A stretch of 42,540 nt of DNA, taken from an uncultured Flavobacteriaceae bacterium. GTDB taxonomy: Bacteria > Bacteroidota > Bacteroidia > Flavobacteriales > Flavobacteriaceae. Position numbers and translations under genes: made by a program. The stretch lies in the NCBI GenBank assembly GCA_913048215.1, contig CAJWXC010000004.1:1-42540 (forward strand). The letters are read 5' to 3'. Under the pieces are notes generated by a model. The model had not been told where the DNA came from. It made no database searches and saw only the letters and a list, made by a program, of their open reading frames with translations. This document shows positions 1-42,540 of the stretch, in pieces; within the stretch, counting starts at the first letter, position 1; each line of letters begins with the position of its first letter.

Positions 1-1
1 C

Positions 2-481
2 GATGCTTTACTAGCCAGTGAAAAGGGATACAACAAACTAATGGACGCCTGTAAAAGTGTAAATGAAATACCCAATAATGAGCACTCTTCTATTGACATA
101 AGTACTTGGAGACAATCTTGTTACAATGCCATGAATGACGATTTTAATAGCCCTATTTTAATCGCCCAACTCTTTGAAGGAGTTAAATATATAAACACAT
201 TAAAACAAGCAAAGGCAACTATCACAAAAGAAGATTTACAGGTTTTACTTGATACGATGCATGTGTTTATATTTGATGTACTTGGCCTGACAGATACAAC
301 ATCTGAAGAATCATCAAAGGACACTAAATTATCTAGCGCCATTGAACTATTAATTGAACTGCGCAAGCAAGCTCGCAACAATAAAGATTTTGCAACAAGC
401 GATAAAATACGTGATGACTTGCAAAAGGTAGGGATCCAATTAAAAGATGGTAAAGAAGGAACCTCGTTTTCTTTAAGCTAA
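2..481 (+). CDS. cysS: Cysteine--tRNA ligase, C-terminal part (truncated by window start)
   Basis: Frame is open from base 2 ([17 protein letters not shown]...), with the typical CysRS C-terminal DALR/anticodon region '[16 protein letters not shown]...[22 protein letters not shown]'. Confidence 0.93.
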
Positions 482-526
482 AAAACATTTTATAATAGTG
501 TTTCAGAAAAAAACCACACATTTATT

Positions 527-760
527 TTGGTAAAAAATATTCTAATAGCACCTTTTGTTTTAATAATTCGTTTCTACCAACGGATGATATCTCCCCTATT
601 TGCCCCAACTTGCAGATACACTCCAAGTTGCTCTAATTATGCATTACAAGCATTACAAACACATGGTGTTTTAAAAGGAGGGTGGCTGTCTATAAAAAGA
701 ATTTCTCGGTGCGCCCCATGGGGTGGTCATGGCCACAACCCAGTACCTCCCAAGAAATAA
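527..760 (+). CDS. yidD: Membrane protein insertion efficiency factor YidD
   Basis: 77 aa; '[60 protein letters not shown]' is the YidD signature. The annotated start is TTG. Confidence 0.95.
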
Positions 761-822
761 AAAGCTTACAAATTTAAACATCAATAAAATAGTATATTTA
801 CTAAATAACAAATCTACACTTT

Positions 823-1761
823 ATGCAAGCACTAAAACTATTATGGAATCCAACAGATGGCGTTGATCTTGGTTTTTTTAAAATTCAGTTTTATAGTTTA
901 ATGTTTGTAGTGGCCTTCTCTTTAGGGTGGTATATTATCAAAAAAATCTATAAAAAAGAACAACAAAGCGAAAAAAACTTAGACAGTCTTTTTATATACA
1001 TGGTTCTGGCAATTTTAATTGGAGCACGTATTGGTCATGTACTTTTTTACCAAAGTGAGCTTGTTTTTCAAGACCCATTGTCTATTATTTTACCCTTTAG
1101 GTTTGTGCCAGAGATAGAGTACACAGGTTTTAGGGGATTGGCATCACATGGAGCGGCCATCGCCGTTATTGTTGCTATGTATTATTACAGCAAAAATGTA
1201 ATTAAAAAACCAATGCTTTGGATACTTGACCGCGTGGTGATACCTGTGGCAAGTGGTGCCATTTTTGTAAGAATTGGAAACTTTATTAATTCTGAAATTA
1301 TAGGCAAACAAGTTACTGATTTCCCACTGGGAGTACAGTTTTTAAAAGATAGTATTGGAGCTAGACAAGCAACATATATCACAAAAATTAAAGACCCAAA
1401 TAAGGCCTATGATGCCATAGCAAACGATCCTGTATTTGCAGATACCTTGGCAAGCGTTCCTTTTAGACACCCAGCGCAGCTGTATGAATCTTTTGGATAT
1501 ATTTTTGTGTTTTTAACCCTTTTATACTTTTACTGGAAAACAGATAAAAGCAAACAACTAGGGTTTTTGTTTGGACTATTTTTAGTGCTTTTATGGACCG
1601 TTAGATTTTTTGTAGAGTTTGTAAAAGAAGCCCAAGTAGATGCCAGAGGTGATTGGTTTTTAAATACAGGCCAATGGCTAAGTATTCCTTTTGTGCTATG
1701 CGGGGTTTATTTTATGTTTAAATCATACAAAAAGACATACAATAGCGGCCCATTATCTTAA
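823..1761 (+). CDS. lgt: Prolipoprotein diacylglyceryl transferase
   Basis: 312 aa multi-TM protein with Lgt motifs 'GARIGHVLFY', 'GLASHGAAIAV', 'RIGNFINSEIIGKQ' and 'HPAQLYES'. Confidence 0.96.
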   Translation: MQALKLLWNPTDGVDLGFFKIQFYSLMFVVAFSLGWYIIKKIYKKEQQSEKNLDSLFIYMVLAILIGARIGHVLFYQSELVFQDPLSIILPFRFVPEIEYTGFRGLASHGAAIAVIVAMYYYSKNVIKKPMLWILDRVVIPVASGAIFVRIGNFINSEIIGKQVTDFPLGVQFLKDSIGARQATYITKIKDPNKAYDAIANDPVFADTLASVPFRHPAQLYESFGYIFVFLTLLYFYWKTDKSKQLGFLFGLFLVLLWTVRFFVEFVKEAQVDARGDWFLNTGQWLSIPFVLCGVYFMFKSYKKTYNSGPLS

Positions 1762-1818
1762 GATATCTCCTCCAGCGTGGCAATAAAAAATCACCAGCAG
1801 ATAACTATATAATACCAA

Positions 1819-1850
1819 AAAATGCCTTCCGGAAATCCAGAAGGCATTTT
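1819..1850. terminator. Bidirectional intrinsic terminator between convergent lgt and secDF
   Basis: Inverted repeat AAAATGCCTTC-cggaaatcca-GAAGGCATTTT with A run on one side and T run on the other. Confidence 0.8.
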
Positions 1851-1871
1851 ATATATACTACTAGTAGTTGC

Positions 1872-4800
1872 TTACGCTTCTACTTCTTGAGTTTTAACCT
1901 CTAGTAAATCACTTGCTTTTTTCTTCACAGTGTCATACATCACTGGAGTTGCAATAAATAGTGAAGAGTAAGTTCCTACTACTACACCAACCATAAGAGC
2001 AAATATAAGTCCTCGGATAGATTCTGCTCCAATAAAGAAAATACACAACAATACAATTAAAGTAGTTAGAGAAGTATTTAACGTACGGCTTAATGTACTA
2101 TTTAACGCACTGTTAATTACTTTACTAAATGCCCATTTTGGATTGTCATTAAAGTACTCTCTAATACGGTCAAACACAACCACGGTATCATTTAAAGAAT
2201 ATCCAATAACCGTTAATATCGCGGCTATAAATGACTGGTCAATCTCCATGCTAAATGGCATAATGTTTTGCGTTAGAGAGAAAACCCCTAACACCAAAAG
2301 TACATCGTGGAATACTGCCACTACAGCACCCAAACTAAATTGCCATCTTCTAAATCTAACTAAGATGTACAAGAATACTACGAATAAAGATCCAAATACA
2401 GCCCAGAAAGAGTTTTTCTTGATATCATCTGCAATGGTAGGACTCACCTTATAATACTCCATAATACCTGCAATCTTGGCGGTATTATCTTCTCTAAACT
2501 CATCATAGGTCATTCCCTGTGGCAAGTAAGATTGTACTCCTTGATAAAGCTTTTGCTGCACCTCGTTATCAATCTCTGATCCAGTTTCACCTACTTTGTA
2601 TTTTGTAGTTATTTTTAATTGGTTATTGGCGCCATAAGTCTTAGCCTCTGCACTGTTAAATTGTGCAATTAAATCTTGTTCTACGGCTGATGCATCTACA
2701 TCTTGAGCAAAACGCACCGTATAGGTTCTACCTCCAACAAAATCAACACCTTGATCTAAACTGTTAGTGATTAAAGATCCAATACTTACGGTAATCAAGA
2801 TAGCAGATATCACATAGGCTATTTTACGTTTGCCTAGGAAATTAATACTTACATTTTTAAACAAGTTTTTTGTAACTGAAGTAGAGAATGCCAATGGCTT
2901 ACCATTTTTTGTATATCTATCAATAAACAATCTTGTTATAAAAATTGCAGTAAATAAAGAGGTAAGAATACCAATAAGTAAGGTAGTTGCAAAACCTTGA
3001 ATAGGTCCTGTTCCAAATATTAGTAATATTAAACCGGTAAGTCCTGTTGTAATATTGGCATCTAATATTGAAGATAATGCATTTTGAAAACCATCTTTAA
3101 TACTATCTTTTTGTGACTTCCCTTTAGCCATCTCTTCTCTAATTCTCTCAAATATAAGAACATTAGCATCTACAGAGATACCAATGGTAAGTACAATACC
3201 TGCAATACCCGGAAGTGTTAATACAGCTCCAAGACCTGCCAATACCCCAAAAATAAATAGAATGTTTACAATAAGAGCAACATCAGCAAAAGCACCTGCT
3301 TTACCGTAATACCCAACCATCCAAAACAGTACTAAAAGAAGTGCAATTCCAAAAGAAATCATCCCACTTGTAATGGCTTCTTGGCCTAAAGTTGGTCCTA
3401 CAACTTCTGCCTGAATAATATCTGCAGAAGCTGGTAATTTACCTGCTCTTAAAACATTTGCTAAATCTTGTCCTTCTGCGATGGTAAAGTCTCCAGTGAT
3501 TTCACTTCTACCTCCAGCAATTCCTCCTGGCGAGGTAACACCTGGTGCAGAATAAACAATATCATCTAGTACAATGGCTATTTGAGAAGAATTTTTATTT
3601 GCATTTTTGGTCATTTCTTCCCAAATCTTAGCCCCTTTACCATTCATTTGCATAGAGACTGCAGCGTTACTAAACTGATCATAAGTTTGAGCAGCATCTG
3701 TAACAACACCACCAGCAAGAGGTGCTCTCATGTCTCTATTACCTTTAATAGCATAAAGACCAGATGTCATTACTTTAGTTCCGTCTGTCAGTTCAGTTTC
3801 TACAGGCTTCTCCCAAACAAACTTAGTGAAACGTTGTTGCTGTGGCAACAGAGCTCTTACTTGAGACATGCGCAGGTAAGAATTTACAACTGCGGTATCT
3901 TTTAATTTAAAAATCCCTAAAACTGGACGTCCATTAAATCCTGGAGAAACTAGTTTTGAAAATAAAGGGTTTGCCTTTTCAAGTTCTTCTTCAGTTTCTT
4001 CAACTTCTTCTCCGGCAAGTAAGTCATCTACACTACTTTGGTCCTGGGGAGCATCTTTTGTTTCAACCTGGGTAGAGGTGGCCTCGTTGGCTTTTGCTAG
4101 GGCTGCTACTTTATTGTTGGCCAATTGTAAAAATCCTGCCATTTCTTCGCTTTTATAAACATCCCAAAACTCAAGTTGTGCGGTACTTTGTAATAGTTTA
4201 GAAACACGTTCTTTATCCTTAGCGCCAGGTAACTCTACCAATATACGAGCAGAATTTCCTAAACGCTGAATATTTGGCTGTGTTACTCCAAACTTATCGA
4301 TACGCTTACGCAATACCTCAAAGGCCGATGTAATAGATTCATCTATCTTTCTATCAATAACTTTCTTTACCTCATCGTTACTCATGTTGGCGTTGATATC
4401 ATCTTCTAATCCTTTATTGAAGAAAATATCTGGAGAGGCAAGTACATTATCACCATCAAGTGCCTCAAAAGCGATGTAAAAAGACTCTAAGAAAGTATCT
4501 TGAGAATCTTTTTGTAATTCACCTGCATTAGCAAGTGCTTGATTAAAGGCGGGGTCTTTTGTATTATTTGATAATCCTTTTAAGATATCCTGTACAGAAA
4601 TTTGAAGGATCACATTAATACCTCCTTTTAAATCTAGTCCTTTATTTAATTCTTTTTCTTTTGCGGTTTTGTAATCGATACCCATCATAATTGGGAAACT
4701 AGAAACGCTATCAAGATAGGCGGCTTCTGCAGCTGCTCTTTTGTTGGGTTGATCTTTAGTGAACTTTGTATTTGCATACTGTGTTGCACTGTCTTCTACT

Positions 4801-4889
4801 GAATTTGCAAGATATGTGTATGATAATTGGTATAAACTTACCAAACCAAATAAAATCGCAAATAATGTAATGAGTCCTTTATTTTGCAT
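1872..4889 (-). CDS. secDF: Fused protein translocase subunit SecDF
   Basis: 'LNKGLDLKGGINVILQISV' (SecD), 'GISVDANVLIFERIREE', and SecF 'DQGVDFVGGRTYTVRF' and 'IGYSLNDTVVVFDRIRE'. Start placed at MQNKGLITLF (4889), not the ORF-track 5006. Confidence 0.95.
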   Translation of the reverse strand: MQNKGLITLFAILFGLVSLYQLSYTYLANSVEDSATQYANTKFTKDQPNKRAAAEAAYLDSVSSFPIMMGIDYKTAKEKELNKGLDLKGGINVILQISVQDILKGLSNNTKDPAFNQALANAGELQKDSQDTFLESFYIAFEALDGDNVLASPDIFFNKGLEDDINANMSNDEVKKVIDRKIDESITSAFEVLRKRIDKFGVTQPNIQRLGNSARILVELPGAKDKERVSKLLQSTAQLEFWDVYKSEEMAGFLQLANNKVAALAKANEATSTQVETKDAPQDQSSVDDLLAGEEVEETEEELEKANPLFSKLVSPGFNGRPVLGIFKLKDTAVVNSYLRMSQVRALLPQQQRFTKFVWEKPVETELTDGTKVMTSGLYAIKGNRDMRAPLAGGVVTDAAQTYDQFSNAAVSMQMNGKGAKIWEEMTKNANKNSSQIAIVLDDIVYSAPGVTSPGGIAGGRSEITGDFTIAEGQDLANVLRAGKLPASADIIQAEVVGPTLGQEAITSGMISFGIALLLVLFWMVGYYGKAGAFADVALIVNILFIFGVLAGLGAVLTLPGIAGIVLTIGISVDANVLIFERIREEMAKGKSQKDSIKDGFQNALSSILDANITTGLTGLILLIFGTGPIQGFATTLLIGILTSLFTAIFITRLFIDRYTKNGKPLAFSTSVTKNLFKNVSINFLGKRKIAYVISAILITVSIGSLITNSLDQGVDFVGGRTYTVRFAQDVDASAVEQDLIAQFNSAEAKTYGANNQLKITTKYKVGETGSEIDNEVQQKLYQGVQSYLPQGMTYDEFREDNTAKIAGIMEYYKVSPTIADDIKKNSFWAVFGSLFVVFLYILVRFRRWQFSLGAVVAVFHDVLLVLGVFSLTQNIMPFSMEIDQSFIAAILTVIGYSLNDTVVVFDRIREYFNDNPKWAFSKVINSALNSTLSRTLNTSLTTLIVLLCIFFIGAESIRGLIFALMVGVVVGTYSSLFIATPVMYDTVKKKASDLLEVKTQEVEA

Positions 4890-4904
4890 GTTGTTGTTGT
4901 TTAT

Positions 4905-4953
4905 TGTCAAATTTTTTGTCGGGCGAATATAAAAAGTATTGCCCGATTTGACA
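4905..4953. promoter_or_regulatory. Interrupted inverted repeat / RNA hairpin candidate in the secDF leader
   Basis: TGTCAAAT-tttttgt-CGGGC-g-AATA-taaaaag-TATT-GCCCG-ATTTGACA; three nested matched arms (8+5+4 bp) ending 16 nt upstream of the secDF ATG. Confidence 0.5.
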
Positions 4954-5093
4954 CTATGTATTAAAAATAAAAATAGTTGAATATGTTCTCTGGCATCAAA
5001 AAACACTAAAATAGCGTAATTAAGATGTGTAGCTGAGTAAAGACAGTAAGGTGTACTACCGAAACTTTTGAAGAAAATAAGCGCTACAATTTC

Positions 5094-5705
5094 TTACACT
5101 ATTGGGCCTGCTCTTACTTGAGGAATCTTGTAAGAGAATTCGGTAACAGTAAATGATACAGCACACTGTACTATATATGAGAGTTCTGTAATTTTATTTT
5201 GATGCGCTGTTTGACTTCCATGAATGGCATCGTATACTTTTGCGAGATAGTATCGATGTGTTTTGCCTTCAAAAGCAACTATAAGACCATTTAAATCTGG
5301 CTCAATGTCAGCGCGTTTTTGAATTTCGTGCACATCAATTTTGTAGACAGAACCAGTGTTAAAGGGAGGTGTTTGATTTTTGGGTAAAGAATTACAAGAG
5401 GCAAATTCATTAAGTAGCTCTTTTTTTGAATAAAGTACACCCTCTATTGCCTTGGTATCTATGGTGCTGTAGTAGGATATTGTTACATCACCATTTGCGC
5501 CTTGCTGTATTTTTATATTTTGGGCGCCTAAGACCTTAAGCTCATTTGTTATGGTGGTTATGGTTTTTTGAGTGTTTGCAACACTGACGGTATCACTACC
5601 AAAATCAACAATAATTTGTTGATTGGGCTGCGCTATTTGATCTAAGGTTAGCCCAATGAGGGCTAGTAGAATTACAAAGGAACGTATGTACCATTTTGTT
5701 TGCAT
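5094..5705 (-). CDS. Uncharacterised protein with N-terminal signal/TM segment
   Basis: 203 aa ORF, N-terminal 'WYIRSFVILLALIGLTL'; sits between mdh and secDF on the same strand. No family recognised. Confidence 0.7.
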   Translation of the reverse strand: MQTKWYIRSFVILLALIGLTLDQIAQPNQQIIVDFGSDTVSVANTQKTITTITNELKVLGAQNIKIQQGANGDVTISYYSTIDTKAIEGVLYSKKELLNEFASCNSLPKNQTPPFNTGSVYKIDVHEIQKRADIEPDLNGLIVAFEGKTHRYYLAKVYDAIHGSQTAHQNKITELSYIVQCAVSFTVTEFSYKIPQVRAGPIV

Positions 5706-5722
5706 AACAGCAAATATAAAAA

Positions 5723-5752
5723 AATAAAGACTGTATTGCTACAGTCTTTATT
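5723..5752 (-). terminator. Intrinsic terminator downstream of mdh
   Basis: Perfect 13-bp stem AATAAAGACTGTA-ttgc-TACAGTCTTTATT between the mdh stop and the next ORF. Confidence 0.65.
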
Positions 5753-5778
5753 AATATGATAGGATTATAATAGTAGTA

Positions 5779-6705
5779 TTAAAAACTCAATAATCCATTT
5801 GTTTTTGAGACACCTGCAGCACTCTCTTGCAGGTGTTGTTTTTCTGAGTCACTGAGTTCTATATCTACAATTTTCTCAATTCCTGTTTTGCCCAAAACTA
5901 CAGGAACTCCAATACATAAGTCACTAAGACCATATTCACCTTCTAATAAGACAGAACATGGAAATATTTTTTTCTGATCGCAAGCAATAGCTTGCACTAG
6001 GCCAGACACCGCTGCACCTGGAGCATACCAAGCAGAAGTACCTAGTAATCCTGTTAGTGTTGCTCCCCCTACTTTGGTTGCCTCTCTAACTGCGTCCAAA
6101 CGCTCTTGGGATATGAACTGAGTTACAGGAACACTGTTTCTTGTAGCCAGTCGTGTTAATGGAACCATTCCTTTATCACTATGACCTCCAATTACCATTC
6201 CATCAACATCACTAATAGGAGCATCTAAAGCTTCTGCCAAACGGTACTTAAAACGTGCACTATCTAAAGCGCCTCCCATACCAATAATTCTATTTTTTGG
6301 TAATCCTGTTACTTTGTGTGTTAAATACGTCATGGTATCCATTGGGTTACTCACCACTATTAAAATAGTATCTGGAGATTGGGCCACCAAACTTGTAGCA
6401 ACCATCTTCACAATACCTGCGTTAATACCAATTAACTCTTCGCGAGTCATACCTGGCTTACGAGGTATTCCACTCGTGATAACGCAAATATCACTGTTAG
6501 CTGTTTTATTGTAATCATTGGTAGAACCAACAATACGTGTATCAAAACCATTGAGTGAAGCTGTTTGCATCAAATCCATGGCTTTACCCTCGGCAAAACC
6601 TTCTTTGATGTCTAATAAAACTACTTCACTTGCAAAATTTTTAATTGCAATATACTCTGCACAACTAGCACCCACGGCACCTGCACCTACAACTGTTACT
6701 TTCAT
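5779..6705 (-). CDS. mdh: Malate dehydrogenase
   Basis: 308 aa; 'MKVTVVGAGAVGASCAEYI', 'ITSGIPRKPGMTREELIGINAGIV', 'VVSNPMDTMTYL', 'GGHSDKGMVPL'. Confidence 0.95.
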   Translation of the reverse strand: MKVTVVGAGAVGASCAEYIAIKNFASEVVLLDIKEGFAEGKAMDLMQTASLNGFDTRIVGSTNDYNKTANSDICVITSGIPRKPGMTREELIGINAGIVKMVATSLVAQSPDTILIVVSNPMDTMTYLTHKVTGLPKNRIIGMGGALDSARFKYRLAEALDAPISDVDGMVIGGHSDKGMVPLTRLATRNSVPVTQFISQERLDAVREATKVGGATLTGLLGTSAWYAPGAAVSGLVQAIACDQKKIFPCSVLLEGEYGLSDLCIGVPVVLGKTGIEKIVDIELSDSEKQHLQESAAGVSKTNGLLSF

Positions 6706-6852
6706 ATCTGTGTTCCGCGATGGCGGAAATTTTATTTATGGTTTGTATTTAACAAACAAACCGAATTAAACTTGATTTAATGTTTATTGAAATTTAATCA
6801 CTTCATAATTTCGCTGCAAAAGTACAACTATATGCAATAAATATAAAGTTCT

Positions 6853-9817
<2,965 letters not shown>

Positions 9818-10031
9818 TTAAATTCAAAATGTTTGTATGTTATCCTAAAAAAAGAAAGAAAACATCGGGTAAAAAAACCGTGTCGTGCCTTAAAAATTAG
9901 GACCTAAACAAATATAACCAAACAGACAGCAAAACCTAGTAATTATAAAGGTTTTAGCGGCTAAGTTATTAACAAATAATTGTGAAAAACCAACCTGTTT
10001 TTTTTAGAGAAATAGTGTAGCTTGCAGTAAG

Positions 10032-10055
10032 GTTTTGTTTCCTGAAAAACAAAAC
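10032..10055. other. Short perfect hairpin in gyrB / small-ORF intergenic region
   Basis: GTTTTGTTT-cctgaa-AAACAAAAC. Confidence 0.4.
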
Positions 10056-10109
10056 GAAGTATTCACGTATTTTTAAAGGTAGTAACCCTTATCAAAAAAC
10101 AAATTCAAA

Positions 10110-10280
10110 ATGAAAAAAATTATTTTAAAATGGTATCCTGTAATCCTAGCATTCCTTTGTTTATTGTACTCTGTAGGCTATGGTATTATGGGTTTCACTG
10201 AAGAGGCTCAATATTCTGCACATTGGCCAGGCACTATATTATTGTTTGCAATAGCAATTAGACAAAGAAGAACAACATGA
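10110..10280 (+). CDS. Small membrane protein candidate (56 aa)
   Basis: Translated by eye: MKKIILKWYPVILAFLCLLYSVGYGIMGFTEEAQYSAHWPGTILLFAIAIRQRRTT*. Two hydrophobic segments, ATGA overlap with the next ORF. Absent from the ORF track (under its length cut-off). Confidence 0.6.
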   Translation: MKKIILKWYPVILAFLCLLYSVGYGIMGFTEEAQYSAHWPGTILLFAIAIRQRRTT

Positions 10281-10441
10281 ATTTAGGATTTTTCGTAATA
10301 GGTGCCATTATATTTTCCATATACATATGGTTGACATTTTGGAATATTTTTTACTCTAACAAGAAACAAAGAGAGGAAAATTATCCAAATTTGAATAAAA
10401 ACACAACGGTTGATGTAAAACCACCTTCTGACCAACACTAA
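10277..10441 (+). CDS. Small single-TM protein candidate (54 aa)
   Basis: Translated by eye: MNLGFFVIGAIIFSIYIWLTFWNIFYSNKKQREENYPNLNKNTTVDVKPPSDQH*. One N-terminal TM helix and a polar tail; overlaps the upstream ORF by ATGA. Confidence 0.6.
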   Translation: MNLGFFVIGAIIFSIYIWLTFWNIFYSNKKQREENYPNLNKNTTVDVKPPSDQH

Positions 10442-10780
10442 GTTACATCAACTTAGCGTCAGGGTTATGTAATAAAAAAATCAATGCAAACTGCTTGAAT
10501 TTACTTATTAATAGCCCAACATAACTACGGCATAATGTTTCACTTGAAAGCAGGCTTGTCTTAGGCAACAAAATAACAAAACACCTCCCTAAAGTATCTA
10601 TAATTGGGTCTTGCCCAGATATGGCAATAATACATATGCTTAAATCTTCTGAGCATAATTGTAGTAGCGCATATTAATTTTTGAAATATATCTTTAGAAG
10701 GCTATTTTACACCCAAAATACGGTGTGGCATATTTGTCTTTTATCTAATAAAAGTGAAGCCTAGATACTTTTTATTGTTT

Positions 10781-12253
10781 TTATCTACTGTAATTTGGAG
10801 ACTCTTTTGTAATAGTAACGTCATGAGGATGACTCTCATTAATACCACTAGCGGTTATTTTAACAAACCTACCAGTGTCTTTTAAGGTAGCAACATCTTT
10901 CGATCCACAATACCCCATACCGGCTCTTAAACCGCCTATAAACTGTGTCATACTCTCGAGAAGCTCCCCCTTGTAAGGCACACGTCCCACAATACCCTCA
11001 GGAACTAATTTTTTAATATCATCTTCAACGTCTTGAAAATACCTGTCTTTAGAGCCTTGTTTCATTGCCTCTACAGACCCCATACCGCGATAACTTTTAA
11101 ACTTTCTTCCTTCAAAAATAATAGTTTCTCCAGGAGATTCTTTTGTACCTGCAAGCAAGGATCCTAACATAACACAATCTGCTCCTGCAGCAATAGCTTT
11201 AGGAATATCACCGGTGTAGCGAATACCTCCATCAGCGATAACAGGAACACCAGAGCCTTTTATAGCCGCAGCTACCTCTAGTACCGCAGAAAACTGTGGA
11301 AAACCAACACCAGCGACCACACGTGTGGTACAAATTGATCCAGGACCAATCCCTACTTTAACGCCATCTGCACCAGCCTTAACCAGATACTTTGCAGCTT
11401 CTGGGGTTGCAATGTTGCCTACCACTACCTCAAGGGTTGGAAATCGTTTTTTTACCTGTTGTAAAACATCTACCACACCTTTAGTGTGTCCATGGGCAGT
11501 ATCTATGACAACAGCATCTACTTGCGCATCAACCAAAGCTTTAGCTCTTTGAACAGCATCTGGAGTAACACCCAAAGCAGCCGCTACACGTAACCTACCA
11601 AAAGTGTCCTTGTTTGCCGTTGGTTTTAAAGTAAGTTTTGTTATATCTCTGAAGGTAATAAGACCTAAAAGAGTTCCGTCGTTTTCAACAACTGGTAATT
11701 TTTCAATTTTATTTTGCTGTAAAATTGCTTCTGCTTCCTGCAAGGAAGTTCCTTTGGCAACAGTTACCAAATTCTCGCTAGTCATGATATCTTCTAGTTT
11801 CCTCTCATAGTTTTTTTCAAAACGCAAATCACGATTGGTTACAATACCTATTAATTTTCCTGACCCATCTATAATTGGAATACCACCAATACGATACTCT
11901 CGCATTGTTTTTTGAGCATCGCCAACTGTGCTTTCCTTAGTGAGTGTTACAGGATCCTGTATCATACCACTCTCTGCTCGTTTTACTTTTCTAACTTGGG
12001 CAGCTTGTTGTTCTATGGTCATGTTTTTATGCAAAACACCAATACCACCTTCTCTGGCAATAGCTATAGCCATTGCACTTTCTGTAACCGTATCCATGGC
12101 AGCAGAAACAATTGGCACGTTTAAAGTAATATTTCTGGTAAATTGAGTTTTTATAGAGACCTCTCTTGGTAGAACTTCAGAAAAAGCTGGTACTAAAAGT
12201 ACATCATCATAGGTTAGGCCTTCTCCAATTATTTTGTTTTCGTGTGCCGTCAT
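10781..12253 (-). CDS. guaB: Inosine-5'-monophosphate dehydrogenase
   Basis: '[23 protein letters not shown]', CBS region, '[17 protein letters not shown]', '[38 protein letters not shown]'. Start could be 12289, 12262 or 12253. Confidence 0.96.
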
Positions 12254-12361
12254 TGCAATCATTATTAAACGCCGAAAAGAATACGGCATTATTAGTGTTT
12301 AATTGCGTGTAAATATACTACTATTTATTGTGAATTTGTTTTCTTAGGTTATAAAACGCCC

Positions 12362-14800
12362 TCAGAGTTTAAACTGCAACAATCCATAAAAGGTTCTTGG
12401 CTGGCTTGGAATAATACCCGGTCCCGGATATCCTGTAGCTCTTCTTGTAAAATAACTAGTATTGAGTAGGTTGTTAATACCAGATTCAATTTTAAATTTC
12501 TTGTAAGTATATGACAAAGAAAAATCTAGTATATCATAGGACGGAATTTCACCTATCACACCACTTTGACTTGTGAAATCTCTTGGAGAATTTGTGGCGT
12601 CAGTGAATTGTTTTGTTAGATAAGTATATTGAACACTGCTTAAAAAATCACCATAACCAAAACTAATACCCGTTTTAATATTCGCTTTTGGAATAAATTC
12701 TACTTGCTTACCTTTTACGTTGTTTTCTTGAGATTTGGTGTATTGGCTCTCTGTAAAAGCAACATTTAAAAACGTATTTAATCTGAAATTTTCGTTTGAT
12801 GAAAAAGTCTCCCAAATATTCCAATCAACAAAACCCTCAAAACCATAGGTCACCGCATCACCAATATTTGCTCTAAAACGCTCGTCTTGAATATCACTAA
12901 CCGCTCTTAAAACTACCCCTAGCCTGTCTTGATAGCTAAGAAAGAAAACACCAAAATCATACCTAAGAAAATTTTTAAACGTTCCGCGAGCACCTAAATC
13001 AAAGGTATATCCTTGCTCATCGGTGATATTAGGATCTATTGTTAATGAAGGGTTTGTAATTCTTATATCACTAAAGGTGACAGACCTATAGTTTTGACTC
13101 AAATTTGTATATAATTCTGTGGCGTATGATGCCTTATAACTAGCTCCAACACCCAACAAAACAAAACTGCGATCAAAACTACGATTATCTGCAATAGTTT
13201 GATTTAAAATAGCATTGCCAGCTAAATCTAGAACAATATTTTTATACTCCCCTTGGCTTTGTGTTTTTATAATATCTACTCTTACACCTGGGGTTACAGT
13301 AAGTTTTTGAGAAAGTTTAAAAATATGCTCAGCAAATAAGGCAACATTTAAGTTAGGAAATGTAAAATTACTTTGTCTTGTATACTCAGGAAACAAAGTG
13401 TCTGCAAAATTAAAATCAGCGTCATTTGAGGTACTTCCAGGTCCTTGACGTTCCGTGTTGTTTGACTGATAGTATTTTGCGCCTACTAGTAGGGCTTGCT
13501 CTGTTTTGAATAATTGATACCTTGTCAAAAAACGAGCCTCTGCACCCCAGTTTCTAAAATTACCCACAATTAAATCTCTAGGAGCTTGCAGATCATCTAC
13601 TTGAGACACCCTGTTTTCTCTAAAACCTACAGATTTTCTAGAGGCATCAAGTGCAAATATATTAACACTAAAATCTGTATTTGGTGATATGGCATGCTCT
13701 AAAGCAAGGGAATATAATTTCCAATCTACATCAAACCAATTTCGCGATCGGTTGCTGAAGTTTGGTTGTTGTTCAAATTGAGTGTCTGTTAAACCACCTG
13801 GCTGTTGGGCTAGATAATCTAAATAACTAAACTCAAACGATACTTTTGTTTTTTCAGAAAAACTGTAATCTATATGGGCATATGCATTGTAAGAATCAAA
13901 CTGTGAATTTGGTCTAAAACCAGTACCAGTTTTGTAATTAAAATAGCTGTAATAACCAACCTTACCTGATGTACCACTTAGGCTATTAAAACTAGTAAAC
14001 AAATTATTACTACCTACAGATTGCCTTGAAGTCAGATTTACTTTTTTAGAAGGATCAGGCATTTTCAATTTAAAATTGATCAGCCCTCCAAATTGAGTTC
14101 CATACTGTAATGATGCTGCACCACGAACAATTTCTATTTGCTCAATAGCCTCGGCAGGTGGTGTATAATAACTCTCGGGGTATCCTAAAACATCTGCTGA
14201 GATATCATATCCGTTTTGACGAGTATTAAAAGAGGAGGTTCTATTTGGATCAAGGCCTCTACCACCCACATTAAGCTGTAATCCTGCATCATTATTGTCG
14301 TAAATATTTAAACCTACTACTTGGCCATAAACTTGTCTAGCGGTTCCACTAGCTAGATTTGCCGTAAGATTATCTAAGACAACAACTTCACTCTTCTTCC
14401 CAGCATAAATTGCTGTTCCTTCTATATCTCTTAAATTTCTGAGGGCAAAAATTCTCTCTTTACGCTTTGTGATAACAACCTGATTGAGGGTTTGTTCTAA
14501 AACAGGGAGCTCGATAGTCAGTGAGGTATTTTTTGTTATGTCAATGGTGGTTTGTACAACTTCATATTCAAAAGAAAAAGCAACAAATGTGTAGTTACCA
14601 GGGGGAACGTTTTCAAAGGTAAAAGTGCCTAGGCTATCTGTCACTGCTGTGCTGGATAGGGTTGTGTTATACACCTCTGTGTTTTGTATAGGGGCTTTAG
14701 TGTCTTTAGAAATTACAACACCCGTAATTGTATACTGCCCATACAACACGCAATGAAACACTAAAAATAATAAACCTAAATAATAGTTGATATGCTTCAT
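12362..14800 (-). CDS. TonB-dependent receptor with N-terminal carboxypeptidase-regulatory-like domain (FecA-like)
   Basis: 812 aa; signal peptide, 'ITGVVISKDTKAPIQNTEVYN' beta-sandwich, plug 'GLNIYDNNDAGLQLNVGGRGLDPNRTSSFNTRQNGYDIS...AIEQIEIVRGAASLQYGTQFGGLINF', beta barrel ending in aromatic 'FYGLLQFKL'. Confidence 0.92.
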   Translation of the reverse strand: MKHINYYLGLLFLVFHCVLYGQYTITGVVISKDTKAPIQNTEVYNTTLSSTAVTDSLGTFTFENVPPGNYTFVAFSFEYEVVQTTIDITKNTSLTIELPVLEQTLNQVVITKRKERIFALRNLRDIEGTAIYAGKKSEVVVLDNLTANLASGTARQVYGQVVGLNIYDNNDAGLQLNVGGRGLDPNRTSSFNTRQNGYDISADVLGYPESYYTPPAEAIEQIEIVRGAASLQYGTQFGGLINFKLKMPDPSKKVNLTSRQSVGSNNLFTSFNSLSGTSGKVGYYSYFNYKTGTGFRPNSQFDSYNAYAHIDYSFSEKTKVSFEFSYLDYLAQQPGGLTDTQFEQQPNFSNRSRNWFDVDWKLYSLALEHAISPNTDFSVNIFALDASRKSVGFRENRVSQVDDLQAPRDLIVGNFRNWGAEARFLTRYQLFKTEQALLVGAKYYQSNNTERQGPGSTSNDADFNFADTLFPEYTRQSNFTFPNLNVALFAEHIFKLSQKLTVTPGVRVDIIKTQSQGEYKNIVLDLAGNAILNQTIADNRSFDRSFVLLGVGASYKASYATELYTNLSQNYRSVTFSDIRITNPSLTIDPNITDEQGYTFDLGARGTFKNFLRYDFGVFFLSYQDRLGVVLRAVSDIQDERFRANIGDAVTYGFEGFVDWNIWETFSSNENFRLNTFLNVAFTESQYTKSQENNVKGKQVEFIPKANIKTGISFGYGDFLSSVQYTYLTKQFTDATNSPRDFTSQSGVIGEIPSYDILDFSLSYTYKKFKIESGINNLLNTSYFTRRATGYPGPGIIPSQPRTFYGLLQFKL

Positions 14801-14803
14801 ATA

Positions 14804-16168
14804 CTATATACCCTCAATGGTATCATTAAATTCTAGAATCCAATTTTTATGGGTAAAGGTATCCTCTACTTCAAGAAGGTTTATTTCTGGATTTATAAAG
14901 GGTTGGCTCAATCTTCCATTAAGCGCTACAAAACTCTCTACATGTACAGCCACATTTTGGTGTCCCTTTGACCTGTAATAATTCCCAAGATAATGAGCGT
15001 ACTCCAAAATAAAATCAGGCTGTGTACTCATTTGTTTTTCTTGAAAAGTGGTTAAAAAATCACTGTTATCTACAGCGAATTGACTACCTGTTTTGGTGTT
15101 TTTTACAATAAATTGAGCATACCCTGCTTTTTCCATTAACATAACACGCCAAGAAAAACGGTAGCCTTGTTCTGTCCAAAAAAGTTCTTTGGGATACATG
15201 ATATATCTCCATGGCAAAAGTAGCTGAACTATCATAAAAACACCCACCACATAAGAAGCTATTTTAAAACCATTAGCATTTGTTGTGGTATTAATATTGA
15301 TACTCCTATACAATTGCAGCTTTTTTAAAATCAAAGAAAAGAACTTAAGTATCCTCCCATGTAGAGTAGCATCAAAAAAAATGAGTGTACTAATTATCAT
15401 TATGTATGGAAACATCCCAATAGGGAAAAGTATACGCGTAAGCACATGAAAAACAACTACAAGAACAAAAGCAAAAGATCTTGAGGGTTTCCAAAGCAAT
15501 AAAAAGGGTATGGACAAATCATAAAGTGCACCTCCCCAGCTAAATGCATAATGTATCCAATTTTGCTGCAAAAGATCACCTAGTAAAGGAATATCGTATT
15601 TTGATGGCAACCAAATCTTTAAGGGCATGGCACTTACTAGCCAATCACTGTTGAGCTTGGCTAGCCCCGCGTACAAGTAAACAATACAAAGAAGAAGCTT
15701 AATACTATTTATGGTCCAGGCAGAAATATTCTTTGACACTTCACACCTTCCTCTTAGGGCATCCAAGGAATAGTAACAATTTGCAGGTAAAAAAATTAAT
15801 AGAAAACTCAAACAACTAATAAAGTAGTAGTGGTTTAAGTATGTTGTTTTATCTAGAAGCTCTATGTAGGTAAAACTTAGAAAAAATAAAAGTATTGCTA
15901 CCCTGTATCTGTAGCCAATGGCAACAAAGATTGCTGAAACACCACAAATAAAAAAAAGAAGATAAACAAATTGGCCTGGGTTTGGAAGCCAATAAAAACC
16001 ATAATAAGAAAAAGAAAAACTAGGTTCAATGTACAAGGTATCTATCCAGCCTAAACTCCAAAAACGTATAATGCTTACAAGCATCATAAAACCAAACAAT
16101 ATACGAAATACGGCCAGTGGCGTAGCACTAGTTTGTTTTGTGATGTATGTATGGTAGTTTGTATGCAT
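14804..16168 (-). CDS. HTTM domain protein, vitamin K-dependent gamma-carboxylase-like
   Basis: 454 aa multi-TM protein; 'LYAGLAKLNSDWL', 'FPIGMFPYIMI', and C-terminal 'WTEQGYRFSWRVMLMEKAGYAQFIVKN...DNSDFLTTFQEKQM...YAHYLGNYY...ALNGRLSQPFI' match the bacterial gamma-carboxylase-like family as recalled. Confidence 0.85.
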   Translation of the reverse strand: MHTNYHTYITKQTSATPLAVFRILFGFMMLVSIIRFWSLGWIDTLYIEPSFSFSYYGFYWLPNPGQFVYLLFFICGVSAIFVAIGYRYRVAILLFFLSFTYIELLDKTTYLNHYYFISCLSFLLIFLPANCYYSLDALRGRCEVSKNISAWTINSIKLLLCIVYLYAGLAKLNSDWLVSAMPLKIWLPSKYDIPLLGDLLQQNWIHYAFSWGGALYDLSIPFLLLWKPSRSFAFVLVVVFHVLTRILFPIGMFPYIMIISTLIFFDATLHGRILKFFSLILKKLQLYRSININTTTNANGFKIASYVVGVFMIVQLLLPWRYIMYPKELFWTEQGYRFSWRVMLMEKAGYAQFIVKNTKTGSQFAVDNSDFLTTFQEKQMSTQPDFILEYAHYLGNYYRSKGHQNVAVHVESFVALNGRLSQPFINPEINLLEVEDTFTHKNWILEFNDTIEGI

Positions 16169-17289
16169 TAATCACCATCTGCATCAACATAATTCACATC
16201 AATGCTTAGTGCTTGTAACATATCTACTTTCATTAAAATCACGTTACGTTGTAATTCATCGTATGCCTCTAGCATTTTTGTATTATCATTGGTAATTTGT
16301 TGTATGAAATTATCATTTAATAATTCAATTTTTGAGAAAGCAACTTGAAATTGATTGTTAATCAGTGTTTGTAGACTAGCATCATTTTTTTCAGAACCTA
16401 ATGCTTCTAGGTATGAATTTAGACTAAATCCGTTTGATTGATACTCACTAGAGAAGCCCTTGCCGTTGAAGAAATCAACGGTAGCATTTAATGCTTGAGT
16501 TAATAGTAATTTTGAAACAGTCTGGTTGTAATACGATTCTACATTTTGAGGTAGCGGGCTGCCAGAGAAAACACCTGCGGGTATTCCTACCTTCCCAGCA
16601 CGAAGAGCCTTTTCATAATAAAACAAAAATGCGTTTACAGTCTGGTCTACAGATCCAGAGGCAGAAGAGCTTATGTTTGTAATGTATGACGCTCTATACC
16701 CATTGTTCCAATCAGAAAACACTTCACTGGTAAGATTTTGCATGGTAGTAACCAAATCCAATAGATACATTTTGTAGCTAGAGGCATTTGGACCTGTAGT
16801 GAATTTTTCAAGAAGCTCTTGGTCTGTACCCAAACCATACAGCAAATAATCTAAGGCTGAAAAACCTTGAGCGTCTATGGTAGATGGCAACTCAAGATTC
16901 CAAGAGTTGGCTGAAATGTAACCTTCAATCTCTTGCGAGTTTGTTGGATAGACATTTAACCTATTTCTATAGTTTAGTGTCTGAGCCCGACCAATTTCAA
17001 ACATAGAGATTTTCTGAAATGCTATGTTGGCATCCAACCAAGAGTTTCTGATACCATCCAAGGAAATTGCAGAAGGTGATTGTGTAAAATCTTCTGATGC
17101 TACTTCAAGAGCGGTAAGCTTTTGTGAAAAATTGGCGTACCCTGGGATGATAATATTATCTGCCCAGTTAACCAGTAATGCACTACGATCATAAGAGTCT
17201 GTAGGTTGAATATCTGAGGTGTCGTCAACACCGCAAGCACTCACAAAGGCTAGAAGAATGATTAAAATAAAAGTAATATTTTTTTTCAT
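16168..17289 (-). CDS. Imelysin-like (IrpA/peptidase M75 fold) lipoprotein
   Basis: 373 aa; lipobox 'LLAFVSAC', 'IQKISMFEIGRAQTLNYRNRLNVYPTNSQEIEGYI', and 'GFSALDYLLYGLG' at the position of the imelysin GxHxxE segment. Confidence 0.85.
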   Translation of the reverse strand: MKKNITFILIILLAFVSACGVDDTSDIQPTDSYDRSALLVNWADNIIIPGYANFSQKLTALEVASEDFTQSPSAISLDGIRNSWLDANIAFQKISMFEIGRAQTLNYRNRLNVYPTNSQEIEGYISANSWNLELPSTIDAQGFSALDYLLYGLGTDQELLEKFTTGPNASSYKMYLLDLVTTMQNLTSEVFSDWNNGYRASYITNISSSASGSVDQTVNAFLFYYEKALRAGKVGIPAGVFSGSPLPQNVESYYNQTVSKLLLTQALNATVDFFNGKGFSSEYQSNGFSLNSYLEALGSEKNDASLQTLINNQFQVAFSKIELLNDNFIQQITNDNTKMLEAYDELQRNVILMKVDMLQALSIDVNYVDADGD

Positions 17290-17316
17290 GTTTACTTTTT
17301 TTTTGCAAAAATAAGC

Positions 17317-17356
17317 AAAAGCAACTGCTCATTTATAATTTAGAGCAGGTGCTTTT
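17317..17356 (-). promoter_or_regulatory. Intercistronic hairpin between DUF4856 and imelysin genes
   Basis: AAAAGCAACTGCTC-atttataattta-GAGCAGGTGCTTTT (14-bp arms, one mismatch). Confidence 0.55.
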
Positions 17357-17369
17357 TAAACTTTAACAA

Positions 17370-18602
17370 TTAATTAGAACTAGCAGCTTGAGCTACCGTA
17401 AAATCAAATTTTGATGCAATTTGTTCAGAGATAGTATCCAGTGTTGCTGGAGTAACATCCCATAATCCATTTGGTCCATCACTCATAAGCTCTGAAATAA
17501 AACTACCCACCTCAGATCTAGTGAAAATAGATGTTCCTGTTTGAGTATCTCTTGTAAAACGTAGGCTTGTTAAAAAGCCGTACCCTTCAGACAAATCATG
17601 AAATGCTGCACCAAAATTACCAGATTCAATAGATAGCTTTCCTGTTTGCAGATAGTAAACAGCACGAATAGCTATCACCTGTGATATTTTTTCTTGTAAT
17701 ATGGCTGCTTGAGTATTTCTTACATCGTAGTCTTTACCAACTATTGCCGCACGACCCAGTTTAAAAGCATCAAAGATTTCTTGAGCAATACCCTCAAAAT
17801 CAGAATCACTATTGGTTTTTCCTACATATTTATTTAAAAAACTATCGTTCTGGCCAATACTTGGTAGAGGATCTGCTTGATTTTCTTGAGCAACACCCCC
17901 AAATAAATACCCATAAGCTTCATCCCATTTATGCTCCATGGTGGTGTAGTTATTATCTCCATCTGTTATATCATTGTCATTGTTAGAGACATTATCACCA
18001 GCATCTAGAACAGATGGGCTTAAATAATTATTTAAAATTTGGTCTGTAACAAAGGCTCCGATCAGCCCTTTTGCAAATGCTTGGTTGTATTCTAAACCAT
18101 TTGCTCCTATATAACGTGTGTCAGAGCCATCTGCAATTTGACCTGCTACTCCAGGTGTTGCTACAGTATTCCAGTTTGGAAAGACCTCCGAGGTCTGTAT
18201 CCCTATGTAAGAGTCAAACATGGACTTAATTTCTGCTGCCTCTGTTGCATTGGCTGAAAAATAATCAGAAGATGCGGCTGTCTTGCTTCGCACACTCTTA
18301 CCGGATGCATTTAATTCTGGATCAGAAAAATCAGCTGCACCTTCTTGATGATCAAACATAGCTAAAAGTGAACTTTGAGTTTGGGTATCGTTGTTTTTAA
18401 GAGCAGATATTATTTCTTCAGCCATGAAAATTCGAGTTGTTTGACCTGTAAACTTGACTGTAGACTCGTTATTTCTTAAAAAAGCATAGTTCTGTGGAGC
18501 TATAATGGGGTCTGGCCCGCAGCACAATCCAGAATCATCATTGGTATCACAAGAGGATAAAAAAATGGAGATAAAACAAGATAGTAATAATATTTTTTTC
18601 AT
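17370..18602 (-). CDS. DUF4856 domain lipoprotein
   Basis: 410 aa; lipobox 'ISIFLSSC'; 'NYAFLRNNESTVKFTGQTTRIFMAEEIISAL...MFDHQEGAADFSDPELNASGKSVRSKTAAS...NDNDITDGDNNYTTMEHKWDEAYGYLFG' recalled as DUF4856. Confidence 0.8.
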   Translation of the reverse strand: MKKILLLSCFISIFLSSCDTNDDSGLCCGPDPIIAPQNYAFLRNNESTVKFTGQTTRIFMAEEIISALKNNDTQTQSSLLAMFDHQEGAADFSDPELNASGKSVRSKTAASSDYFSANATEAAEIKSMFDSYIGIQTSEVFPNWNTVATPGVAGQIADGSDTRYIGANGLEYNQAFAKGLIGAFVTDQILNNYLSPSVLDAGDNVSNNDNDITDGDNNYTTMEHKWDEAYGYLFGGVAQENQADPLPSIGQNDSFLNKYVGKTNSDSDFEGIAQEIFDAFKLGRAAIVGKDYDVRNTQAAILQEKISQVIAIRAVYYLQTGKLSIESGNFGAAFHDLSEGYGFLTSLRFTRDTQTGTSIFTRSEVGSFISELMSDGPNGLWDVTPATLDTISEQIASKFDFTVAQAASSN

Positions 18603-18611
18603 TTTATTTTT

Positions 18612-18630
18612 ATTTAGATTAATTATAAAT
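18612..18630. promoter_or_regulatory. Operator-like dyad, site 1
   Basis: ATTTAGATTAATTATAAAT, 10 nt upstream of the DUF4856 ATG; matches sites 2 and 3. Confidence 0.6.
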
Positions 18631-18644
18631 AATGATTACGCATG

Positions 18645-18675
18645 CAAAAATATAAACGATTATTAGTTTACGCAA
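18645..18675 (-). promoter_or_regulatory. Bacteroidota-type promoter for the DUF4856-imelysin-HTTM-TonB operon
   Basis: Minus strand TTG (18675-18673), N20, TATTTTTG (18652-18645), matching the TTG / TAnnTTTG -33/-7 arrangement known for Bacteroidota. Confidence 0.6.
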
Positions 18676-18679
18676 GTTT

Positions 18680-18698
18680 ATTTAGACTAAATTTAAAT
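18680..18698. promoter_or_regulatory. Operator-like dyad, site 2
   Basis: ATTTAGACTAAATTTAAAT, just upstream of the -33 element. Confidence 0.6.
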
Positions 18699-18779
18699 AA
18701 GGAGTTGTTAAAATTTTTATGTGTAGTGTTTACAGTACCTAACAAGACAAATAAAAATAAAAATAATGTGCTAATTTAC

Positions 18780-19253
18780 TTATTCAATGGTGGTGAGCAT
18801 CTCTTTTTGATAAATTATCCTAGATAATTGTGCCCATTGCAATAAGATCTCAGTGTCTTTTTCAGACAAATTTCCATGCAACCATGTGTAGGAATCTAAG
18901 GGCATCTCCCCTTGTTCTACATATTCAATAAGTTCTTCAAGTTTATGGTCTTTTTTTCTGGCACTATACGTATCCCAAGTAGAGACGTTAAAATGTCTTT
19001 TCCCGTCTGCAATATGCTCTTCGAGCCAAAAATTTATTGGAGCTATATTATTGTACCAAGGATAATTTGTTTGGTCACTGTGGCAATCATAACAATTGTT
19101 TTTAAAAATAGATGCAATTTCTTTGGTAGGTACTATTTCTTGTTCAAACAACGCAACAGACTGATAACCATCGGTGTTTTTTTCAGGTTTTATAAATTGT
19201 ATAACAACAAGTACCCCTAGTAGCGCTATTAAGAAGTATTTTAAATATTTCAT
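18780..19253 (-). CDS. Haem-binding domain (cytochrome c-like) membrane-anchored protein
   Basis: 157 aa; N-terminal TM 'YFLIALLGVLVVIQFI', one CXXCH motif in 'IFKNNCYDCHSDQTNYPWYNNIAPINFWLEEHIADGKRHFNVSTW'. Confidence 0.85.
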   Translation of the reverse strand: MKYLKYFLIALLGVLVVIQFIKPEKNTDGYQSVALFEQEIVPTKEIASIFKNNCYDCHSDQTNYPWYNNIAPINFWLEEHIADGKRHFNVSTWDTYSARKKDHKLEELIEYVEQGEMPLDSYTWLHGNLSEKDTEILLQWAQLSRIIYQKEMLTTIE

Positions 19254-19284
19254 TTCGATTAATTTAAATGTAAAAATAAATATT

Positions 19285-19303
19285 ATTTAGAATAATTCTA
19301 AGC
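19285..19303. promoter_or_regulatory. Operator-like dyad, site 3
   Basis: ATTTAGAATAATTCTAAGC containing the perfect palindrome TTAGAAT-a-ATTCTAA, 31 nt upstream of the haem-binding-protein ATG. Confidence 0.6.
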
Positions 19304-19319
19304 AATGGGAGAAATAGTT

Positions 19320-20903
19320 TTATAAAGTTTTTAAATAGCTAATAACAGCTTTTCTAATATCATAAGCAGCCTCAGACTCTAAGGGTTTATAAATAGAAAT
19401 AACTCCTGGATTTTCTGGTGTTAAAAACGGAATATCAAAGCCCTTTAATAAGTAATCACTAAAAGCTACATCATAGGTTTGTGATGCATTAATGGGTTTA
19501 TTATTTATATACCAAACTCCCATTTTTTGATTAAAACCATAGCGCTGAAGATAAGCGCCTGTTCCAGCCTTGGCAAGTCCAAAATCTAGTACTTGCTTGA
19601 GAAGTGTACCTGTTAGCGCTACTTTTAAAACACCACCACCAAAGGGCAAGACCCTAAATATGTCAAGACTTACAATATCTCCTTGCAGCATATCATCTAG
19701 TCTAAAAGAGCCGCCATTAACAAGGGCTCCATCTACAGGAGTATTAAAACTCTCGTTCATGGCCTGGGCTATTAGTACACCCAAATTGGTTTGAATGCTC
19801 CTTGTGGGAGTGTCTGTAGCATCTAAAAAATCTTCTGAGGTGAATATAACCTCATCTGGGTTATCTACAACAGTTTTAATTTCTTGCTCTAAAATAGCAT
19901 CCCATTTTAAAACCACTTTTTGAACCCTTGGCAAGGAAGGAACTTTATCTGTAATAGAGACTAACTCAGAAGAAATTACGAGTTTTTTAGAATCTAAATT
20001 ATACACCAGTGTATGGACATATACAGATTTTGCATTGGCATCTGCTTTGGCAATACTAGCCCCTTTTGTAGGGATTAACATATTGTTATGTTCATGACCA
20101 CCCATCATAAAATCTATACTAGGTGAAGCCTCAGCAACCATTACATCTTGAGCTAGTTTTAAATGAGTTAGCCCGATAATGATATCACTCCCAGACATTT
20201 CTAGGGTATTCACTGCAGCTTTAGACTCCAACAAATAATCACTGTAATACACAAAATCTTTTGGGTTAGAATCTATGGTGACACCAAAAAATCCAATGCG
20301 CACTTTAGAGGTGTTACTAGCGTTAAGATCATAATAGAGCGTCTCTGGAATTGCAATACTATCACCCTTTTTAATGGTATGAAATACATCAAGTGACTCA
20401 CCATTTTTTTGAAAAACATTGGCAGAAACCCAATTAAAAGTACTTTCGTTAAGGCGCTGCTGCAGCTCCTTTTCTTTGATATCAAACTCATGGTTTCCAA
20501 AAGTGGCCAGATCAAAATCCATGGCATTCATAACTTCAATCATTTGACGCCCTTTAACACGTTGGCCATCCACTTTAAGGGTACCAAGAAGAGAAGGATT
20601 TAAAAAATCACCCGCCATAACCAAATAACTATTAGGAAATGCTCTTTTTATTGAATCGCTAATATGAGCAACTCTTGCCATACCGCCATATTTACCACCA
20701 CCCAGAGGTGAAATTTCATAGACATCATTAACCTGTATGAGCTTTATGGTGACAGTGTTTTGTTTCTGAGGCTGTGAAACATTTGTTGTTTTACAACTAC
20801 TTACAACAAAAGAAAAAAGACCAAACATTAAAAACAAACCATAGATAGGTTTGTAAACAATAAAACTAGATTTAAATCTTTGTAACAATGTAGTATTTTT
20901 CAT
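19320..20903 (-). CDS. Bifunctional metallophosphatase / 5'-nucleotidase family lipoprotein
   Basis: 527 aa; 'IQVNDVYEISPL', 'MAGDFLNPS', 'ATFGNHEFD', 'GLTHL', 'GGHEHN', and C-terminal 5'-nucleotidase domain 'VNGGSFRLDDMLQGDI'. Confidence 0.9.
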   Translation of the reverse strand: MKNTTLLQRFKSSFIVYKPIYGLFLMFGLFSFVVSSCKTTNVSQPQKQNTVTIKLIQVNDVYEISPLGGGKYGGMARVAHISDSIKRAFPNSYLVMAGDFLNPSLLGTLKVDGQRVKGRQMIEVMNAMDFDLATFGNHEFDIKEKELQQRLNESTFNWVSANVFQKNGESLDVFHTIKKGDSIAIPETLYYDLNASNTSKVRIGFFGVTIDSNPKDFVYYSDYLLESKAAVNTLEMSGSDIIIGLTHLKLAQDVMVAEASPSIDFMMGGHEHNNMLIPTKGASIAKADANAKSVYVHTLVYNLDSKKLVISSELVSITDKVPSLPRVQKVVLKWDAILEQEIKTVVDNPDEVIFTSEDFLDATDTPTRSIQTNLGVLIAQAMNESFNTPVDGALVNGGSFRLDDMLQGDIVSLDIFRVLPFGGGVLKVALTGTLLKQVLDFGLAKAGTGAYLQRYGFNQKMGVWYINNKPINASQTYDVAFSDYLLKGFDIPFLTPENPGVISIYKPLESEAAYDIRKAVISYLKTL

Positions 20904-20918
20904 GTAGTACTTTTATTT

Positions 20919-21782
20919 TTAATGATAGTTGTTGAATATATCACTTGCGGTATTGTGTGCACTCTCAAAACTCATGGTGCGTATATTAGTTGTTGCTTTT
21001 TGAGTTGTGAAGTAACTTAACATTTTTTCTGTGGGCATATTACCTGTAAGTTCATCTTTAGCCATTGGACAGCCACCAAAACCTTGAATAGCACCATCAA
21101 ATCTTCTACACCCTGCTTTGTAGGCAGCATCAACCTTTTCATGCCAAGCAGATGGTGTTGTATGTAGGTGTGCTCCAAACTCAATATTTGGGTATGTTGG
21201 TATCAAATTTGAAAATAAATACGAAATAGTCTCTGGAGTGGAGCTTCCAACGGTATCACTTAAAGATAAAATAGTGACACCCATATGGGATAGTTTTTGA
21301 GCCCACTGCCCTACAATATCAAGATTCCAAGGATCTCCATAAGGATTTCCAAAACCCATAGATAAATAAGTTACCACTTGTTTGTTTGATGCAGCGGCAA
21401 GGGTTAAAATTTCAGAAAGAGTAGCTACAGATTGTGCAATAGTTTTATGAGTATTACGCATTTGGAAATTCTCTGAGATAGAAAATGGATAGCCTAAATA
21501 TGTTATTTCTGGATGTGCGACTGCAGCTTTAGCGCCTCTCACATTAGCAACAATTGCTAGTAATTTGGTTTGGGTGGAAGACATATCTAACTTAGATAAA
21601 ACCTCAGCAGTATCCACCATTTGAGGAATGGCTTTTGGTGATACAAAGCTACCAAAATCAATAGTATCAAAGCCACAGTTCAATAGAGATTGAATGTAGT
21701 GAACTTTTTTGTGGGTAGGTATCCAGTCTTTAATACCTTGCATGGCATCTCTTGGACATTCTATGAGTTTCACGTCTTGCAT
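20919..21782 (-). CDS. Hydroxymethylglutaryl-CoA lyase
   Basis: 287 aa; 'LIECPRDAMQGI', 'FGSFVSPKAIPQMVDT', 'YLSMGFGNPYGDPW', 'LSDTVGSSTPE', 'FGGCPMAKDELTGNMPTE'. Confidence 0.93.
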   Translation of the reverse strand: MQDVKLIECPRDAMQGIKDWIPTHKKVHYIQSLLNCGFDTIDFGSFVSPKAIPQMVDTAEVLSKLDMSSTQTKLLAIVANVRGAKAAVAHPEITYLGYPFSISENFQMRNTHKTIAQSVATLSEILTLAAASNKQVVTYLSMGFGNPYGDPWNLDIVGQWAQKLSHMGVTILSLSDTVGSSTPETISYLFSNLIPTYPNIEFGAHLHTTPSAWHEKVDAAYKAGCRRFDGAIQGFGGCPMAKDELTGNMPTEKMLSYFTTQKATTNIRTMSFESAHNTASDIFNNYH

Positions 21783-21891
21783 CTTCGTAAAGATAAAAGT
21801 AAAATGTGTAGATAACCAAAAGTGTTGTATTACTTTTTACTAGAAATTTTATTTACCAATTTTTAAGTATATTTACAGAAATAAAAATTCT

Positions 21892-22284
21892 ATGAAAACC
21901 CCTATAAAACCTACCCTTGCATTATTATTTATTCTTGCTTTTAGCGCCTTTTCATCTCAAGTGATGGCTCAAGTAAACCAAGAAACAACTACACCATTTT
22001 CAATTTCTATTGAAATAGATGGTAACAATACCACCCTTGTTTGTGGTGCAGGATGTGATTGGAACAAAATCACACTAAAACAAGACAACACTACTATAAA
22101 TGAAAATGGAATTGCCAAGACAAAAGATGCCAGTAGTGATGTCCTTTATTTGTTTAATGTTCAAAAAACCCAGAAAGGTATAAGGCTAGATAACCTAAAG
22201 GGAACCCAATGGAAAGAGTCCATAAATGTTTCATGCAGCTCTAAATGCACTCTAGTTGTAAACCAATTTGGATTGGCACAATAA
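21892..22284 (+). CDS. Uncharacterised exported protein with four cysteines
   Basis: 130 aa; signal peptide ending 'SSQVMAQ'; paired cysteines 'CGAGC' and 'CSSKC'. No family recognised. Confidence 0.75.
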   Translation: MKTPIKPTLALLFILAFSAFSSQVMAQVNQETTTPFSISIEIDGNNTTLVCGAGCDWNKITLKQDNTTINENGIAKTKDASSDVLYLFNVQKTQKGIRLDNLKGTQWKESINVSCSSKCTLVVNQFGLAQ

Positions 22285-22286
22285 CC

Positions 22287-22901
22287 CTACGGAACTACTA
22301 TAAAAGCTGCAATTGCTAGAAAGACCAAAATCTGTAGCCACTTAAAAAAAATGCCTGCGTGTTTGTTTTTATTTAAAAAAGAAGACACACTCCCCCCAAG
22401 CACAGCAATTGTCGCAAAAACAACAAAACTTACCAACATAAAGGTACTGCCTAAAATATAAAATTGCAGCACGGTATCAGTTTCTGGCTGCCATAAAAAT
22501 TGAGGGAATAAGGCAAGAAAAAATAGCATTACCTTAGGGTTTAATAAATTCATGAGTACCCCTTGTTTAAATAATTGAATGTAGCTCTTCTTGGGTGCAT
22601 TTTTAGAAAACTTAAGAGTTGTATCACTACTAAAAACAGCATAGGCTAGGTACAATAAATACAATGCTCCTAGTACTTTTATACTAAAAAAAAGAGATGG
22701 GTTTGTGGTAATGATTGCAGAAAAACCAAATGCCAATAAAGTAGTATGTACAATACAGCCGCTTATCAGCCCTGCTGTGGTTGCAAGAGCGCTCCTACTG
22801 CCGTTTACTATAGATTGGGTTAAGACATACATATTGTCTGGACCTGGACTTAGGGCTAAAACGCAGGTAGCAACAATAAATGAAAGAAGAGCTTCTACCA
22901 T
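22287..22901 (-). CDS. LysE family amino-acid exporter
   Basis: 204 aa; 'LALSPGPDNMYVLTQSIVNGSRSALATTAGL' and 'NLLNPKVMLFFLALFPQFL'. Confidence 0.92.
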   Translation of the reverse strand: MVEALLSFIVATCVLALSPGPDNMYVLTQSIVNGSRSALATTAGLISGCIVHTTLLAFGFSAIITTNPSLFFSIKVLGALYLLYLAYAVFSSDTTLKFSKNAPKKSYIQLFKQGVLMNLLNPKVMLFFLALFPQFLWQPETDTVLQFYILGSTFMLVSFVVFATIAVLGGSVSSFLNKNKHAGIFFKWLQILVFLAIAAFIVVP

Positions 22902-22907
22902 TTTTTG

Positions 22908-23945
22908 TTAGGAGATGGTTTGAGAAATAATAGCCTTATTGATGTTCTTTATCAAGCGAGGTCCTTCATAGATAAAACCAGTGTAAATCTGCAACAGATC
23001 TGCACCCGCATTTATTTTTTCTAGAGCATCATCTGGGCTATGAATCCCTCCTACTCCAATTATTGGAAATGCTTTGTTGCTTTTTGTAGATACGTATTTT
23101 ATAACCCTTGTGCTGGTGTCTTTAATTGGTTGACCACTTAAACCTCCATTTCCAATTTCTTGTAATTTTTCTTGAGATAAAGAAAGCCCTTCCCTATTTA
23201 TAGAGGTATTACTTGCAATAACACCATCGAGCTTGGTCTGCAAAACAAGGGCCACAATTTCATCTAACTGTGTGTTATTTAAATCTGGCGCTATTTTTAA
23301 TAGAATAGGTTTTTGATTGGTAAAATTTTTATTGGCTTTTTGTACTGCGCCAATTAATTCTTCAAGGTAGGCTTTGTCGTTTAACTTGGCATGACTTCCT
23401 ACATTTGGACAACTTACATTTAAAACAAAGTAATCTACATAGGGATGCAGGGCATTAAAACAGGTAAGATAATCTTGCGTATAGTGCTCTGGAGGAGTTT
23501 GGGTGTTTTTACCAATGTTACCTCCAATTATAAGTTTTCCTTTGTTTTTTTTAAGCTCAATTATTGCATTGTCAAGACCTTTATTATTAAACCCCATTCT
23601 GTTAATAATACCCTTGTCATCTTTGAGTCGAAACAATCTCTTTTTAGGATTCCCCTGCTGCCCTAAAGGCGTAGTGGTGCCTATTTCTATAAAACCAAAA
23701 CCAAAATTTGCCAGCTCATTATACAAGACAGCATTTTTATCAAACCCAGCTGCAAGACCAACTGGATTAGAAAATTTCAACCCAAACAATTCTCGCTCTA
23801 AGGCTGGGTGTTTCATTTGATAGAGACTTCTAAACAAACCTCCAAGGCCTATAACATGTGCCAACTTAATTAAAGAAAAAGTAAAATAGTGTACCTTTTC
23901 TGGATCAAAACTAAAAAGTATAGGACGTAAAAGAGTTTTATACAT
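22908..23945 (-). CDS. pyrD: Dihydroorotate dehydrogenase (quinone)
   Basis: '[48 protein letters not shown]', '[10 protein letters not shown]', '[34 protein letters not shown]'. Start placed at MYKTLLRP. Confidence 0.95.
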
Positions 23946-24059
23946 AGCGAGAAATCTTACTACAAAAATAAGGTATAAAGTCAATACTATTTATGGTGAT
24001 TATGTTTATTTTTAACAAGCAATTTTTTTGAGAAATTTCAAGAACAAACGCAGCATGTT

Positions 24060-25298
24060 ATGATAGATAAAAAGCACTTAATTGATAGATTTGTAAGCTA
24101 TGTTACCGTTGACACAGAAAGTGATCCAACCAGTGAGAGTACTCCTAGTACCGCCAAACAATGGGATCTAGCCAATGCTTTGGTGGAAGAACTAAAACAC
24201 ATAGGCCTGGAAGATGTTACAATAGATCAAAACGCATACATCATGGCCACATTGCCAAGTAATGTTTCACATCAGGTACCTACTATTGGGTTTATTTCAC
24301 ATTTTGATACTACTCCAGATTTCACAGGTAAAGATGTTAAGCCACAAATCATAGAAAATTATGATGGAAAAGATATTGTTTTAAATAAGGAGCAAAATAT
24401 CATTCTATCTCCCTCTTATTTTGAGGATTTATTGCTGTACAAAGGGCAAACCCTTATTACTACAGACGGTACAACGCTTTTAGGAGCAGACGACAAAGCT
24501 GGTATCACGGAGATTGTAAGCGCCATGGAGTATCTCGTGCAACACCCAGAGATAAAACATGGGAAAATTAGGATAGGTTTCACTCCAGATGAAGAAATTG
24601 GTCGCGGTGCCCATAAGTTTGATGTAGAAAAATTTGATGCAGATTGGGCCTACACCATGGATGGAAGCCAGGTTGGAGAATTAGAATATGAAAATTTTAA
24701 TGCCGCAGGGGCGCTTGTTTCCATAAAAGGAAAAATAGTACACCCGGGCTATGCCAAAGGAAAGATGGTAAACAGTATGTATATTGCTACAGACTACATC
24801 AACTCATTACCAAGATTAGAAACACCAGAACACACCCAAGACAGACAAGGTTTTTTTCATCTATATAGTGTAAAGGGAGAAGTTGATAGTACAGAGTTGC
24901 AGTACATTATAAGAGACCATGATAAGGAGCATTTTGAGGCTAGAAAAGAAATGATGCTCAAACTGGCCGATGAACTAAACTCACAATTAGGAGAGCCGCG
25001 GGTATCTGTTGAAATTAAAGATCAATATTTTAACATGCGTGAGAAAATAGAACCGGTAATGCATATTGTAGCTATCGCAGAAAAAGCCATGCAGCAAGCT
25101 GGCATAAAACCACTAATAAAGCCAATTCGCGGAGGTACAGACGGATCTCAACTCAGCTTTAAAGGATTACCATGCCCAAATATATTTGCGGGTGGACACA
25201 ATTTTCATGGAAGATTTGAATATGTACCCGTAGAGAGTATACAAAAAGCCATCGAAGTAATTGTGCATATAGCCCAACTTGTTGGAGAAAAGAAATAA
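24060..25298 (+). CDS. pepT: Peptidase T
   Basis: 412 aa; '[19 protein letters not shown]', '[19 protein letters not shown]', '[20 protein letters not shown]', '[35 protein letters not shown]'. Confidence 0.96.
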
Positions 25299-25314
25299 TC
25301 AAAAGATTGAAAGC

Positions 25315-25351
25315 AAAAAAAACCTCTAGATAACATCTAGAGGTTTTTTTT
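25315..25351. terminator. Bidirectional intrinsic terminator between convergent pepT and yajC
   Basis: AAAAAAAACCTCTAGA-taaca-TCTAGAGGTTTTTTTT perfect stem with flanking A/T runs. Confidence 0.88.
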
Positions 25352-25369
25352 AAGCGATAAATAGTCTTA

Positions 25370-25657
25370 TTATTTCTTAGCTACTGGAGTATTTACTCTT
25401 TCACTAATCTCCATAGAGATAGAAGAAGTTTCAAATTTTATCTTACCAGCACTTGTCTCAATTACACAGCTACCATCGTCATTAAGACTTAGCAGTTTCC
25501 CGTGCAATCCACTTTTAGTGACTACTTTATCACCAGTTTTAAGTGCTTCAAGATATTTTTTTTCTTTCTTCTGTTTTTGTAATCCCGGACGTATTAAAAA
25601 GAAATACATCACAACAAATAACAAAAGCAGAGGTAACATCTGAGATATGTCTCCCAT
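25370..25657 (-). CDS. yajC: Preprotein translocase subunit YajC
   Basis: 95 aa; 'LLLFVVMYFFLIRPGLQKQKKEKKYLEALKTGDKVVTKSGLHGKL'. Confidence 0.95.
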   Translation of the reverse strand: MGDISQMLPLLLLFVVMYFFLIRPGLQKQKKEKKYLEALKTGDKVVTKSGLHGKLLSLNDDGSCVIETSAGKIKFETSSISMEISERVNTPVAKK

Positions 25658-25677
25658 AATAATTTATCTATTTTATA

Positions 25678-26154
25678 TTATTTTGATACACCAGGTACCG
25701 CTGCTGCTCCCTCTTTAGGGTTTACAAAAGCTTTAATCATAAGTGTCTCTTTTCCAGCCTGTGTGTTTGCAGTAATAGTGATAGTTTTGCTAACTTGGTT
25801 TTTTCCACTACCATTAAATTTCACTAACATCTCACCAGACTCACCTGGAGCCACGGGCTCTTTTGTGAAAGTTGGCACTGTACAACCACAACTACTTTTT
25901 GCGTTTACAACCACAAGGTTGCTTTTTCCAGTGTTTGTGTAAGTAAAGATGTGCTCTACTGGAGTACCTTGAGTAATCTCACCAAAGTCAAATTGCTTTT
26001 CATCAAATGTCATTACTGGAAACTCACCAGTTTTAGAATCACGGTCTGCTGCTTTAGTAACATTAGTTTCAACGACACTATCTGCAGCGTTTTTCTTGCA
26101 AGATGTAAAAGCAAATAATGCGATTACGGCTATTGCTAAAATTGAATTTTTCAT
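25678..26154 (-). CDS. DUF1573 domain lipoprotein
   Basis: 158 aa; lipobox 'ALFAFTSC'; 'FDFGEITQGTPVEHIFTYTNTGKSNLVVVNAKSSCGCTVPTFTKEPVAPGE'. Confidence 0.92.
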   Translation of the reverse strand: MKNSILAIAVIALFAFTSCKKNAADSVVETNVTKAADRDSKTGEFPVMTFDEKQFDFGEITQGTPVEHIFTYTNTGKSNLVVVNAKSSCGCTVPTFTKEPVAPGESGEMLVKFNGSGKNQVSKTITITANTQAGKETLMIKAFVNPKEGAAAVPGVSK

Positions 26155-26208
26155 AGTATAAATAATTAAAGATTTTTAAGAGCGGCTAAATTAAGAATTT
26201 TTTATTGA

Positions 26209-27153
26209 CTATAGAAGTCCACGCCCAATTTTATTCAACTTTTTAGAGCTCTCAAATTCTTTGACCAACTTATCTAAAATACCATTGATAAATATACTGC
26301 TCTTTGGAGTAGAATATTCTTTGGCAATCTCCAGATATTCATTTATTGTTGCTCGAACAGGAATGGACGGGAACTCTAAAAACTCTGAAATACCCATTTT
26401 TAAAATAATCATATCCATTTCAGCAATACGTTCTTTATCCCAGTTTGGGGTTTTACCCTCTATTTGTTGGCTTAACTTCTCATCGTTAAGAACAACTTTG
26501 GTAAACAACTGTTTTGCATATTGTTTGTCATCCTGGTTTTTGTACAATTGTGGCAATAAAATGGTGCGAACGTTTTTTTCTGAAATTTTTGACAACATCT
26601 TAGCCAAGGCTGTGTTCACTAAAGGAAAGTCATCAACCCAAGTAAGCCTCTTGTCCTCGATATACTCATAATACTTGTCACTAGGTGCAATTACTTTTTT
26701 AAATAGCATTACCAAAAAATCCTGATCCTCTTTAAAACTAGTGCTTTGTTTTTGGATATATTGTTTGTAGAAGTCTTTTGTTCTTAACTGTTTTAAAAGA
26801 AGGGTTACATACTCACCATCTAAGTCCCAATAGGTAAGTTTTTTGGTTTCAATATACTTAGATAAATCTTCATTTTGCTCAATTAGATCTAGCACCTTAT
26901 TATCTAAATAGGTAGTACTAAAATTCTTTTCTTCACTGGTAGCTAAATGTTTTTGTTGTGAGGTAACTAAAAACTTTCTGTCAGCCTTTCTCATCTCGAC
27001 AAGAAGTTGTAGCGACAAAGCATATAAATCTAACATTTGGTCAATGCTATAAAACAAAAACTTTTCTTGCTTTTCAAGATTAGGGTCTGTACTCTGGCGC
27101 AGTGCATATATAGATTGCAAAACCTTTACCCGTATGTGTCTTCGTGTTAGCAT
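26209..27153 (-). CDS. nusB: Transcription antitermination factor NusB (long Bacteroidota form)
   Basis: 314 aa; 'LTRRHIRVKVLQSIYAL' and C-terminal NusB core 'MDMIILKMGISEFLEFPSIPVRATINEYLEIAKEYSTPKSSIFINGILDKL'. Confidence 0.93.
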   Translation of the reverse strand: MLTRRHIRVKVLQSIYALRQSTDPNLEKQEKFLFYSIDQMLDLYALSLQLLVEMRKADRKFLVTSQQKHLATSEEKNFSTTYLDNKVLDLIEQNEDLSKYIETKKLTYWDLDGEYVTLLLKQLRTKDFYKQYIQKQSTSFKEDQDFLVMLFKKVIAPSDKYYEYIEDKRLTWVDDFPLVNTALAKMLSKISEKNVRTILLPQLYKNQDDKQYAKQLFTKVVLNDEKLSQQIEGKTPNWDKERIAEMDMIILKMGISEFLEFPSIPVRATINEYLEIAKEYSTPKSSIFINGILDKLVKEFESSKKLNKIGRGLL

Positions 27154-27264
27154 GTTATGAAAGAACTTAAAAAATGATAGTTATTAAAATTTCTGTTACC
27201 AGAAATAGTACTTAGGCACTATTATGTAATGTGCTCAGCAAAGATACTACTTTTAAAAAACTGG

Positions 27265-28365
27265 TTAGGCTTTTTCTGCTTTTCTTGCATCAATTCTTGC
27301 CTGTGCAATATTCAAAGCAGCTTGGTGGGTTGTAATATCTTCCAGCTCAGCCTTATTTAAAATCTCTAGGGTGGTGGTATATATATTTTCTGTTTTGCGA
27401 ATAATTTCTTGTCTGCCGTAGTTTTCAAGCTCAGCATATACATTAATAATCCCCCCAGCATTTATTAAAAAATCTGGCGCATAAACAATCCCTTTTTCTC
27501 TTAACATCTCTGCATGCTTATTCTCATCTGCCAATTGGTTATTTGCTGCACCTGCAATTATTTTGGCTTTTAACTGCCCTACAGTATTGTCATTTAAGGT
27601 AGCTCCTAAAGCACAAGGTGCATAGATATCCATCTGCTCACTGTAAAGGTTATTACCGGTGTAAATCTCTGCACCATAGGCATCTCTCACTTGCTCTAAA
27701 CGCCCCTGGTTTATATCACTTATAAAAACCTTGGCCCCCTCGTTACTTAGGTGTTCTACCAAAGCTTCTCCTACATTACCAATTCCTTGAACGTACACTA
27801 CTTTACCCTCCAAATCATCATTTCCAAAGGCATACTTTGCAGAGGCTTTCATACCCATAAAAGTACCATAGGCAGTAATTGGTGAAGGGTTTCCAGCCCC
27901 ACCCATTTGCTCACTAATACCTGTAACATATGGAGTTACTGTTCTTACTAAATCCATATCACTGGTGGCCATACCAACATCTTCTGCTGTTATGTATCTT
28001 CCTCCTAAACTATGAACAAACTCACCAAATTTCAACATGAGTTGTGGTGTCTTTTGTGTTTTGGCATCTCCTATGATCACCGCTTTTCCTCCCCCTAGGT
28101 TTAACCCTGTAATTGCAGATTTGAAAGACATTCCTCTAGAGAGACGCAACACATCATTTAAAGCATCTTGCTCATTGTTATATTGCCACATTCTAGTTCC
28201 CCCAAGTGCAGGTCCTAGGGTGGTGTCATGAATACCAATTATTGCTTTTAATCCTGTATCTTTGTCGTTGCAAAAAACAATTTGCTCATGATTTTGAAAA
28301 GATAATTGGCCAAAAACTGGACTCATTTTTTTTATATCTTTAGCTGAAATAACTTCTGTTTTCAT
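27265..28365 (-). CDS. Glu/Leu/Phe/Val dehydrogenase (leucine dehydrogenase-like)
   Basis: 366 aa; 'GPALGGTRMWQY', 'LSRGMSFKSAITGLNLGGGKAVI', 'TAEDVGMATSDMDLVRTVTPYVTG', 'VQGIGNVGEALVEHL'. Confidence 0.93.
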   Translation of the reverse strand: MKTEVISAKDIKKMSPVFGQLSFQNHEQIVFCNDKDTGLKAIIGIHDTTLGPALGGTRMWQYNNEQDALNDVLRLSRGMSFKSAITGLNLGGGKAVIIGDAKTQKTPQLMLKFGEFVHSLGGRYITAEDVGMATSDMDLVRTVTPYVTGISEQMGGAGNPSPITAYGTFMGMKASAKYAFGNDDLEGKVVYVQGIGNVGEALVEHLSNEGAKVFISDINQGRLEQVRDAYGAEIYTGNNLYSEQMDIYAPCALGATLNDNTVGQLKAKIIAGAANNQLADENKHAEMLREKGIVYAPDFLINAGGIINVYAELENYGRQEIIRKTENIYTTTLEILNKAELEDITTHQAALNIAQARIDARKAEKA

Positions 28366-28480
28366 AGGTTTTATTTTTTCAAATCCTTAAAAAGGGATTG
28401 CAAAAATACTATATTACTATTCATATATCAAAGACATAAAGGTTAAAATGCGAATTTGTTAATAAATCCTCTTGCAGTGC

Positions 28481-30238
28481 ATGAAAGAACTCCAGTACCT
28501 AAATAAATACCTACATAAATACAGAGGAAGATTATTATTGGGGCTTATCACCACTGTCATTGCCGCTGTTTTTAAATTGGCAATACCAATGAAAGTAGGA
28601 GACTCCATAACTATTGTAGAGCAAAAGATTAATGGTGAAATTACAGACATCGCAATAGTAGAGAACCAGTTACTAGTAAATATTCTTTTATTACTCGGGG
28701 CAACACTCCTTGCTGCAATATTTACTTTTGTAATGCGCCAAACCATTATTGTTGTTTCTAGAAAAGTAGAGTTTGATTTAAAGAATGAGGTATACCAGCA
28801 CTACCAAAAATTATCCTTAGGTTTCTACAAACAAAATCGTACGGGAGATTTAATGAACCGTATAAGCGAGGATGTGGGTAAGGTAAGAATGTATATTGGC
28901 CCTGCTATTATGTATAGTACATCTACCATCACACTATTTATTGTTGTGATAAGTTATATGTTTTTATCTGATCCAGAACTAACACTGTATGCAATAGCAC
29001 CATTGCCAATATTGTCTGTGATGATTTACAGACTTAGTATTGCCATCCATAAACGCTCTACGGTGGTTCAAGAATACTTATCAAAATTAACCACATTTAC
29101 ACAAGAGAGTTTCAGTGGTATTGGTGTAATAAAAGCCTATGGCATTGAGCCCAACACAACCCAAGAATTCGAGACACTTTCTCAAGCCAGTAAAGAAAAA
29201 AATATAGATTTAACCAAAGTACAGGCCTTATTTTTTCCTTTAATGATGCTTTTAATTGGGGCTAGTAATATTTTAGTAATATATATAGGTGGCTCTAAGT
29301 TTATAAGTGGCGAAATTAATGACTTTGGCACCATTGTTTCTTTTTTATTTTACGTAAACATGCTTACCTGGCCCGTGGCAATTGTAGGTTGGGTAACCTC
29401 TATGGTACAACAAGCAGAAGCATCTCAAAAAAGGATTAATGAGTTTTTAAAAACAGAACCATCAATTATAAACACCTCAAAAAAAGCAACGCCCATTAAA
29501 GGAGCTATTGCTTTTAAAAACGTAAGTTTTACCTATAATGACACAAATATTCAGGCATTAAAAAACATTTCTTTTACGGTACACCCTGGAGAAACAATTG
29601 CCATTTTAGGAAATACAGGATCTGGGAAATCTACCATTTTAGAACTCATAGCTCGTTTGTATGATACCCAGAAAAATACGCTATTTATAGACAACACCCC
29701 AATCAAAGAGTTGCATCTGCAAAGTTTGCGCAGCAGCATAGGTTTTGTTCCACAAGATGCTTTTTTATTTAGCGAAAGTATTAGCGAGAACATAAAATTT
29801 GGCAAAAAAGATGCAACAGACCAACAAGTAATTAATGCAGCAACCCTAGCGGCAGTGCATAAAAATATTGCAGGATTTACTAAGGGGTATCAAACCATAT
29901 TAGGAGAACGAGGCATCACTCTAAGTGGAGGACAAAAGCAAAGAGTTTCTATAGCCCGTGCTCTTATAAAAGATCCTGCTATTTTATTATTTGATGACTG
30001 CCTCTCTGCAGTAGACACAGAAACAGAGGAGGAAATACTTAGTAATTTGCATCGTATTTCTCAAAATAAAACAACCGTTATTGTGAGTCACAGAGTCTCC
30101 TCTGCCAAAAATGCTGATAAAATTATTATTCTAGAAGAAGGTAGTATTATCCAGCAAGGCACTCACAATGAACTGGTAAACATACCTGGGTACTACAAAG
30201 AGTTGTACTTAAAACAACGTACCGAAAAAGAAATCTAA
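28481..30238 (+). CDS. ABC transporter, fused permease and ATP-binding protein
   Basis: Walker A 'GNTGSGKST', signature 'LSGGQKQRVSIARAL', Walker B 'ILLFDDCLSAVD', six-TM N-terminal domain. Start at MKELQYLN. Confidence 0.93.
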   Translation: MKELQYLNKYLHKYRGRLLLGLITTVIAAVFKLAIPMKVGDSITIVEQKINGEITDIAIVENQLLVNILLLLGATLLAAIFTFVMRQTIIVVSRKVEFDLKNEVYQHYQKLSLGFYKQNRTGDLMNRISEDVGKVRMYIGPAIMYSTSTITLFIVVISYMFLSDPELTLYAIAPLPILSVMIYRLSIAIHKRSTVVQEYLSKLTTFTQESFSGIGVIKAYGIEPNTTQEFETLSQASKEKNIDLTKVQALFFPLMMLLIGASNILVIYIGGSKFISGEINDFGTIVSFLFYVNMLTWPVAIVGWVTSMVQQAEASQKRINEFLKTEPSIINTSKKATPIKGAIAFKNVSFTYNDTNIQALKNISFTVHPGETIAILGNTGSGKSTILELIARLYDTQKNTLFIDNTPIKELHLQSLRSSIGFVPQDAFLFSESISENIKFGKKDATDQQVINAATLAAVHKNIAGFTKGYQTILGERGITLSGGQKQRVSIARALIKDPAILLFDDCLSAVDTETEEEILSNLHRISQNKTTVIVSHRVSSAKNADKIIILEEGSIIQQGTHNELVNIPGYYKELYLKQRTEKEI

Positions 30239-30307
30239 TTTTAAGTTGCGGCTTTTATTTTTTTTTATGATTTTTGAGTATAAATAAATTTCAGAAATTA
30301 TACAATT

Positions 30308-30706
30308 ATGGGCGAGAAATACTCGATGGAGCAAGAAGAAATATTTAGCAAAGTAATGCGTGCTGGAAGACGCACTTATTTTTTTGACGTAAGAGCTACA
30401 AAAGCTGGTGACTACTATCTAACTATTACAGAGAGTAAAAAATTTACCAATGATGATGGTTCTTTCCATTACAAAAAACACAAAATTTATCTTTATAAGG
30501 AAGATTTTCATGAGTTTAAAGATAATCTTGAACAAATGATAGAGTATGTAATCAAAGAAAAAGGGGAAGAGGTAATTAGTGAACGCCACCGAAGTGATTA
30601 TACAAAACCAGAGGACAAAGCACCACTGAGTGCTCAAGACTCAGACCTTAGTGAAGATACATCTACCAAAACAAATTTTACAGATTTAGATTTTGATGAT
30701 ATATAA
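30308..30706 (+). CDS. PUR-alpha-like DUF3276 family protein
   Basis: 132 aa; 'EEIFSKVMRAGRRTYFFDVRATKAGDYYLTITESKKF...KIYLYKEDFHEFKDNL'. Confidence 0.92.
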   Translation: MGEKYSMEQEEIFSKVMRAGRRTYFFDVRATKAGDYYLTITESKKFTNDDGSFHYKKHKIYLYKEDFHEFKDNLEQMIEYVIKEKGEEVISERHRSDYTKPEDKAPLSAQDSDLSEDTSTKTNFTDLDFDDI

Positions 30707-30731
30707 TCATTACAGTATTAAGTATTGATAC

Positions 30732-30766
30732 AAAACCGACCTATAATTTTAGGTCGGTTTTTTTTA
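30732..30766 (+). terminator. Intrinsic terminator
   Basis: AAAACCGACCT-ataatttt-AGGTCGGTTTT followed by T run, downstream of the DUF3276 gene. Confidence 0.88.
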
Positions 30767-30835
30767 TCCTCTTTTTTATAAGGCCAAAACGTTGTTGATT
30801 TTGTATTTTTACTAGGTAACGAAATAGAAACACCA

Positions 30836-33361
30836 ATGAAAAAATATACTTTTTTAATAGTAGTATTCTTACTAGGGATCTCAAAAAATATCGCACAAGA
30901 TTACCAAGTAGATCTTCCGTACTATCTTCCAACAGATGTTAGTTATAATCCATCTATTCCAACACCAAAAAGTAGCATAGGGCATCAAGTTGGAGATTGG
31001 CATATTACCCATGACAAGCTAGTGCAATATATGTATACTCTAGCCAGTAGTAGTGATAGAATTACCATAGAAAATAGAGGAACTACCTTTGAGGGGCGCC
31101 CACTTTTGCTGCTTACCATTACCTCTGCAGACAACCACTTAAACCTTGAAACTATTAGACAACAGCATCTTGAGTTAACTCAAAAAGAAGCTAGAGCAGT
31201 AAATATCAATAAAATGCCAATAGTTGTACAACAAGGCTTTTCTATACACGGTAATGAACCCAGCGGATCCAACGCAGCTCTAGCAGTTGCCTATTATCTA
31301 GCAGCAGCCCAAGGACCATCTATAGACACACTCCTTGACAACACTGTTATCTTATTTGACCCATCATACAACCCAGATGGGCTTCAGCGCTTTGCATATT
31401 GGGCCAATACAAATAAGAGTAAAAACATCAATCCAGACCCCAATGACAGAGAGTATAATGAGGTATGGCCAGGTGGGCGCACCAATCACTATTGGTTTGA
31501 CATGAACCGAGATTGGTTGCCTGTACAATTACCAGAGAGTAGAGCGAGAATTGCAACGTTTTATAAATGGATGCCTAATATTTTGACAGACCACCATGAA
31601 ATGGGAACCAATTCTAGTTTCTTTTTTCAACCCGGCATACCATCTAGAACACACCCATTAACACCTCAACAAAATCAAGACTTAACAGGAGAAATTGGCA
31701 CCTATCACGCAAATGCTTTCGATAAAATTGGGAGCTTTTATTACTCCAAAGAAAGTTTTGATGATTTTTATTATGGTAAAGGATCTACCTTTCCAGATAT
31801 CAATGGGAGTATCGGGATTTTGTTTGAACAGGCATCTTCCAGAGGCCATGCACAAGAGAGTGTAAACGGGATTTTAACCTTTCCATTTACCATTCGAAAT
31901 CAATTTACAGCAGCACTCTCAACCCTAGAGGCAGCAGTTGCCATGCGTGAAAAAATACTAAGCTATCAACAGAGGTTTTACCAGCAAGCCTTCAAAGAAT
32001 CAAAAGATGCTGGAGCAATTGTATTTGGGGATGAAAAAGATCCCTCTAAAGCCTATCATCTAGCAGAAATACTCATGCGCCAAAACATCCAGGTGCATAA
32101 AATAGCCAATGATTTTACCTTAAATGGAAAACACTATACAAAACAAAGTAGCTATGCTGTGCCAAAAAATCAAAGACAGTACAAGCTAATTAATGCCATG
32201 TTTGAAAAGAGAACTAAATTCAAAGACAGCCTCTTTTATGATGTTAGCGCATGGACTTTCCCCCTGGCATTTAACTTAGACTATAATGAGAATAGCTCCA
32301 GAAAAAATATTGGAGAAAAAATAGTTACCCTTTCAAAACCAGTTGCAAATACCCCAAAATACTCGGAATATGGATATCTTATGCAATGGCATGATTACTA
32401 CACACCAAAAGCCTTACATATGCTTTTAAAAAAGGGGATACGAGCCAAAGTAGGCATGACACCTTTTAGCAATCAAGACAAGGACTATGATTATGGTACT
32501 ATTTTAATTCCTGTTCAAAATCAAGAGCTCTCACCCAAGGATATAGCAAAGGTTATAAAAGAAACAGTTGCACAAACAGGAGTTACAATCGATGCTGTAA
32601 ATTCTGGTCAAACCCAAAAAGTAAATCTAGGGAGCAATCAATTTAAAGCCTTAAAGCTCCCAAAGGTAGCGATGCTTGTTGGTGATGGTATTAACCCTTA
32701 TGATGCTGGAGAAATTTGGCATCTGTTTGACCAGCGCTATGATATGCATATCACAAAACTGGATACAAAAAACTTTGGCAGCGCAGATATCAGTAAATAT
32801 TCAGATATTATAATGCCAGCAACCTCAGGAAACACTTTAGGCAAACAGGCTGTAAAAAAACTAAAAACGTGGGTAACTAATGGCGGAACCCTTATTGGGT
32901 ACAAGAGTGCGGGCAGATGGTTAGATAAAAACGAGTTTCTCAAAATGAACTTCAAAACTAAAAAGGATACAGCAAACAATATAAGTTTTGAGCAGCGTGG
33001 AGATTATAGAGGTGCTCAATATATTGGAGGTGCAATTTTCCAAACAACACTAGACCGCTCCCACCCTATTGCCTTTGGGTACAAAAATAAAGAACTTCCC
33101 GTTTTTAGGAATACAACACTATTTGTAGAGGCAGATAAAAACAGCTATAATAATCCCATAAAATATACGGCAAATCCTCTTCTTAGCGGTTATATATCTA
33201 AACCAAATTTAGAACTTTTAAAAAATACGGTGCCCTTCAAAAAAACAACTATTGGGCGCGGAAATGTACTCTATTTTACAGATAATACCAATTTTAGGGC
33301 CTTTTGGTATGGTACAAACAAACTACTAATGAATGCTATCTTTTTTGGCGATCAGATGTAA
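30836..33361 (+). CDS. M14 family zinc carboxypeptidase, secreted
   Basis: 841 aa; signal peptide; metal ligands 'GFSIHGNEPSGSNA', 'LTDHHEMG', and 'GILFEQASSRG'. Confidence 0.9.
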   Translation: MKKYTFLIVVFLLGISKNIAQDYQVDLPYYLPTDVSYNPSIPTPKSSIGHQVGDWHITHDKLVQYMYTLASSSDRITIENRGTTFEGRPLLLLTITSADNHLNLETIRQQHLELTQKEARAVNINKMPIVVQQGFSIHGNEPSGSNAALAVAYYLAAAQGPSIDTLLDNTVILFDPSYNPDGLQRFAYWANTNKSKNINPDPNDREYNEVWPGGRTNHYWFDMNRDWLPVQLPESRARIATFYKWMPNILTDHHEMGTNSSFFFQPGIPSRTHPLTPQQNQDLTGEIGTYHANAFDKIGSFYYSKESFDDFYYGKGSTFPDINGSIGILFEQASSRGHAQESVNGILTFPFTIRNQFTAALSTLEAAVAMREKILSYQQRFYQQAFKESKDAGAIVFGDEKDPSKAYHLAEILMRQNIQVHKIANDFTLNGKHYTKQSSYAVPKNQRQYKLINAMFEKRTKFKDSLFYDVSAWTFPLAFNLDYNENSSRKNIGEKIVTLSKPVANTPKYSEYGYLMQWHDYYTPKALHMLLKKGIRAKVGMTPFSNQDKDYDYGTILIPVQNQELSPKDIAKVIKETVAQTGVTIDAVNSGQTQKVNLGSNQFKALKLPKVAMLVGDGINPYDAGEIWHLFDQRYDMHITKLDTKNFGSADISKYSDIIMPATSGNTLGKQAVKKLKTWVTNGGTLIGYKSAGRWLDKNEFLKMNFKTKKDTANNISFEQRGDYRGAQYIGGAIFQTTLDRSHPIAFGYKNKELPVFRNTTLFVEADKNSYNNPIKYTANPLLSGYISKPNLELLKNTVPFKKTTIGRGNVLYFTDNTNFRAFWYGTNKLLMNAIFFGDQM

Positions 33362-33432
33362 TTTAAAATCTAGTATCAAACACCAACACCCCCACTGTTT
33401 AAAGAATAAATAAAGATTTAAATAAAACAAAA

Positions 33433-34911
33433 ATGATTACAAAAATTATAGTACTTGGTATTTATGTTGCTATTCTATTTCTAATAGGAATTGTAGCCTC
33501 TGGTAGAGTAAAGAGTATGAGTGATTATTATCTGGGAGGTAAAAAAATGGGGTTTTGGGCTGTTGCATTTTCAGCCAGAGCGACAGGAGAATCTGGATGG
33601 CTTCTAATAGGCCTAACAGGCATGGGAGCTATTGCTGGATATTCTGGATATTGGGTAGTAGCCGGTGAGCTACTAGGTGTTTTTATCTCTTGGCAGTTTA
33701 TGGCCAAAAGGTTTAAGAAAATGTCAGACAATTACAAGGCAATCACCATACCAGACTACTTGCAGAGCCACTTTAAATCCTCTACCAATACCCTGCGAAT
33801 AATTGCTGCCTCTGTACTGGTGGTTTTTGTAGTTATTTATGTTGCCTCACAAATGGACGTAACGGGTATTGCTTTTGAGTCTATGCTGGGTATAGACTAC
33901 CGTATTGGAGTGCTTGTTGGCTTTGGTATTGTACTTGTATATATTTTTATAGGAGGTTTTGTAGCAGCAGTTTGGTCTGACATGTTCCAGGGTATTTTAA
34001 TGTTTTTTGGGTTAGTATTACTCCCTATTGTGGTGTGGTTCTCTATGGATCATGGAGCTGGAATTACCCAAGGTCTTAATGCTATAGACCCTACTTTAAC
34101 CCAAATAATGGGTAGAAGTGATGATGGCTTGATGAACGTATTTACCATACTAGGTTTTTCAATGATTGGGCTGGGTTTTTTAGGATCACCACAAGTATAT
34201 GTTCGTTTTATGTCTATTAAAAGCGAACATGAAATAGATAAAGGTAAATGGGTGGCGCTGCTTTTCACACTTTTAACAGATGCCGCTGCAGTTACCATTG
34301 GTATATTAGCTAGAATTTACTTTACAGAGCAAGGACAAGATCCTGAGGCTATACTAGGTACTGGAGGGGAAGATGTACTAAGTATGATAACCAATGAATT
34401 TTTGCCAACAATTTTAGTTGCTATTTTTATTGCCATTGTGCTTTCAGCCATCATGTCTACTATAGACTCATTACTCATACTAGCCTCAAGTGCTGTTACT
34501 AGAGATTTTTATCAAAAAATATTTAGACCAGATTTAAAAGATGAAGACCTAGCAAATTTCTCTAGAGGGATAACCATAGCAATGGCAATGGTCGCACTTG
34601 GTATTGCTATACTACTATATAATCTATATCCAGACAGACAAATCTTTTGGATTATGATTTTTGGGTGGTCTGGAATTGCAGCTACCTTTTGTCCAGTTAT
34701 TATACTATCATTATTTTGGAAAGGATACTCAGAAAAAGGTGCTATAGCCTCAATGATTACTGGATTTCTATCTGTTATATTCTTCAAATTTGTGGTTTCC
34801 CAGATGCAAACAATTGGACCTTATTTTAAAGAATTGGATGTGCTTGCTCCTTCCTTTTTACTGGCTATGATTGTTGGGTATGTTTTTTCTAAGCTATTTC
34901 CGCCAAAATAA
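33433..34911 (+). CDS. Sodium:solute symporter (proline symporter-like)
   Basis: 492 aa multi-TM; 'MSDYYLGGKKMGFWAVAFSARATGESGWLLIGLTG', 'GGFVAAVWSDMFQGILMF', 'SAIMSTIDSLLILASSAVTRDFY'. Confidence 0.92.
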   Translation: MITKIIVLGIYVAILFLIGIVASGRVKSMSDYYLGGKKMGFWAVAFSARATGESGWLLIGLTGMGAIAGYSGYWVVAGELLGVFISWQFMAKRFKKMSDNYKAITIPDYLQSHFKSSTNTLRIIAASVLVVFVVIYVASQMDVTGIAFESMLGIDYRIGVLVGFGIVLVYIFIGGFVAAVWSDMFQGILMFFGLVLLPIVVWFSMDHGAGITQGLNAIDPTLTQIMGRSDDGLMNVFTILGFSMIGLGFLGSPQVYVRFMSIKSEHEIDKGKWVALLFTLLTDAAAVTIGILARIYFTEQGQDPEAILGTGGEDVLSMITNEFLPTILVAIFIAIVLSAIMSTIDSLLILASSAVTRDFYQKIFRPDLKDEDLANFSRGITIAMAMVALGIAILLYNLYPDRQIFWIMIFGWSGIAATFCPVIILSLFWKGYSEKGAIASMITGFLSVIFFKFVVSQMQTIGPYFKELDVLAPSFLLAMIVGYVFSKLFPPK

Positions 34912-34924
34912 AATATAAAAAAAA

Positions 34925-34946
34925 AGTCTTCATTTTCATGAAGACT
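34925..34946 (-). terminator. Intrinsic terminator for the tRNA-His transcript
   Basis: AGTCTTCAT-tttc-ATGAAGACT perfect 9-bp stem; minus-strand reading continues into a T run. Confidence 0.75.
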
Positions 34947-34953
34947 CTTTTTG

Positions 34954-35028
34954 GGTGGAAGACCGGGTTCGAACCGGCGACCTCTGGTACCACAAACCAG
35001 CGCTCTAACCAACTGAGCTACAACCACC
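34954..35028 (-). tRNA. tRNA-His(GTG)
   Basis: Minus strand GGTGGTTGTAGCTCAGTTGGTTAGAGCGCTGGTTTGTGGTACCAGAGGTCGCCGGTTCGAACCCGGTCTTCCACC; anticodon loop TTGTGGT, T-loop TTCGAAC, extra 5' G opposite C73 as expected for His. CCA not encoded. Confidence 0.93.
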
Positions 35029-35194
35029 ATGTAGCGCTCCTTTTAAGGAGTTAGCAATATCGCTTAAATATTAAATACTATAGCGGGTGCAAAGATAGAA
35101 TATTAGAATTCTATCTGCAATTAAAAAAATAAAAAAATTAGTGATTTCTCTATACTAAACTAGCCCTGAGCTAGTAACAATACTTACTTTAGAT

Positions 35195-35911
35195 TTATAG
35201 TAAATCAAAAATAGAATCTACTGCTAAATACCGCTCTTTAGTATAGCCCTCAGCGGCATGAACCCCAACAAGTCTTCCAAGGTTTCTATCACGGTACTCC
35301 ATACTGTCTGTAGCATTTTTTGTAGCAATGGGAGTCATTGGCTCTGTGCTCTTGGGATCAAAGAACTGACTTTTATAGGCGTGCACAGCTTTTAACTTTA
35401 ACTCTTGGTACCCGGTGATATCCACTACAAAATCTGGAATTAAGTCTTTCCATTGTATGTAATGATATACTTGTTTTGGCCTCCAAGGATCTTGAATCTC
35501 TCCATTTTCCTTGGTTTCTATCTTTATTAAACCACTTAAAAAACAAGCATTACTTGCAAGGTCGCTTCCCTTGGGATGATCTATATGTCTATCATCTACT
35601 GCGTTACAAAGGACAATCTCTGGCTTGTATTTTCTTAGAAAATGAATTACTTTTAATTGAGACTGAGCATCGTTTTGAAAAAAACCGTCTGCTAGGGCTA
35701 AATTATGCCTAACTGAAACCCCTAAAACTTTGGCAGCTGCTGCTGCTTCTTGATCTCTAATTTCTGCGCTACCTCGTGTTCCTAACTCTCCCCTTGTAAG
35801 GTCTAAAATACCAACTTTTTTTCCTTTGGCTATCTCTTTTGCAATGGTACCGGCGCAACTCATCTCTACATCATCTGGATGTGCACCTATTGCTAATATA
35901 TCTAGTTTCAT
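35195..35911 (-). CDS. bshB1: Bacillithiol biosynthesis deacetylase BshB1 (PIG-L family)
   Basis: 238 aa; 'AIGAHPDDVEMSCAGTI', 'DLTRGELGTRGSAEIRDQEAAAAAKVLGV', 'DDRHIDHPKGSDLA'. Confidence 0.92.
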   Translation of the reverse strand: MKLDILAIGAHPDDVEMSCAGTIAKEIAKGKKVGILDLTRGELGTRGSAEIRDQEAAAAAKVLGVSVRHNLALADGFFQNDAQSQLKVIHFLRKYKPEIVLCNAVDDRHIDHPKGSDLASNACFLSGLIKIETKENGEIQDPWRPKQVYHYIQWKDLIPDFVVDITGYQELKLKAVHAYKSQFFDPKSTEPMTPIATKNATDSMEYRDRNLGRLVGVHAAEGYTKERYLAVDSIFDLL

Positions 35912-35931
35912 AATAAATAGTATTTATGTAA

Positions 35932-37095
35932 TTAGTCCCTCTTATTTGTTAGTGATTCAAAGGCCTGTGTGAGGTCAGCAAGTAAATCTGCCTTCTCTTC
36001 TATACCTACAGAAAAACGAAGTAAACCGTCTGCTATCCCTTGATGGGCTCTTTCTTGAGGACTCAATAAGGCGTGGCTAGTATGACTTGGAGATAAAATA
36101 GTAGACTCTACCCCAGCCAGACTCATAGATTGTTTTACAAGCTTTAATTGTTTCATAAATTTGTTTGGGTCAAGAGGCGCAATTAATTCAAAAGATAGCA
36201 TACCAGAATATCCATTCATCTGCTTTTTTGCCAAGAGGTAATCTGGATGGCTTTTTAATCCTGGGTAATACACCTTGGCCACCAAAGGATGTTTTTCTAA
36301 CCATTTGGCTATTTTTCTAGCCGTTTTATTTTGAGCCTTTACTCTGAGAGCCATAGTCTTTAAACTTCTCTCCAAAAGCCAAACGGTATAATCACTTAAA
36401 CTGCCCCCTATGTTTTTTGAAATATTCCAGATTACATCCATGTGGCTGGTAGATGCGGCAACAGCTCCAGCACAAATATCACTATGACCCCCCATATACT
36501 TTGTTGCGCTATGAATCATAATATCTATGCCAAAATCTGCGGGAGTTTGATTAATTGGGGAAGCAAAGGTGTTGTCTACCATTGAAACCAAGGAATGTTT
36601 TTTTGCAAGACGTGCAATAATTTCTAGGTCTGTAATTTTCATTAGTGGGTTGCTTGGCGTTTCTACATAAATAACCTTGGTATTTGCTTTAATGGCCTTT
36701 GTAAAATCTTTTTCAGTAAAACCTTCTGCAAAGGTATACTCTATACCAAATTTATGAAATTCTTCAACCACAAAATTATAAGTTCCTCCATAGAGTGTTT
36801 GGGGAAATACAACATGATCTCCCTTATGTAAAAAAGCCAACAAACAATGACTAACAGCGGCCATACCGCTACTAAAAATCATACCCGCCTCACTTTTTTC
36901 AAGCGCTGCTATCTTTTTGCCTAAGCCTTCTTGATTGGGTGTATTAAAGTAGCGAGGGTATCTCTTTACATCAACCCCATCATATTGGTATGAGCTTGAG
37001 AGAAACAAAGGAGAAACTGCACCCTGAAACTGGGTATCTTTAACCTCACCCACATGAGTGCAAATAGTATTAATGCCTATATTTTTTCTTTTCAT
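35932..37095 (-). CDS. Trans-sulfuration PLP-dependent enzyme (cystathionine gamma-synthase/lyase family)
   Basis: 387 aa; 'SSGMAAVSHCLLAFLHKGDHVVFPQTLYGGTYNF', 'YVETPSNPLMKITDL', PLP lysine 'MIHSATKYMGGHSDICAGAV'. Confidence 0.92.
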   Translation of the reverse strand: MKRKNIGINTICTHVGEVKDTQFQGAVSPLFLSSSYQYDGVDVKRYPRYFNTPNQEGLGKKIAALEKSEAGMIFSSGMAAVSHCLLAFLHKGDHVVFPQTLYGGTYNFVVEEFHKFGIEYTFAEGFTEKDFTKAIKANTKVIYVETPSNPLMKITDLEIIARLAKKHSLVSMVDNTFASPINQTPADFGIDIMIHSATKYMGGHSDICAGAVAASTSHMDVIWNISKNIGGSLSDYTVWLLERSLKTMALRVKAQNKTARKIAKWLEKHPLVAKVYYPGLKSHPDYLLAKKQMNGYSGMLSFELIAPLDPNKFMKQLKLVKQSMSLAGVESTILSPSHTSHALLSPQERAHQGIADGLLRFSVGIEEKADLLADLTQAFESLTNKRD

Positions 37096-37156
37096 AAAAC
37101 AAAAAAATTAGACCTCTAAGGTATTAAAACCTTTCAAGGTTTGCTATATTTATAAC

Positions 37157-38392
37157 ATGAAATTATTGTTAAAAAACATTGCAGTGCTACTTCAAATTAG
37201 GCCCATTACTACACAAAAAGTGAGTGGCCCTCAGATGAAAGAGCTTCCCAAACTACAGGATGCATGGTTATTGCTAGAGGATGATGTAATTCATAGCTAT
37301 GGGCAGATGAGCGAAATGCCAGATTTTAAGGACCTCAAAACACTTGATTGTACAGGTAAAATAGTCTTGCCCTCTTGGTGTGACAGCCATACTCACCTTG
37401 TATATGCAGGCAATAGAGAGCAGGAATTTGTGGATAGAATTAATGGCCTTAGCTATCAGGAAATTGCAGCTAGTGGTGGAGGCATTATCAACTCTGCAAA
37501 AAAACTACAGGCAACACCCCAAGCAGAATTATTTGCCCAATCTGAAAAAAGACTACAAGAAGTCATACAACAAGGTACTGGAGCCATAGAAATTAAAAGT
37601 GGCTATGGACTCACCACAGATGCAGAAATAAAAATGCTACGGGTGGCAAAAAAACTAGGAGAAAAATACAACATAACAGTAAAGACAACTTTTCTGGGAG
37701 CACATGCCATACCTCCAGCATATACAAACAATAAAGAAGGCTATCTAGATTTGGTTTGTGGAGAAATGATGGAGCAAATTGCCAATGAAAATCTAGCAGA
37801 TTATGTAGATGTATTTTGTGAACAAGGTTATTTCACTGTTGCAGACACCCATAGAGTATTACAAGCAGGCACTAAACACGGTTTAAGAGCAAAAACCCAT
37901 GTAAATCAATTTACAGCCATTGGTGGAGTTGCCGCTAGTGTGGAGCATCAGGCCCTTAGTGTTGATCACCTAGAGGTATTAACCAAAGAAGACATTACAG
38001 CGCTTCAAGAAAGCCAAACAATGCCAGTAGCACTGCCTCTATGCTCTTATTTTTTAAGCATACCCTACACCCCTGGTAGAGATATCATTGATGCTGGACT
38101 CCCCCTAGCACTTGCTACAGATTACAATCCGGGATCATCTCCAAGTGGTAACATGAATTTAGCAGTAGCCACAGCGTGTATAAAAATGAAACTAAGCCCA
38201 GAAGAGGCAATTAATGCAGCCACAATCAATGGCGCTTATGCCATGGGGCTCAGTGGGTCTTGTGGTAGTATTACAGTGGGTAAAAAAGCTAATTTAATTA
38301 TCACCAAACAAATACCTAGTTATGGCTACCTGCCGTATGCCTTTGGAAGTACTAATATAGACCAAGTAATTTTAAACGGTACACTGGTATGA
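37157..38392 (+). CDS. hutI: Imidazolonepropionase
   Basis: 411 aa; 'PSWCDSHTHLVYAGNREQEFVDRINGLSYQEIAASGGGIINSA', 'IEIKSGYGLTTDAEIKMLRV', 'ATDYNPGSSPSGNMNLAV'. Confidence 0.95.
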   Translation: MKLLLKNIAVLLQIRPITTQKVSGPQMKELPKLQDAWLLLEDDVIHSYGQMSEMPDFKDLKTLDCTGKIVLPSWCDSHTHLVYAGNREQEFVDRINGLSYQEIAASGGGIINSAKKLQATPQAELFAQSEKRLQEVIQQGTGAIEIKSGYGLTTDAEIKMLRVAKKLGEKYNITVKTTFLGAHAIPPAYTNNKEGYLDLVCGEMMEQIANENLADYVDVFCEQGYFTVADTHRVLQAGTKHGLRAKTHVNQFTAIGGVAASVEHQALSVDHLEVLTKEDITALQESQTMPVALPLCSYFLSIPYTPGRDIIDAGLPLALATDYNPGSSPSGNMNLAVATACIKMKLSPEEAINAATINGAYAMGLSGSCGSITVGKKANLIITKQIPSYGYLPYAFGSTNIDQVILNGTLV

Positions 38393-39387
38393 GCCTTCAA
38401 TTTTACACATCAGAAGATTTAAAAAAACACACTTCAAAAAGACAAGGTGAAGAAAAATTTGGAGATGCAGTTGGCCTTGTAAATTCTTGGCAAGCCCTTG
38501 AAAAAAGCAATGCCAAATATGCTATTTTGGGTATCCCAGAGGATGTTGGTGTTCGTGCCAATATGGGCAGAGCTGGAGCTGCCAAAGCCTGGAATAGTTG
38601 CCTCTCTGCGCTTTGTAATATACAATCAAACTCCTACACAAATCCAAATAACACCATTATTTTGGGGGAGATAGATTGTAAAGCTCAGCAAGAGGGCGCT
38701 TGTAAACTAGACACAAAAGATCCTGATTACCTTGCTAAAATTGGAAGTTTGGTAGAACAAATTGACACCAAAGTAAGTGCTGTAATTACAAAGGTTATTT
38801 CAGCAAATAAGATTCCTGTTATTATTGGCGGTGGCCATAACAATAGCTACGGAAATATCAAAGGGACGGCTACTGCTTTAAACCAGGCAATACACTGTAT
38901 AAATCTTGATCCACACACAGACTTTAGAGCACTTGAACACAGGCATAGCGGAAACGGTTTTAGGTACGCAATGCAAGAAGGCTACTTGGAAAAATACTAT
39001 GTTTTAGGCTTGCATAAAAACTACACCTCAAACAAAGTGTTTGACGCAATGAATTCTCTGAAAGAAAAAATTAAATATTCATTTTTTGAGGATTACGTGA
39101 CCGGAACTCCCTTTAAACAAATGCTAGAAGAGGCAAAAAACTTTTGCACAGATAAACCCTTTGGTCTAGAACTGGATATGGATGCTATACAACAAATGGG
39201 AAGCAGCGCCATAAGCCCCTGTGGGTTTTCACTATTGGAAGCCAGAGCATATGTTAGTTATTTTTCTGGACTTAAAAACTGCCAATACATACACATATGT
39301 GAAGGAGCACCCCTACATGAGCTTCATTACAATCAAGTAGCCAAGGCTATCTCATATTTGGTAAGTGATGTGATTTCTAAAGCATAA
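38389..39387 (+). CDS. hutG: Formimidoylglutamase (arginase/ureohydrolase family)
   Basis: 332 aa; 'IIGGGHNNSYG', 'INLDPHTDFRALEHRHSGNGFRYA', 'LELDMDAIQQM'; ATGA overlap with hutI. Confidence 0.88.
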   Translation: MSLQFYTSEDLKKHTSKRQGEEKFGDAVGLVNSWQALEKSNAKYAILGIPEDVGVRANMGRAGAAKAWNSCLSALCNIQSNSYTNPNNTIILGEIDCKAQQEGACKLDTKDPDYLAKIGSLVEQIDTKVSAVITKVISANKIPVIIGGGHNNSYGNIKGTATALNQAIHCINLDPHTDFRALEHRHSGNGFRYAMQEGYLEKYYVLGLHKNYTSNKVFDAMNSLKEKIKYSFFEDYVTGTPFKQMLEEAKNFCTDKPFGLELDMDAIQQMGSSAISPCGFSLLEARAYVSYFSGLKNCQYIHICEGAPLHELHYNQVAKAISYLVSDVISKA

Positions 39388-39390
39388 AAA

Positions 39391-39416
39391 AGCTGCATGA
39401 AAACAACATACAGCTT
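39391..39416. terminator. Weak hairpin between convergent hutG and ABC-F genes
   Basis: AGCTG-c-ATG-aaaacaa-CAT-a-CAGCT, interrupted stem preceded by an A run. Confidence 0.4.
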
Positions 39417-39436
39417 AAGATTTTAATTACATACCA

Positions 39437-41065
39437 CTAGGCAGTGACTGAGTACATTTTTTCTCTTTGCTGTTTAATTTTTGAATCATTCATGTACTCA
39501 TCAAAAGTCATGTAACGATCTATTACCCCATTGGGTGTTAACTCTACAACTCTAGTACCAACTGTTTGAGCAAACTCATGATCGTGTGTGGTAAGCATAA
39601 CGGTTCCTTTAAAGTTTGTGAGTGAATTATTAAAGGCAGTAATAGACTCTAAATCTAAATGATTGGTAGGTTCATCGAGCATTAAAACATTGGCACGCAC
39701 CATCATCATTCTACTTAGCATACAGCGAACTTTTTCTCCTCCAGAGAGTACATTACATTTTTTTAAGGCTTCCTCACCACTAAAAATCATCTTTCCTAAA
39801 AATCCTCTAATGTGTACCTCTTCTCTTTCTTCTTCTGTTTTTGCCCACTGACGTAACCAATCCACAAGGTTCATTTCCTTACTCTCAAAAAAGTGATGGT
39901 TGTCCAAGGGCAAGTAACTTTGATTGGTTGTAACTCCCCATTGATAATCTCCAGAATCTTGCTTGATCTTACCATTAATGATTTGATAAAAAGCAGTGGT
40001 TGCTCTTGAGTCTTTTGAGTAAACAACTATCTTATCTCCTTTAGAAAGGTTTAAATGAATATTTTTAAAAAGCACCTCACCATCAAGGGTAGCTGAGAGG
40101 TTTTCTATGTTTAAAATTTGATCTCCTGCTTCACGTTCACGATCAAAAATTATAGCTGGATACCTTCTACTTGATGGCTTTATGTCTGCCACATCAAGCT
40201 TTTCAATCATTTTTTTTCTACTTGTAGCTTGCTTTGACTTGGCTACATTGGCAGAAAAACGACGAATAAAGTCCTCTAATTCTTTTTTCTTATCCTCAGC
40301 CTTTTTATTTTGCTGTGAACGTTGGCGTGCCGCTAATTGACTACTTTCATACCAAAAAGTATAATTTCCACTAAAGTGATTTATTTTACCAAAATCAATA
40401 TCACTAATATGTGTACATACAGCATCTAAAAAATGACGGTCATGAGACACAACAATAACGCAGGCATCATAATTGGCTAAAAAATGTTCTAGCCATGAAA
40501 TTGTTTCATAATCTAAATCATTGGTTGGCTCATCCATGATCAAAACATCTGGTGATCCAAAAAGGGCCTGTGCTAATAATACCCTAACTTTTTGTTTCCC
40601 ATCTATATCTGCCATAAGGCTGTAGTGCAAACTCTCGTCAATGCCAAGGTTTGATAACAATGCCGCTGCGTTACTATCTGCATTCCAACCATCCATCTCC
40701 TCGAAAAGCACTTGTAACTCTCCTATTTTTTCTGCATTTTCATCTGTGTAGTCTGCATACAAGGCATCTATTTCACTTTTTATTTTAAACAAATCTTTGT
40801 TACCACGAACTACCGTTTCCAGGACTGGAAACTCATCATAGGCATTATGGTTTTGCTCTAGGACAGACATTCTTTTTCCACCCTGCAGGTGAACATGACC
40901 AGAGGTTGGTTCTTGCTTTCCGGAAATAATTTTGAGTAAGGTAGATTTACCAGCGCCATTAGCGCCAATAATACCATAACAATTTCCTGCAACGAATTTT
41001 GTATTTACTTCATCAAAAAGTACTCTTTTACCAAATTGTACCGAAAGATTAGAAACTGAAAGCAT
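39437..41065 (-). CDS. ABC-F family ATP-binding protein
   Basis: 542 aa, two ABC domains and no TM: 'GANGAGKSTLLKI', 'MDEPTNDLDYETISWLEHFL', 'LSGGEKVRCMLSRMMM', 'LDEPTNHLDLESI'. Confidence 0.95.
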   Translation of the reverse strand: MLSVSNLSVQFGKRVLFDEVNTKFVAGNCYGIIGANGAGKSTLLKIISGKQEPTSGHVHLQGGKRMSVLEQNHNAYDEFPVLETVVRGNKDLFKIKSEIDALYADYTDENAEKIGELQVLFEEMDGWNADSNAAALLSNLGIDESLHYSLMADIDGKQKVRVLLAQALFGSPDVLIMDEPTNDLDYETISWLEHFLANYDACVIVVSHDRHFLDAVCTHISDIDFGKINHFSGNYTFWYESSQLAARQRSQQNKKAEDKKKELEDFIRRFSANVAKSKQATSRKKMIEKLDVADIKPSSRRYPAIIFDREREAGDQILNIENLSATLDGEVLFKNIHLNLSKGDKIVVYSKDSRATTAFYQIINGKIKQDSGDYQWGVTTNQSYLPLDNHHFFESKEMNLVDWLRQWAKTEEEREEVHIRGFLGKMIFSGEEALKKCNVLSGGEKVRCMLSRMMMVRANVLMLDEPTNHLDLESITAFNNSLTNFKGTVMLTTHDHEFAQTVGTRVVELTPNGVIDRYMTFDEYMNDSKIKQQREKMYSVTA

Positions 41066-41211
41066 ACTTTATAATGTGTTAAATTTTGCGGCAAAAATAG
41101 CCAATAATAGCGTATTATATAAACATTCGTGTTTTTAAATTTGTTTTAACTACATATTAACAAGCAACCTTGCAGTAGAGTTCTATATTTGTTGGATAAA
41201 GACCATTTAAA

Positions 41212-42540: not shown

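Follow-up and report, generated by a model that had tools for sequence, protein, structure and literature searches.

Which regulator reads the three near-identical, AT-rich dyads that lie around the promoter of a TonB-dependent receptor operon and ahead of the neighboring haem-binding-domain gene in an uncultured Flavobacteriaceae bacterium? We analyzed the 42,540-nucleotide stretch of DNA that carries them (the window) together with the rest of the genome and with related genomes. Fur is the switch that shuts off iron-uptake genes when cell iron suffices. We conclude that the sites are very probably Fur operators, through which Fe(II)-Fur would repress both transcription units in iron-replete cells. 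Site conservation and geometry, the Fur-family gene, and the association of the motif with Fur and with iron/haem genes come from the present analysis; Fur binding, repression and the iron response are carried over from a relative, Riemerella.

Coordinates of the boxes, promoter elements and genes in the window
Feature	Position	Strand	Sequence	Evidence or remarks
Site 1	18610..18632	.	TTATTTAGATTAATTATAAATAA	Fur-type box, promoter-proximal; matrix score 29.1 of 32.5
Site 2	18678..18700	.	TTATTTAGACTAAATTTAAATAA	Fur-type box, promoter-distal; matrix score 30.0
Site 3	19283..19305	.	TTATTTAGAATAATTCTAAGCAA	Fur-type box; matrix score 16.7
-33 element, operon promoter	18673..18675	-	TTG	sequence; aligned in relatives
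-7 element, operon promoter	18645..18652	-	TATTTTTG, consensus TAnnTTTG	sequence; relatives' promoters
-7-like element, haem-binding gene	19271..19278	-	TATTTTTA	weak match; 27 nt from box start
DUF4856 lipoprotein-like gene, operon gene 1	17370..18602	-		PF16148, E 4e-139
Imelysin / peptidase M75-like gene	16168..17289	-		PF09375; weak match to PDB 4ecg
HTTM / vitamin K-dependent gamma-carboxylase-like (VKGC) membrane protein	14804..16168	-		PF05090, PF22777
TonB-dependent receptor, last in four-gene unit	12362..14800	-		PF00593, PF07715
Haem-binding-domain gene, upstream of operon	18780..19253	-		PF14376, E 2e-45

All three sites are imperfect palindromes resembling TTATTTAGAnTnAnTCTAAATAA, with an odd-centered 7-1-7 geometry (TTAGAAT-n-ATTCTAA) like that of classical Fur-family boxes. 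The three words listed in the preliminary description were confirmed at the positions it gave. The repeated dyads it described are real, but the conserved unit is 23 bp by symmetry extension, rather than the 19 bp it gave. The 19-bp words are identical to one another at 14-16 of 19 bases, and within each extended 23-mer 9 of 11 positions pair with its own reverse complement. The pattern TTATTTAGAnTAAwTnTAA has exactly three exact matches in the whole window and none in 3 Mb of Markov sequence of the window's composition. With up to three mismatches it matches nine times in the window (2.6 expected), and nine or more matches occurred in 0 of 100 shuffles. This pattern was derived from the three sites themselves, so an independent matrix and promoter conservation provide the stronger proof. 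When the window was scored with a matrix trained on the promoters of other genomes, only these three sites passed the threshold of 6 bits; they are the only good copies that the window holds. The core TTAGAATnATTCTAA alone, scanned over the window with 3 mismatches, performed no better than chance; the flanks are therefore needed.

Read along the minus strand, the operon promoter comprises site 2 (18700-18678), a gap of 2 nt, TTG, 20 nt, TATTTTTG, a gap of 12 nt, and site 1 (18632-18610), which is located in the expected 5' untranslated leader of the DUF4856 operon. TTG-N20-TATTTTTG is a promoter form known for Bacteroidota. That sites 1 and 2 flank such a promoter had been claimed from the sequence, and it holds when the coordinates are re-read on the minus strand.

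The operon downstream is itself strongly conserved, with the order DUF4856-imelysin-HTTM/VKGC-TonB receptor kept in 74 of 80 loci (from named genomes). The structure weakly matched by the imelysin-like gene (4ecg) is putative iron-regulated protein A, and the TonB-dependent receptor is siderophore-receptor-like, with a match below the cut-off. For the DUF4856 protein (window 17370-18602) a confident, all-helical AlphaFold model was obtained (pLDDT 88.8, 22 sequences), for which comparison with solved structures gave no match at E <= 0.001. No mention of DUF4856 was found in the literature searched. We considered and rejected the idea that DUF4856 is a hidden imelysin (profile comparison reached 88%, but over just 57 columns, and the model matched no solved fold).

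We identified at least two boxes in 75 of 81 DUF4856 promoters (those of the 80 loci and the window's own) and at least one box in 80 of them, compared with 0.1 and 3.7, respectively, in Markov controls; three Cyclobacteriaceae loci have a single box. Spacing was measured in the 72 promoters that have two boxes with TAnnTTTG between them. Counted from where the upstream box begins, the -7 element is 48 nt away in 67 of these, 47 nt in three and 49 nt in two; the downstream box follows 12 to 25 nt past the first base of the -7 element. The boxes themselves are 60 to 73 nt apart in the main group, with clusters at 61, 67-68 and 71-73 nt. These distances show no fixed helical phase, and a phase-dependent loop is therefore unsupported. 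The downstream box has asymmetric arms: the right one, AGTCTAAATAA, hardly varies (G at position 14 in 96%), whereas the left one drifts. In one relative (G027, L248) two boxes occur directly before the DUF4856 operon. In another (G029, L235) a two-box promoter precedes a porin-like gene (a weak PF13609 match, below the cut-off) instead of a DUF4856 gene.

Site 3 concerns the second transcription unit. It was correctly placed 31 nt upstream of the haem-binding gene, the ATG of which is at 19253. The site ends 4 nt before TATTTTTA and is therefore positioned over the core promoter of this gene; relatives have TAnnTTTG at about the equivalent place. Equivalents of site 3 were identified in several other loci (L192/L014, L016, L017, L018, L019 and L041). 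Such a box is not universal, as many relatives have the haem-binding gene closely behind another gene and without a box of its own. The haem-binding gene takes the fifth position of the two-box operon in G027 and G012, where it follows the TonB receptor after 8-20 nt. Thus, whether through its own box or through the fifth operon position, the haem-binding gene appears to be under the same control. On comparison of these loci, the two arrangements are the best support for one regulator serving both units.

The window's genome (1.82 Mb, 83% complete) was scanned with a sequence-only model built from the boxes of other genomes, and the best distinct places with E up to 0.1 were retained. The six best are the three window sites, a site between hemA and an AraC-type gene followed by a ferrochelatase-like (hemH) gene (C3:18179), a site between a cytochrome c gene and a SPOR-domain gene (C2:52944), and a site ahead of feoAB (C3:40144). 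A weaker match is at a sufA/iscA-like gene. Gene names outside the window come partly from reading translations; Pfam confirms FeoB, AraC, SPOR and cytochrome c at the matching places in G029. The training set comprises orthologs of sites 1 and 2, so that only site 3 and the places elsewhere count as independent. The scan had been proposed in the preliminary description as a check for clustering at iron and haem genes, and that is where the matches mostly fall. Nor is the motif at background frequency: with up to two mismatches, the palindromic pattern gave 11 matches in the window's genome compared with 3 for the reversed control. In G029, where the reversed control gave zero matches, the neighbors include AraC at hemA, FeoB, two TonB receptors, SPOR/cytochrome c and a succinate dehydrogenase cytochrome-like gene.

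A box of this kind is established in Riemerella anatipestifer, in which the Fur box is ATTTAGAATTATTCTAAAT with a 19-bp core, and purified Fur shifted promoters with predicted boxes in EMSA (PMC5609570). Boxes in this organism are found near the start codons of iron-acquisition genes (PMC5609570, PMC10986502). In strain CH-1, Fe2+ was required for Fur to bind the rhuB promoter box ATTTAGAATTATCCTAAAT (PMC10986502), and mutation of the rhuH Fur box increased rhuH transcription (PMC11967795). The orthologous operon, RAYM_09779-09794, is tabulated among genes whose expression rises under iron restriction and on loss of fur, at modest ratios in the deletion with iron (1.36-1.93); Table 5 of that paper gives no box for RAYM_09794, and some of the tabulated boxes fit the consensus poorly (PMC5609570). 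The sites described here agree with ATTTAGAATTATTCTAAAT in sequence, and, as expected of a flavobacterial Fur box, they overlap or adjoin the promoter, close to the start codons of iron genes. A second box is more than simple repression needs, and we count this against the Fur reading.

One FUR-family gene was identified in the window's genome (C7:4470, 84 bits). The protein aligns to solved Fur proteins and scores below the NCBIfam equivalog cut-offs. No Fur-type box was found in the fur promoter of this genome. The gene (L184:1105-1563, G000 C7) is located between relA/spoT-like and purA-like genes; by eye, the protein is without the CxxC pair of many Fur proteins and has ILDNGEVIEF instead. 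Among 59 relatives, motif matches relative to the reversed control were 613 to 87 in the 50 genomes with both Fur and DtxR, 72 to 21 in the six with Fur and without detected DtxR (one of them, G040, with no motif excess), and 3 to 4 in the three without Fur, a small class that has neither protein and includes a member of 0.3 Mb. In a sample spanning the order, no match was found in four family f9 genomes lacking Fur, and the small genomes of family f16 were near control. Exceptions are G076, G101, G103 and G108, incomplete MAGs without detected Fur that show some motif excess.

Two DtxR-family genes are also present (C3:32770 and C55:10812), one of them divergent from a TonB receptor gene, and the TTTAG...CTAAA look is common to DtxR-family boxes and to our sites, so that a DtxR/MntR-family protein might read the boxes instead of Fur. 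However, in 27 of the 31 dtxR-type promoters examined the dyad is a different one, AATTTTTAG-N6-CTAAAAATT (TTTAG-N6-CTAAA), which the DtxR proteins presumably read at their own promoters. Sites 1, 2 and 3 score 29.1, 30.0 and 16.7 with the Fur-type matrix but 2.5, 8.5 and -6.9 with the dtxR-type matrix, whereas the promoter of dtxR1 scores -14.6 and 27.5, respectively; no Fur-type box was found in the dtxR promoters of the window's genome. The gene dtxR1 is ahead of a Mn/Zn-type ABC transporter, and MntR is therefore suggested. The motif, in addition, does not appear to depend on DtxR, being enriched in 4 of 5 relatives at least 86% complete in which Fur was found and DtxR was undetected. Given the disagreement with the dtxR-type dyad and this distribution, DtxR/MntR boxes are a disfavored reading of the sites, and we consider it very unlikely that such a protein reads them in place of Fur. 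The preliminary description had proposed one metal sensor, of Fur or DtxR type, for both units; a single sensor is supported, and the ambiguity is narrowed to Fur by the box match, the genome matches, the co-occurrence and the separate dtxR dyad. The AATTTTTAG-N6-CTAAAAATT dyad is common to the dtxR/mntR-type promoters of these flavobacteria (G000:C3:31000-34500, L185; loci L124-L153). Between the second DtxR-family gene and the divergent TonB-dependent receptor-like gene (G000:C55, L186) is TTAGATTAACCTAA, which may be a third kind of metal box.

Another iron-related regulator could read the boxes or share them with Fur, for example a MerR-like activator such as MliR of Bizionia argentinensis. 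Deletion of mliR lowered imelysin-like, FeoB-associated, AraC-domain, cytochrome c and TonB receptor genes (PMC9478572), a set that overlaps the neighbors of the box, and the upstream box is fixed beside the -33 element, a place where an activator could act. The deletion also lowered Mn/Zn ABC transporter genes, however, and its authors left direct and indirect effects undecided; the part of the report available gives no MliR binding site (PMC9478572). Such Mn/Zn ABC genes here follow dtxR1, the promoter of which bears the other dyad, and the box equals the Fur-bound box of Riemerella. We regard a role for such a regulator as highly improbable. It is also unlikely, if somewhat less so, that the upstream box lets Fur or an MliR-like partner touch RNA polymerase, so that the operon is both iron-repressed and actively turned on under iron shortage. 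We do not read the rigid 48-nt spacing as proof of polymerase contact, because it is largely inherited from the fixed -33/-7 spacing; in the plainer reading, the promoter itself sets 23 of the 25 nt from the upstream box to the -7 element. There is next to no likelihood that the sites are chance palindromes without function. The intergenic DNA is AT-rich (19% GC) and short TTA/TAA words are frequent in it, but only about 8e-5 sites are expected in the two intergenic stretches. The boxes are conserved across genera, and with a score of 15 of 18 or better there are 149 of them in the 20 kb upstream of the orthologs, compared with 38 in the other 702 kb of these loci.

With Fur as the regulator, the predicted mechanism is steric repression at both promoters. 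With Fe(II) abundant, Fur dimers loaded with metal would occupy the 23-bp dyads. Two of them would flank the operon promoter, one directly against the -33 element (site 2) and one at the start of the leader (site 1), and would exclude RNA polymerase from it. The haem-binding gene would have a single dimer, on site 3, covering the promoter region immediately ahead of the -7-like element. Under iron shortage, Fur would release, allowing production of the TonB receptor, imelysin, DUF4856, HTTM/VKGC and haem-binding proteins, which could gather iron or haem.

This interpretation assigns a probable iron-dependent switch to the strongly conserved, little-studied DUF4856-imelysin-HTTM/VKGC-TonB receptor operon of marine flavobacteria, and it leaves existing knowledge of Fur unchanged. 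The analysis supplies a matrix for calling Fur targets in Flavobacteriales and a simple rule, in which 7 rather than 6 bases between TTAG and CTAA separate Fur-type from DtxR/MntR-type boxes in this order. Both this type of element and control of the operon by iron and Fur are already known from a relative. What is new relative to the literature searched, which yielded little on other flavobacterial Fur boxes, is the sites themselves and their conserved two-box layout.

Compared with known systems, the sites are closest to the Riemerella Fur box, with which they share the ATTTAGAATTATTCTAAAT core; the Fur/iron table for that organism includes the orthologous TonB receptor-VKGC-imelysin-hypothetical operon. 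The differences are that two boxes flank the operon promoter here and a third is at the haem-binding gene, whereas the Riemerella table gives none for the operon, and that site 3 deviates in its last arm (TCTAAGCAA). The DtxR/MntR-type boxes derived here also have TTTAG and CTAAA half-sites and are AT-rich, but are one base shorter between the half-sites, with an even center and other flanks. The PerR box is TTATAATnATTATAA; it has the 7-1-7 geometry, and its half-sites differ from ours by one letter each (G here in place of T at the fourth base), and only one FUR-family gene was found in the window's genome. With the classical Fur box of Escherichia coli (GATAATGATAATCATTATC; 7-1-7 TGATAATnATTATCA) the sites share an odd-centered inverted repeat with an AAT-n-ATT middle and, by prediction, the character of an iron-responsive repressor site, but the half-site here is TTAGAAT instead of TGATAAT, with TTA/TAA flanks.
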